Positions 1-45,859 of a stretch of DNA of 45,859 nucleotides are shown piece by piece (position 1 is the stretch's first letter; each line of letters opens with the position of its first letter). This DNA is from Acidobacteriota bacterium (GTDB lineage Bacteria; Acidobacteriota; Thermoanaerobaculia; Thermoanaerobaculales; Thermoanaerobaculaceae). The notes under the pieces are model-generated. The model saw only the letters and a list, made by a program, of their open reading frames with translations, was not told the origin of the DNA and did not search any database. Location of the stretch: the NCBI GenBank assembly GCA_003158745.1, contig PMLC01000009.1, positions 1-45,859 of the forward strand, read 5' to 3'. The translations under genes and the position numbers were made by a program.

Positions 1-9
1 TGTATTAGA

Positions 10-15
10 TATAAT
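10..15 (+). promoter_or_regulatory. Candidate -10 promoter element
   Basis: A perfect TATAAT lies in an AT-rich patch (first ~25 bases) that contrasts with the ~67% GC surroundings. The matching -35 box would fall outside the window. If used, transcription would start near 22 and give the downstream peptidase gene a leader of about 290 nt. Seen: the hexamer and composition. Inferred: promoter activity. Confidence 0.4.
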
Positions 16-19
16 GTAT

Positions 20-314
20 CCTGTAGGAAGTCTAGGAGGCGTTTGATCGCAAGTCAAGAGCCCGCGACAACCTGCGTTTCTCACCGAAACGACACGACTT
101 GCAGTTTCCGGGCAGGATGCCCGCCTGCCGTGATGCGAAACGCCGTCGGGCGTTTGCAGTGGGAAGTGACATCGGCTGGAGCCGGCCATTCCGGGTGCGG
201 AACACCTGGTGGACAGCTCGACGACAACAGGCCGGGCCGACAGTTCGTGCATGGATTGCCGGAGACGACAGGGCGCTGCCCTGCCCCGACCAGAGTCTCC
301 CGCAGGAGGTAGAC
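20..314 (+). other. Long structured 5' leader of the M20 peptidase gene
   Basis: No recognisable gene fills this stretch. It holds nested inverted repeats: 49-55 with 96-102, enclosing 75-80 with 86-91; then 111-116 with 124-129; then a 7-bp stem 138-144 with 149-155 (loop of four). An AGGAGG at 34-39 precedes a TTG at 43 that opens an 89-codon frame ending at 312, two bases before the GTG of the next gene. That peptide is cysteine-containing and resembles no family I know, so it may be chance or a regulatory leader peptide. I could not match the stretch to a known riboswitch, 6S RNA or SRP RNA. Confidence 0.3.
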
Positions 315-1535
315 GTGGCGCAGAAACCAGAGATGCTGCCCCCCGAGATCTTTGCCAAAACTACGCAACTCCTCGTCGAGCTCTGCACCATCTCCTCGTC
401 GAGCGGCGACTCCCAGGGCCTCTCGGCGATGGCGGCGCGGGTCGCGGCCGAGCTCGCGCTACGCGGCCTCGCGCCGGAGATCATTCCTGAGGATGACGGC
501 GACGGCGGGTCCATGCCGCTCCTTGTTGCCCGCGGACCGCGGATCGGGGACCACCCGCTGGTGCTGGTCGGGCACATGGACACGGTGCTCGATGCGGTAG
601 CCCCGAGGCTGGAAGGTCACCGCCTCTGGGCGACCGGCGCCCTCGACATGAAGGGCGGACTCGCCATGCTGATCGGCGCTCTCGACCTGATGGCGGCGCG
701 CGGCAAGAGACCTCCCGACGACCTCATGCTGGTCCTCGTCCCCGACGAGGAGGTGAGCGGTTACATCTCCGAGAGGGCCGTCCGGCGCTGGAGCGAAGGT
801 GCCCGCGTCCTGTTGGTGATCGAGCCGGGAGAGGGACGCGCCGACGCCGAGACGCTGGTTGCGGGGCGCCGCGGCCTTACCGAGTGGAAGCTCGATGTCA
901 CCGGACGCGCATCCCATTCCGGGCTTGCCTACTGGTACGGCCGTTCCGCCCTCGCGGCCGCGGCCGACTGGGTGGCGCAGGCGCAAGCAATGTCCGAAAA
1001 TGGGCCGGGGGCCACCGTGAACGTCGCCCGCATGGTCGCCGGCGACTCCGACTTCGTCAACGGACTGGCGACCCACCACGCGCTCCTTGGCACGTCCCGA
1101 CGACGCAACGTCGTCTCGGACCGCGCGCTTGCCGAGGGCGAGGCCCGCTACCTCACGCCGTCGGACGGCGTCCGCATCATGGAGCGGCTTGCGCGCCTCA
1201 CCGAAAGGACCGCCGGAGAACGCGAGGTCAGCATGCTGTTCCTGCCCGGAACCGGTGTTCCGCCGGTGGACCCGAAGGGGCCGGGCTCGCCCATCGCGGC
1301 GCAGGTTACACGCCTTGCCGCCGAGCGAGGCTGGCGCCTCGAGGTCGAGGAGGACCGGGGAGGCATCTCGTTCCCAAACTACATCGCGGACCCCTCGAAG
1401 ATCCCGATCGTGGACGGCCTCGGCCCCGTGGGCGACGGGATGCACACTCGCGAGGAATACCTCGATCTGCGGTCGCTGGAACGCCGTATCGTCTTGATGG
1501 CGGACCTGCTCGCAGCGCTCGCAAATCACCCGTAG
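315..1535 (+). CDS. M20 family metallopeptidase (carboxypeptidase/deacylase-like)
   Basis: A 406-aa cytosolic dizinc hydrolase of the M20/CPG2-like family, which removes C-terminal residues or acyl groups from peptides or amino acids; the exact substrate is not deducible. Metal-site motifs are GHMDTV (His87, Asp89), ALDMKGG (Asp111) and PDEEVSG (catalytic Glu145, metal Glu146). The lid-domain motif GRASHSG and a C-terminal GMHTREE supply further conserved histidines. The frame is open upstream to 99, but GTG 315 is chosen because AGGAGGT (304-310) sits just before it and homology begins there. It is the first gene in the window, apparently monocistronic, and convergent with tatD. No signal peptide is seen. 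Confidence 0.85.
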   Translation: MAQKPEMLPPEIFAKTTQLLVELCTISSSSGDSQGLSAMAARVAAELALRGLAPEIIPEDDGDGGSMPLLVARGPRIGDHPLVLVGHMDTVLDAVAPRLEGHRLWATGALDMKGGLAMLIGALDLMAARGKRPPDDLMLVLVPDEEVSGYISERAVRRWSEGARVLLVIEPGEGRADAETLVAGRRGLTEWKLDVTGRASHSGLAYWYGRSALAAAADWVAQAQAMSENGPGATVNVARMVAGDSDFVNGLATHHALLGTSRRRNVVSDRALAEGEARYLTPSDGVRIMERLARLTERTAGEREVSMLFLPGTGVPPVDPKGPGSPIAAQVTRLAAERGWRLEVEEDRGGISFPNYIADPSKIPIVDGLGPVGDGMHTREEYLDLRSLERRIVLMADLLAALANHP

Positions 1536-1655
1536 GGCAGGGGCCAGGGCTCAGGAGCGACAAGCAGAGGAGCGGAGGGGCTGAGGGGCTGAGGAGCCGA
1601 AGATCAAAGGGTCCTTTGTTGCTCCTCTGCTCCCCTGCCTTTCTGGCGCCGGTGA
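1536..1655. repeat. Intergenic hairpin built from GGAG/GAGG units
   Basis: Starting right after the peptidase stop codon, a purine-rich stretch of variants of GCAGAGGAGC and GGCTGAGG folds on a pyrimidine-rich partner. The arm GCAGAGGAGC at 1564-1573 pairs perfectly with 1621-1630, and an inner hairpin CAAAGG/CCTTTG lies at 1605-1610/1613-1618. It lies between convergent genes, so a bidirectional terminator role is plausible. Related units recur at about 29650-29690 and 45790-45859. Confidence 0.6.
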
Positions 1656-1683
1656 ACTCCGTGGAACCGCATCGCAGCCGGTT

Positions 1684-2445
1684 TCAGGGGCGCCGGAGGA
1701 AGAGCTCCTCGAACGCCGAGTCCGTCTCCCGCTCGAGGTCGGCGGCATCGATCTCGCGAACGCGTGCCACTTCCTCGAGCACGAGCCTGACGAGCGCCGG
1801 CTCGTTGCGCTTCCCGCGGTGCGGAACCGGCGCGAGGTACGGGCTGTCCGTCTCGAGCAGGAGCCTGCCCGCGGGCACGGCCCGAGCCGCTTCACGGATG
1901 TTCTCCCCCTTGGGGAACGTCACCATTCCCGAGATCCCGACGAAGAACCCTCGCCGCGTCAACTCAGCGACCCCTTCGGCGCCCTCCGTGAACGAGTGCG
2001 CCACGCCGCGCACCTTGGGAGTGGCGTCGAGCGCCGCGAGGAAGTCCTCCCATGCCTCACGGTGGTGGAGGATGACCGGCAAACCGCGTTCGCGCGCGAG
2101 GCCGAGGTGCCAGGCGAGGACGCGGCGCTGGTCCTCCCGGGGCGACAGCTCGTAGTGGTAGTCGAGACCGATCTCGCCGATGGCCACGATCCCGGGCGCC
2201 TCGGCCAACGTCTCCACCCGCCGCCTCCAAGCCACGTCGCATTTGCTCGCCTCATGGGGGTGGAACCCGACCGCGCCCGGGGTCCGGCCCTCGCCGAGCC
2301 CCGCCATCTCGGCGACCGCGTCGAGGTCGTCCCGGCCGGTTGCCGGAACCAGGATCGCCCCAACCCCGGCTTCGGCGGCCCGGCCGAGGACACCTTCCCG
2401 TTCGTCGATCGGGAACATCGTCAGGTGCGCGTGCGAGTCGATCAC
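1684..2445 (-). CDS. tatD: TatD family metal-dependent hydrolase (DNase)
   Basis: A 253-aa TIM-barrel amidohydrolase-like protein of the TatD family, metal-dependent nucleases acting on DNA (3'-5' exonuclease / quality control). The N-terminal metal motif DSHAHL, GEIGLDYHY (Glu), ILHHREAW, AHSF and ETDSPYLAPVPHRGKRNEP are all visible. The open frame runs back to 3135, but homology begins at the GTG at 2445, which GGAGGG precedes at good spacing. Length matches the family (about 255 aa). Divergent from the Gfo/Idh gene across a repeat-bearing gap. Confidence 0.9.
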   Translation of the reverse strand: MIDSHAHLTMFPIDEREGVLGRAAEAGVGAILVPATGRDDLDAVAEMAGLGEGRTPGAVGFHPHEASKCDVAWRRRVETLAEAPGIVAIGEIGLDYHYELSPREDQRRVLAWHLGLARERGLPVILHHREAWEDFLAALDATPKVRGVAHSFTEGAEGVAELTRRGFFVGISGMVTFPKGENIREAARAVPAGRLLLETDSPYLAPVPHRGKRNEPALVRLVLEEVARVREIDAADLERETDSAFEELFLRRP

Positions 2446-2766
2446 TGACTCCCTCCAGCTGCGAGTGTAGCCCGCCCCGCGAGTGCCTTCGTTGCTAACC
2501 CCTGACCTCCCGCTCTGTGGGCGGGGGGGGTTCAACTGCCGCCTCTCAGGTGGAGCGACATAGGCTCCGCAGGCCGCGGGCACCGAGCGGGGGCGAGCAA
2601 GGCCCGAACGTCGCGTAATGCGAGGGGCTACCAAAACCGCCTCCACGCAGTGGAACCAGTGCACTCTCGATGCGCAGCCCAAGCGACGCCTGTGGGCCCG
2701 CGGGGCAAGGGAGAAGAGCCTCCACGGAGTGGAAAAGAGCCCGGCGCCCGCGTAAGCTCCTCGCCC
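2446..2766. repeat. Gene-free gap with paired 13-bp palindromes, REP-like
   Basis: No credible gene. It holds two near-identical imperfect palindromes, TCCACGCAGTGGA (2642-2654) and TCCACGGAGTGGA (2721-2733), plus a small stem GGAGC/GCTCC around 2562-2578 and a run of eight or more G near 2521-2530. On the minus strand the stretch resembles the one near 29935-30010: a short stem-loop followed by runs like TTGC(G)CTCGCCC. This suggests two diverged members of an interspersed family. The gap also has to contain promoters for both divergent genes, but none is clear. Confidence 0.45.
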
Positions 2767-3717
2767 ATGAGCGAGCAGGCTCCCTTCTCGGTTGCGGTTG
2801 TGGGGGTCGGCCACCTTGGCCGTCACCATGTCCGTCTGGCGTGCACGCTGCCAGGCTGGCGCTGCGTGGGCGCGTTCGACCCGGATCGGACACGCCTGGA
2901 AACGGTGTGCTCCGAGTTCGGGGCCCAGCCCCTCGGGAGTCTCGACGAGGCCGTCGCGCTCGCCCAGGCCGCCGTGATTGCGTCGCCTACCGTCACGCAC
3001 CGCGAGGTGGCCGACCGGTTCCTCGCGGCCGGCTGCCATGTCCTGGTCGAGAAGCCGATCGCGGCCTCGGTCGCCGAGGCCCGCGAAATGGTCGCGCTCG
3101 CTCGACGGAACGGGGTGGCTCTGGGCGTCGGACACACCGAGTTTTTCAACCCGGCCGTGCAGGCCGTGCTGGCACGCGCTCCGCGCCCGCGATACCTGGA
3201 GGCGCAGAGGCTCTCACCGTTCACCCGGCGCTCACTCGATATCGACGTGGTCCTCGACCTGATGGTCCACGACCTCCAGCTCGCCCAGGCGCTCAACGCC
3301 GGTTCGCCGGTCACCGAGGTGCGAGCCGTCGGTGTGCCCGTGCTGTCCTCCCGGGTCGACCTCGCCAACGTCCGGCTCGCGTTCGCGAACGGGTGCGTAG
3401 CCAACCTCACAGCCAGTCGGGTCTCCTCTGAGCGCGTCCGCAAACTGCGCCTTTTCGAGCCGGACGCCTACTACTCCATCGACTACGCCGAGCAGAGCGT
3501 GTCAGCCTACCGCCTTGTGCGCGCCGGGGCCGAAGCGACCATCGCGCCCGTGGATGTCCCGGTCGAGAAGGGAGAGCCACTCGCGGCAGAGCATCTTGCG
3601 TTCCAGAGTGCATGTCGGGGCCATAGAGGAGCCTGGGTGGACGGGGAATCCGGCGCCGCGGCGCTGGCGACCGCGATCGCCGTGGTCGAGGCGATCGGGG
3701 CGGTTTCAACCCCTTGA
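2767..3717 (+). CDS. Gfo/Idh/MocA family NAD(P)-dependent oxidoreductase
   Basis: A 316-aa oxidoreductase with an N-terminal Rossmann fold (VAVVGVGHLGRHH), the family hallmark VEKPIA around residue 95, and a C-terminal alpha/beta domain carrying DLMVHDLQL, whose His is in the catalytic region. Members oxidise or reduce sugars, inositols or UDP-sugars; the substrate cannot be read here. The frame extends back to 2650 through a repeat, so ATG 2767, where the Rossmann domain begins, is chosen. Its Shine-Dalgarno is weak. A strong hairpin (3830-3852) follows the gene. Confidence 0.85.
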   Translation: MSEQAPFSVAVVGVGHLGRHHVRLACTLPGWRCVGAFDPDRTRLETVCSEFGAQPLGSLDEAVALAQAAVIASPTVTHREVADRFLAAGCHVLVEKPIAASVAEAREMVALARRNGVALGVGHTEFFNPAVQAVLARAPRPRYLEAQRLSPFTRRSLDIDVVLDLMVHDLQLAQALNAGSPVTEVRAVGVPVLSSRVDLANVRLAFANGCVANLTASRVSSERVRKLRLFEPDAYYSIDYAEQSVSAYRLVRAGAEATIAPVDVPVEKGEPLAAEHLAFQSACRGHRGAWVDGESGAAALATAIAVVEAIGAVSTP

Positions 3718-3808
3718 CGCTGGCCGGGGCCCGGTCGATATTGGTACTGCCAAACCGGCCGCGGGCGTTGAACGGGCGTAGCAGCCGCGATACCCACTGC
3801 AAATGTCC

Positions 3809-3852
3809 GGGCGGGCATCCCGCCAAGCCGAAACCCCGCCTCGCGGGGTTTC
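3809..3852. terminator. Double hairpin, probable terminator
   Basis: Two consecutive stem-loops lie downstream of the Gfo/Idh gene. GGCGGG/CCCGCC (3810-3815/3819-3824) is followed by a perfect 10-bp stem GAAACCCCGC/GCGGGGTTTC (3830-3839/3843-3852) with a CTC loop. The second stem carries its own A and T tracts, as bidirectional intrinsic terminators do, but only three T follow. The next gene starts 74 bp later. Confidence 0.6.
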
Positions 3853-3926
3853 GCTGTGTCACCCCCAAGGGCGCATTGACCAGGCAACCGGCCCCCGGTA
3901 ACCTGGCCTGACATCGGGAGGCCACC

Positions 3927-4409
3927 ATGGAGCAGACGGTGGAGCGTTATACCCAACGCCTCCAGGTCGTGTGCGGCGGTATGTTGGCGAGCCTTGCCCT
4001 GTACGGCGCGGTCGTGCTCGCACTCCCCCTCCCGGTTCGCCCCGCCTTGCCGCAGGGCGAGACTCTGCTGTGGGGGTTCGCCTTCCTCGCCGCCGTCAAC
4101 CTGGTGACGATCATGCCGGTCTATAGGGTCACGCTGGCTGCGCCGCGCCGGGTCTATGTCGTAGGCCAGCAGCCGGAGCGGCTTCTCGCGGCCCATTTCG
4201 CCGCCCACGTAGTGGCGTTCGCCCGGATCGAGATCGTGGCGATCCTAGGGCTCGTGCTGTTCTTCCTATCCGGCCACGTCGACTGGTTCATGATCTTCTC
4301 AGGCGTCGCGGCTGCGGGCATGCTGGTGCTCTGGCCGAGGCGCGCCAAGGTCGCGGCCCTGCTCGAGGTTCCCGGGCAGGCCATACCCGTCACGGCATCC
4401 CCGCAGTGA
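3927..4409 (+). CDS. Small multi-pass membrane protein, unknown function
   Basis: A 160-aa protein I do not recognise. Four hydrophobic segments are visible: about residues 16-34, 48-66, 99-115 (IVAILGLVLFFLSG) and 120-136. A basic cytoplasmic loop (LAAPRRVYVVGQQPERLL) lies between the second and third. GGGAGG at 3914-3919 gives the ATG good support. Convergent with the PGPGW-type gene, only 16 bp away. Nothing indicates the pathway. Confidence 0.65.
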   Translation: MEQTVERYTQRLQVVCGGMLASLALYGAVVLALPLPVRPALPQGETLLWGFAFLAAVNLVTIMPVYRVTLAAPRRVYVVGQQPERLLAAHFAAHVVAFARIEIVAILGLVLFFLSGHVDWFMIFSGVAAAGMLVLWPRRAKVAALLEVPGQAIPVTASPQ

Positions 4410-4425
4410 CGTCGCGGCCAAGCGC

Positions 4426-4680
4426 CTAATTTGGTCCCTGGAGAAGGGTATCCGACGCCTTGCCGCTGCCGCCGACGCGCCTTCGCGCGTGATGGATGGC
4501 CGATCGCAAGGGGGGGAAGCGGTTCTCGATCCAATTCAGGAGACGGGCGAAAACTGGGACGTCGGGCGACAGCAGCCACGCTCCGAGTGCGATGAACAGC
4601 CAACCCTGCAGCACGGGCAGGACGAGACCGGCAACCCCAAGGACCAGAAGACCTCCCCAGGACGTGTCGTACGACGCCAT
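4426..4680 (-). CDS. PGPGW-type transmembrane protein
   Basis: An 84-aa protein with two closely spaced hydrophobic segments (GGLLVLGVAGLVLPVLQGW and LFIALGAWLLSPDVPVFA), then an amphipathic basic tail with NWIENRFPPLR. This matches the layout of the PGPGW putative transmembrane family, although the signature itself is altered (PVLQGW in place of PGPGW). No Shine-Dalgarno precedes ATG 4680; a start a few codons later, behind the in-gene GGGGAGG, is possible. Function of the family is unknown. Confidence 0.6.
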   Translation of the reverse strand: MASYDTSWGGLLVLGVAGLVLPVLQGWLFIALGAWLLSPDVPVFARLLNWIENRFPPLRSAIHHARRRVGGSGKASDTLLQGPN

Positions 4681-4733
4681 GGAGGACCGTCGGCATCAGG
4701 CAAGACCGCTAGTGACCGGATCGGTAGCGGCCG

Positions 4734-5828
4734 CTACTGGACGCACACGCCCCCGCCGGCCTGCTTGGCGTTCATGAGGGCGGCATCCGCGATCGCGAAG
4801 AGCTCGCTGGCGGTTTGAATGCCCTCCCCCAAGCACCCGATACCCACCGACAACGACACGGGAGGGGGCACCGCCATGGTGAGGTCGCGCGCCACGCGGC
4901 GGGCCGCATCGCCAGGGGTATTCGGCAGCACGACAATGAACTCATCGCCCCCGTAACGGGCGACGACATCGGTGGTGCGGACGGCATCCCGCAGGCTCGC
5001 GGCCACCGCCGCCAGCACGCGGTCTCCTTCAAGATGACCGAACTCGTCGTTGAACGCCTTGAACCCATCGAGGTCCAGCAGGAGCACCGAGAGCGGCTGC
5101 CGCGACCGGCGGCTGCGGGTCATCTCGCGGTGCAGGAACTCCTCGAGGAACCGCCTGTTGTAGACGCCTGTGAGGGGATCGGTGCGCGCCTCGGCGCGGT
5201 CGGTCGCGACTAAGCCCACGTCGTAGTTGATGATGATGGTGACCACTGCGAGGATGATCAGACGTGCCGCCTGCAGGTCCCAGCGGAAGCTGCCATAGAG
5301 CGGGTCCGGCGGAGACGCCGACTCGACGTGACGCCAGGCGACGGCCATGAAGAGCACGAAGGCGTAGGAGGTCGGCACCGTGTATGCAACCGTCCGCGAG
5401 ACCCGGGGGTCTCCCCGCAGTCCAGCGGCGACGACAAAGAAGAAATAGAAGAAGAAAATGACCTGGGAGTTCGTTGCGACGATCGCGCGATCGACGGCAA
5501 CGTAGCCGAGCACCAGGAGGGTCACGGCGATGAGATCGAAGCTCACGATCCAGACCGAGATCCTGGACTCCCACGGAGCCCACGCGAGGTAGAGCTGCAA
5601 CGCAATTCCCACCAATAGCATGATGCCAAACACAATCTGGAAAACGGGGTCCTCGGGCATTCCGTGCGGTCGGTTGACGCGGCCCAAGAGCATCACGAGA
5701 GCGATGCTGCCGATCAGCGCGAGCTTCCAGAGGTTGAGGAAGCGCTCGAGGTCCTTCCCCCTCCGGTGAACATGCTGCCTCACTGGAAACAGGCGTGGAC
5801 TGGAATCGCTGGCCGGCGTGGCTATCAT
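4734..5828 (-). CDS. Membrane-bound diguanylate cyclase (GGDEF)
   Basis: A 364-aa inner-membrane enzyme making c-di-GMP from two GTP. Six hydrophobic segments fill roughly residues 28-190, followed by a GGDEF domain that opens with DRAEARTDPLTGVYNRRF. The active site is intact (RYGGDEF). RTTD lies exactly five residues before GGDEF and matches the RxxD inhibitory I-site, so product feedback is expected. The frame runs back to 5936; ATG 5828 is preferred because GAGGAG precedes it at good spacing and the upstream residues look non-coding. The same window holds an HD-GYP phosphodiesterase and a PilZ receptor. Confidence 0.9.
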   Translation of the reverse strand: MIATPASDSSPRLFPVRQHVHRRGKDLERFLNLWKLALIGSIALVMLLGRVNRPHGMPEDPVFQIVFGIMLLVGIALQLYLAWAPWESRISVWIVSFDLIAVTLLVLGYVAVDRAIVATNSQVIFFFYFFFVVAAGLRGDPRVSRTVAYTVPTSYAFVLFMAVAWRHVESASPPDPLYGSFRWDLQAARLIILAVVTIIINYDVGLVATDRAEARTDPLTGVYNRRFLEEFLHREMTRSRRSRQPLSVLLLDLDGFKAFNDEFGHLEGDRVLAAVAASLRDAVRTTDVVARYGGDEFIVVLPNTPGDAARRVARDLTMAVPPPVSLSVGIGCLGEGIQTASELFAIADAALMNAKQAGGGVCVQ

Positions 5829-5870
5829 TGCGCTCCTCGACACCTCCGCTCGAAACGATCCTGCGCACGG

Positions 5871-5900
5871 AGAATAGACTCGTTGATCGTCGACTGGCAA
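5871..5900 (-). promoter_or_regulatory. Candidate sigma-70 promoter for the diguanylate cyclase
   Basis: On the minus strand TTGCCA (5900-5895) and TATTCT (5876-5871) are separated by 18 bp: 5/6 and 4/6 matches to consensus. Predicted transcription start is near 5864, about 36 nt before the chosen ATG, which supports that start over the longer frame. Confidence 0.35.
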
Positions 5901-5973
5901 GTTTCTGCACAGAACGAATGCCCCGAGGGAGCCCATTCACGAGACAGAGTCGCACTATTTTGTGACGCCGCGA

Positions 5974-6780
5974 TTAAGGGTAAACGTCGGCCTCCCGGCA
6001 GTGGGACCGGATCACGTCCAGTAATTCCCGGTGGACACCGGGGGCGGCCGCGACGACGTTGCCGTGCTCGAAGATGCCACTGGCGCCGTCGAGGTTGGTC
6101 ACCACGCCGCCGGCCTCGCGGACCAAGAGAGCGCCCGCCGCGATGTCCCAGTCGGACAGACAGAACTCGAAGAAACCGTCGAAGATGCCGGCCGCGGTGT
6201 GGGCGAGGTCGAGAGCGGCGGCGCCGGGCCGCCGGATGGCGGCGACCCGGAGAAAGACGTCGTGGAAGATGCGCAGGTAGAGATCGAGCATCCGGTGAAC
6301 CCGGAACGGAAAACCGGTGGTCAGGAACCCTCCCGCGAGGCCGGGCCGTCCAGTAACTCTCAGGCGCCGGCCGTTGCACCACGCACCCGTACCGCGGGCG
6401 GCTGAGAATATCTCGTCGCGCATCGGGTCGTACACCGCGCCGAGGAGCACCTGGGAGTCCTCCACGAGCCCGACGGACACGGCAAAGTGCGGGAACGAGT
6501 GGATGAAGTTCGCGGTGCCGTCCAAGGGGTCCACGACCCATCGCGCTCCCGCAGCACCGCTCGCTCCGCTCTCCTCCGCCAGCAGACCGAACTCCGGCGT
6601 CTCGCGCTGCAGGAAGGCGGCGATCACCTCCTCGCTCGCCCGGTCCGCAGCGGACACGTAGTCGTTCCTGGCCTTCTCGGTCACCTCCTCGGGAGCGAGA
6701 GCGCCGAAGGACTGTCGCAGCACCTCGCCTCCGAGTTGCGCCGCGGTCATGGCCACCCCGAGAAGCGCCGGCCGAGTCAT
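5974..6780 (-). CDS. suhB: Inositol monophosphatase family protein (SuhB-like)
   Basis: A 268-aa Mg2+/Li+-type phosphatase acting on inositol phosphates or related sugar phosphates. Both signatures are complete: LLAEESG and WVVDPLDGTANF (metal-binding Glu and DPxDGT) and, near the C-terminus, SDWDIAAGALLVREAGG. Length is typical. ATG 6780 has only a close GAGG; a start at the second Met (MTAAQLG, ten codons on) is possible. The diguanylate cyclase follows on the same strand after 145 bp with its own putative promoter. Confidence 0.9.
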   Translation of the reverse strand: MTRPALLGVAMTAAQLGGEVLRQSFGALAPEEVTEKARNDYVSAADRASEEVIAAFLQRETPEFGLLAEESGASGAAGARWVVDPLDGTANFIHSFPHFAVSVGLVEDSQVLLGAVYDPMRDEIFSAARGTGAWCNGRRLRVTGRPGLAGGFLTTGFPFRVHRMLDLYLRIFHDVFLRVAAIRRPGAAALDLAHTAAGIFDGFFEFCLSDWDIAAGALLVREAGGVVTNLDGASGIFEHGNVVAAAPGVHRELLDVIRSHCREADVYP

Positions 6781-6878
6781 CCTCGAGCCGCCCGCGCCAC
6801 GGTACCGGGAATGAGGCGTTCCGGCCGTGAAGGTCCCGCCGGAAATGTCACAAGCCGATATTCGGTTGAAAAGGAGGG

Positions 6879-7139
6879 ATGACGGACGAGGCCGCCCTGC
6901 ACGAGGAACAACACCGCATTCGGCGCATGCGGTTGCTGGTGGACGTCACGGCTCAAGTGCTCTCCGAGGACGAGAAGCTGACCTTCTGCGAGGCGTTGCG
7001 CCTCATCGAAGCCGCGCGTACGGCGGTGCTCAGGCTCTTCCCCGACAAGGACGACACCTTCAACCTGGTGATCCGCCCTCGCCTGGAGAGGATCGTCCAC
7101 GAGCGGTTCCAGATCTCCTCCCCCTCCCAGGTCAACTGA
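6879..7139 (+). CDS. Small helical protein, unknown function
   Basis: An 86-aa, charged, probably all-helical protein (for example EALRLIEAARTAVLRLFPDK) with no membrane segment. I cannot assign a function; its conserved-looking composition and strong AAGGAGG (6871-6877) argue that it is real, although the spacing to ATG is unusually short. Its last 8 bp overlap tail-to-tail with the lipoprotein gene on the other strand. Confidence 0.65.
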   Translation: MTDEAALHEEQHRIRRMRLLVDVTAQVLSEDEKLTFCEALRLIEAARTAVLRLFPDKDDTFNLVIRPRLERIVHERFQISSPSQVN

Positions 7140-7641
7140 CACCTCGGTACTCGGGGTATTTCGCGATCTCGTCCTTCGAGGGCTGGCCCTGCATCTCGAG
7201 GGTGATCTCTTCGCCGGGCTTCACCTCGATCCCCGGCACGCCCACAACGAGGTGGCCCGGTGGCCCCGCCTTGACCTCGGAGGTCAGGGGTCTCCCCGGC
7301 CCCCGGGGGTGCACCTGAAGGGTACCCGGCTTGATCCGCGACACGTCAAGCGTGACGGGTATGACGAGGCGGTCCTTGCCGTCCGCTGCCGCGAGGTGCA
7401 GCCGCATCGTGACCTCGTTGAGGCTCTCGTTGCCGTTGTTGGTCACCGTCAGGTCCAGAACGAGGACCGGTTTGCCGTCCCGTTCCTTCTTCACCTCGTA
7501 CCAGTTCGCCGAGACGCGGTGCAACAGACGGAGCCGGGTGACCCGGTCCCGGGGTGTCTCGCCCCGCGGCCGGTCACACCCGGCAAGCAACGCAAGCACC
7601 GGCGCGGACAGCGCCGCTGCGGCCAACCACCGCCGCCTCAT
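7132..7641 (-). CDS. Predicted lipoprotein, unknown function
   Basis: A 169-aa protein with a lipoprotein signal peptide (MRRRWLAAAALSAPVLALLAGC; lipobox LAGC, Cys22). The mature part looks like a beta-sandwich (LVLDLTVTNNGNESLNEVTM), as in CARDB or Ig-like folds. ATG 7641 overlaps the stop of the upstream gene as ATGA, indicating translational coupling. The frame is open far upstream but through the neighbouring gene. It is the last gene of the long minus-strand run. Confidence 0.75.
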   Translation of the reverse strand: MRRRWLAAAALSAPVLALLAGCDRPRGETPRDRVTRLRLLHRVSANWYEVKKERDGKPVLVLDLTVTNNGNESLNEVTMRLHLAAADGKDRLVIPVTLDVSRIKPGTLQVHPRGPGRPLTSEVKAGPPGHLVVGVPGIEVKPGEEITLEMQGQPSKDEIAKYPEYRGVS

Positions 7642-8363
7642 AGACCCACCCCCGCACCGACAAAAACGCATGTCGTCGTGGTTCGCCTGACCTCGCCAAT
7701 GACTTGGAGGAACGGAAGGAGACCCAGCCTTGCACCGACGGTGGCTGTGACTCCGCTCGTGGTCGAGGAATACGCGAGCGGCACCGGATCTCCGAAGGAG
7801 GCGCGCCCGCTGGCGCGGCGGTAGCCGATCGCGCCGTACGGGGACACCAAGGGGAAGCCCGTGGAGACCACGAGCTGGCCCTCCGCAACCTCGAGACGAT
7901 CGAGGAGGGAGCTGCTGAGGCGCGAGTACGTGACCCGCAGGGCCATCGCCGGCGACAACGCGCCGCTCTCGACGAACGCCCACCGCGCGTCGGCGCCCCA
8001 GAACTGGTTCCCGAACACCTTCCCGACCTGCACGCCGAAGTCGAGGTTGAAGGGGAGCCCCTTGCGCACGATCACACGCTGGCCGAACAGGACACCACCC
8101 ACCGTGTTGGCGTGGGAGACGTACTGCCACCAGTGCGTGCTCGTGTGGACCTCGGGGCCCCCGGCGGCGCCCAGGATCTGGAAACCCGTCACACCTCCCG
8201 GCGTAGCCGTCGCCAGGTTGGGGAAGCTCACGACGTCGCCGAGCGCCTCCGTGATGGAGTCGAGGTCCGCCTGCGTGAAGCCCTGGCCCAAGCCGAAATT
8301 GCCGGCGTGCGCCAACCCGGCCGAGAGAGCCAGCACGACGAGCGGCACCCCGAGACGCTTCAT
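7638..8363 (-). CDS. Secreted, probably outer-membrane beta-barrel-like protein
   Basis: A 241-aa protein with an N-terminal signal peptide (MKRLGVPLVVLALSAGLAHA) and a body of short alternating strands and glycines typical of outer-membrane barrels (GFQVL..., LRVTYSRLSSS, GVTATVGARLGLLPFLQVIG). No named family recognised. ATG 8363 is chosen over GTG 8375 because GGAG lies at proper spacing. It is coupled to the downstream lipoprotein gene by ATGA, so the two may work together at the outer membrane. Confidence 0.7.
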   Translation of the reverse strand: MKRLGVPLVVLALSAGLAHAGNFGLGQGFTQADLDSITEALGDVVSFPNLATATPGGVTGFQILGAAGGPEVHTSTHWWQYVSHANTVGGVLFGQRVIVRKGLPFNLDFGVQVGKVFGNQFWGADARWAFVESGALSPAMALRVTYSRLSSSLLDRLEVAEGQLVVSTGFPLVSPYGAIGYRRASGRASFGDPVPLAYSSTTSGVTATVGARLGLLPFLQVIGEVRRTTTTCVFVGAGVGL

Positions 8364-8412
8364 CGCGTTCTCCACGCCGGGAGTTTACCCCGGAACGTCG
8401 GACCCGCGAGGT

Positions 8413-9525
8413 TCACCAAAGCCCCGCGAAGAGCTCGTTGGAGACGAGCCAGCCGCGCGGCGTCAGGCGAACACGCTCTCGCGACCGCCGTGCAAGCCCG
8501 AGAGCCAGGAAGTCCGCCAACCTCTCGGCGAACGCCGGAGCCAGACCGCCGCACGCCGCGATCTCGGTGTCGGCCACCCCGCTCGCGAGCCGGAGCCCGA
8601 GCATCACGCGCTCCCTGGCGGCCTCGCTGTCGGAGAGCCGGCGGCTCCAGGCCAGCGGCGCCCGCCCAGCCTCGACCGCCTCCAGGTACGCCGGCAGGGT
8701 ATCGAGGTTCGCCCAGCGCCGTCGCCCGGAATGGCCGTGCGCGGCAAGTCCGGCGGCGAGTACGGGCTGCCGTCGCCAGTAGCGGACGTTATGGCGGGCC
8801 TCGCGCCCCGGCAGCGCAAAGTTCGAGATCTCGTAGTGCGTGTAGCCGGCCGCCACAAGCTCTCGCCCGGCCGTCAGGTACTGGGACGCCGCCGCGTCGG
8901 AATCCGGAAAGAGGTCCGGACAGCGCTGGGCGAGCCGGGCGAGCTCGTGAGGCTTGTCCATCTCCAGCAGGTACACGGAGACGTGGCCGGGACGCAGACG
9001 GAGCAGCTCGGCGAGGCTCGCTCGGAGGTCCTCATCGGCAAAGCGCGGCAAGCCGAGCATCAGGTCGACCGAGACCGCGAGACCGGTCTCCTGAAGCGCC
9101 CGCACGGCGTTGCTCGCCTGAGCGGCGTCGTGCCGCCGGTTGAGCATGGCGAGCACCCGGTCGGAGAAAGCCTGGACGCCGACCGACACGCGGTTGACGC
9201 CGAGCTTGGCCCACGCCAGGGCCTTCTCGACGGTCACGTCGTCCGGGTTCGCCTCCAGCGTGACCTCGGCGTCCGGGAGACGCGGGAAGTACCGGTCGAG
9301 CTCGGCGAAGAGCTTCGAGAGCTCACCCGGAGGAACCAGCGATGGCGTTCCGCCGCCCAGGTACAGTGTCGCGAGGCTCCGGCCGCCCCTCCGACCCATC
9401 TGGGCGATCTCACGCGTCGACGCGGCCATGGTCCGCGGCAACAGGTCGAGCTCGGTCGAGGTCGCGAATGTGCAATACGCGCAGCGGCTGGCGCAGAAGG
9501 GCAGATGTACATACAGCCCCACCAC
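8413..9525 (-). CDS. hemW: HemW-type radical SAM heme chaperone
   Basis: A 370-aa radical SAM protein. The [4Fe-4S] motif PFCASRCAYC (CxxxCxYC) is followed by TF rather than the fourth Cys of HemN, which is the HemW pattern. LYLGGGTPSL, LEANPDD, NRVSVGVQAF and VSVDLMLGLP are classic family blocks, and YEISNFALPGREARHN marks the C-terminal half. HemW binds heme and inserts it into target proteins rather than oxidising coproporphyrinogen. The frame extends to 9630, but GTG 9525 (or 9522), behind a GGAAGGGG, is where homology begins. Confidence 0.9.
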   Translation of the reverse strand: MVGLYVHLPFCASRCAYCTFATSTELDLLPRTMAASTREIAQMGRRGGRSLATLYLGGGTPSLVPPGELSKLFAELDRYFPRLPDAEVTLEANPDDVTVEKALAWAKLGVNRVSVGVQAFSDRVLAMLNRRHDAAQASNAVRALQETGLAVSVDLMLGLPRFADEDLRASLAELLRLRPGHVSVYLLEMDKPHELARLAQRCPDLFPDSDAAASQYLTAGRELVAAGYTHYEISNFALPGREARHNVRYWRRQPVLAAGLAAHGHSGRRRWANLDTLPAYLEAVEAGRAPLAWSRRLSDSEAARERVMLGLRLASGVADTEIAACGGLAPAFAERLADFLALGLARRSRERVRLTPRGWLVSNELFAGLW

Positions 9526-9700
9526 CCCCCTTCCCGTGGTCCGGCCTCCGGGCTCCGGGCTCCGGGAAGCGCCCACGATCACGGGCAATCGCTCCCAGGG
9601 GAACCCGCCAGAGAAGGTGCCGGCCGCCACAGCGACCGCAGATGCGCTGCCCTTACAAGGGTCGTTCTGCGCCCGGCGGCCGGCGCCCGGTGCCCGGTCG
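9526..9700. repeat. Gap with CCGGG-type tandem units at both ends
   Basis: No gene is apparent between the 326-aa protein gene and hemW. The minus strand reads, directly after the upstream stop, ACCGGGCACCGGGCGCCGG. At the other end three units of CCGGGCT/CCGGGAA lie at about 9548-9570. Comparable ACCGGGGTCC-type units follow the stops at 24476, 25207 and 45750. Confidence 0.5.
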
Positions 9701-10681
9701 TCAAGGGGCGATCCAGCGCGCCATCACCTCGTCAAACGGCTCCCCGCCCCCACTCCACGCCGACCGCGCGAACGCCTCTACCCACGGCGTGAACCCCGGG
9801 ATCACCCGGAGGTTGTCGTCGACAAGCAGCGCGCCCGGGTCCCGGCTGGAGGCGAGCAGGGCACGGGCCGCCCGCCGCAACTGCCACCCGGTCGAATTGA
9901 CGCCGTCGAGGAGATCGAGCCGCCGGGCCCACAGAAGGAGCCGCGCGCTCGCGGCGAACGTGGCGATGGGGGTGAGCGACGTGGCCGGTCCGGGCAGCCC
10001 CTCGGCAAGGCCGAGCCGCTGACACGCCCGTGAGGCCTCCCGCTCAAGGTCCACCGCAAGCTGGGCGAGGTCGGTGTGGAAGAGCAGGTCCTCCAGTGCC
10101 TCGTCGCCTCCCTCGCCGGCCCTGCCGTCGTACATGCGATGACGATCCTCGGGCGGGATCGACAACGGGCTCGCGAGCACGAACCGGGCGCCGGCGGCCT
10201 GGGCCTCCCGGACACCGTCGATCACCTGCTCGAACGGTTCCGGCGCCGGGCCGAGGCAGAGCAGAACGCCGGCCGGCATCCGCCGCGATCGAAACGCTTC
10301 GAGCGGCGCTATCGGCTTCCCTCCCCAGAACGGGGGCACCCAGGGGGCCAGGACCACGATCTGGCCCTCGAACGAGGGTTCCGGAAGCAAAGCGACCGGC
10401 ATTGGTGCGTCGAGAAGGACCAGGATGCCGCATCCGCTTGCGACCAACCTCTCGAGGAAGGCGATCTCGCGACACGCCGCCTCGGCGTGGACAAGCACCC
10501 TGACCGGCCGTCGCGGGATCGAGCGGTCGCCCACCTGCCGGTGTCGCAAGGGCGACTGCCAGACCAGCCGCATGTCGACAGGATCGAGCACGCCTCCGCC
10601 GCCCTCGACCACCTCCGGAAGCGGCCCGAGGCGGTGCGTGACGGGCATTAGGTCGGGGAACGCCGGCTCAATCCGACGCAT
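9701..10681 (-). CDS. Unrecognised 326-aa protein in the ribD-ribE operon
   Basis: No family recognised. It is soluble, with no signal peptide, and its alternating strand-helix pattern (GILVLLDAPMP, QIVVLAPWVPPFWGG, AGVLLCLGPAPEPFEQVIDGV, GARFVLASPLSIPPEDRHR) suggests an alpha/beta, perhaps TIM-barrel, fold. A helical C-terminal third (AARLLLWARRLDLLDGVN...) follows. The order and some phrases recall the barrel of radical SAM proteins, but no CxxxCxxC is present. Its ATG lies inside the end of ribE (14-bp overlap), so translation is probably coupled. Confidence 0.7.
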   Translation of the reverse strand: MRRIEPAFPDLMPVTHRLGPLPEVVEGGGGVLDPVDMRLVWQSPLRHRQVGDRSIPRRPVRVLVHAEAACREIAFLERLVASGCGILVLLDAPMPVALLPEPSFEGQIVVLAPWVPPFWGGKPIAPLEAFRSRRMPAGVLLCLGPAPEPFEQVIDGVREAQAAGARFVLASPLSIPPEDRHRMYDGRAGEGGDEALEDLLFHTDLAQLAVDLEREASRACQRLGLAEGLPGPATSLTPIATFAASARLLLWARRLDLLDGVNSTGWQLRRAARALLASSRDPGALLVDDNLRVIPGFTPWVEAFARSAWSGGGEPFDEVMARWIAP

Positions 10682-11306
10682 CGCCGAGCCCTGCCAGCAA
10701 GGACGTGATCCCCGGCCTCTCGCCGGCGAGCGAACGGCGGACGTACTTCGCGAGCACGTCAGTCTCGAGGTTGACGAGGTCGCCGGCGCGCAAGGCCGCG
10801 AGCGTCGTCTCCGATAGGGTGGTCGGGATCAGCGCGACCTCGAACCAGCCTTCGCCGAGGCGCGAAACGGTCAGCGAAACGCCGTCCACCGCCACGGAAC
10901 CCTTCTCGGCGACCTCGGGCGCAAGAGCGGACGGCAGCGCGAACCGAACGGTGCTGTACTCGCGGGCCGGACGCGCCGACACCACTGCGACCGTGGCGTC
11001 CACGTGGCCCAGCACCAGGTGGCCACCGAGGCGGTCCGAGAGCCGCATCGCGCGCTCGAGGTTGACGCGGCTGCCTGCCCGTAGCGCGCCGAGCGTCGTG
11101 CGGCTCAGGGTCTCAGGCGAGACGTCCGCCTCGAACCCACCCGCCGTCGCCTTCGCGATCGTCAGGCAAGCGCCCAGCACCGCCACGCTCTCGCCGCACG
11201 TCAGGGGCTCGCCCGGCAGGGCACAACGGATCTCGAGGCGCGCCCCTCCGCCCTGACGCACCCGGCCGCGCACTTCGCCGATCACGACGACGAGCCCGCT
11301 AAACAC
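10668..11306 (-). CDS. ribE: Riboflavin synthase alpha chain
   Basis: A 212-aa enzyme that dismutates two 6,7-dimethyl-8-ribityllumazine molecules to riboflavin. It has the duplicated lumazine-binding barrel. The first repeat (1-~95) has FSGLV at the N-terminus and ATAGGFEADVSPETLSRTTL. The second has SDRLGGHLVLGHVDA, KGSVAVDGVSLTV and IPTTLSETTL. GTG 11306 overlaps the end of ribD by 8 bp and yields the standard length; the longer frame to 11867 is ribD read out of frame. Note that ribBA and ribH do not follow here. Confidence 0.93.
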   Translation of the reverse strand: MFSGLVVVIGEVRGRVRQGGGARLEIRCALPGEPLTCGESVAVLGACLTIAKATAGGFEADVSPETLSRTTLGALRAGSRVNLERAMRLSDRLGGHLVLGHVDATVAVVSARPAREYSTVRFALPSALAPEVAEKGSVAVDGVSLTVSRLGEGWFEVALIPTTLSETTLAALRAGDLVNLETDVLAKYVRRSLAGERPGITSLLAGLGDASD

Positions 11307-12414
11307 CTTGGACCTCGGCCTGAATGACGAGATCGCCCTCGAGGCGCCGCACGTCGACGAAATGGAGCCTGACCGCCTCCTGCGGCGACGCGAACCCCGG
11401 TCCGCCCACGGACGGCGTGGCTTCGCGCCCCCCGAGCACGAGCGGCGCGACGAACGCGTGCACCCGGTGGGCGAGCCCCTCTCGCAGGAAAGACCAGTGC
11501 ACCTCGCCGCCGCCCTCGACCAGGACCGAACTCGTGCCGTTTGACGCCAGCCGGCGGAGCACCTGGCGCAGATCGCACCGGCCCCGTTGGTCGTCCCCAA
11601 CCTCGACCACCGTGACGCCGCGCCTCTCCAGTTCGCGGCGTCGCCCGGCCGGCGATCCCTCAAGGCAGAACACCACGACGTCCTCGGGGTACTTCTCGAG
11701 CAGCGCGCAGTCGCAAGGCGTGCGCAGGGAAGTGTCCAGCACGACCCTCGTGAGGCGCGGGTTCGGGTTGAGCCCAAGATGGCGCAGCAGCCGGGGGTCG
11801 TCCGCCAGCACCGTGTTGACGCCGACGAGCAAGGCGTCGTACTCCTCGCGCAGGGCATACCCCTCACGACGCGACGCCTCCGAGGTGATCCAGCGCGACC
11901 GGCCCCCTCGGGCCGCCAGCTTCCCGTCGAGAGTCATCGCCATCTTGAGAGTCACATAGGGCCGGCTGGTGGCGACCCAGTAGAAGAAACGGCGATTGAG
12001 CGTCCGGCACGCTTCCTCCTCGACACCCTCTATGACCTCGACGCCTGCCGTCTTCAGAGCGTCCACGCCGCGCCCATTCATCGCGGGTGACGGGTCACGG
12101 GTCCCGATCACGACGCGCGAGATCCCAGCCGCGATGATTGCGTCCACGCACGGAGGCGTCCTCTTGTTCGGCGAGGGTACGCACGGCTCGAGCGTGACGA
12201 CGATCGTCCCGCCGACGGTTTTCCCCGCCCCGCCAGCGAGTGCCGCGACCTCGGCATGGGGACCTCCGCACCGCAAATGCGCACCGACGGACACGACCTC
12301 GCCTTCGTGCGAGAGGAGCACGGCGCCCACCATCGGGTTCGGACTCGCCCCGTAACGCCCCTTTTCCGCCTCCTCCAGCGCCTGCCTCATCGGACCGAAC
12401 CAACCCCCGCTCAT
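11299..12414 (-). CDS. ribD: Bifunctional riboflavin biosynthesis protein RibD
   Basis: A 371-aa bifunctional pyrimidine deaminase/reductase for steps 2 and 3 of riboflavin synthesis. Deaminase domain (1-~145): [18 protein letters not shown] (zinc His, catalytic Glu) and LEPC...RTPPC for the zinc cysteines. The gap between those cysteines is 10 residues, not the usual 8, and the usual SH(H/Y)G is replaced by VPSPNK. Reductase domain (~150-371): [38 protein letters not shown] and [13 protein letters not shown], all normal. ATG 12414 overlaps the ftsY stop as ATGA. Confidence 0.93.
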
Positions 12415-13304
12415 GTGAGTGCCTCCAGCAGCGCGCCGGCGAAAACACCGGGGTCGAACGGGAGCAGGTCTTCCGGAGCCTCCCCGACACCGACCCACCG
12501 CACCGGCACGCCCAGTTCGTGCGCCACCGCCAGCACGACACCTCCCTTGGCGGTGCCGTCGAGCTTGGTGAGTGCCACACCGGTCACCCCGGCATGGATC
12601 CGAAACTCCCTCGCTTGAATCAGGCCGTTTGTACCGGTGGGGGCGTCGAGCACGAGGAGCACCTCGTGGGGCGCGCCGGGCACGGCGCGGGCGCACACCT
12701 TGCGCACCTTCTCGAGCTCTGCCATCAGGTTGTGTTTGGTGTGGAGACGTCCGGCGGTGTCCACGATCACCTCGTCCGTTCCCCGAGATGATGCCGCCTG
12801 CAGCGCGTCGAACACAACGGCGCCGGGGTCGGCGCCCGGCCGCTGCGCCACGACCTGTACGGATAACCGTTCGCCCCACGCCTGGAGCTGCTCGATTGCC
12901 GCGGCCCTGAACGTATCGGCCGCAACCAAGATCACCGATCTCCCCTGCTCCCGGGCTTTGCCCGCGAGCTTAGCGGCCGTCGTCGTCTTGCCGGTACCGT
13001 TCACCCCGACCACGAGCGTGACGTGCGGCCGGCCCCGCCCCGAGCTCCCATTCCCGATCGTCAGGAGCGACTGCACGCGCGACCGCAACCAGCCAAGCTC
13101 GCTCCCGGGAGAGACGTCTCCCCGCCGCTGGGCGACCGCGAAGTCGCGCCCCAGGGTCTCGGCCACCTCGACACCCACATCACAGGCGAGCAGGGCTTCC
13201 TCCAGCGTTTCGGGCGTGACCCCCCACCCTCCCACCGTAAAGCGCTCGCCCAGGAGCGAGCGGGTCGCCTCCAGGCCGCGACGTAACCGATCCAACAGAT
13301 CCAA
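12411..13304 (-). CDS. ftsY: Signal recognition particle receptor FtsY
   Basis: A 297-aa SRP receptor GTPase that docks ribosome-nascent-chain complexes at the inner membrane. NG domain only: N-domain helices (1-~75), then [10 protein letters not shown] (G1, ~100-109), DTFRAAA (~130), DTAGR (~182) and [10 protein letters not shown] (~246-255). The acidic A domain found in some FtsY proteins is absent, as in many bacteria. The start appears to be TTG 13304 behind GGGGGTGAG. It begins the overlapping ftsY-ribD-ribE-326 aa block. Confidence 0.95.
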
Positions 13305-13340
13305 GGCTCACCCCCGGGGAAACGACCCAACTAGGCCGCG

Positions 13341-13703
13341 TCAGGGAATCTCTCGGTTGAAGGCGTCGCTGGCCCTCGCCAGCGCCGCTCCTGCGATCGC
13401 CACCGAGGCGCCGGGCTCCATCACGAGGACCACGTAGTAGCCGGCCTTCAGAGCGCGGCTCATCACCTGCATCTTGGTCCCCCCGATCGAAAGGCGCTCC
13501 AGCCCGCCCGCCCCCATGAGCTTTGCGAGACGCGCCGCCTGGCGCAGGAAGATCCCGTGATAGGCGCCCTCGAGCTTGAGCTCGTATGGCGTCGCCTGCC
13601 GGGACACGAACTCCACGGACTCGCCCTCGTAATCGAGAAAGATCGCGCCCTGCGCACCGGGCACATCAACCAAGAGGTTGTTCAAGAGGTACTGGAACGC
13701 CAC
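13341..13703 (-). CDS. Roadblock/LC7 domain protein
   Basis: A 120-aa protein covering one Roadblock/LC7 fold (two helices flanking a five-stranded sheet): FQYLLNNLLVDVPGAQGAIFLDYEGESVEFV, then GTKMQVMSRALKAGYYVVLVM and a C-terminal helix. Such proteins often bind or regulate small Ras-like GTPases (as MglB does), but no GTPase gene of that kind is in the window. GTG 13703 with GGAG lies 4 nt after the PilW-like stop; the longer frame belongs to that neighbour. Confidence 0.8.
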   Translation of the reverse strand: MAFQYLLNNLLVDVPGAQGAIFLDYEGESVEFVSRQATPYELKLEGAYHGIFLRQAARLAKLMGAGGLERLSIGGTKMQVMSRALKAGYYVVLVMEPGASVAIAGAALARASDAFNREIP

Positions 13704-13707
13704 GGGA

Positions 13708-14481
13708 TCACTCCAGGTGCGCCCGGGCCTGTTTTGCCTCCGCCGAGTCCGGGCCGAGCGCCACGACGCGATGGAACGCGTCGCGCGCCTCATCCTTGCG
13801 GCCCTCAGACTCGAGGAGCATGCCGAGCGCGAGCGCGATCTCGGGCCGTTCGGGCGCCTTTTCCATCGCCTTGCGGAAGGCGGCCTCAGCGAGTTCGCGC
13901 TTGCCGAGTTTCTCCTCGACCTGACCGAGCATGAAGAACGCCTCGATCGGGCCGGAGGGCACCGCCGCCCGGTGCAGGTTCTCCTCGGCGGCCGAGAGGT
14001 TCCCGCGCGAGAGGTACAACGCACCAAGGTTGCAGTAGACGCTGGCACGGTTTGCGTGGGTGGAGTCGCTCAGCACGGCCAGGAAGTCGGCTTCGGCCAT
14101 CGCGAACTGCCCGAGTTGGACGTACGCCGCGCCGCGGTTGTTGCGTGCGTCCGAGTACTGCGGCGCGAGCGCAAGGGAGCGGTTGAACGACTCGATTGCC
14201 TTCGCGGGGTTCCCGTCCTGCAGCAGGGCGACACCGATCAGGTTGTGAATCGTCGGGTTTTTCGGCTGAAGCGCCAGCGCGGCCCGGTACCTCTCGAGTC
14301 CTTCCGCGGTCTTGCCCTCCGAGACGAGCGCCTGGCCCAGCTGCATCAGCCTCGTCCCGGCGAGAGGATCTCGGGGGTCGACATCGGGCGCCCGGGCGGC
14401 CGACTGGGACGCACTCGAAGCACACGCCGCAAGAAGCACGATTACCGAAAGGCGCCACAGGGCACGGGCTGCGCCTCGCAT
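13708..14481 (-). CDS. TPR lipoprotein, PilW/PilF-like
   Basis: A 257-aa predicted outer-membrane lipoprotein: signal peptide with LLAAC lipobox, then about six tetratricopeptide repeats (for example NPTIHNLIGVALLQDGNPAK and RASVYCNLGALYLSRGNLSA). Length and layout match PilW/PilF/Tgl pilotins, which assemble the type IV pilus secretin, but TPR proteins are diverse and no secretin gene is present. The ATG is 2 nt after the HD-GYP stop and the Roadblock gene follows at once, suggesting a surface-motility unit under c-di-GMP control (inference). Confidence 0.75.
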   Translation of the reverse strand: MRGAARALWRLSVIVLLAACASSASQSAARAPDVDPRDPLAGTRLMQLGQALVSEGKTAEGLERYRAALALQPKNPTIHNLIGVALLQDGNPAKAIESFNRSLALAPQYSDARNNRGAAYVQLGQFAMAEADFLAVLSDSTHANRASVYCNLGALYLSRGNLSAAEENLHRAAVPSGPIEAFFMLGQVEEKLGKRELAEAAFRKAMEKAPERPEIALALGMLLESEGRKDEARDAFHRVVALGPDSAEAKQARAHLE

Positions 14482-14483
14482 CG

Positions 14484-16190
14484 CTATGCCACCTCCACCT
14501 GACCCAAGGGTATCAGGTCGCCTGTCCGGACGGCCGCAAGAAACGCCCTCACGATGTTTGGGTCGAGCCGGTTCCCGGCCATCTGGCCGATCCGCTTGAA
14601 CACGAAGTCGAGGCGCATGGCCTGCTGGTACGGCCGCTGGGTCGTCATGGCGTCGAACACGTCAGCCGCGGCAATGATCCGGGCGACGAGCGGGATTTGT
14701 TCTCCGACAAGACCATCCGGGTAGCCGCCACCGCTCCAGTTCTCGTGGTGCGAGCGGATGCCGGGCAACATCTCGCGCAGCCGCTTGATCGGGCTGACGA
14801 TCGCCGCGCCCTTGACGGTGTGGACCCGCATCTGTGCAAACTCCGGGTCGGTCAGAGCCTCCGGCTTTGTGAGGATCGCATCGTCGATGCCGATCTTGCC
14901 GACGTCGTGGAGGAGGGCTGCGATCTCCACCTTTTGCAACTCGGAGCCTTCGATGCCGCACTGGCGCGCGATCGCGACCGCGTACTGGCTCACACGTTCG
15001 GAGTGACCGCTGGTGTATGGGTTCTTGGCGTCGATCGCCGCCGCGAGCGCCCGGATCGAGTCGACGAGGAGCTCCTTGTTCTCGGCAAGGGCCTCCTGGA
15101 GCGAAGACACGGTCCGCGCGATCTCGACCGCCATCACGTTGAAGTTGTCCGCCAGCTGCCCGAGCTCGTTGCGCGATGTGACCGGCACCTTGCGGGAGAA
15201 GTCGCCCTGGGCCACCGCAGTGCTCACGTCGGCGAGGTGGCGCAAGGGGGAGGTGATGCGGCGGGCCACCAGCACTCCGGCCAGCGTCGCCAGCAACCCG
15301 GTGGCTATCGCCAGCAATGCGGTCTTCTCCGCCATGCTGCGTACGGCTGCGAACGCGACGCTCACGTCGCGCGCGGTCACCACGGCCCACGGCGGGTCCT
15401 CCACCGGGCACAGAGAGCCGAGGACCTCGTCGTTTGCGGACCGCAGCGGATCCCGGTAGGTCTTCGTCAGGCGCACCGGCGCTTCGAGGAACTGGGCGAC
15501 CAGCGGATGAGACGCGGCGGATTTACCCACGTGGCTTTGGTCGTTCGAGAACACGACGTCGCCGGCCCGGTCGACCACGTCGACCGTCATACCCTTGCCG
15601 CTCTCCTCGGCGAGCCGCGAGACCAGCCCCTCGAGCGATACCACGCCCTGCATCGCACCTGAGACACCGCCATCCGCACTCCGCAGCGGGATGGAAACCA
15701 CCACCATCGTGTCCTCGTTCGCGAGCCGAACGAGTTCGCGCCGTACCGGCCTCCCGCTCATGTTCTCGGTGAACGCGTTGCTCAGAGCAAGCTCAAGCTC
15801 GTGCTCGGCGGCCGGAGCCATCGTCCGATTCTGGACAAACGATCCCTTGCCCGACGAGTCCAGCAACCGAAGCAACACGATGTGCCTGTTCTCGTTGACC
15901 AGTTCGTTGAGAGCCTGCGCGGCGCCGGCGCCGGCCTGGCCGCCCGCGATACTGAGCGCCCTGGCCACCGCCTCAATCCGACCGACGCTGTCGAGGAAAT
16001 ACAACTCGACCTCGCGTGCCAACCCGACGGACTGGCGCGTCAGGTACTGCATCTCGAGCGTCGCGACCTGTTCCCGGTTCGAACTCACGAACGCCCACCC
16101 CGCGAGGGCGACAGGCAGAACGGTCAGACCCACCAACAGTGCCGTCAGGGGGTATAGCAGCGAGCGGGAAAATGGCCATCGAGGAGACAT
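14484..16190 (-). CDS. HD-GYP c-di-GMP phosphodiesterase with Cache-like sensor and HAMP
   Basis: A 568-aa inner-membrane signalling protein. TM1 (~12-32), a periplasmic double-Cache-like sensor (~35-280), TM2 (~295-318), HAMP (ARRITSPLRHLADVSTAVAQ), a short coiled coil, then HD-GYP (~385-560). Catalytic motifs are complete: GHSERV, HDVGKIGI, MRVHTVKG, RSHHENWSGGGYPDGL and AAADVFDAMTTQRPYQ. It should hydrolyse c-di-GMP to pGpG or GMP in response to an external ligand. The frame is open to 17813 across the divergent gene; ATG 16190 starts the first TM segment. No Shine-Dalgarno is visible. Confidence 0.9.
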   Translation of the reverse strand: MSPRWPFSRSLLYPLTALLVGLTVLPVALAGWAFVSSNREQVATLEMQYLTRQSVGLAREVELYFLDSVGRIEAVARALSIAGGQAGAGAAQALNELVNENRHIVLLRLLDSSGKGSFVQNRTMAPAAEHELELALSNAFTENMSGRPVRRELVRLANEDTMVVVSIPLRSADGGVSGAMQGVVSLEGLVSRLAEESGKGMTVDVVDRAGDVVFSNDQSHVGKSAASHPLVAQFLEAPVRLTKTYRDPLRSANDEVLGSLCPVEDPPWAVVTARDVSVAFAAVRSMAEKTALLAIATGLLATLAGVLVARRITSPLRHLADVSTAVAQGDFSRKVPVTSRNELGQLADNFNVMAVEIARTVSSLQEALAENKELLVDSIRALAAAIDAKNPYTSGHSERVSQYAVAIARQCGIEGSELQKVEIAALLHDVGKIGIDDAILTKPEALTDPEFAQMRVHTVKGAAIVSPIKRLREMLPGIRSHHENWSGGGYPDGLVGEQIPLVARIIAAADVFDAMTTQRPYQQAMRLDFVFKRIGQMAGNRLDPNIVRAFLAAVRTGDLIPLGQVEVA

Positions 16191-16202
16191 GGGACCAGCT
16201 AG

Positions 16203-16208
16203 ACTATA
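16203..16208 (-). promoter_or_regulatory. Candidate -10 element in the 42-bp divergent gap
   Basis: TATAGT on the minus strand (5/6 to consensus) would put transcription start within a few bases of the HD-GYP ATG, fitting the missing Shine-Dalgarno (a near-leaderless mRNA). No good -35 is seen. The PolX-like gene must share this gap. Confidence 0.25.
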
Positions 16209-16232
16209 GCATGCCAAGGTCTGGTGGGCACA

Positions 16233-17918
16233 ATGGATAGCTGCCGCAGGGCCGCCGCGGCGCTCGAGGAACTGGCGCTTCTCTCCGAGTTGGCCGGCGA
16301 GAACCCCTTCAAGGTCCGCGCCTTGGCGAACGCCGCCCGAGCAGTGCTGCGTTTCCCGGAGGACCTCGAAGGGGTCTCTGCAAGGGGAGAACTGACCGCG
16401 ATCCCGGGAATCGGCAAGGGGATTGCGGGGCTGATCGAGGAGACGCTCGCCCAAGGCGAACCGGCCGCGCTCTTGGAGCTGAGGAGTGTGCTCCCGCCCG
16501 GCCTCCCGGGCCTGCTGCAGCTCACCGGCCTTGGTCCCAAGCGCGTGCGCAACCTCTGGCAGGAGCTCGGGATCACGACCGTCGGTGAGCTCGAGTACGC
16601 CTGCCGGGAGAACCACCTCCTCACGCTCGCGGGGTTCGGCCCAGCGACCCAGGCCAAAATTCTGGGCGCCATCGAATTCCGCCGCAGCACCTCCGACAAG
16701 CACCACATCTCGACCGGATGGCACGCGGCGGAGGAGACGCTCGCCATCCTCCGGGAAGTGGCGCCGGACGGCACGGCGGAGGTGGCAGGCGAGGTGCGCC
16801 GCTTCTGCGAGGTCATCAGCGAGGCCGTCGTGGTCTGCACCGACGTCGAGCCGGCGGCCCTCCTTCCTGCGTTGGCCCGGCTGCTGAACGACGCGATTGG
16901 AGACGGCTCCGGCCAGGTCACGGGGCGCCATGCCTCGGGCGTCCCGGTGCGCGTGGTGAGCGTTCCGCGTGGATCGTTCGGCACAGCGATCGTCTGGCAA
17001 ACCGGCAGCGGTCGCCACCTCGAGCAGCTCGCCGCGCGCGCCTTCTCGGGCGGCCTCGTTCTCGCTGGCGGCGTGCTCAGCGACGCGTCGGGCCGCGAGG
17101 TCGAGTGCCCCGGAGAGCGCAACCTCTACGCCAGAATCGGCCTGCCGTGGATCCCGCCCGAGATTCGCGAGGGGGACGGCGAGGTCGAGGCCGCCGCCAA
17201 CGGAATCCTGCCCGACCTGGTAGGCGAGAGCGACGTCCTGGGCGCGGTCCACGTCCACACCACGGACTCCGACGGGACGGCCTCGCTGGAAGAGATGGCC
17301 GAGGCGGCGGCGCAACTCGGATGGTCGCTGCTGGGCATCGCGGACCACTCGCAGGTTGCGGCGTACGCTCACGGACTCGATGCGACTCGGTTGCGCGCCC
17401 AGGGCGAGGCGATCGCAGCCCGCAACGGCCGTGGCGAGAGACCGCTGCTGTTGCGCGGGATCGAGGCGGACATCCTGGCGGACGGCGCGCTCGACCTCCC
17501 CGGCGAGGTGCCGCTCGACTTCGTGGTGGCCTCGGTCCACTCCTCGTTCCGGCAGAGCGTCGAGGCGCAGACCGCGCGCCTCGTGCGGGCGGTCTCGCGC
17601 GGGCGCGGCACGATACTCGGCCACCCGACGGGCCGCCTGTTGCTCGCCCGCGAGGGGTACCAGGTCGATCTCGAGGTCGTGCTGCAGGCGGCTGCGGCGA
17701 GCGGTGCCGCCGTCGAGATCAACGCTCACCCCTTCCGCCTCGATCTCGACTGGCGCTGGGTCCGCCGCGCGGTCGGTCTCGGCGTGCCGATCTCGATCGG
17801 CCCCGACGCACACGAGCCCGCCGGTCTCGCCGACGTGCGCTGGGGCGTGGGCATCGCCCGCAAGGGGTGGGCCACCGCCAAGGATGTGCTCAACGCCAGA
17901 CCCTGGCCTTGGTGGTGA
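16233..17918 (+). CDS. PolX-like protein with degenerate polymerase and intact PHP domain
   Basis: A 561-aa protein with bacterial PolX architecture. HhH-rich 8-kDa/fingers region (1-~150, IPGIGKGIAG and LTGLGPKRVRNL); polymerase palm (~165-300); PHP domain (~330-561). In the palm the family DxD reads ExV (AGEVRRFCEVISEAVVV against AGS-RR-x5-GDxD) and the third Asp site reads VRVV, so all three catalytic Asp are gone. The PHP metal residues survive: VHVHTTDSDG, IADHS, GIEAD, ASVHSSF, GHPTG, INAHPFRLDLDW, GPDAHEP. It is probably a repair nuclease, not a polymerase. ATG 16233 (GGTGGG upstream) is preferred to GTG 16224. Confidence 0.85.
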   Translation: MDSCRRAAAALEELALLSELAGENPFKVRALANAARAVLRFPEDLEGVSARGELTAIPGIGKGIAGLIEETLAQGEPAALLELRSVLPPGLPGLLQLTGLGPKRVRNLWQELGITTVGELEYACRENHLLTLAGFGPATQAKILGAIEFRRSTSDKHHISTGWHAAEETLAILREVAPDGTAEVAGEVRRFCEVISEAVVVCTDVEPAALLPALARLLNDAIGDGSGQVTGRHASGVPVRVVSVPRGSFGTAIVWQTGSGRHLEQLAARAFSGGLVLAGGVLSDASGREVECPGERNLYARIGLPWIPPEIREGDGEVEAAANGILPDLVGESDVLGAVHVHTTDSDGTASLEEMAEAAAQLGWSLLGIADHSQVAAYAHGLDATRLRAQGEAIAARNGRGERPLLLRGIEADILADGALDLPGEVPLDFVVASVHSSFRQSVEAQTARLVRAVSRGRGTILGHPTGRLLLAREGYQVDLEVVLQAAAASGAAVEINAHPFRLDLDWRWVRRAVGLGVPISIGPDAHEPAGLADVRWGVGIARKGWATAKDVLNARPWPWW

Positions 17919-17930
17919 GGCAGAGAAACC

Positions 17931-18045
17931 AGTTGAGAGTTGAGAGTTGAGAGTTTAGAGTGAAGAGTTGAAGATTCGCTCCGGCTCTGGTGATTCGGTC
18001 TGTGCCGTAACTCTCTACTCTTCACTCTCAACTCTTCACTTCCTG
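17931..18045. repeat. Long imperfect hairpin of GAGAGTT/GAAGAGTT units
   Basis: Just after the PolX-like stop, four tandem units of the type GAGAGTT followed by AGAGTGAAGAGTTGAAG (17932-17971) face their complement AACTCTCTACTCTTCACTCTC... (18009-18041) across a ~37-bp loop. The folded arms are about 33 bp with mismatches. The same unit recurs at 29610-29641. It separates two same-strand genes, so it may end the upstream transcript. Confidence 0.75.
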
Positions 18046-18107
18046 CGCTGAAGCTGCGAATGATCTCCGGGCAGGCCTAGAATGGGGTCGAGGGCGGAGG
18101 GACAGCA

Positions 18108-18518
18108 ATGGCAAACCCAGTCACCTTCGTGTACGACCAAACGCGGAACCTTGTCTTCAGCGAGGACCACGGGAAGCTCGAGACCGAGGAGCAGGTCGAC
18201 GCGTTCCTCGACGAGTACCGGCGCTACTGGGAGGCGCTCGGCAAGAAATCCTGGCTCATCACGAACATCGACGACCTGTTCGTCGACGGCCAGGTGGCCG
18301 ACCACTACGCGGAGGGCTCGCTCCGGATCATGGCCAGGCATCTCCTTGGCTTCGCCCGTTGGGCAACCAACAGCTGGGCGCGAATGTCGGTGCGTACGAC
18401 CGCGCTCAAGGCCAGGATGCCGGCGGCGATCTACTCGTCGCGCGCCGAGGCCGAGGCAGCCATCGAGGAGATGCGGCGCACCGGCTACCGGTGGGAGCCG
18501 GACGAGCATCCCCGGTAG
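18108..18518 (+). CDS. Small soluble protein, SpoIIAA/STAS-like fold possible
   Basis: A 136-aa protein I do not recognise. It begins with a beta hairpin (VTFVYDQTRNLVFSEDHG), then a helix, a strand (KSWLITNIDDLFVD) and a long basic helical stretch (SLRIMARHLLGFARWATNSWARMSVRTTALK), ending with a short helix and strand. The order resembles SpoIIAA/STAS-like domains, but that is a guess. GGAGGG at ~18097 supports ATG 18108. Convergent with the threonine aldolase gene. Confidence 0.6.
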   Translation: MANPVTFVYDQTRNLVFSEDHGKLETEEQVDAFLDEYRRYWEALGKKSWLITNIDDLFVDGQVADHYAEGSLRIMARHLLGFARWATNSWARMSVRTTALKARMPAAIYSSRAEAEAAIEEMRRTGYRWEPDEHPR

Positions 18519-18555
18519 CGCTCCGCCTTCCGGCTGACGGCCCGGACGCCCTCGC

Positions 18556-19599
<1,044 letters not shown>

Positions 19600-19625
19600 C
19601 GAGAAGACCCCCCTCAACAAGAAGA

Positions 19626-19786
19626 GCCAACAGCCGACAGCTTACAGCTCTCCCCCACCCACCCAGCCACCCAGTTCACAGTCGACAGTTCCCCCACCCA
19701 CCCAAGTAGGGGAAAGGCAGCTTTGAGTTTCTGACTGTCGACTGTCAACTGTCGACTGTCGACTGTTGGCTGTGAGCTGTCAGCTT
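19626..19786. repeat. Interspersed hairpin element, copy 1 (ACAGCTCTCCCCC type)
   Basis: First of three related elements. Order: AGCCAACAGCCGACAG, the shared core ACAGCTCTCCCCC (19644-19656), ACAGTCGACAGTTCCCCC (19678-19695), then a run of CTGTCGA/CTGTCAA 7-mers (19731-19766) and GGCTGTGAGCTGTCAGC. The two halves are complementary. The right end reaches into the udg reading frame on the minus strand and encodes its last ~13 residues and stop. The other copies are at 28053-28199 and 40691-40878. Confidence 0.8.
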
Positions 19787-20461
19787 CGCTTTGAGCTTCT
19801 TCAGGTCGCTCCACGACTCGCGCTTGGCAGCCGGGTTCCGCAACAGGTAGGCGGGGTGATACGTCGGGAGCACGTCGCGCCCCATCCACTTCGTCCACCG
19901 GCCCCGGTAGCTGGAGATCGGCGCGGTGGTGCCGAGCAGGTAGCGCGCCGCGATGCGGCCAAGGCAGACGATCACGACCGGGTCGATCAGCTCGATCTGG
20001 CGCTTGAGGAAAGGCATGCAGGCGGCCGCCTCGTCGGGCTCGGGATCTCGGTTCCCGGGAGGTCGGCACTTCACGACGTTGGCGATGTAAACGTCTGCGC
20101 GCTTGAGGCCGATCGACGGCAGCATCGCGTTGAGGAGCTGGCCGGCCCTCCCGACGAAAGGTTCGCCGAGCCGGTCCTCGTCGGCCCCCGGACCTTCGCC
20201 CATAAAGACGACGCGGGCGCCCGGGTTGCCGACGCCGAACACGACTTGCGTGCGCCCCTGGCATAGTCTGCAGCGCTTGCACCCCGCGAGCGCGCGGGCC
20301 ATCGCCCCGAGGTCGGCCGCAGCGAGCGGGTCATCGCCACCGACGGTTTCCGGTTCGCCGGCCGACTCGGGGCGGGACGTGGCTTTCGGAGACGCCAGCG
20401 CGACGTCCACGTCCCGCCAGCCGAGGTCGCGCAGGTACACGAGGAGGTCGCGGCGGCTCAT
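19745..20461 (-). CDS. udg: Family 4 uracil-DNA glycosylase (Fe-S)
   Basis: A 238-aa glycosylase that excises uracil from DNA. Family 4 motifs are complete: CKRC...C and KCRPPGNRDPEPDEAAAC (the [4Fe-4S] cysteines), GEGPGADEDRLGEPFVGRAG (motif A) and PTYHPAYLLRN (motif B with catalytic-region His). ATG 20461 overlaps the coaBC stop as ATGA. Oddity: the last residues (LTAHSQQSTVDS) and the stop are encoded by the interspersed hairpin element, so the native C-terminus was probably replaced. The frame extends upstream to 20860 only by reading coaBC out of frame. Confidence 0.92.
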   Translation of the reverse strand: MSRRDLLVYLRDLGWRDVDVALASPKATSRPESAGEPETVGGDDPLAAADLGAMARALAGCKRCRLCQGRTQVVFGVGNPGARVVFMGEGPGADEDRLGEPFVGRAGQLLNAMLPSIGLKRADVYIANVVKCRPPGNRDPEPDEAAACMPFLKRQIELIDPVVIVCLGRIAARYLLGTTAPISSYRGRWTKWMGRDVLPTYHPAYLLRNPAAKRESWSDLKKLKAKLTAHSQQSTVDS

Positions 20462-21660
20462 GGGCGGCGCGACGCCACCGTCTCGCCCGCGAGTGTGAGG
20501 AGCAGCTCGCGGGCGAGCGTTTCCTTGTCCTGGGCCACGAACTCCCTGCGGAGCCCGAGGCGCGTCCTCACGACGGCGCGGTTCCGAGCGGACTCCATTC
20601 CGAGGCCGGGCTCGTCGATCGGGTTGGCGACCACTGCATCGGCGGCTTTGTCGGCCATCTTCCTGGCGGCGTGGACCTCGAGGTCCACGGCCCGTTCTGC
20701 GGCGAAGATCACGAGGTACGGCCTGCCCTGGGCCCTGGGCATCGTCGCGGCGAGGTCGGGCACCGGCTGCAACGCGAGCTGAAACCCGCCCAGTCGGCGG
20801 TCGAGCTTCCCGGGTGCCGCTCCCGCCGGCCGGAAGTCGGCCACTGCCGCGGCGTGCCATACGGCGTCTGCCTCGGGCGCTCGCCGGCCGAGCAGGTGGC
20901 CCAGGTCCACCGCCGTCTCGAAGCGCTCGGTCGGAACGCCCGGCACCGCGTTCACGCCGGGGCCGGCGAGGAGCCGCACGTCGGCACCGAGGTCGCGCGC
21001 GGCCAATGCCAGCGATCTGCCCATACGGCCCGACGAGCGGTTTGTGATCACCCTGACAGCGTCGATCGACTCGCGGGTGGGGCCGGCCGTGACGAGGATC
21101 CGGACCCCGGCCAGCGGCCCTCGCGGCGGAAGAGCGGCCAGCGCCACGCCCACGATCTCGTCAACCGGCGCGAGCTTGCCCTCGCCGATCTCGCCCTCCG
21201 CCAGGAAGCCGGATACGGGCTGCACGACGATGGTGCCCCGCTGCTCGAGGACCGCAACCGCCTGCACGATCGCGGGCTGACGCCACATCGCGGTGTTCAT
21301 CGCCGGCGCGATGACGACCCTGCCGCGGTGGGCGAGCGCATAGGTGGTGAGTGCGTCGTCGGCGATGCCGGCGGCCATCTTGGCGATGACGTTCGCGGTG
21401 GCCGGGACGACGACGAGCAGATCGCTGCAGCGCCCCAGCGCCACGTGATCGACGCCGGGGTTGGTGGGGGCGCTCCACAGCGAAACCTCGGCGCCCTCGT
21501 TCGAGAGCACGGCGAAGGTCCGCGGCGCGACGAACTGCGTTGCGTTGTCAGTGAGGATCGTGTGGACGCGGCAGCCGGCCTTGACGAGCCCGCGCAGCAC
21601 CTCGACCGCGCGGAACGCCGCGATGCCGCCAGAGACGCCGAGGACAACCCTGCCGCGCAC
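20458..21660 (-). CDS. coaBC: Coenzyme A biosynthesis bifunctional protein CoaBC
   Basis: A 400-aa flavoprotein: phosphopantothenoylcysteine decarboxylase (CoaC, 1-~180) fused to phosphopantothenate-cysteine ligase (CoaB, ~190-400). CoaC has GVSGGIAAFRAVE, DHVALGRCSDLLVVVPATAN (active-site His) and APAMNTAMW. The flap usually written GxLACGxxGxGR reads GFLAEGEIGEGK, so glutamate replaces the usual catalytic Cys. CoaB has TAGPTRESIDAVRVITNRSSG, AAVADFRP and KMADKAADAVVANPI. GTG 21660 directly abuts the rpoZ stop, with its GAGGAG inside the end of rpoZ. Confidence 0.93.
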   Translation of the reverse strand: MRGRVVLGVSGGIAAFRAVEVLRGLVKAGCRVHTILTDNATQFVAPRTFAVLSNEGAEVSLWSAPTNPGVDHVALGRCSDLLVVVPATANVIAKMAAGIADDALTTYALAHRGRVVIAPAMNTAMWRQPAIVQAVAVLEQRGTIVVQPVSGFLAEGEIGEGKLAPVDEIVGVALAALPPRGPLAGVRILVTAGPTRESIDAVRVITNRSSGRMGRSLALAARDLGADVRLLAGPGVNAVPGVPTERFETAVDLGHLLGRRAPEADAVWHAAAVADFRPAGAAPGKLDRRLGGFQLALQPVPDLAATMPRAQGRPYLVIFAAERAVDLEVHAARKMADKAADAVVANPIDEPGLGMESARNRAVVRTRLGLRREFVAQDKETLARELLLTLAGETVASRRP

Positions 21661-22086
21661 CTACTCCTCGGCGGGCAGTTCCTCGGTCAGGATTTCCTCG
21701 ACAACTGCCTCCTCGACGACCTCGAGGTTCTCGTCGAACTTGGGCCCCTCGAGCTCTACATCGAGCTCTTCTTCCTCTTCCTCAACCTCCGCCTCGGGCT
21801 CCACGATCGGCGGCAGCACCGGAGGCGGCGTCGCGATCAGCGCCGGGATGTGCTCCTCCGTCTCGCGCGCCGTGACTTCCTGCTGGAGGATGGCCTCGTA
21901 CTCCTCGGCCGTTACTGCTCGCCACGGCACCTTGTTGGCGGCGAGCTCGGCGAGGGCGATCGTCGTCGGCTTAACGTCGCGGCCCGTGATCCGCGGTCGC
22001 GCCCCCGCGATCAGCTGCTCCGCCCGCTTTGCGGCGATCAGGATATGGCGAAACGTGCTCTCGACTCCCTGTGGCAACTCCAACAT
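21661..22086 (-). CDS. rpoZ: DNA-directed RNA polymerase omega subunit, extended
   Basis: A 141-aa protein whose first ~75 residues match RpoZ (VESTFRHILIAAKRAEQLIAGARPRI, TTIALAELAANKVPW). Omega aids assembly of RNA polymerase and, in some bacteria, ppGpp binding. The rest is a proline stretch (TPPPVLPPIVEP) followed by a ~50-residue, very acidic tail (EVEEEEEELDVELEG...). Total length is about 1.5-2 times the usual. ATG 22086 overlaps the gmk stop as TGATG, with GGAGG at good spacing. Confidence 0.9.
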   Translation of the reverse strand: MLELPQGVESTFRHILIAAKRAEQLIAGARPRITGRDVKPTTIALAELAANKVPWRAVTAEEYEAILQQEVTARETEEHIPALIATPPPVLPPIVEPEAEVEEEEEELDVELEGPKFDENLEVVEEAVVEEILTEELPAEE

Positions 22087-22736
22087 CACTCCTCCTTCTT
22101 TACGGCGCGCTCGAAACCGTCGAGGATCATCTGGACCCTGGCGCGCACCCGGAACGGCCGCATCCTCGCGGCCGCGACGATGCTCGCGAGGGCGCGGGTC
22201 GCGTCCTCGAGGCGATCGTTGATTATAACGTAGTCGAACTCCGCGTACTCCCTCATCTCTTGGACCGCATTCTTGATGCGGAGGGCGATCGCGGCATCCG
22301 AGTCCTGGCGCCGCGCGACCAGCCGCCGCTGCAGCTCGTCGTGAGAGGGTGGGAAGATGAACACCTTCACCACGTCGGGGAGGAAGGCGCGCACCTGACG
22401 AGCCCCCTGGACGTCGATATCGAGGAAGACGTCGCACCCCCGCTCCAACCTCCCCTCGACCTCCGCTCGCGAGGTGCCGTACAGGTTGCCGTGCACCTCG
22501 GCGAACTCCAGAAACTCGCCCCGCGCGGCCATCGCCTGGAACGCGGGGCGGTCGACGAAGTAGTAGTCGACGCCGTCGCGCTCGCAGGCGCGCGGCGCAC
22601 GGGTCGTGTGCGAGATCGAGAAGTGGGCCTCGCGCCCCTCCGCCGACAGCTCCTGCATGACCCGGCGGATCAAGGTGGTCTTCCCCCCGCCGGACGGCGA
22701 CGCCACGATGAAAAGCTCACCCGTGCTCGGTCTCAC
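22086..22736 (-). CDS. gmk: Guanylate kinase
   Basis: A 216-aa kinase converting GMP and ATP to GDP and ADP. P-loop ASPSGGGKTTL (commonly GPSGxGKST), SHTTRAPRACERDGVDYYFV (GMP binding), GEFLEFAEVHGNLYGT, DIDVQGARQVR and IFPPS all fit. The open frame reaches ATG 22844; GTG 22736 is preferred because it gives the family length, but its Shine-Dalgarno is weak and an upstream start cannot be excluded. First gene of the gmk-rpoZ-coaBC-udg unit, divergent from the acyltransferase. Confidence 0.92.
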   Translation of the reverse strand: MRPSTGELFIVASPSGGGKTTLIRRVMQELSAEGREAHFSISHTTRAPRACERDGVDYYFVDRPAFQAMAARGEFLEFAEVHGNLYGTSRAEVEGRLERGCDVFLDIDVQGARQVRAFLPDVVKVFIFPPSHDELQRRLVARRQDSDAAIALRIKNAVQEMREYAEFDYVIINDRLEDATRALASIVAAARMRPFRVRARVQMILDGFERAVKKEE

Positions 22737-22869
22737 AACCGCCTTCCCGATGCAGATGATACTCGCCTTGCGCCCCGCCAGGCGGCCGCCGCGATTTGAG
22801 GTGCGCCTGGACTCTTCGTGAGGGCTCCGCCGCAACTTCCCCACAACAAATCCAGGCTAGACTTCGCCG

Positions 22870-23820
22870 GTGGTTTCGCTCCTGCGCACCGTTCGCGATG
22901 ACCTCGGCTACCTCGGTGTTCGCGCCCTCCTGGGCGGCGCCCGCGTCCTGCCCCTCTCGGTCCTGCGGGCCGTGGGCCGCACGATCGGAAGCGTCGCGCT
23001 GGCGTTCCCCGGGCGCGACCTCGCCCGGGCCCGCGACCATCTGGCGAAGGCGTTCCCCGAACGCGACCAGGCCTGGCGAGATGACGTATTGAAGGGGTGC
23101 GGGCGCCATCTCGGCACGCTGCTCGGTGAGGTGGCGTGGCTCTGGTCGGCGCCCCCCTCGGCGATCCTGGCCCGCAGCGAGTTCGTCGGCCTCGAGAACC
23201 TCACCGGCGGCCTCACGGCCAATCGCGGGGCGGCACTCGTGACCGGGCACTGCGGCAACTGGGAGTGGCTCAACCTCGCTCTCGGCGCCGCCGGCGTCGG
23301 GCTGACGGTGGCTGCGCGCGAGCTGCAGGACTCGCGTTTCGACGAGGTGGCCCGTCGCCTTCGAGGTCGGTTCGGCGGCGAGAGTGCCCTGCGTGGCAAG
23401 GGGGCGGGGGCGAAGCTCGTCCAGGCGCTGCACCGAGGCAGGGTGATCGGTCTCCTGATCGACCAGGACATCGCGGCGCCCGGGGTGTTCGCGGAGTTCT
23501 TCGGCCGGCCAGCGTGGACCCCCATCGGCGCCGCGCTCCTCCCGCTGCGCACCAAATGCCCCGTCGTCACCGGCTTCGCGGCCCGTCAGGCGGGCGGCAC
23601 GATGCGCCTGGCGTTCGACCCGCCGATCGAGCCCACGCCAGGGGAGGACCTGCAGGCCGAAGCCGCGCGGCTCGCGGCGCTGCTCACCGGGCGGATCGAG
23701 CGCCAGGTGCGCGCGTATCCCATGCAATGGGTGTGGATGCACAAGAGGTGGCGCCATCAGCCCGGCGAGGGCGAGACGGTCTGGACCGCGCCCGCCGCCA
23801 GGCCGGGCGACGTGCGCTAA
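22870..23820 (+). CDS. LpxL/HtrB-family lysophospholipid / lipid A acyltransferase
   Basis: A 316-aa membrane-associated acyltransferase that adds secondary acyl chains to a lipid A-type precursor. The catalytic HxxxxE is in GHCGNWEWLN (~118-127), LLIDQDIAAPGVFAEFFGRPA follows, and a C-terminal WMHKRW matches the family. Members may also act on other glycolipids, so the acceptor is uncertain. GTG 22870 begins the homologous region; the Shine-Dalgarno is weak. lemA follows after 65 bp on the same strand. Confidence 0.85.
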   Translation: MVSLLRTVRDDLGYLGVRALLGGARVLPLSVLRAVGRTIGSVALAFPGRDLARARDHLAKAFPERDQAWRDDVLKGCGRHLGTLLGEVAWLWSAPPSAILARSEFVGLENLTGGLTANRGAALVTGHCGNWEWLNLALGAAGVGLTVAARELQDSRFDEVARRLRGRFGGESALRGKGAGAKLVQALHRGRVIGLLIDQDIAAPGVFAEFFGRPAWTPIGAALLPLRTKCPVVTGFAARQAGGTMRLAFDPPIEPTPGEDLQAEAARLAALLTGRIERQVRAYPMQWVWMHKRWRHQPGEGETVWTAPAARPGDVR

Positions 23821-23885
23821 GATGCCGCATCGCAATCGGGGACAGGCGTGACATTGCCCGGCCCCCGGTTCATTCGGGAGGTTGT

Positions 23886-24476
23886 ATGAAGGGGATCCTG
23901 CTTGGGTGCGTGGTGGTACTGGTCGCTGTGGTTCTGGTGCTCGGCATGGCGGTGGCGGGGAGCTACAACCGCCTCGTCGCCCTCGACGAGGGCGTGAAAA
24001 GTGCCTGGGGGCAGGTGGAGAACGTGTACCAGCGACGGGCCGACCTGGTCCCGAACCTGGTCGAGACCGTGAAGGGGGCCGCCGCTTTCGAAAAGGACAC
24101 GTTCACGGCGGTCACCGAGGCACGCGCGAAGGTGGGTCAGGTCAACTTCGGCAAGGTCCCGGATGCGCAGGAGATGCAGAAGTTCCAGTCGGCCCAGGAC
24201 GGCCTCTCCTCGGCGCTGTCCCGCCTCCTGGTGGTGGTCGAGAAGTACCCGGACCTCAAAGCCACCCAGAACTTCCGCGATCTCCAGGCGCAGCTCGAGG
24301 GCACGGAGAACCGAATCACGGTGGAGCGCAAGCGCTTCAACGATGCCGCACAGGCGTTCAACACGGCGCGGCGGCGCTTCCCGACCGTGATCGTGGCTTC
24401 CCTGTTCGGCTTCGCTGAAAAGCCATACTTCCAGGCCGCCGCGGGTTCGGAGAAAGCGCCGCAGGTGAAGTTCTGA
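23886..24476 (+). CDS. lemA: LemA family protein
   Basis: A 196-aa protein with one N-terminal membrane segment (GILLGCVVVLVAVVLVLGMAV) and a long four-helix cytoplasmic or periplasmic domain. It shows the family pattern YNRLVALDEGVKSAWGQVEN, RRADLVPNLVETVKG, LKATQNFRDLQAQLEGTENRI and FNTARRRFPT. Function is unknown, but LemA genes are commonly next to TPM-domain genes, as here. ATG 23886 with GGGAGG at 23876-23881; the long upstream frame is out-of-frame acyltransferase. Confidence 0.92.
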   Translation: MKGILLGCVVVLVAVVLVLGMAVAGSYNRLVALDEGVKSAWGQVENVYQRRADLVPNLVETVKGAAAFEKDTFTAVTEARAKVGQVNFGKVPDAQEMQKFQSAQDGLSSALSRLLVVVEKYPDLKATQNFRDLQAQLEGTENRITVERKRFNDAAQAFNTARRRFPTVIVASLFGFAEKPYFQAAAGSEKAPQVKF

Positions 24477-24507
24477 GAGACCGGGGTCCGGGGTCCGGGG
24501 TCCGCGG
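24477..24507. repeat. Tandem GGGGTCC units after the lemA stop
   Basis: Directly behind the TGA of lemA, ACCGGGGTCC is continued by two further GGGGTCC units. The unit is part of the in-frame leader of the next gene. Shorter relatives lie at 9672-9700, 25208-25245 and 45755-45780. Confidence 0.6.
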
Positions 24508-24577
24508 CCCGCGCCTGAGGACGACGGCCGGGGCGATCATCACCGCACTCGCTGCGGCCGTCTCATGTGCGCTCGAG

Positions 24578-25207
24578 GTGCCCCCGACGCCGCGTACGTA
24601 CCTCACGGACCTTGCGGGCGCAATCCCGGCCGGGCAGGCTTCTGGAATCGACGACCACTTGGAGGCGATCGAGCAGCGTACCGGACACCAAGTGCTCGCC
24701 GTTTTCTTCACGTCGCTCGAGGGTGAGCCGCTGGAGGACTTCACCATGCGGTGCGCCGAAGCCTGGAAGGTCGGTCGCAAAGGGATCGACGACGGCATCA
24801 TCTTCTTCGCTTTCGTACGAGACCACAAGATGCGCCTCGAGGTCGGGTACGGCCTGGAGGAGAAGGTCCCAGACGCGGTCGCCAGGAGGCTGCTCGACGA
24901 GACCGTGAAGCCCGAGTTTGCTCGCGGGGACTATGCCGCGGGCGTCGTGGCGCTCGCGGGAGGGCTCGAGAGCGTCTTCCGGGGCGACCCGCTGCCGCAG
25001 GCCGCGCGCCGGACCCGGTCGAACCCGCCGTCGGTCGGATTGATCGTCCTCATCATCGCGGTACTGCTGCTACGGGTGTTGCTTGGAGGCGGCCGGCGGT
25101 ATTGGGGAGGCGGGTTCGGCGGGTTCTCAGGAGGGGGGTTCTCAGGCGGGGGCTTCTCGGCCGGAGGCGGCTCGTTCGGCGGGGGAGGGGCGTCCGGTTC
25201 GTGGTGA
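24578..25207 (+). CDS. TPM domain (YgcG-like) membrane protein
   Basis: A TPM-domain protein (209 aa from GTG 24578) found with LemA: TPM domain (~1-125, YLTDLAGAIPAGQASGIDDHL, DDGIIFFAFVRDHKMRLEVGYGLEE), one TM segment (VGLIVLIIAVLLLRVLLGG), then a glycine/serine-rich tail. A signal-peptide-like stretch (LRTTAGAIITALAAAVSCAL) lies immediately upstream in the same frame, yet no ATG, GTG or TTG occurs between the preceding stop (24416-24418) and 24578. The true start is probably the CTG at 24473, overlapping the lemA stop, or 24515. Coordinates give only the canonical-start minimum. Confidence 0.8.
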   Translation: MPPTPRTYLTDLAGAIPAGQASGIDDHLEAIEQRTGHQVLAVFFTSLEGEPLEDFTMRCAEAWKVGRKGIDDGIIFFAFVRDHKMRLEVGYGLEEKVPDAVARRLLDETVKPEFARGDYAAGVVALAGGLESVFRGDPLPQAARRTRSNPPSVGLIVLIIAVLLLRVLLGGGRRYWGGGFGGFSGGGFSGGGFSAGGGSFGGGGASGSW

Positions 25208-25282
25208 GAGTACGGACACCGGGGCCAGGGCACCGGGAAGAAGAAGGCAAGAGTTACGTTGCGCTGCCGTGCCGGAGGGAAT

Positions 25283-26605
25283 GTGGAAGCTGACCTGATC
25301 ATCACGGGTGGGACGGTGTTGCCGATGACACCAGGTGCCGCGCCGATCCCCGATGGGGCGGTCGCTGTGCGCTCCGGGTCGATCGTCGCGGTGGGGCCTG
25401 CGGCCGAGATCGCGTCCGGCCAGCGGGATGCCGAGGTGCTCGATGCGGACGGCGGTCTGATTCTCCCCGGGTTCGTCAACACCCACACTCATCTCGCGAT
25501 GACGCTGATCCGCGGCGTGGCCGAAGACCTGCCTCTCAAGGAATGGTTGGAAGATCACATCTGGCCGACCGAGCGGGCACTGATGAACGCCGACACGGTG
25601 GCGCTCGGCACCCGGCTGGCTGCGGCGGAGTCGCTGCAGGCCGGGGTAACGTGCGTGTGCGACATGTACTTCCACGCTCAGCGGGTGATCGACGAGGTCG
25701 TCAAGGCCGGCCTACGCGCGATCGTTCCGGAATCGCTGATCGACCTTCCGACACCCTCGTGCCCGACCCCGGAGGCGGCCCTCGCGTGCCAGCGCGACCT
25801 GCTGGAACGCTACGTGAATCACCCCCTGGTGGTTCCAGCCGTGGCGCCCCACTCCCCCTATATGGTGTCCGCCGCGAATCTGGTCAAGGAGGCCGAACTC
25901 GCCGAAGAGTTCGGGGCCCCGCTCATCATTCATCTCGCCGAGACGCGCTGGGAGGTGGAGAAAATCACCGCCGAGAAGGGCGTCTCCCCGGTCGCGTACC
26001 TGGCGGACCTGGGGATCCTCTCCGAGCGCACCATCGCCGCACACTGCGTGCACGTCTCGGAGGCCGATCTCGACCTCCTCGGCGAGTTCGAGGTCGGGAT
26101 CGCGAGCAACCCGGTTTCCAACCTCAAGCTCGCGAGCGGCCTGGCGCCGCTGCCGCAGATGCTGGCCCGCGGTCTCAAGGTCGCGTTCGGCACCGATGGC
26201 GCGGCATCGAACAACACGCTCGACCTGTTGCGCGATGCGCAGCTCGCTTCGCTGATCTACAAGGGGATCACCGGCGACCCTACCTGCATCCCTGCACGGA
26301 CGGTGGTCGAGATGCTGACGATCGGGGGAGCGAGGGTGCTCGGCCTCGCCGAGAAGATCGGCACCCTCGAGCCAGGGAAGCGCGCCGACATAATCTGCGT
26401 TGCGCTCGACCGGCCCAGGGCCGTTCCGGCGTATGACCCCTTCTCGCACCTCGTCTACGCGGCTCGGTCTGCGGACGTGACCCACGTCGTCGTGGACGGC
26501 CGCATCGTCGTCCGAGGCCGCGAGCTCCAGACCGTCGACGTTCCGGCCCTCCTGGTCGACGTCCGCACGGCGACCGAGACGCTCAGGCAGAGAATCCAGC
26601 AATAG
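25283..26605 (+). CDS. mtaD: Amidohydrolase, 5-methylthioadenosine/S-adenosylhomocysteine deaminase type
   Basis: A 440-aa metal-dependent deaminase likely acting on adenosine-type substrates (MTA, SAH or 5'-deoxyadenosine). Motifs: FVNTHTHLAM (HxH), LIIHLAETRWE, AAHCVHVSEADLDLL, IASNPVSNLKLASGL and FGTDGAASNNTLDLL (metal Asp), ending with the composite-domain LEPGKRADIICVAL. The exact nucleoside is not certain. GTG 25283 behind GGAGGG is preferred; the ATG two bases earlier is out of frame and soon stops. Confidence 0.88.
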   Translation: MEADLIITGGTVLPMTPGAAPIPDGAVAVRSGSIVAVGPAAEIASGQRDAEVLDADGGLILPGFVNTHTHLAMTLIRGVAEDLPLKEWLEDHIWPTERALMNADTVALGTRLAAAESLQAGVTCVCDMYFHAQRVIDEVVKAGLRAIVPESLIDLPTPSCPTPEAALACQRDLLERYVNHPLVVPAVAPHSPYMVSAANLVKEAELAEEFGAPLIIHLAETRWEVEKITAEKGVSPVAYLADLGILSERTIAAHCVHVSEADLDLLGEFEVGIASNPVSNLKLASGLAPLPQMLARGLKVAFGTDGAASNNTLDLLRDAQLASLIYKGITGDPTCIPARTVVEMLTIGGARVLGLAEKIGTLEPGKRADIICVALDRPRAVPAYDPFSHLVYAARSADVTHVVVDGRIVVRGRELQTVDVPALLVDVRTATETLRQRIQQ

Positions 26606-26732
26606 CCCGTAAGGCGTGTAGCGTCGCCCACCGGGAAGCACGTCGACAGCCGGCTTGCGGGCGCGCCGACGGTGTCAACGTTTCCTGAGGCGAGATCTCG
26701 TGGGGATCAACGTAAAGGAGCCGGGATGGCGC

Positions 26733-27233
26733 CTACTCGTCGTCCTTGCCGCCGTGGCCTTCCAGCACCTTCCGCACGTGGTCGGCGGAGATCCGGATCT
26801 TGACGCGCCCGTCTCCGTTCGGCGCGCGGGCAACCGGTTGCTCCGGGGCGCGCGCGGATTCCGTCGCCGAGACCGGCTCGGGGATGTGCTTGGGCGAGGC
26901 CTTCTCGAGGACGGTCGAGACGAGCTGCAACAGCGCCTCTGGCGGTGTTGCCTCGAACTCGAGGCCGGCCCGGTAGAGGAGCACCCTCTGGTCGCGCTCG
27001 TCGAGGCCAAACCCCCACGCGCGGCACCGCCGCACCAACCCCCGAACCACCACCTCGCCTCCATCGAGCTGGATGCGTAGGTCGCAAGGCACCTGCGGCC
27101 GGAGAATGGCCGCCAGCTCGATCTGGACCCCACGCTCCGACAGATCCACGATCCGCGCGGGCAGGAACGCCTTGACCCGCGCCGAGAGCGGCCTCTTCGG
27201 CTCACCTCTGGGGACAGCTCTCCTCTCCGTCAT
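26733..27233 (-). CDS. PilZ domain protein (probable c-di-GMP receptor)
   Basis: A 166-aa soluble protein with a PilZ domain in the first ~115 residues: an N-terminal arginine cluster (RRAVPR), the IVDLSERGVQIEL motif, and FGLDERDQRVLLYRAGLEF. A basic C-terminal segment (NGDGRVKIRISADHVRKVLEG) follows a proline/alanine linker. The RxxxR and DxSxxG pair bind c-di-GMP in the family; the first arginines lie unusually far from DLSERG here. ATG 27233 with GGGAG; the long upstream frame is shadow. The gap 26606-26732 holds nothing I can identify. Confidence 0.8.
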   Translation of the reverse strand: MTERRAVPRGEPKRPLSARVKAFLPARIVDLSERGVQIELAAILRPQVPCDLRIQLDGGEVVVRGLVRRCRAWGFGLDERDQRVLLYRAGLEFEATPPEALLQLVSTVLEKASPKHIPEPVSATESARAPEQPVARAPNGDGRVKIRISADHVRKVLEGHGGKDDE

Positions 27234-27266
27234 CACGCTCCCACTCTTGCGAACGCTTGCAACACA

Positions 27267-27295
27267 AATATAGAGGGTCTGCGCCCTTTTGACCA
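27267..27295 (-). promoter_or_regulatory. Candidate sigma-70 promoter for the PilZ gene
   Basis: Minus-strand TGGTCA (27295-27290) and TATATT (27272-27267) are 17 bp apart (4/6 and 5/6 to consensus). Transcription would start about 25-30 nt before the PilZ ATG. The site lies in the 204-bp divergent gap shared with the superoxide dismutase gene. Confidence 0.4.
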
Positions 27296-27437
27296 GAAGG
27301 CCCAAGAAAAAGCACCCAAAGAAGGAGGCCACCCCGGGAATGTCCGGCGGGCGCACGGTTGTTCTCCCGAATGACGCATGAGACGGAGACTGCGTCTGAA
27401 AAGACGATAGTGGTCTCCCTCCAAGGAGGCTGTCAAA

Positions 27438-28052
27438 ATGGCGAAAGCTGTCCTTCCCCCGTTGCCTTACGGCTACAACGCTCTCGAGCCGTGGATCGAC
27501 GAGCAGACGATGCACCTCCACCACGACAAGCACCATCAGGCCTACCTCGACAACCTGCTCAAGGCGATCACCGGCACGGAGTTCGAGAACGTAGACCCAG
27601 CAAAACTCCTGTCCGACCTCGTGAAGATCCCCGAGAAGATCCGCGGCATCGTACGCAACCACGGCGGCGGTTTCGTAAACCACAGCCTGTTCTGGGAGGT
27701 CATGGCGCCCAAGGCGGGCGGGACTCCGACCGGCGACCTGGCAAAGGCGCTCGACAAGGCGTTCGGCGGCTTCGAAGCGTTCAAGGAGAAGTTCGCGGCC
27801 GCGGCGGCAGGCCAGTTCGGGAGCGGCTGGGCATGGCTGGTCGTGAAGCACGACGGCTCGCTTGCGCTGTACAACCTGCCCAACCAGGACAGCCCGCTCT
27901 CCTCCGGAGACCATCCGGTGCTCGGCCTGGACGTGTGGGAGCACGCCTACTACCTCAAGTACCAGAACCGCCGCGCCGAGTACATCGCGAACTGGTGGAA
28001 CGTCATCAACTGGGACAAGGTGGCAGAACTCTACAAAGCCGCGCGAAAATAG
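27438..28052 (+). CDS. sodA: Superoxide dismutase, Mn/Fe family
   Basis: A 204-aa cytosolic dismutase converting superoxide to O2 and H2O2. Metal ligands: His in [11 protein letters not shown], His in NHSLFW, Asp and His in [20 protein letters not shown] and NQDSPL (the Gln in the Mn-type position) point to Mn preference, though some members use either metal. Strong AAGGAGG at ~27422. The stop codon TAG runs straight into an interspersed hairpin element. Confidence 0.95.
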
Positions 28053-28199
28053 CTGACAGCTCTCCCCCATCCACCCACCCAGTCGACAGTTGACAGTTCC
28101 CCCGCCCACCCCAAGTGCCGCTTGGGGTGGGCGCTAGCTGTCGGCTGTCGGCTAGGAGTTGCAGGTCCTTGCCTGTCAACTGTGAACTGTCGACTGTTT
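28053..28199. repeat. Interspersed hairpin element, copy 2
   Basis: Fills the whole gap between the convergent sodA and UDP-glucose dehydrogenase genes. The core ACAGCTCTCCCCC is at 28056-28068. AGTCGACAGT and TGACAGTTCCCCC follow, then a strong central hairpin (28104-28132), then repeated CTGTCGG and CTGTCAACTGTGAACTGTCG units. Both ends lie within about 4 bp of a stop codon. Confidence 0.85.
28104..28132. terminator. Perfect 12-bp hairpin between convergent genes
   Basis: GCCCACCCCAAG (28104-28115) and CTTGGGGTGGGC (28121-28132) are exact complements around TGCCG. It is centred in the interspersed element and equally placed for both flanking convergent genes, so a bidirectional stop or RNA-protecting structure is likely. 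No U-tract follows. Confidence 0.6.
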
Positions 28200-28201
28200 T
28201 C

Positions 28202-29527
28202 TCAGGGGCGCGGCAGGTCCTTCGCGGTGCGCCCGACGCAGTCGTACTCGAAGCCCATCGCCCGCATCTTTTCGGGCTCATACACGTTGCGCAGATCGAC
28301 GACGCGCGCGGTGCGGAGGGTTTGCTTCAGGCGCTCGAGGTCGAGCGAGCGGAACTGGTTCCACTCGGTGAGGACGACGAGGCAGTCCGCACCGACCGCA
28401 GCCTCGAACTCGTCGGCGCAATAGACCACGCCGGCAGGCAGCACCTCGCGAGCGGTCTCGGTGGCCGCCGGGTCGAAGACACGGATGGATGCTCCGTCGG
28501 CCGCGAGAGCGTGCAGGATCGGGATCGCCGCGGCCTCCCGCATGTCGTCGGTCTCCGGCTTGAACGAAACCCCGAGCACGCCAATCGTCAGGCCCGCAAC
28601 CGAGCCGCCACACATCGTCTTGACCTTGTCCGCCATTCGCAGCTTGACCCTCTCGTTCACCGCGACCACGGTGTCCACGATGTCGAAGGGCCGCCCAGCC
28701 TGGCGGGCGATGTCCGAGAGCGCCTTAGTGTCCTTCGGGAAGCAGGAGCCGCCGTAACCCGGTCCAGGATGGAGGAACTTCGGGCCGATACGACGGTCGA
28801 GTCCCATCCCCTTCGCGACGTGGTGGACGTCGGCGCCGAGCAGTTCGCACAGCTCCGCCACCTCGTTTATAAAGGTGATCTTTGTGGCGAGGAAGGCGTT
28901 GGAAGCGTATTTGATGAGTTCCGAGGACTCCACATTGGTGATCACGAAAGGCGTCTCGATCAGGTACAGCGGCGCGTAGATGTCCTTCATGATCGCAATC
29001 GCCTGCGCATCGCGGGCGCCGATCACGACGCGGTCCGGCCGCATGAAGTCGCCGATCGCCGAGCCCTCCCGCAGGAACTCGGGGTTCGAAACCACCGAAA
29101 ACGGCTGCGTGCTGTTCCTCTCCTTGATCACCTTCTCGATCAGCTGCCCGGTTCCAATCGGCACCGTTGACTTGGTCACGACGACCTTGTAGCCGTTCAT
29201 GTGCTCCGCGATCGCTTCGGCGACCTCGACCACGTAGGTCAGGTCCGCCGAGCCGTCCTCCTTGGGCGGAGTTCCAACTGCGATGAAGATCGCGAGCGAC
29301 TTCTCCACCGCCTCTTTCAGCTCGGTGGTGAAGTGCAGGCGGGCTGCCTTCTCGGTCTTGGCAACGAGCGCGTCGAGACCCGGTTCGTAGATCGGGATCT
29401 GGCCCTGCTTGAGCATGTTGATCTTGCGCTCGTCCTTGTCCACGCAGGTCACGTCCATGCCGAAGTCGGCCAGACACGCGCCGGTCACCAGTCCGACGTA
29501 GCCACTCCCCACGACCGCGATGTGCAT
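28202..29527 (-). CDS. ugd: UDP-glucose 6-dehydrogenase
   Basis: A 441-aa NAD-dependent enzyme oxidising UDP-glucose to UDP-glucuronate for surface polysaccharides. N-terminal Rossmann (VVGSGYVGLVTGACLADFG), VGTPPKEDGSADL, TKSTVPIGTG, NPEFLREGSAIGDF, helix SELIKYASNAFLATKI, catalytic cysteine in GYGGSCFPKDTKAL and C-terminal VLGVSFKPETDDMREA are all present. GGGAGG before ATG 29527. The stop is followed within 3 bp by the hairpin element. Confidence 0.95.
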   Translation of the reverse strand: MHIAVVGSGYVGLVTGACLADFGMDVTCVDKDERKINMLKQGQIPIYEPGLDALVAKTEKAARLHFTTELKEAVEKSLAIFIAVGTPPKEDGSADLTYVVEVAEAIAEHMNGYKVVVTKSTVPIGTGQLIEKVIKERNSTQPFSVVSNPEFLREGSAIGDFMRPDRVVIGARDAQAIAIMKDIYAPLYLIETPFVITNVESSELIKYASNAFLATKITFINEVAELCELLGADVHHVAKGMGLDRRIGPKFLHPGPGYGGSCFPKDTKALSDIARQAGRPFDIVDTVVAVNERVKLRMADKVKTMCGGSVAGLTIGVLGVSFKPETDDMREAAAIPILHALAADGASIRVFDPAATETAREVLPAGVVYCADEFEAAVGADCLVVLTEWNQFRSLDLERLKQTLRTARVVDLRNVYEPEKMRAMGFEYDCVGRTAKDLPRP

Positions 29528-30019
29528 GCTCCCTCCCAGTCAATGCGCCTCAGCGCAGTCGCAAAGTCTAGCCGCGTCCGAGCGATACGGCAAGGCGGCG
29601 CCAGAGACAGTTCAGAGTGAAGAGTTGAGAGTGAAGAGTTCAGGACAAGCCAAGCAGAGGGGCATTGGTGCAGAGGAGCTGAGGAGCGCCAACGGTTCAC
29701 GGGTTCGACAGGAAGAGGTGAAAGGCAAAACGTCAAACGAAAGACGAACACTGGAAACGTAAAGGCAGGAAGGTACCAGCTCGCGTCTTCCCTTTGACCT
29801 CTTGCCTTTCCCCTTTCTCCTATCTCTTCTCCCCTCCCTGAACGTGGCTCGCGGCTGGACCAAGGCAGGGCTTCGCAGCGCGGCGGGTGGCCGCGCCGCC
29901 GAGATTGGGCCGGATGCTGGGCGCGCGAGCCCGTCGCGCCGGAGTGTAGCCGGAGGCTACATGAGGACGCGAACGGGCGAGCGCAACGACGCAGACGGTC
30001 CGATATCGGCGGCGCCTTC
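29528..30019. repeat. Gene-free 490-bp cluster of three repeat families plus a REP-like stretch
   Basis: No gene. From left: GAGTGAAGAGTTGAGAG units (29610-29641, same unit as 17931-18045); GCAGAGG/GAGGAGC units (29650-29690, as at 1536-1655); then AAGAGGT/AAAGGCA units (29711-29770) facing a pyrimidine complement (29786-29820). Beyond this is GC-rich sequence with GTAGCC/GGCTAC (29946-29951/29955-29960) that resembles the gap at 2446-2766. No promoter can be picked out. Confidence 0.7.
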
Positions 30020-32197
30020 TCAGGGCCGGAGGTAGCGCTCGAAGTGCTCGGCGACTCGGCGGTACAGGTGCGCGCGGGCGTCCTTGCCCAGGATGGAGTG
30101 GTTCTTGTTGGGATACAACTGGAGGTCGTATGGCTTGCCCGCCCTGTACAGCCTGTCCACGAAGGCGAGGGTGTTGCCCCAGTGCACGTTGTCGTCGCCG
30201 GTCCCGTGGAGAAGCAGCAGAGCGTCCGCGAGCTTGTCGGCCTGGTTTACGGGCGACGAGTCCCGGTACCCGGCCTCGTTGTCCGCTGGCAGCTTCAGGT
30301 AGCGCTCCGTGTAGATCGAGTCGTACCGGCGCCAGTCTGTCACCGGGGCCACCGCTGCGCCGGCCCTGAAAACCCCGGGCGCGTTGGTGAGCGCGTAGCA
30401 GGTCATGAAGCCGCCGTACGACCACCCCCAGATGCCGATCCTCGATGCGTCGACGTACGGCAGCGTCTTCAGGTACCCGACCCCGGCGAGCTGGTCCTCG
30501 AGCTCCACCTTGCCCAGCCGGCCCAGGAGTGCGCGCTCGAAATCCCGGCCGCGCGCGGACGAGCCGCGGTTGTCCACGGAAAACACCAGGAACCCGCGGC
30601 TCGCCAGGTAGTGGTGGAACAACTGCGTCTGCCTCCCCCACCCGTTCCGGACGACCTGGGCGTGCGGCCCACCGTAGACGTACACGACGACGGGGTACTT
30701 CCTCGCCGGATCGAAGCCGGCGGGCTTGAGCAGGGACGCCTGGAGCATGGCTCCGCCGGGCCTCGCAATCGTCAGGAACTCGATCGTCCCGAGCACATAG
30801 TCGCCGAGCGAAGGCGGCTGGACCGGGGCCACTGCGCGCAGCACCCGGCCCTCCCTGTCGAGCACCCGCATCGTCGGGGCGTGCGAAGCGTCCGAGAAGG
30901 TATCGAGGATGAACTTGACTCCCGGGGCGACGTCGACACGGTGGGTACCGGCTTCCCTCGTGAGGCGGGCAAACCCGCTGCCGTCGGGGCGGACCCGGTA
31001 GAGCTGATCTTCCAGCGGCCCGGCTTCGTTGGCGGTGAAGTAGATCCAGCCGCCCGGCTCATCGACCGCGGCGACGGACGCGATCTCCCAAGGCCCGCTC
31101 GTGATTGCGCGCGGCGTGCCGTCGGCCGCGTAGGCGACCAGGTGTCGGAACCCCCCCGCCTCCGAGCTCCAGAGCAGCCGCCCGTCGCGGAAGAAGTGCT
31201 CGTCGTCGTGGAGGTTGATCCACGCCGCGTCCCTCTCAACGAGGAGCGTCACGGCCTTGCCGGTGGCCACGTCCTCGCGCACCAGCTCGAGGCGGGTCTG
31301 CGAACGGTCGAGCAGCTGGTACCACACCGCCGAGCCGTCCGGCGTCCAACCGAGCCGCGGCACGTACTCCGCGTTCCCTCCCGTCCATACGTGATCGCGG
31401 TGCGTAAGGCCGCCCTTGGGTGCCTCCACCTGGATCATCGAGAGCCCGACCACAGGGTTCGGGTCGCCGGGCTGCGGGTAGCGCTGCTCGGTCGTGGTCG
31501 GGTGGTTCTCGAGGCGGTCTACGATCGGGTACGTTGGCACCTTCGTCTCGTCGAGCGAGAGGGTCGCGATCCAGCGCGAGTCGGGCGACCACGCGTACCC
31601 GATCGCCTTCCTCCCGGCCAGCTCCTCCTCGTAGACCCAGTCGAGCTTGCCGTTGAGATGGGCCGAGGAGCCGTCCTCGGTTAGGCGTGCTTCCTTGCCG
31701 CTCGCCAGCTCGATCACCCACAGGTCGTTGTCGCGCACGAACGACACCCAGCGCCCGTTGGGCGAGAACTCGGCGAGCTCCTCCTCGGAGGGAGTGGCGG
31801 TGAGCCGCCGCACCTGGTTGCCCGGGACGGTTACGACGAAGAGATCGCCGCCGCCCGCCAAGAGCAGGGCGTCGGCCTTGGGCGACCACCGGTACCCTGC
31901 GAGCTTCGGCCTGACCGCCTCCTTGCCCTCTCCGACCGCCGGCAGCTCGGCCTCGGCGAGGAGCAGGCGGCGCGCTCCGGACGCCGCATCCTCGAGCCAC
32001 AGCGTGCTCCGCGCGTTCTTCCCCTCCCCGCTCGTTTCGAGGAACGAGAAGCTCGCTCCGTCGGGCAGCCAGGCGACCTCCTTGGGCAGCGTCCCTTCGA
32101 GCGGGGGATCCGCGACGATCCTCTCGATGGTGAGGGGTTGCTGGCCTCCGACGAGCGGGGCCGCGAACAGGATGAGCAGCGAAATCAAACGACGCAT
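30020..32197 (-). CDS. Secreted dipeptidyl-peptidase IV (S9 family)
   Basis: A 725-aa exported serine peptidase cutting X-Pro or similar dipeptides from N-termini. Signal peptide (MRRLISLLILFAAPLVGG); beta-propeller (~25-460) including the DPP-IV double Glu in LDWVYEEELAGRKA that anchors the substrate amino end; alpha/beta-hydrolase domain with the triad in GWSYGG (Ser), GTGDDNVHWGNT (Asp) and NKNHSIL (His). ATG 32197 with GGGAGGT; the longer frame to 32965 is out-of-frame neighbour. Divergent from the GT-C gene. Suits a peptide-degrading heterotroph. Confidence 0.93.
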   Translation of the reverse strand: MRRLISLLILFAAPLVGGQQPLTIERIVADPPLEGTLPKEVAWLPDGASFSFLETSGEGKNARSTLWLEDAASGARRLLLAEAELPAVGEGKEAVRPKLAGYRWSPKADALLLAGGGDLFVVTVPGNQVRRLTATPSEEELAEFSPNGRWVSFVRDNDLWVIELASGKEARLTEDGSSAHLNGKLDWVYEEELAGRKAIGYAWSPDSRWIATLSLDETKVPTYPIVDRLENHPTTTEQRYPQPGDPNPVVGLSMIQVEAPKGGLTHRDHVWTGGNAEYVPRLGWTPDGSAVWYQLLDRSQTRLELVREDVATGKAVTLLVERDAAWINLHDDEHFFRDGRLLWSSEAGGFRHLVAYAADGTPRAITSGPWEIASVAAVDEPGGWIYFTANEAGPLEDQLYRVRPDGSGFARLTREAGTHRVDVAPGVKFILDTFSDASHAPTMRVLDREGRVLRAVAPVQPPSLGDYVLGTIEFLTIARPGGAMLQASLLKPAGFDPARKYPVVVYVYGGPHAQVVRNGWGRQTQLFHHYLASRGFLVFSVDNRGSSARGRDFERALLGRLGKVELEDQLAGVGYLKTLPYVDASRIGIWGWSYGGFMTCYALTNAPGVFRAGAAVAPVTDWRRYDSIYTERYLKLPADNEAGYRDSSPVNQADKLADALLLLHGTGDDNVHWGNTLAFVDRLYRAGKPYDLQLYPNKNHSILGKDARAHLYRRVAEHFERYLRP

Positions 32198-32281
32198 GCG
32201 CACCTCCCGGGCAGGTCGGGCACGACGTGTCATGATACCCGCGCCTTGACGCCGGCCAGGCTCCACGGCGAGACTGCAGGA

Positions 32282-33760
32282 GTGCCACGTGCCCTGACAG
32301 AGCGATCGTGGTGGTTGGCGCTCGCACTGGCCGCGCTGGCTCCCCGGGCAGCCGGCGCGTTCCTTCGGCGTCCGTGGCACGACGAGTACTTCACCGCCTG
32401 GGCTTCGAAGCTCCCTCTCGCCGATCTGGTGGCCGCGCTGCGCCTCGACTCGGGCCCTCCGCTGCCGTACCTTCTTGTGAAGTTGTTCGCCAGTGTCGGA
32501 AGCGACCCGATCGCCGCGGCGCGCGCGATCTCGGTCGCGGCGGGGACCGCGGCGGTGCTCATCGCAGCCCTCGCATCCCGCCGGGCGTTCGGCGATCGAG
32601 CCGGTTGGTGGACCGGTGCGCTGCTTGCGGTCCACCCGCTCGCGGTGGCGTGGTCGTGCGAGGGGCGTGCGTACGCCCTGGTGCTGCTCGCCGCTGCCTG
32701 GGCGTGGGAGAGGATGGAAGCGATGTCCAGTAACGGGCGCGGCGCCGTGGGCCTCGCCTTCGCGGTGGCGCTCGCGTGCTGGAGCCACGGTCTCGGCATG
32801 CTCCTGGCGGCCGTCCTTGCCGCCGCCGCGCTGACCCTCCGGCCGCCCGTTCGCGGGCGAGCGCTCAGCGCCGTCGGCGTAGGCATCGCGAGTCACCTGC
32901 CGTGGCTGCCTATCGCGCTGCACCAGCCACCCGCCGCCGTTGCCTGGATGTCGGTGTCGTGGCAAGCGATGCCGATTCCCGACCGCGTGACCGCCCCGCT
33001 CCGGATGCTCTCGCCGCTCGCGGACTTCGCCACGGCCCTCGATCTGCCCTCGTCGACTGGTGTTCTCGAGGTGGCCGCCGCGATGGCGCTCATCGTCCTC
33101 GTGGTCGCGGGCTGCCTAACGCGGGGCGCCTTCCGGTTCGCGATCGGGTTCATCCTGCCCACGGCTGCGCTCGGCGCTCTCGCCGCCCTGGGCGTTCCAG
33201 CCTTCTACCCCGGCCGGGGCGAGGTCCTTGCGATGGTCCCGCTCCTTGCGCTCGTCGGCGCTGCCGCCGGGTCGAGGCGACCCGCCGCGCTGGCGGGGCT
33301 CGCCCTTGTGTGCGCCGGAGCGGTGACCGTGGCCCGCGCCGAGGCCGCCTGGGCCCACGCGCCGGCCCGCGGCGAGCAGCGGATCGCCGAGACATTGCGG
33401 CAATCGATGCCACACGGCGGTCTCGTGGTGATCTCCGGCTACGGGCGGCTCGGCATCGAGTACCACCTCGGATCGGCTGCGAGCGGGTTCGAGTTGGTCA
33501 ACTACCCAGCCGAAGCTGCCCGTCACCCGGGTTGGTACGACCCGTTCGTAGACCGGCCCGCGTCGGACGAACTCAACCAACTCAGACAGCGCGCGTCTTC
33601 CGTCCGGATTCCGGTTGCCGAGGTTGTGTCGCGAGGACTTCCTACCACGACCGATCTCAGCCGCCTCGCCTCGAGCCTCGGGCTTCGGCCTGCGCTCGAC
33701 GTCGAGGACAGCATCGTGTTCGTCTCTCCCGGTGGCTCCGCTCTGCCTTTGCGCCCTTAG
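32282..33760 (+). CDS. GT-C type integral membrane glycosyltransferase (GT39/ArnT-like)
   Basis: A ~492-aa protein with about ten hydrophobic segments in its first 360 residues and a soluble C-terminal domain. An early LRRPWHDEYFTAW loop after TM1 carries the DE typical of GT-C enzymes that use polyprenyl-phosphate sugars; the donor and acceptor are unknown. GTG 32282 is the best start, but the GGAG lies almost on top of it, so an earlier TTG is possible. Its last 4 bp overlap tail-to-tail with the next membrane protein gene. Confidence 0.65.
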   Translation: MPRALTERSWWLALALAALAPRAAGAFLRRPWHDEYFTAWASKLPLADLVAALRLDSGPPLPYLLVKLFASVGSDPIAAARAISVAAGTAAVLIAALASRRAFGDRAGWWTGALLAVHPLAVAWSCEGRAYALVLLAAAWAWERMEAMSSNGRGAVGLAFAVALACWSHGLGMLLAAVLAAAALTLRPPVRGRALSAVGVGIASHLPWLPIALHQPPAAVAWMSVSWQAMPIPDRVTAPLRMLSPLADFATALDLPSSTGVLEVAAAMALIVLVVAGCLTRGAFRFAIGFILPTAALGALAALGVPAFYPGRGEVLAMVPLLALVGAAAGSRRPAALAGLALVCAGAVTVARAEAAWAHAPARGEQRIAETLRQSMPHGGLVVISGYGRLGIEYHLGSAASGFELVNYPAEAARHPGWYDPFVDRPASDELNQLRQRASSVRIPVAEVVSRGLPTTTDLSRLASSLGLRPALDVEDSIVFVSPGGSALPLRP

Positions 33761-35340
33761 AGATCCCGCACCGTCAGGGGCGGGCGGCGGCGGCGGAGCC
33801 ACGACAGCCCGAGTATGCCAGCGACCGCGGTGAGCGAGAGCGCGAGCCCGGCCACGTCCTCCGGCAGCAGCGACTGCCGCGCAACGATGCGATGCTGTCC
33901 CGGAGCAACCGACACGCTGACCAGCCCGTCCACATTCGACCACCCGGCCGGGCGACCGTCAATTTCAACGCTCCAGCCGTCGTCGGCGAGCAGCGGGATG
34001 CTCAGGATGCCGCCCGAGGAGGGGTTGGCGGTCATTACAACCCGATCGGGCCTGGCCGGCTCCTCCGAGCGCACCTCCTGGCGCGCGCGGCCGCCGGCGC
34101 CGAGCGCGCGCTGGAAGTCGACCCCGCGCGGCAGGTAGGCCGGCAGCGAGGGCAGGATCGGGGGCACGCCGAACCGGGCCGCGGCACGAGCCACGACCGG
34201 CCCCGGGTCGGAGGGCCGCATCGGCGGACCGTCCGCCAGGCGCCACCGGAAAGCGACCGGAACGGCGAGGGGGAGAACGAACGCCACAAGGCCGACGACT
34301 CGCACTACCTTGCGGTTCCCCCCGGCCAGCGTCATCAGCCCGATACACCCTGCCACGCCGAGCCAGCGCCACGGAAACTGCAAGAAAGCCAAGCCCGGGA
34401 CCCGGCCGTAGAGCCAACCCAGAAGCGGCGTGGCGAGCGCCAGGGCGACGAGTCCGGCACCCGCGAGCAGGCGAGACTCACGGGAAGCCGTTGCCGCCGC
34501 GAGCACCAGCAGAACAGCTATGGCTGCGAGAGCCAGATTGAGGTGGCCAGCCAGCACCGCATCGGCGCCGACGCCGCCAGGCAGCAGGTTGTCCTGCCAG
34601 CGGTACCCTGCGCCGACCAGATTCTCGCCCTGGAGACGCCACACGCTTCCGACGTTGGGCAGCCACGAAGCGGCGGCAAGGCACAGCCCGATCCCGCCGG
34701 CAAGCAGGAGCGAGCCCGAGCGGCCGCCGCGGCCTCTCGCAATGTGGCACAGCGCCGCGACCGCCCCGGCCATGACCGCGACAGGGAGTTGGGTCGCGAG
34801 CATCAACGCCAGGAAGACAGCACCTCGCACGACGCTCCGGCGGTCGCGCGGCTCCGGCGGGAGCAGGGCCTCGAGAGCCAGGGGAAGCGCCGCTAGCGCG
34901 ATCGCTTCCGCAAGCGCCGCTCTTTCGTGAAGCGCCACCACGAGGTACGGCGCCGCCGCCCATGTTGCCGACGCGGCAAGGGCGAACGACAGCCCAATAC
35001 CACGGCGGCGCAATGCGAACATCATCGCGAGCCCTGCGACGACCGGGATTAGGGCCGTCGCGACGGAGATCGCGCAGATTCCGTCGCCGGTCGTCGCCGC
35101 CAACAGGCCGTGCACCACGAGCGGTATCAGCGGGTACGCGCGCGGCTCCGGGCCGCCCAGGCCTCCATTGAGATCCGGATACCACCGGGGATACGGCACG
35201 CCGAGGAGCCAGCAGCGCGCCTCCTGCTGGGCGCGCATCGCGTGGTAGTAGGCGTCATCGCCACCCGGAGCGCCGGAGAGGAGAGGGAAGCCACCGACAA
35301 GCAGGCCCCAGGCAACCAGGCCGGCCCCGGCGAGGCGCAC
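33757..35340 (-). CDS. Large integral membrane protein, PTPS-related/YfhO-like
   Basis: A ~527-aa protein with about 10-11 membrane segments followed by a soluble beta-rich domain (ILSIPLLADDGWSVEIDGRPAGW) and a last TM helix. The first extracytoplasmic loop (GGDDAYYHAMRAQQEARCWLLG) and the C-terminal domain resemble 6-pyruvoyl-tetrahydropterin-synthase-related and YfhO-type GT-C proteins, thought to transfer sugars. GTG 35340 follows the relic epimerase stop by 13 nt, suggesting coupling; the longer frame to 35508 runs through that relic. Confidence 0.65.
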   Translation of the reverse strand: MRLAGAGLVAWGLLVGGFPLLSGAPGGDDAYYHAMRAQQEARCWLLGVPYPRWYPDLNGGLGGPEPRAYPLIPLVVHGLLAATTGDGICAISVATALIPVVAGLAMMFALRRRGIGLSFALAASATWAAAPYLVVALHERAALAEAIALAALPLALEALLPPEPRDRRSVVRGAVFLALMLATQLPVAVMAGAVAALCHIARGRGGRSGSLLLAGGIGLCLAAASWLPNVGSVWRLQGENLVGAGYRWQDNLLPGGVGADAVLAGHLNLALAAIAVLLVLAAATASRESRLLAGAGLVALALATPLLGWLYGRVPGLAFLQFPWRWLGVAGCIGLMTLAGGNRKVVRVVGLVAFVLPLAVPVAFRWRLADGPPMRPSDPGPVVARAAARFGVPPILPSLPAYLPRGVDFQRALGAGGRARQEVRSEEPARPDRVVMTANPSSGGILSIPLLADDGWSVEIDGRPAGWSNVDGLVSVSVAPGQHRIVARQSLLPEDVAGLALSLTAVAGILGLSWLRRRRPPLTVRDL

Positions 35341-35353
35341 GGCCCGGCCCGCG

Positions 35354-35527
35354 TCACGCGAGGCGGTTCGCGCTGAACCAGTCGACAAAGCCGCGGACTC
35401 CTTTCCCGAACGGGACACAGCAGCCTTTGAAATCGTCGAAACAGGCGACGCCCGCGCCGCGTTCGGGTAGCGACGCCCAAGCGTATGGACCGATGGAAGC
35501 GGCGCCACCCACGAGGATCGTTCCCAT
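35354..35527 (-). pseudogene. Internally deleted NAD-dependent sugar epimerase/dehydratase relic
   Basis: A 57-codon frame starting MGTILVGGAASIGPYAWASL, then GVACFDDFKG, which aligns with the Rossmann start of extended-SDR nucleotide-sugar epimerases (ILVTGGAGFIGSHL...DDF). It then jumps straight to VPFGKGVRGFVDWFSANR, which matches the C-terminal end of the same family. About 250 intervening residues are missing without a frameshift, and the glycine motif is degraded. A Shine-Dalgarno (AAGGAG in the last codons of mlaD) and stop remain, so it may still be translated as a micro-protein. Confidence 0.65.
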
Positions 35528-35530
35528 CAC

Positions 35531-36712
35531 TCACTCCTTGGGAGCGGGCGTGGCGGGAGCTGCGACCGTCGGAGTCGGAGGCGCCACCTGCTCGCCTCTC
35601 GACCGCCGGTTGCGCACGTACCACGTCGAGAGCTTGGAGTCCTGCACGCCCCGAACCACATTTTCGAGGTCGCGGACCAGCCCGGGGTCGTTGATCAGCT
35701 GAGCGGCGCTCCCCTGACCGTGATCCAGCTTTTCCGCGACTTGACGCAACGAGTATGTCATCACCGCGAGGTCGTCGAGGAAGCGTCGCGCGAACTCCTT
35801 GTCGTTCATGAGGCGCGGCAACGTCCCGTCCCCTTCGGTGACCTCCTTTGCGGCCACCGTGACTGCGGCCGCGGCCTGGCCAACACCTTCCAGTGCCTGC
35901 TGCAGACGTTCCCGACCCTTGGGATCCCGAAGCAGCCCCGCCACCACCGAGTCGTCCCGCGCCAGGTCCCTCGCCAACGCCTGGCCGACCTGGTGGCCCG
36001 CGCGAGCCATACCGGCGAGATCCTCGACAAGTTGCGACTCGAGCTTGGGATCGGCGATGAGCTTGCCGAGCGCGCCCTTCCCGGAGCGCAGGCCCTTGAG
36101 GAGCCCGTCGGTCTCCTCTAGCACCGAGTTGAGCCGGGCGACGACCTGGTGCCCGGATTCAGGGTTGACGGTCAGTTCCCCGATGATCCCCTGGCCCTGC
36201 TCCACCCTGTCGAGAATCCTGCGCAGGGACGAGGAGATCGCCTGCACGTTCGTCATTGCGTCTCCGCCCCGGGAGAGCACCGCGGCGACATCGGTGGGCT
36301 CCTCGCTCGGGATCGCGCTGCCGGGCGGAAGGAGCGGCTGCGAGGCGCTGCCCGAGGAGACTTCGAGGTAGCGGTCGCCGAGGAGCCCCAGGGTTCGGAT
36401 GCGAACCCGGGAGTCGGCGCGGACGCGCTCCGCGAGACGCGCATTGATCCGGAACGTCACGGTGATTTGGCGCTGACTCGGATCGGTCGGGAGTTCCACC
36501 TCCTCGACGGCACCCACGACCACTCCATTGAGCCAGACGGACCCGCCCGGGACAAGGCCACCGACGTGCTCAAAGCGTGTCTCGTACCGCTGGTGGCGCT
36601 GGAACAGTCCCTGCTTCTTGCCAATCAGCATGATGATGAGTGCGAAGGCCAGGAGCAGACACGCCGTGAACAGGCCTACCCTCAGCCGACGATGCCGATC
36701 CGTCTCAAGCAT
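35531..36712 (-). CDS. mlaD: MlaD-like MCE protein of a lipid transport ABC system
   Basis: A 393-aa periplasmic substrate-binding/tunnel protein. N-terminal anchor (LFTACLLLAFALIIMLIG), one MCE domain (~40-120, FEHVGGLVPGGSVWLNGVVVG, RVRIRTLGLLGDRYLEV), then a long helical region and a proline/alanine tail. MlaD hexamers guide phospholipids between the membranes. It is longer than E. coli MlaD and, like Mce proteins, probably forms an extended helical needle. ATG 36712 (AGGAGG upstream) overlaps mlaF by 8 bp. Confidence 0.88.
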   Translation of the reverse strand: MLETDRHRRLRVGLFTACLLLAFALIIMLIGKKQGLFQRHQRYETRFEHVGGLVPGGSVWLNGVVVGAVEEVELPTDPSQRQITVTFRINARLAERVRADSRVRIRTLGLLGDRYLEVSSGSASQPLLPPGSAIPSEEPTDVAAVLSRGGDAMTNVQAISSSLRRILDRVEQGQGIIGELTVNPESGHQVVARLNSVLEETDGLLKGLRSGKGALGKLIADPKLESQLVEDLAGMARAGHQVGQALARDLARDDSVVAGLLRDPKGRERLQQALEGVGQAAAAVTVAAKEVTEGDGTLPRLMNDKEFARRFLDDLAVMTYSLRQVAEKLDHGQGSAAQLINDPGLVRDLENVVRGVQDSKLSTWYVRNRRSRGEQVAPPTPTVAAPATPAPKE

Positions 36713-37457
36713 AGACACCTCCTGCGCGCACGAACCGGCCCACGTCGCCCCCCTGCCGTGCCGCGCCTGCCATCGTTCCGGTGAACGTGAACCGCCCGCT
36801 GCTCAGGAACGCAACCCGATCGGCGAGCTTGGCGGCCACGGCGATGTCGTGGGTCACCACCAACGAAGTGGCACCCGTGGTGCGGGTGACCTCGCCGATG
36901 AGCGCCGTGATCGCCAGCCCGGTCAAGGGGTCGAGGCCGGCAGTGGGCTCATCGTAAAGGATGACCTCGGGGTCGAGTGCGAGGCCGCGCGCCAGTGCGA
37001 CCCTCTTCCTCATCCCGCCCGAGAGCTCCGAAGGCGCGAGCGTTTCGGTTCCCGCAAGCCCGACCCGCTCCAGCAACACGGCCACGTGCCGGGCGACATC
37101 GCTATCCCCAAGGTCCGTGTGCTCTCGCAGTGGAAATGCCACATTCTCCCCGACCGTGAGTGAGTCGAATAGAGCGCACTGCTGGAAGATGTAGCTCACG
37201 CGCCGCCGGAGTCCGACCATTTCGTCCTCGGGGAGCTCGGATACGTTGCACCCCAGCACGCTCACACTGCCATGGTCAGGCCGGAGAAGGCCGTTGACGT
37301 GTTTGAGGAAGACCGACTTCCCTTCGCCGGAACCGCCGAGGACGACCACCGTCTCACCGCGCAGCACCTCGAGGCTCACGCCGTCGAGCACCGTGTGCGC
37401 CCCGAACGACTTCCGGAGCTCGTGAACTTCGACGACGACCGGCCGTGTCTCGCTCAT
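36705..37457 (-). CDS. mlaF: MlaF-like ABC transporter ATP-binding protein
   Basis: A 250-aa ATPase energising the Mla/MCE lipid transporter. Walker A GGSGEGKSV, Q-loop IFQQCALFDSLTVGENV, signature ELSGGMRKRVALARGLAL, Walker B VILYDEPTAGLDP and H-loop VTHD are all present; the LFDSLTV and GGMRKRVALAR pattern is typical of MlaF. ATG overlaps the mlaE stop as ATGA. Confidence 0.93.
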   Translation of the reverse strand: MSETRPVVVEVHELRKSFGAHTVLDGVSLEVLRGETVVVLGGSGEGKSVFLKHVNGLLRPDHGSVSVLGCNVSELPEDEMVGLRRRVSYIFQQCALFDSLTVGENVAFPLREHTDLGDSDVARHVAVLLERVGLAGTETLAPSELSGGMRKRVALARGLALDPEVILYDEPTAGLDPLTGLAITALIGEVTRTTGATSLVVTHDIAVAAKLADRVAFLSSGRFTFTGTMAGAARQGGDVGRFVRAGGVYA

Positions 37458-38227
37458 AGCGCCAGGAACAGCTTCGTCAGGAAAAAGTCGAGCACGAGGA
37501 CCGTGATTGCTACCGCGACAACCGTGTCCGTGGTGGCCTTGCCGACTCCGTCGGCTCCGCCGGTCGCCGAGAGCCCGTTATACGACGCGATCAACCCGAT
37601 CGCAAAGGCGAAGAAGACGGACTTGCCGATCCCGGAGAGGAAGTCCCCAAACTGCAGGAGCCGGAGCACGTGACTGAAATAGAAGCCGGGCGTCAGGCCC
37701 AGCTCCCATGTAGAAATGAGCAACCCGCCGAAGATGCCCGCGATGTCAGCGAACACAACGAGCAGGGGAAGGCCCATCAGGAGCGCCAACATGCGGGGCG
37801 CTACGAGCTTCCGCAGCGGATCTGCACCGAGGGATCGCATGGCCTCGACCTGCTCGCTGACCGTCATGCTGCCGAGTTCGGCCGTGATCCCCGAGCCGAC
37901 ACGCCCTCCGACCATCAGCGCCGTCAGTACCGGCCCCAGTTCGCGTATCAGGGACAGCCCTACCACCTCCCCGATGTACAGTTTCGCGCCGAAGGCCGCG
38001 AGCGTGTAGGCGGTCTGGAGCGCCAGGACCATTCCAGTGAACAGCGCAATGACGGCGGCGAGGTTCGTTGAGCGCACCCCCATCGCTTCGAGCTGACGTA
38101 TGATCTCCCGCCCGTCCCACGGCGGCGTGACCAGCCGAGCGGCAACCGCCCGACCCAATAACGCGACGCCCCCGAGGTGGCGAACGCGCCGCCACGTCAG
38201 GTCATAGAGCCTCCCGAAGATGCTCAC
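37454..38227 (-). CDS. mlaE: MlaE-like permease of a lipid transport ABC system
   Basis: A 257-aa inner-membrane permease with five or six hydrophobic segments and the family block GRVGSGITAELGSMTVSEQVEAMRSLGADP. It pairs with MlaF and MlaD in retrograde (or debated anterograde) phospholipid movement between the membranes. GTG 38227 is used; an ATG two bases earlier stops immediately. No mlaB or mlaC is present here, so those partners must lie elsewhere or be absent. Confidence 0.93.
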   Translation of the reverse strand: MSIFGRLYDLTWRRVRHLGGVALLGRAVAARLVTPPWDGREIIRQLEAMGVRSTNLAAVIALFTGMVLALQTAYTLAAFGAKLYIGEVVGLSLIRELGPVLTALMVGGRVGSGITAELGSMTVSEQVEAMRSLGADPLRKLVAPRMLALLMGLPLLVVFADIAGIFGGLLISTWELGLTPGFYFSHVLRLLQFGDFLSGIGKSVFFAFAIGLIASYNGLSATGGADGVGKATTDTVVAVAITVLVLDFFLTKLFLAL

Positions 38228-38319
38228 ATCATGATGGTATCAGTCGCGGCACGACAATTCTGGCGACGACGACCCGCAGGCAGCTGTGGCGCCCGGCCGG
38301 ACGTGGTATACGATGAGGC

Positions 38320-38502
38320 ATGGCGCATCCCGAGTACGTGATCTGCATGGAGTGCGAGACTCCGACCTACGTCTTCGAGTGGGGCGACGGCAAGGTTGTG
38401 GAAGCGTTGTGCCCAATCTGCGGCAACGACGACGCGACCACGTTTGTCTCCGAGGAAGAGCTCGAGGAGATGGTTGCATCCGAGGATGAGGACGAGGAGT
38501 AG
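38320..38502 (+). CDS. Small zinc-ribbon acidic protein, paralogue 1
   Basis: A 60-aa protein: MAHPEYVICMECETP opens a four-cysteine ribbon (CxxC at 9-12 and 31-34, LCPICGN) and the tail is nearly all Glu/Asp (SEEELEEM...EDEDEE). No family recognised. It aligns along its length with the 84-aa protein encoded at 40424 (M-A-x-P-x-Y-x-I-C-x-E-C...C-x-x-CGN). It precedes the DAK2-DegV gene by 53 bp on the same strand. Confidence 0.75.
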   Translation: MAHPEYVICMECETPTYVFEWGDGKVVEALCPICGNDDATTFVSEEELEEMVASEDEDEE

Positions 38503-38555
38503 CCGGACGCCGTGAAGTCGTACGATCCGACGTGCACTGCTGCGGGGGGGTTCTG

Positions 38556-40340
38556 ATGGTTCAGATCCTCACCGGCCCCCGCCTCGCTCGGGCGCTACGC
38601 GCCGGTGCTCTGGCAGTGGCACGCGAGCAGGAGACGCTGAACCGCATCAACGTCTTTCCGGTGCCGGACGCCGACACGGGGGCGAACCTCGCGTCGACAC
38701 TGCGTGCCGCCGCAGCGGCGCTGACGACTCCCACCGAATTCACGGTAGGACAAACGGCTCGAGCGGCTGCCGACGCGGCCCTTGAAGGGGCACGCGGCAA
38801 CTCGGGCGCGATCCTCGCGCAGTTCCTGCACGGCATGGCGGATTCGATCGGGACCAGGGTGAGTGTCACGACCCGAGAGTTTGCCGCGGCTGTTCGGAGG
38901 GGCGCCGATGCGGCGCAGCAGGCACTCGCCCAGCCTGTCGAGGGAACGATCCTGACGGTGCTGCGGACTTGGGCGGCCGCCCTCGAAGAGCAGACCGGCA
39001 AGATCCACGACTTCGGCGAACTGCTCGGGAGCGGCCTGGAACATGCGCGTGAGGCCCTGGCCAACACCCCCAAACAGCTCGCCGTTCTCGCCAGGCACGG
39101 TGTCGTGGACGCCGGAGCGCAGGGGTTCGTGTATTTTCTCGAAGGGATCTCCAGCTTCTTCCGCGACCGGAGGGCGGCAAGCTGGCGACGCGCCGGGATG
39201 TCGCTGGCGCAGCAGACGTCGTTTGTCGCCGCCCACGCCGATCTGGACCTCACCTATCGCTACTGCTCCGAGGGGTTGCTCATCGGCGAGCACCTCGATC
39301 GCAAGGCCGTCGCACGAGAGGTGGGCGCGCTCGGTGGCTCGCTCGTCGTTGCGGGAGGCGGGTCACGCCTGCGAGTGCACCTCCATACCAACGAACCGCA
39401 GCGGCTGTTCGCCAAGCTCGCCGAATTGGGTACGGTGCATCACACCAAGATCGACGACATGGTGCTCCAGCAGCTCGCCGCGCGCGGAGCCACGCTGGCG
39501 GTGGTCACGGACTCATCCTGTGACATGCCGGAAGCGAAGGCTCACGCCGCCGGGCTGGTCCGCGTGCCGCTCTCCATCTCTTTCGGCGACGATACTTTCC
39601 TCGACGGCGTGGACATCACGCCGCCCCAGTTCTACCAGCGCCTGGCTGTCAGCCTGGTCCCGCCCAGGACCTCCCAGCCCGCCGTCGGTGATTTCCGGGC
39701 GACGTTCAAACGCCTGCTCGAGAATCACGAGGGCGTCATCTCGCTGCACCTCTCGGCGGCCCTTTCGGGCACCTACCAGGCCGCGCTGGCTGCCGCCAGG
39801 CAGGTGGACTCAAGCCGCATCAGGGTCGTGGACACTCGCCAGATCTCGGTCGCCCTCGGCTTGGTCGCCGAGGCCGTCGGGGAGGCGATCGCTGCCGGCA
39901 AGGACCTCGACGGGGCCGTCGCCGTCGCCGAACAAGTGAGCCGCGAAACCCAACTCTTCGCCTCGTTTGCCTCCCTCGACCTGGCGGTTCGCGGCGGGCG
40001 AGTTTCGGCCGCTCAAGCCCGGGTGGCGACCCTATTCGGCCTCAATCCCGTCATCACCATAGGAGAGGACGGCACGGCCGCCCCGGCGGGCGTGTACTTC
40101 GGATTCGCGGCCTCTCTCCGGGGAATCGTCAAACGCGTCCGGCGTTTCGCCGGGGGTCGGCCGGTGCGCATCATGGTTGCGCATGCGAGCGCGGTCGGGG
40201 CGGCAGAATACGTCGCCGAGCGGTTATGTTCCCGCTTCGGGGTGTCCGAGATCCCGATCGTCAACCTCACTGCCGTCCTGGCCGCCCACGTCGGCCCAGG
40301 GGCTGTTGGCGTGGGGGTACGCAGGATGGAGGAGGTCTGA
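38556..40340 (+). CDS. DAK2-DegV fusion, fatty acid kinase-like (FakA-FakB)
   Basis: A 594-aa fusion. N-terminal DAK2/DhaL kinase domain (~1-200) with the Mg-ATP motif VFPVPDADTGANL and GARGNSGAILAQFLHGM. A middle FakA-type domain (~220-305) contains LTYRYCSEGLLI and LRVHLHTNEPQ. The C-terminal DegV/FakB lipid-binding domain (~310-594) has LAVVTDSSCDMP, TSQPAVGDF, SLHLSAALSGTY and FASLDLAVRGGRVS. In Gram-positives FakA and FakB are separate proteins that phosphorylate exogenous fatty acids; here kinase and carrier are one chain. ATG 38556 is chosen over 38532 because homology starts there. Confidence 0.88.
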   Translation: MVQILTGPRLARALRAGALAVAREQETLNRINVFPVPDADTGANLASTLRAAAAALTTPTEFTVGQTARAAADAALEGARGNSGAILAQFLHGMADSIGTRVSVTTREFAAAVRRGADAAQQALAQPVEGTILTVLRTWAAALEEQTGKIHDFGELLGSGLEHAREALANTPKQLAVLARHGVVDAGAQGFVYFLEGISSFFRDRRAASWRRAGMSLAQQTSFVAAHADLDLTYRYCSEGLLIGEHLDRKAVAREVGALGGSLVVAGGGSRLRVHLHTNEPQRLFAKLAELGTVHHTKIDDMVLQQLAARGATLAVVTDSSCDMPEAKAHAAGLVRVPLSISFGDDTFLDGVDITPPQFYQRLAVSLVPPRTSQPAVGDFRATFKRLLENHEGVISLHLSAALSGTYQAALAAARQVDSSRIRVVDTRQISVALGLVAEAVGEAIAAGKDLDGAVAVAEQVSRETQLFASFASLDLAVRGGRVSAAQARVATLFGLNPVITIGEDGTAAPAGVYFGFAASLRGIVKRVRRFAGGRPVRIMVAHASAVGAAEYVAERLCSRFGVSEIPIVNLTAVLAAHVGPGAVGVGVRRMEEV

Positions 40341-40423
40341 TGTTCTTGCAAGCCGAGAGAGTGCCAGCTAAATTCTACGGAAGGCCAGCGGCCCACATGG
40401 GAAGGCCGGCGACGGAGGAATGA

Positions 40424-40678
40424 ATGGCTCGACCCGACTATCTCATCTGCCTCGAGTGTGAATCGGAGGTGGAGGACTTCATCTGGAGGGACGGCGAAAT
40501 CCGTCGAGCCACCTGCGAGGTGTGCGGCAACGCCGACACTGACGCGTTTTCCCTGCCTGAGGACTACGGTCAAAACATCGACGAAGAAGAGGAAGAGGAT
40601 ACCGAGGACGAGGACGACGAGGAAGCCAAGTACCTCGAAGACTACGACGACGATGACGAAGAAGCAGAAGAGGAATAG
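40424..40678 (+). CDS. Small zinc-ribbon acidic protein, paralogue 2
   Basis: An 84-aa paralogue of the protein at 38320: MARPDYLICLECESE with CxxC at 10-13, CEVCGN with the second CxxC at ~32-35, then a ~45-residue tail of Glu/Asp with a few Lys/Tyr. The ribbon probably binds zinc; the acidic tail suggests nucleic-acid mimicry or a basic partner (inference). GGAGG lies before ATG 40424. It directly follows the DAK2-DegV gene. Confidence 0.75.
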   Translation: MARPDYLICLECESEVEDFIWRDGEIRRATCEVCGNADTDAFSLPEDYGQNIDEEEEEDTEDEDDEEAKYLEDYDDDDEEAEEE

Positions 40679-40690
40679 CAGGCGGCCTCA

Positions 40691-40878
40691 TAGACGGCTG
40701 ACAGCTCTCCCCCTCAAGACAGTCGGCAGCTTTCTACCGCACACCCTCCCGGCCGACAGCTCATAGTTCCTCCTCTCACCCGCAGGCCTTGCGACGGGTG
40801 GGCTTCCAGGTCTTGGTTCTTGGCTGTGAGTTGGGACCTGTCTGCTGTCTGCTGTCTGCTGTCAGCTGTCAGCTGTCG
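40691..40878. repeat. Interspersed hairpin element, copy 3
   Basis: Fills the gap between convergent genes. The core ACAGCTCTCCCCC is at 40701-40713. A degenerate middle carries ACCCG/CGGGT-type pairing (~40780-40800), and the right half is CTGTCTG and CTGTCAG 7-mers (~40843-40878). The right end abuts the FHA gene stop (40880-40882). It is more diverged than copies 1 and 2. Confidence 0.8.
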
Positions 40879-40879
40879 T

Positions 40880-41674
40880 TCAACGGCCCTGGTCGAGTCG
40901 ACGCGCGACGGCAAGCAGAGGAGCCATAAGCGAGAGCTCAGCGAAGTCGGGCATCGCCGGCCCTGGCACCAGCAGCAGCCAGGGGAGCCCGGGAGCCTTC
41001 ATCGCCACGACGGTCTTGCCGCCGATGGTCGTGATGATCTCTTCAGGTGTCGTGGACGTCTCGACTCTTCCGTGCAAAAGACTCTCGCAGGCCGCATTTT
41101 CCAGGACCTGGCCGATGTCTCCCTCGGCAGCAACCACCGTGATGTCTCCCAGAGTCTTCTCGAGAACGGCAGCCCCCCGGTGGCCTCGCTGGCTGACGAG
41201 CCACTCCACCAGCTCTTCCTGGGCGGAGTGGCCTGCGGCGCTCCAGCGTGACAATAGCCAGCCGATGCTCTCGTGGACAAGCACAGGCGTCTTGTCGCTT
41301 GTCGGCGACGCCACCACCGGGTCGTCGGGCGGAGCTTGCGCCTCCGGCGAGGTCACCGCCGTCACCCTCCCCTCGCCCTCGGAGTCGCTGCCAGGTGGGA
41401 AAACCTGAGCGATGATCGATGAAAAGCGCAGGAGATCCCCTGCCGCGAGCTCGGTCTCCTTGATGCGTTTCCCGTTGACGAAGGTGCCGTTCGTGCTGCC
41501 CAGGTCGAGCACGATGGTCCTGCCATTCCGGCTCGTGAGCAGGGCGTGAGCGCGCGATACGTCCGGCGCGCAAAGGCGCACGGAGCAGTGCGAGGCGACG
41601 CCGACCATCAGCTCGGTCCCCTCCTCCAGCGGAAACCGCCGTCCGCTACTGTCGAGCAGGATCAGTTCCAGCAT
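40880..41674 (-). CDS. FHA domain protein
   Basis: A 264-aa protein with an N-terminal forkhead-associated (phosphothreonine-binding) domain: VSRAHALLTSRNG and LDLGSTNGTFVNGKRI are typical, but the conserved G-R near the start reads GVAS, so one phosphate-contacting Arg is missing. After a linker is a ~150-aa domain I do not recognise, containing WLLSRWSAAGHSAQEELVEWL and two hydrophobic stretches (VVAMKAPGLPWLLLVPGP). ATG 41674 has GAGGAGGAG and lies inside the end of the upstream gene (29-bp overlap). Confidence 0.8.
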   Translation of the reverse strand: MLELILLDSSGRRFPLEEGTELMVGVASHCSVRLCAPDVSRAHALLTSRNGRTIVLDLGSTNGTFVNGKRIKETELAAGDLLRFSSIIAQVFPPGSDSEGEGRVTAVTSPEAQAPPDDPVVASPTSDKTPVLVHESIGWLLSRWSAAGHSAQEELVEWLVSQRGHRGAAVLEKTLGDITVVAAEGDIGQVLENAACESLLHGRVETSTTPEEIITTIGGKTVVAMKAPGLPWLLLVPGPAMPDFAELSLMAPLLAVARRLDQGR

Positions 41675-43031
41675 GGCTCCTCCTCGATGCACCTTGAATC
41701 GACCCCAGGCGGACCGGATACGATCCACCTTCTCTGAGGGCACGCAGCTTCGCCGGGAGCGTCTTCATCTGCTGCATCGCGTATCCGCGACACTCCTCGA
41801 GAGCCGGGACAGCCCGGCACAGGCGGCCGCCCATGAGCCAGGGCTCCAGCAGCGGCTCCCAGGCCCCCTGGGGAGGCGCTTCGCTGACATCCGTGACCAT
41901 GTCCTCGGCCATGATCCCGTCCGCAACACGGCGGCGCCACACCTGCTTTGTCCCCGGGGTCGTGCTTTTGCCGGCCGATCGCTTGGCCACGCCACGCACC
42001 GGCTGTCCGGGTTCTTCCACCGCGACGAGCTTGTAGACGGCCTGGAGCGCCGGGGCGTCGGAGGACGTCACCATCCGGGTCCCTACGCCGAACGAGTCGA
42101 TCGGGGCGCCCGCCGCCAGGATCGACGCAATGCGATCTTCGTCGAGATCTCCAGTTGCCACGATCCGCACCTGGGGGCGGCCCAAACCGTCGAGCAGGTT
42201 GCGGCACGCCTTGGCAAGCCCGACGATCTCGCCGCTGTCGAGCCGGATCGCGAGGAAGCTCAGCTCGGGATCGGCGGCGGCCCGCTTCACCGCCTTGAGA
42301 GTTTCGTAGGTATCAACGAGGAGTATCGTCCGGCCTGGGAAAGTCCTAGCGTAGGCGCGGAACGCCTCCTGCTCGCTTCGGAACGCGAGCACAAACGAGT
42401 GCGCCATCGTACCCGATGACGGTATTCCGAGACGGCAGGCAGCCCAGACGTTGGAGGTCCCGTCAAGCCCGGCGAGGTACGCCGAGCGTGCCGCCCAACA
42501 TGCAGCCTGGGGCCCATGGGCCCTGCGGGAGCCAAAGTCCACCACGGTGCGATCGCCTGCCGCAAACCGGACGCGGGCGGCCTTCGAGGCCACCAGCGTC
42601 GCGAACGAGATCGCCGCGAGCAGGTAGGTCTCGACGAGTTGGGCCTGTTCGATCGGTGCCTCGACGCGCAGCACAGGCTCCCCGGCGAACACCGGGGTTC
42701 CTTCGCGCACCGCCCACACGTCGCCGGTGAAATGGAGGCGTTGCAGGTCCTCGAAGAAACCGTCCGACAGCCCGCGAAACGCCTCGATGCGGCGGAGGGC
42801 CGCGACTTGCTCCTCGCAGAAGTGCAAACCGAGCAAGTACGCCAGAGCCGGTTCGAGACCCGCGGCAAGGAGGAAATTGCGCCCTGGGGGAAGCTCCCTG
42901 AACCACAATTCGAAGGCACCTCGCACGCCGGACCGGTGCTCCCTGTACGCAGCCAACATGGTGAGCTGGTACAGGTCAGTGATGAGCCCCAGTTCGTCTT
43001 CACGAGGCAGCAGAGGATCCGGAGTTCTCAT
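41646..43031 (-). CDS. pncB: Nicotinate phosphoribosyltransferase
   Basis: A 461-aa NAD-salvage enzyme forming nicotinate mononucleotide from nicotinate and PRPP. LITDLYQLTMLAAY at the N-terminus, FGSRRAHGPQAACWAARSAYLAG, catalytic His in SGTMAHSFV, LLVDTYET, IRLDSGEIVGLA and FGVGTRMVTS all fit the family. ATG 43031 with AGGAG. The C-terminal ~30 residues are basic and poorly conserved, and lie over the start of the FHA gene in another frame; this strongly suggests coupled translation. Confidence 0.93.
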   Translation of the reverse strand: MRTPDPLLPREDELGLITDLYQLTMLAAYREHRSGVRGAFELWFRELPPGRNFLLAAGLEPALAYLLGLHFCEEQVAALRRIEAFRGLSDGFFEDLQRLHFTGDVWAVREGTPVFAGEPVLRVEAPIEQAQLVETYLLAAISFATLVASKAARVRFAAGDRTVVDFGSRRAHGPQAACWAARSAYLAGLDGTSNVWAACRLGIPSSGTMAHSFVLAFRSEQEAFRAYARTFPGRTILLVDTYETLKAVKRAAADPELSFLAIRLDSGEIVGLAKACRNLLDGLGRPQVRIVATGDLDEDRIASILAAGAPIDSFGVGTRMVTSSDAPALQAVYKLVAVEEPGQPVRGVAKRSAGKSTTPGTKQVWRRRVADGIMAEDMVTDVSEAPPQGAWEPLLEPWLMGGRLCRAVPALEECRGYAMQQMKTLPAKLRALREGGSYPVRLGSIQGASRRSHAGTDPARQ

Positions 43032-43122
43032 GGTTCTCCTACCGAGCGTAACACGGTCAGCGGGGGTGCGAAAGGCTCTCCGACAGGCTCTCCGAAGGGG
43101 CCGTCATCGGTGCAATGCAGAG

Positions 43123-43360
43123 GTGGCCGGCAAGTTCCTCCCGGTGCGCCTGCGCGCGCTACGACGACGAGATCACCGTCTGGGTCCGCGTGGGCGAGGT
43201 CGTGAGCCGCTGGGTCGTGTTCGAGTACCGCGTCGAGGGTCCGGCCCGGACCGTCCTGGCCGAAGGAGAAACTCGGCACGTCGTGGTGAGGAAGATAACC
43301 GAGCGACCGACCGTCATCCCCACCGAGCTTCGGAACCCGCTACAGCGGCGCCCGGGCTAG
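43123..43360 (+). pseudogene. Decayed acyl-CoA thioesterase (hotdog, YbgC/FadM-type)
   Basis: The C-terminal half of a hotdog thioesterase is readable: KFLPVRLRA in one frame, then, after a shift within the GCGCGC run at ~43153-43160, YDDEITVWVRVGEVVSRW, VFEYRV, LAEGETRHVVV and PTVIPTEL in the next. The usual N-terminal third with the catalytic Asp/Tyr region is absent; instead a short direct repeat (AGGCTCTCCGA twice, 43053-43096) precedes it. The final TAG lies in the palindrome at 43356. The rest of the gap 43032-43122 holds no gene. Confidence 0.7.
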
Positions 43361-43415
43361 GAGCCTGTCCGAGTGAGCGGGTGCGGTCGCCCCATTGCCG
43401 GGACAGGCTCCTAGC
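43356..43415. repeat. 15-bp perfect inverted repeat, 60-bp MITE-like palindrome
   Basis: GCTAGGAGCCTGTCC (43356-43370) and GGACAGGCTCCTAGC (43401-43415) are exact inverted copies around 30 bp. The CTAG in each arm supplies the TAG stop of the decayed thioesterase on the plus strand (43358-43360) and of the exosortase-associated gene on the minus strand (43413-43411). It could act as a two-way terminator or be a small mobile element. Confidence 0.8.
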
Positions 43416-43950
43416 TCTCCGGCTCGGCCGGCAGGCCAACCAGCGGGAAAACTCGCTCTGAGTACGCGCCCACCCACAGAACCAGAGGGAGCGCGAAGGT
43501 CACCGGGATGTTGAAGAAGTACCGCAGGGTGCCGTATACGTTGCGGGCAACGTCCGAGTAGTTCGCGCGGCTCCACGGTCCCATCGAAAGTGCCTCCAGG
43601 GCCTTCATCTCCCACACGAGGCCCAGCGCGTGCGAGAGCGCGAGCAGGCCGAGCGCCGCGAGGAGCCTGCGCCAGAGGCCCCCGGCCAGGGGCCGGGGCA
43701 GCGCCAGCACGAGTGCCAGGAATGGCACCAGGTTGAAGTGAATCTGCGTCATCGGGACCTTCAGCCAGTCCGAGTTAGAGCGCATGTCGGACCTGCCGAG
43801 GAGCGCGTCGTTGTCGCGCAGGACGACCATCGAGGCCGCTGGGTGCTCTCCGAAGCGAGCGATTGCCTGGGCAACGTCGCACAGGGCGGGGTTGTAGACC
43901 GGCCGGGCCACCGCCCAGATCACGACCGCCGCCACGAGCGCCACGGGCAA
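43411..43950 (-). CDS. Membrane protein paired with exosortase H
   Basis: A ~179-aa protein with four hydrophobic segments (LPVALVAAVVIWAVARPVY; FNLVPFLALVLALP; LAALGLLALSHALGLVWEM; IPVTFALPLVLWVGAY) and a polar loop between the first two. Its place straight after exosortase H fits the exosortase H-associated membrane protein type, function unknown. The start is uncertain: TTG 43950, CTG 43956 or GTG 43944 are all in frame, none with a clear Shine-Dalgarno. The stop codon lies in the inverted repeat. Confidence 0.7.
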   Translation of the reverse strand: MPVALVAAVVIWAVARPVYNPALCDVAQAIARFGEHPAASMVVLRDNDALLGRSDMRSNSDWLKVPMTQIHFNLVPFLALVLALPRPLAGGLWRRLLAALGLLALSHALGLVWEMKALEALSMGPWSRANYSDVARNVYGTLRYFFNIPVTFALPLVLWVGAYSERVFPLVGLPAEPES

Positions 43951-43972
43951 TCGCTTCAGGAAGGCGCGAAGG

Positions 43973-44491
43973 TCAGTGGTCGATCTTCTCGAAGGCATAC
44001 CGCCGCACCCAAACCAGCCACAGAACAACGCCGAACACGATGACGAGAGACTGCCAGACGAGCACGTGCGACACGTTGAACCACTGCGGCCGCAGGATGC
44101 CGACGTAGAAGAGGGAGACCACCCGGACGACGTTGAAGATCTGGATGGCGACGAATCCCAGCACCACGCCGAGGAGCTTGCTGCGCCACGGTGCGGGGAA
44201 GGCAAGAACCGCGGAAACGAAGATCAGGATTGCCTCCAGGCCGTTGCACCCGTTGAAGATCGTAACCGAGAACCGGCGTGAGGTCAGGACCTGGCCAACG
44301 ACCTTCGAATCTTCCCCAAAGAGGTTGAGCACCACCCTCGACTCGTGGGCGACGAACGTCGTGTAGGGATTGACGATGTGGTCGTTGACCGGCCGAAGCG
44401 CGAGAATGAGGAACCCGAGGCTCAGAACGGCTACGTATCGGGCGACGAAGCGGCCCGCCGGAGTTGCGAGAAAGGTGCGGATCCAGTTCAC
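43973..44491 (-). CDS. xrtH: Exosortase H
   Basis: A 172-aa integral membrane transpeptidase-like protein that processes secreted proteins bearing a C-terminal sorting signal (the IPTLxxWG-CTERM type). The catalytic residues sit in NGCNGLEAILIF (Cys), FNVVRVVSLFYVG (Arg) and FNVSHVLVWQSLVIV (His). Four to six hydrophobic segments; length is typical of XrtH. GTG 44491 starts VNWIRTFLATPAG; the Shine-Dalgarno is weak. No protein with a matching C-terminal tag is encoded in this window, so the substrates lie elsewhere. Confidence 0.85.
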   Translation of the reverse strand: MNWIRTFLATPAGRFVARYVAVLSLGFLILALRPVNDHIVNPYTTFVAHESRVVLNLFGEDSKVVGQVLTSRRFSVTIFNGCNGLEAILIFVSAVLAFPAPWRSKLLGVVLGFVAIQIFNVVRVVSLFYVGILRPQWFNVSHVLVWQSLVIVFGVVLWLVWVRRYAFEKIDH

Positions 44492-44619
44492 CGCAGGATT
44501 ATCCTGGCACGTTGCCTTCCGGTCAACGACCGGACCGACGCCGTGCCGCCGGAGTGGACATCCTGGCGCCCCCTGGGGACGCCTCGGCACAGGCGCACAC
44601 GTCGGAGCGGACTCGAGAA

Positions 44620-44635
44620 TGGCACGGCTCTTGTA
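44620..44635 (+). promoter_or_regulatory. Candidate sigma-54 promoter
   Basis: TGGCACG-N4-TTGTA matches the -24/-12 consensus TGGCACG-N4-TTGCW in all but one position, with GG and the -12 G exactly spaced (10 bp). Transcription would start near 44645, only about 5 nt before the chosen TonB-like ATG, so either the mRNA is nearly leaderless or translation starts later. Chance matches to this motif occur. Confidence 0.4.
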
Positions 44636-44649
44636 GGATAGACCCTGAT

Positions 44650-45750
44650 ATGTTTGGTGTGCCCGATTTCGATCCCTCCCAGGAGCTAGAACTCGAGGAA
44701 CCTGGCCCATCACGGATCTTCAAGTTCATCGAAGGCAACTCCGAAGAGTTGCCGTGGCCCCTCGGGAAAGACCAGAAGGCCCTCTTCCTCCTGGACGAGC
44801 GGGTCTCGCCCCGCCCGATCCGGCTACGCGACCGTTCGCTACTCATTGCGCTGGTGGCCTCGCTGCTCCTCCACATCGTGATCTTCTCGCAGTTGCGGGC
44901 CGACAGCTTGATCCAGACGATGCTCGCAGCGAGAAGGCTGCAGGCCATGAGGAACCCCCCCGAAGACAACACGCCCTTCTACGAGATGGTGGATATGCCC
45001 AAGCAGCGCGCCGAGAAGCCGTCGCGGCCCAAAGCCCCGGCCTCGGACCTCGAACGCCGAGCGCATGGCGGAGTCGGCGCGCCGGATATCACGCCGGGCT
45101 CTCGCGGTAACACACCGGAGTTGCGGCTCGAGCCCCCAGGCAACCAGCGCGCAGGCAAGCCGGCCGGACCTAGCGAAGGGGACCGGGTTGCCGCTCGTGA
45201 GGCCGGGCAAGGCGGCAGCCAGAGCGGCCAGGGAGCAGACCTGGGGATCAGGGCAACCGACAAGGGCGCCGGGGCCGTGCTGATCACGCCGACCGCCGGC
45301 GGCGGCGCCCAGCAGAGATCGCCGGGGCTCAAGGGCCTCGGCGCATATGGGACGCTGGGCTCGGCCGGCGGAGCGGTCCCCGAACGCAAGGGCGGCCAGG
45401 TGGACGTCGGCCCGCTCGCATTCGACACCGAGTGGTACGACTGGGGCCCGTACGCGGCGGAGATGCTGCGCCGCATCCGGTACCACTGGGACATCCCAGA
45501 GATCGCCCAGATGGGTGTCCCGGGCGTCGTCCGCATCCACTTCTTCATCGAGCGGGACGGCCGGGTGACGGAGGTCGAAATCCAGAGGGAGTCCGGGCGT
45601 CCCCCTATGGACTTCGCGGCGCGGGACGCAATCCAGAACGCCTCACCGCTGCCGCCGCTGCCGGACGATCTGGGCGGCGTGTTTCATGAGGGCGTGACCA
45701 TCACTTTCTACTACAACACGCCCGTCCCCGAGCGCACCGATCGCGGCTGA
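44650..45750 (+). CDS. TonB family C-terminal domain protein
   Basis: A 366-aa protein: cytoplasmic acidic N-terminus (~1-60), one TM helix (LLIALVASLLLHIVIFSQL, ~75-93), a long low-complexity periplasmic linker rich in Gly, Pro and Gln, and a TonB-type C-terminal domain (~255-366). That domain contains YAAEMLRRIRYHWDIPE, GVVRIHFFIERDGRVTEVEI and FAARDAIQNASPLPPLP. TonB links inner-membrane proton force to outer-membrane receptors, but the large N-terminal cytoplasmic part is unusual and no ExbB/ExbD is near. Divergent from xrtH. Confidence 0.82.
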   Translation: MFGVPDFDPSQELELEEPGPSRIFKFIEGNSEELPWPLGKDQKALFLLDERVSPRPIRLRDRSLLIALVASLLLHIVIFSQLRADSLIQTMLAARRLQAMRNPPEDNTPFYEMVDMPKQRAEKPSRPKAPASDLERRAHGGVGAPDITPGSRGNTPELRLEPPGNQRAGKPAGPSEGDRVAAREAGQGGSQSGQGADLGIRATDKGAGAVLITPTAGGGAQQRSPGLKGLGAYGTLGSAGGAVPERKGGQVDVGPLAFDTEWYDWGPYAAEMLRRIRYHWDIPEIAQMGVPGVVRIHFFIERDGRVTEVEIQRESGRPPMDFAARDAIQNASPLPPLPDDLGGVFHEGVTITFYYNTPVPERTDRG

Positions 45751-45859
45751 GAGACGGTGGCCTGTGGTCAGGGGTCCGAGTAGACAAACAAAGGGGCAGA
45801 GGTGCAGGGGAGCAGAGGTGCAAACGACAAACCGTCGGTGTCTCGCTCCTCTGCTCCTC
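45751..45859. repeat. GGAG-unit repeat at the window edge (truncated)
   Basis: After the TonB-like stop, a GTCAGGGGTCC stretch leads to GGCAGAGG and GGGAGCAGAGG units. GAGCAGAGG (45810-45818) is complementary to CCTCTGCTC (45848-45856). Same family as 1536-1655; it is cut by the window end. Confidence 0.6.

What the first reader, a model, noticed from the sequence alone, without database searches (positions are those of the whole stretch)
16233..17918. PolX protein with dead polymerase but intact PHP nuclease
Seen: palm Asp residues replaced (DxD to ExV, third Asp to Arg-containing VRVV) while all PHP metal motifs and the HhH DNA-binding region remain. Known: PolX PHP domains have 3'-5' exonuclease and AP-type activities in gap repair. 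Inference: the protein has become a structure-guided repair nuclease with a non-catalytic palm.
Basis: partly seen in the sequence, partly recalled or inferred. Interest (0 to 1): 0.6.

Follow-up and report, generated by a model that had tools for sequence, protein, structure and literature searches.

The report
Polymerase-dead PolX with intact PHP nuclease
This gene encodes a DNA-repair protein that has lost its DNA-building site but kept its DNA-trimming site; it belongs to a class of bacterial proteins already described, and its pattern of presence suggests it may stand in for another repair enzyme, exonuclease III.

Summary
The 564-aa protein is a full-length bacterial PolX. Its palm triad DxD...D reads ExV...R; all nine PHP metal ligands and the six PHP residues tested in B. 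subtilis PolX are present. The state is shared by 8 of 8 readable genus copies and 13 of 13 copies in the sister family, so it is not a sequencing or alignment error. The class is published: 'noncanonical PolX' (PMC9226535), polymerase-inactive and exonuclease-active in two Deinococcus enzymes. So: a new member of a known kind, very likely from an Acidobacteriota order. New here, and unproven: (1) the suggested service to Ku/LigD end joining does not fit, since 0 of 37 genomes of the order have Ku. (2) The genus kept PolX and lacks exonuclease III (9 of 9), whereas 8 of 8 PolX-less relatives of the family have exonuclease III and show HD-GYP directly beside UDG, with no PolX between; the trade-off recurs across the phylum but is not special to dead palms. 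(3) The third Asp is replaced by Arg unusually often (30 of 77 dead PolXs; 4 and 3 of 77 at the other two Asp). Most likely role: Mn-dependent 3'-end and abasic-site nuclease in base-excision or oxidative-damage repair.

The parts
16224..17918 (+). PolX gene, 564 aa (GTG 16224; ATG alternative at 16233)
16251..16460 (+). 8-kDa helix-hairpin-helix domain (HHH_8), residues 10-79
16512..16664 (+). second helix-hairpin-helix region (HHH_5), residues 97-147
16701..16973 (+). degenerate palm, about residues 160-250; nearly full length (84 residues against a canonical mean of 87.7 over the same columns)
16788..16802 (+). GEVRR (residues 189-193) in place of the dNTP motif GSxRR
16821..16829 (+). E200-A-V202 in place of the catalytic DxD
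16950..16952 (+). R243 in place of the third catalytic Asp
16986..17171 (+). fingers domain (Pfam DNA_pol_B_thumb), residues 255-316
17235..17903 (+). PHP nuclease domain, residues 338-560; ligands H343 H345 D350 H375 E414 H439 H467 D528 H530; DNA-path residues F442 R471 R476 N500 R505 K547
14484..16160 (-). divergent dCache-HAMP-HD-GYP gene (the part searched); next to PolX in 8 of 9 genus genomes (the ninth at contig ends) and in 13 of 13 PolX genomes of the sister family
18556..19620 (-). beta-eliminating lyase, convergent with PolX
19745..20860 (-). ORF carrying a uracil-DNA glycosylase domain (residues 208-354); directly beside HD-GYP in the 8 PolX-less genomes of the family

Best explanation
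A noncanonical PolX. The palm can no longer bind the two catalytic metals and cannot make DNA (inferred from residues). The helix-hairpin-helix, palm and fingers parts are kept as a folded scaffold that probably holds nicked, gapped or frayed DNA. The PHP domain is the only live active site: it probably trims 3' ends, removes 3' blocks and cuts abasic sites with Mn2+. In this genus, which has no Ku and no exonuclease III, it most likely supplies exonuclease-III-like 3'-end and AP-site work beside endonuclease IV. Shown here: sequence state, its sharing among relatives, predicted fold, selection pattern, gene presence and absence. Inferred: enzyme activity, the DNA-holding role, the pathway. 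The dead-polymerase, live-nuclease part is the firm part; the exonuclease III part is about even odds.
For: Triad EVR, nine PHP ligands intact; the six B. subtilis PHP residues whose loss cripples the nuclease are all present (residues from PMC6616362, abstract and passages). AlphaFold model pLDDT 93.1, close to T. thermophilus PolX 3au6_A, Z 45.5, rmsd 4.0 over 543 residues. Genus dN/dS (6 sequences, 15 pairs): PHP 0.11-0.24, palm 0.25-0.70, fingers 0.31-0.78. At matched PHP divergence the palm/PHP ratio is higher in dead than in canonical PolXs in every bin (e.g. 3.35 vs 1.86; 2.45 vs 1.29). No Ku and no LigD_N in 37 of 37 genomes of the order. Exonuclease III absent in 9 of 9 genus genomes, present in 16 of 16 PolX-less relatives; no PF03372 match in the own genome. 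PolX-less relatives of the family show HD-GYP directly beside UDG, 8 of 8. In D. radiodurans, whose PolX is noncanonical, polX mutants show no significant difference in H2O2 resistance but the polX xth double mutant is less resistant (PMC7548837, passages).
Against: No assay. The PolX/exonuclease III trade-off is not specific to dead palms: canonical 75 without and 49 with xth, dead 18 without and 23 with. In the sister family 9 of 13 PolX genomes keep xth. The phylum test is only roughly corrected for descent (family level p 0.003, conservative count 0.024). D. radiodurans PolX was reported not to take part in BER (PMC9226535 discussion). The UDG neighbourhood was seen only in this family.
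Confidence: 0.8

Rival explanations
1. The protein works in double-strand-break repair or end joining, as proposed for noncanonical PolXs in general.
For: Published enrichment of noncanonical PolX in genomes with Ku and LigD, and a role of D. radiodurans PolX after gamma irradiation (PMC9226535).
Against: Ku and LigD_N absent in 37 of 37 genomes of the order, own genome included. A Ku-independent role in break repair is not excluded.
Confidence: 0.15
2. The palm is not fully dead: E200 and other acids might bind one metal and give weak, Mn-dependent nucleotide transfer.
For: E200 is kept in 6 of 6 complete genus copies; D. radiodurans PolX (AEE) was once reported to have polymerase activity (cited in PMC9226535).
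Against: Two of three metal ligands are replaced by non-acids, one by Arg; the dNTP and fingers motifs are altered too. The authors of PMC9226535 found no polymerase activity in the Deinococcus enzymes.
Confidence: 0.05
3. Decaying pseudogene or assembly artefact.
For: None found beyond the missing triad.
Against: Open frame, PHP dN/dS 0.11-0.24, same triad in independent genomes.
Confidence: 0.01

Closest known systems
Noncanonical PolX (Prostova et al. 2022, PMC9226535), e.g. D. radiodurans PolX (PDB 2w9m)
   Same: Loss of the acidic palm triad, altered dNTP motifs, intact PHP ligands, full 8-kDa domain
   Different: Palm and fingers hardly shortened here; triad EVR rather than AEE; no Ku in the order; exonuclease III absent in the genus, present in D. 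radiodurans (DR_0354, PMC7548837)
Canonical bacterial PolX (T. thermophilus 3au6; B. subtilis PolX)
   Same: Domain order, fold, PHP ligands and DNA-path residues
   Different: Catalytic triad DDD and GSxRR motif lost
PolX-like PHP proteins (PMC12926913)
   Same: PHP nuclease without polymerase function
   Different: Those lack the polymerase domain altogether; here it is retained

Membership tests
Bacterial PolX | 8-kDa HhH, palm, fingers and PHP domains in one chain | tested here: met
   Pfam domains except palm; fold match over 543 residues to 3au6_A
Noncanonical PolX | Substitution of the acidic triad | tested here: met
   EVR
Noncanonical PolX | Substitutions in the dNTP-binding motifs | tested here: met
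   GEVRR and WQTGSGRHL
Noncanonical PolX | Intact PHP ligands | tested here: met
   HHDHEHHDH
Noncanonical PolX | Deletions in palm or fingers (in many members, not a requirement in the paper) | tested here: not met
   84 and 66 residues over the reference columns, canonical means 87.7 and 66.4
Noncanonical PolX | No polymerase activity, active exonuclease | not testable with these tools
   needs an assay
Noncanonical PolX | Falls in the main noncanonical cluster | tested here: inconclusive
   In an all-dead clade of 31 with D. radiodurans and Bacteroidota, support only 0.353; clade with the sister family 0.951
Ku/LigD end-joining accessory | Ku in the genome | tested here: not met
   0 of 37 genomes of the order; the control search rings in B. 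subtilis

The most novel reading that the evidence does not exclude
PolX is a standing substitute for exonuclease III: both were present in the ancestor and were lost reciprocally in sister lineages, and polymerase-dead PolXs show which part of PolX is being selected. In addition the dead palm is not random debris: a convergent Asp-to-Arg change at the third metal site, usually with an acid kept at one of the other two, may put a guanidinium where the metal was and turn the palm into a metal-free DNA clamp for the PHP nuclease.
Probability: 0.25. Interest if true: 0.6.

Novelty: new member of a known kind. Interest (0 to 1): 0.33.

Why it matters
The protein itself adds a lineage to a published class. 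What could matter more is the comparison around it: a clean case in which dead PolX persists without Ku, with exonuclease III absent in the lineage that kept PolX and present in the relatives without it. That makes the disputed role of bacterial PolX (end joining or base-excision repair) directly testable by complementation.

Tried and rejected
Sequencing or alignment error: rejected. A second, canonical PolX in the own genome: none; the only other match is a PHP-only protein. A Ku/LigD role: no Ku. A broken endonuclease IV in the own genome, which would have left PolX alone: looked so from split matches, but the gap is a run of 78 Ns, so nothing can be said; nfo is found in 8 of 9 genus genomes. 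Exonuclease III absence as a mark of dead palms: rejected, the trade-off concerns PolX in general. A shift of the motif that would make R243 the canonical R245: rejected for the window, the stretch is gapless between flanking anchors; 12 of 77 dead sequences do have indels there, and 28 of the 30 Arg cases do not. Arg at the third site as a proven convergence: not proven. Of 18 loss clades, 8 contain Arg at site three, 4 at site one, 1 at site two (my count), and the 76 added cross-phylum sequences were picked by similarity to the window protein.

Rows left out: L103 from the tree; 37 of the 186 PolX genomes were not aligned, as the listing of places was cut; four xth matches under the curated cut-off were counted as absent; 'PolX present' was set by me at E < 1e-44; PHP-only matches fall below that. 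Paper searches on PolX and exonuclease III; the listings show no paper on a genome-wide trade-off, but only this open library was searched.

Full report
What is there. The window holds a 564-aa PolX gene at 16224-17918 (+). Pfam finds two helix-hairpin-helix regions, the fingers (Pfam 'thumb') and the PHP domain, but no palm. The closest solved structures by sequence are the PolXs of D. radiodurans and T. thermophilus. The AlphaFold model (pLDDT 93.1) matches T. thermophilus PolX 3au6_A at Z 45.5, rmsd 4.0 over 543 residues, and D. radiodurans 2w9m_B at Z 40.7 with a different domain arrangement (rmsd 15.7). So the palm is folded and nearly full length, yet its three metal-binding Asp are Glu200, Val202 and Arg243, and the nucleotide-binding motifs have changed as well. 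All nine PHP ligands and six DNA-path residues are present (the six residues from PMC6616362, abstract and passages).

Shared by relatives. Nine of nine genus genomes have PolX; the triad is EVR in seven, ELR in one and unreadable at one site in the ninth. Thirteen of thirteen PolX copies in the sister family are also dead, with varied triads. The divergent HD-GYP neighbour is next to PolX in 8 of 9 genus genomes and 13 of 13 sister-family PolX genomes (coordinates), so the locus is inherited from a common ancestor and the palm was probably dead before the families split. On a tree of 243 PolXs built without palm and fingers columns, dead palms need at least 17 changes (18 losses if loss is irreversible) against a mean of 65 with shuffled labels. 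The grouping of this clade with D. radiodurans and Bacteroidota has support of only 0.353.

Selection. Among six complete genus copies dN/dS is 0.11-0.24 in PHP, 0.25-0.70 in the palm and 0.31-0.78 in the fingers (15 pairs). At equal PHP divergence, palm and fingers differ more between dead PolXs than between canonical ones in every bin (the pairs are not independent). The nuclease is what selection holds.

What it is for. Noncanonical PolXs have been linked to Ku/LigD end joining (PMC9226535; abstract, sections 11, 15, 16 and passages read). That link fails here: neither Ku nor LigD_N occurs in the 37 genomes of the order. Instead, exonuclease III (TIGR00633) is absent from all nine genus genomes and present in all 16 of the 39 relatives without full-length PolX. 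In the eight PolX-less genomes of the same family, HD-GYP lies directly beside UDG with no PolX between. Both enzymes co-occur in 9 of 13 PolX genomes of the sister family. The simplest history is an ancestor with both, followed by reciprocal loss; the direction is inferred. Over 395 genomes of the phylum (at least 90% complete), 100 of 186 PolX genomes lack xth, against 35 of 209 without PolX. With families as units: 30 of 59 against 4 of 25, p 0.003, or 26 of 59 against 4 of 25, p 0.024, if any genome of the family counts. Against a special role of the dead palm: canonical PolX shows the trade-off at least as strongly (75 of 124 sequences in genomes without xth, dead 18 of 41, one of 166 unreadable). 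The published D. radiodurans double mutant polX xth, less resistant to peroxide where the polX single mutant is not, agrees with a backup role (PMC7548837, passages).

The Arg. Among 77 dead PolXs the third Asp is Arg in 30; the first and second are Arg in 4 and 3. Of 114 palm and fingers columns with under 5% Arg in canonical PolXs, this one has the most Arg in dead PolXs (39%, column mean 3.7%), with 13 parsimony changes. An acid remains at site one or two in 28 of 30 Arg cases and in 29 of 47 others (p 0.003, not corrected for descent). The paper says such substitutions are diverse and include arginine; I saw no mention of this bias in the parts read. It is a lead, limited by sampling that favoured relatives of the window protein.

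Verdict. Observation confirmed, interpretation supported, class already known; a new member of a known kind with two testable side findings.

Noticed in passing
G000:C69:3514-4227 (locus L002, ORF 1456-2511 -, 351 aa): A second protein whose C-terminal part matches the PolX PHP domain (39% identity) with no polymerase part; similar PHP-only matches in 34 of the 39 relatives by my count. It resembles the 'PolX-like' proteins that PMC12926913 calls almost exclusive to Actinobacteria, but scores below the PRK07945 cut-off.
   Followed up: partly
window 19745-20860 (-): Uracil-DNA glycosylase-superfamily gene close to PolX in the six genus loci long enough to show it; CoaBC and an Rpb6/omega-type ORF follow.
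   Followed up: partly
window 18108-18518 (+): A 136-aa ORF between PolX and the lyase whose translation looks protein-like; not searched against families.
   Followed up: no
L005 / G007:C47:27435-28934: The PolX copy of this genus genome has unknown residues at the first triad site, so its triad is unreadable there.
   Followed up: no
G000:C3, about 93418-93494 (locus L285): The own genome's endonuclease IV gene is interrupted by 78 Ns, so its integrity is unknown.
   Followed up: yes

Follow-up and report, generated by a model that had tools for sequence, protein, structure and literature searches.

A one-chain DAK2–DegV kinase bracketed by paralogous acidic zinc-ribbon proteins at a probable fatty-acid-activation locus of Acidobacteriota

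The window, a 45,859-nucleotide stretch of DNA from an Acidobacteriota bacterium, carries a single-chain fatty-acid-kinase-like gene bracketed by the genes of two small zinc-ribbon proteins, Z1 and Z2, with an mlaFED operon diverging from Z1:

35534-36718, divergent from Z1: mlaD, mlaFED operon
36708-37457, divergent from Z1: mlaF, mlaFED operon
37457-38227, minus strand: mlaE, divergent from Z1 and linked to it in most family members
38296-38321, plus strand: TGGTATACGAT, an extended -10-like element whose 3' end lies about 8 nt upstream of the Z1 ATG, conserved in a nine-locus family alignment
38320-38502, plus strand: Z1, a 60-residue C4 zinc-ribbon protein (C9, C12, C31, C34) with an acidic helical tail
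38556-40340, plus strand: single-chain fatty-acid-kinase-like enzyme of 594 residues, with FakA_N (DhaL/DAK2), FakA_L (middle) and a DegV/FakB-type C terminus
40341-40423, plus strand: 83-nt spacer carrying an element similar to TTCTTGCA-N18-GCTACATT, which the family conserves, including a relative that has no kinase
40424-40678, plus strand: Z2, an 84-residue paralogue of Z1 with a longer Asp/Glu tail

An earlier note on this DNA had described two small ribbon proteins on either side of a one-chain FakA–FakB-like enzyme, on the same strand and tightly spaced, and this arrangement was confirmed: all three genes are intact, and the spacers measure 53 nt (Z1 to kinase) and 83 nt (kinase to Z2). 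The kinase was taken to start at the ATG at 38556 and not at an upstream GTG (38532), as homologues begin with MVQ at the ATG position. Z1 and Z2 share the motif PxYxICxEC...CxxCGN and are 45% identical across 47 residues; with Z2 as the query, a genome-wide search returned Z1 at E 8e-11 and no other comparable match, so that the resemblance is not due to chance and the two proteins are paralogues, as had been proposed. This genome holds no clear third copy of the ribbon. The Glu/Asp-rich tails were likewise borne out, with Asp and Glu making up 67–69% of residues from position 45 and a net charge at pH 7 of about -18 for Z1 and about -34 for Z2. Comparison with family relatives gave dN/dS values of about 0.05–0.1 for Z2 and roughly 0.2–0.55 for Z1, indicating purifying selection on both.

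The central protein has the domains and the complete catalytic residues of a one-chain FakA–FakB-like enzyme. Pfam matches were found, in order, to Dak2 (E 1e-37), FakA-like_M (1e-15) and DegV (5e-65); the closest PDB relative of the first 306 residues is the FakA-like kinase 7w7h_A (E 1e-42), and the remainder resembles DegV/FakB structures. Residue roles were taken from S. aureus FakA, for which the ATP–Mg ligands and the FakA_L Cys-His-His triad have been described (PMC9136124). The equivalents of FakA N32, D38, D40, T41, N82 and D185 are kept both in this kinase and in homologous proteins, within the ATP/Mg-site motifs NVFPVPDADTG, GARGNSG and VVDAG, as is the triad (C240, H282 and H284 in FakA; motifs YRYCSE and VHLHT). 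Alignment of the DegV part with homologues revealed SGT, RGGRVS and AHxGPG motifs, including the conserved Arg.

The features shared with S. aureus FakA/FakB (7rm7, 8vip, 7w7h, 4x9x) are thus FakA_N, FakA_L, the catalytic residues and a FakB-type DegV domain; the window kinase is one chain, whereas S. aureus has FakA and separate FakBs, and a true DegV domain takes the place of the FakA_C docking domain. FakA-like_C reached 21.7 bits where its cut-off is 23, with this match lying within the far stronger DegV one (220 bits), and the scores fell below the NCBIfam equivalog cut-offs (FakA, 156 versus 975 bits; FakB1, 114 versus 350 bits). Because FakA-like_C falls under its cut-off and the docking domain is absent, the kinase is not an orthologue of two-component FakA, but its sequence predicts that it would work like one. 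In S. aureus, FakA_N and FakA_L are enough for activity with FakB, and FakA_C serves to dock it, through a negatively charged groove that receives a positive wedge on FakB (PMC9136124). With FakA_C replaced by a FakB-type DegV domain, a single chain could therefore do the whole job. The genome encodes no separate FakA, since this kinase is its sole DAK2 protein. A second DegV protein is present (701 residues; L162, 2746-4848, minus strand, equal to contig 157 of G000), about 400 N-terminal residues of which have no counterpart in Pfam or among solved structures; DegV proteins resembling it occur in many members of the class.

The one-chain architecture is not new and extends beyond the window's lineage, as public annotation includes a homologue in Listeria innocua (WP_207577344.1, 'DegV family protein') with the same organization over 91% of the query and 32% identity, whose neighbour is a DUF1295 gene and not ribbons or plsY. 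A DUF1295 membrane-protein gene adjoins the one-chain kinase in this Listeria locus (L243) and in six Acidobacteriota loci (L170, L172–L176); in several DUF1295-linked Acidobacteriota kinases the SGT of the DegV motif is changed to SGL, SGY or SGF. A literature search on DAK2–DegV fusions found no description of a one-chain Fak and no activity data for any protein of this form. The earlier note had also suspected a link to lipid synthesis, and genomic context supports it. Six Acidobacteriota genomes that have no ribbon carry plsY directly 3' of the kinase on the same strand (L113–L116, L119, L120), and four genomes of the window's family, from two genera, have the order Z1–kinase–Z2–plsY (L236–L239); the stop codon of Z2 and the start codon of plsY overlap or directly adjoin each other in L237 and L238. 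PlsY, a glycerol-3-phosphate acyltransferase that consumes acyl-phosphate, thus adjoins the kinase or Z2 in ten Acidobacteriota genomes altogether, but not in the window's own, which encodes PlsY on another contig and also has a further acyl-phosphate enzyme, PlsX; the operon diverging from Z1 is mlaFED. In a review, FakAB is presented as a route of Gram-positives (PMC10146087). The finding of a one-chain form with the full catalytic set beside plsY in many Acidobacteriota suggests that some other lineages, too, activate fatty acids as acyl-phosphates.

The ribbons are an undescribed small-protein family conserved throughout the class of the window's genome. Neither Z1 nor Z2 matched any Pfam or NCBIfam family above cut-off, in agreement with the earlier note, and relatives gave weak matches only. 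An alignment of 43 sequences revealed four invariant Cys residues and an invariant F42 within the core PDYLICLECxTPxYxFEW...CxxCGN, and the AlphaFold model of Z1 (pLDDT 88) has a confident ribbon and C-terminal helix. Searches of the PDB reached a best E of 0.013 by sequence and yielded no fold match at E<=0.001; viral contigs and plasmids contained no ribbons. The commonest weak likeness was to the C-terminal ribbon of aIF2-beta/eIF5 (PF01873), a C4 ribbon with similar Cys spacing, which gave sub-threshold matches in 38 of the 43 members (Z1 scored 16.6 bits, with the cut-off at 27, and the best member reached E 5e-4). Unlike aIF2-beta/eIF5, the family has no N-terminal IF2-beta domain and no significant fold match, and its scores lie under all curated cut-offs. 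Pfam, NCBIfam and PDB searches for known ribosomal or RNA polymerase zinc-ribbon families produced only weak hits, placing the ribbons outside those families, as anticipated.

Z1 is the orthologue of a ribbon that elsewhere in the class is encoded once in each genome, next to unrelated neighbours (an SNF2 helicase, sugar-nucleotide enzymes, a histidine kinase, uridine kinase and an adenylosuccinate-lyase-like enzyme); a single copy with unrelated neighbours is what a housekeeping gene typically shows. Z2 was confined to the window's family in a ribbon survey covering the Acidobacteriota. Although trees built from some sixty residues are weak, Z2 formed one clade (support 100/99) and Z1 another (97/94).

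The linkage of ribbon and kinase depends on the scale at which it is viewed. Gene calls in relatives came from a simple script, and the phylum sample of 297 genomes consisted mostly of metagenome-assembled genomes, in which counts of absence depend on completeness; ribbons were found in 25, full-length kinases in 31 and both in 6. The kinase was absent from 19 of the 25 ribbon genomes and the ribbon from 25 of the 31 kinase genomes, and in four of the six genomes with both, the genes lay on different contigs. Co-occurrence in the phylum (6 observed versus 2.6 expected, P 0.03, relatedness ignored) was rejected as support for an association, as P rose to 0.18 once the window's genus was removed, again without correction for kinship. 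In contrast, within the window's family the kinase stands between the two ribbons in 15 of the 16 ribbon-bearing genomes, across six genera and with kinase identity down to 61%. Z1–kinase–Z2 is contiguous in 14 of the 17 family genomes and split by contig ends in one; a genome that is 74% complete contains neither kinase nor ribbons. The exception is G317 (98% complete; locus L039/L240), in which Z1 and Z2 are adjacent and no kinase is encoded anywhere in the genome; no kinase remnant was found between them in L039. In the ribbon tree, L039 groups as sister to L040 (support 92/79 with Z1, lower with Z2), a locus that retains the kinase; G317 has therefore most likely lost it. Given the family-wide linkage, the frequent occurrence of each without the other across the phylum and the kinase-less G317, linkage to the kinase is a trait of the window's family and not of the ribbon family. 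The association of ribbons with the fusion that the earlier note expected thus holds within this family; elsewhere the ribbon mostly occurs without the kinase. A role of the ribbons as dedicated kinase partners was not supported, given a class-wide single-copy ribbon with unrelated neighbours, the dissociation of ribbon and kinase in the phylum and the retention of Z1–Z2 in G317.

The promoter-like elements bear on how the three genes are expressed. TGGTATACGAT may be the promoter of Z1, with a leader that would be very short or missing, and the TTCTTGCA-N18-GCTACATT-like element is a possible promoter of Z2's own, which is kept upstream of Z2 in G317, where Z2 itself stays under constraint. 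A strict sigma-70 consensus scan gave no match at either candidate; conservation is the evidence for both elements. A small peptide in the kinase–Z2 spacer (frame after TGATG) was considered and rejected, as it is not conserved in the spacers of relatives.

On balance, we think it probable that the locus is a fatty-acid-activation operon in which the kinase supplies acyl-phosphate for PlsY and the ribbons are independent of the kinase, sharing its location and expression. The conserved catalytic residues and the plsY linkage make it likely that the kinase converts fatty acid and ATP to acyl-phosphate: the DegV (FakB-type) part would hold the fatty acid, the DAK2 part would bind ATP–Mg and the FakA_L part would supply the Cys-His-His triad, yielding acyl-phosphate that PlsY could use for phospholipid synthesis. 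Z1 would be a housekeeping C4 zinc-ribbon protein, present across the class without the kinase, and Z2 a duplicate dating from the ancestor of the window's family and retained in the kinase operon. Most likely, both bind zinc and their acidic tails act on a target other than the kinase; the aIF2-beta/eIF5 likeness hints that this target may lie, for example, in the apparatus of transcription or translation. Z1 and Z2 would thus be co-located and co-expressed with the kinase without being its subunits.

Members of the DAK2/EDD group include dihydroxyacetone kinases, and our literature search found no assay of the one-chain form; phosphorylation of a substrate other than fatty acids nevertheless appears improbable, as the FakA_L triad, the SGT and Arg motifs of the DegV part and the repeated plsY linkage all point to acyl-phosphate. 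For the ribbons, the cluster might persist simply as a rarely rearranged region of the family, with no relation of Z1 and Z2 to lipids, which we regard as possible if on the unlikely side. Consistent with this, the mlaE, mlaD, epimerase and FHA flanks are also conserved in the family, and Z1 orthologues elsewhere have unrelated neighbours. However, mlaFED is decayed or gone in some members (L034, 3650-3787, minus strand; L035, L040, L240), where the epimerase then adjoins Z1, and the trio outlasts both this loss (L035, L040) and changes in downstream genes, while plsY lies closely 3' of Z2 in two genera.

Conservation of the trio in 15 of 16 genomes, with kinase identity down to 61%, goes beyond easy neutral accident and leaves room for a functional tie. 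Z2, and perhaps Z1, could serve the kinase and PlsY as a partner or regulator specific to this lineage, such as an acidic scaffold replacing FakA_C, a reading that we consider unlikely. The spread of the trio over six genera, its survival of mla loss and the Z2–plsY junctions in L237 and L238, among the four genomes with the extended order, speak for it, and an acidic helper is conceivable because the negative groove of S. aureus FakA_C docks the positive wedge of FakB (PMC9136124). Yet Z1 and Z2 are still present and constrained in G317, which is 98% complete and has no kinase, most kinase homologues in the phylum are without any ribbon, Z2 has a conserved promoter-like element of its own, and a covalently attached DegV domain should make a docking partner unnecessary. 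That Z2 has since gained a role in lipid metabolism seems distinctly unlikely, and it is quite improbable that Z2 is a dedicated acidic zinc-ribbon factor passing the kinase's acyl-phosphate to PlsY or tuning flux; if it were, Z2 would be a Fak accessory protein of a type not described before. Through Z2, a link between the ribbon family and the fatty-acid kinase can be put to the test.

Elsewhere in the window, a 58-codon frame (35354-35530, minus strand) is the remnant of an internally deleted epimerase, aligning with the 40 N-terminal and the 19 C-terminal residues of a 318-residue NAD-dependent epimerase that is intact at the same place in L033 and L034. Another frame (43973-44713, minus strand) resembles, by eye, an exosortase-type membrane protein.
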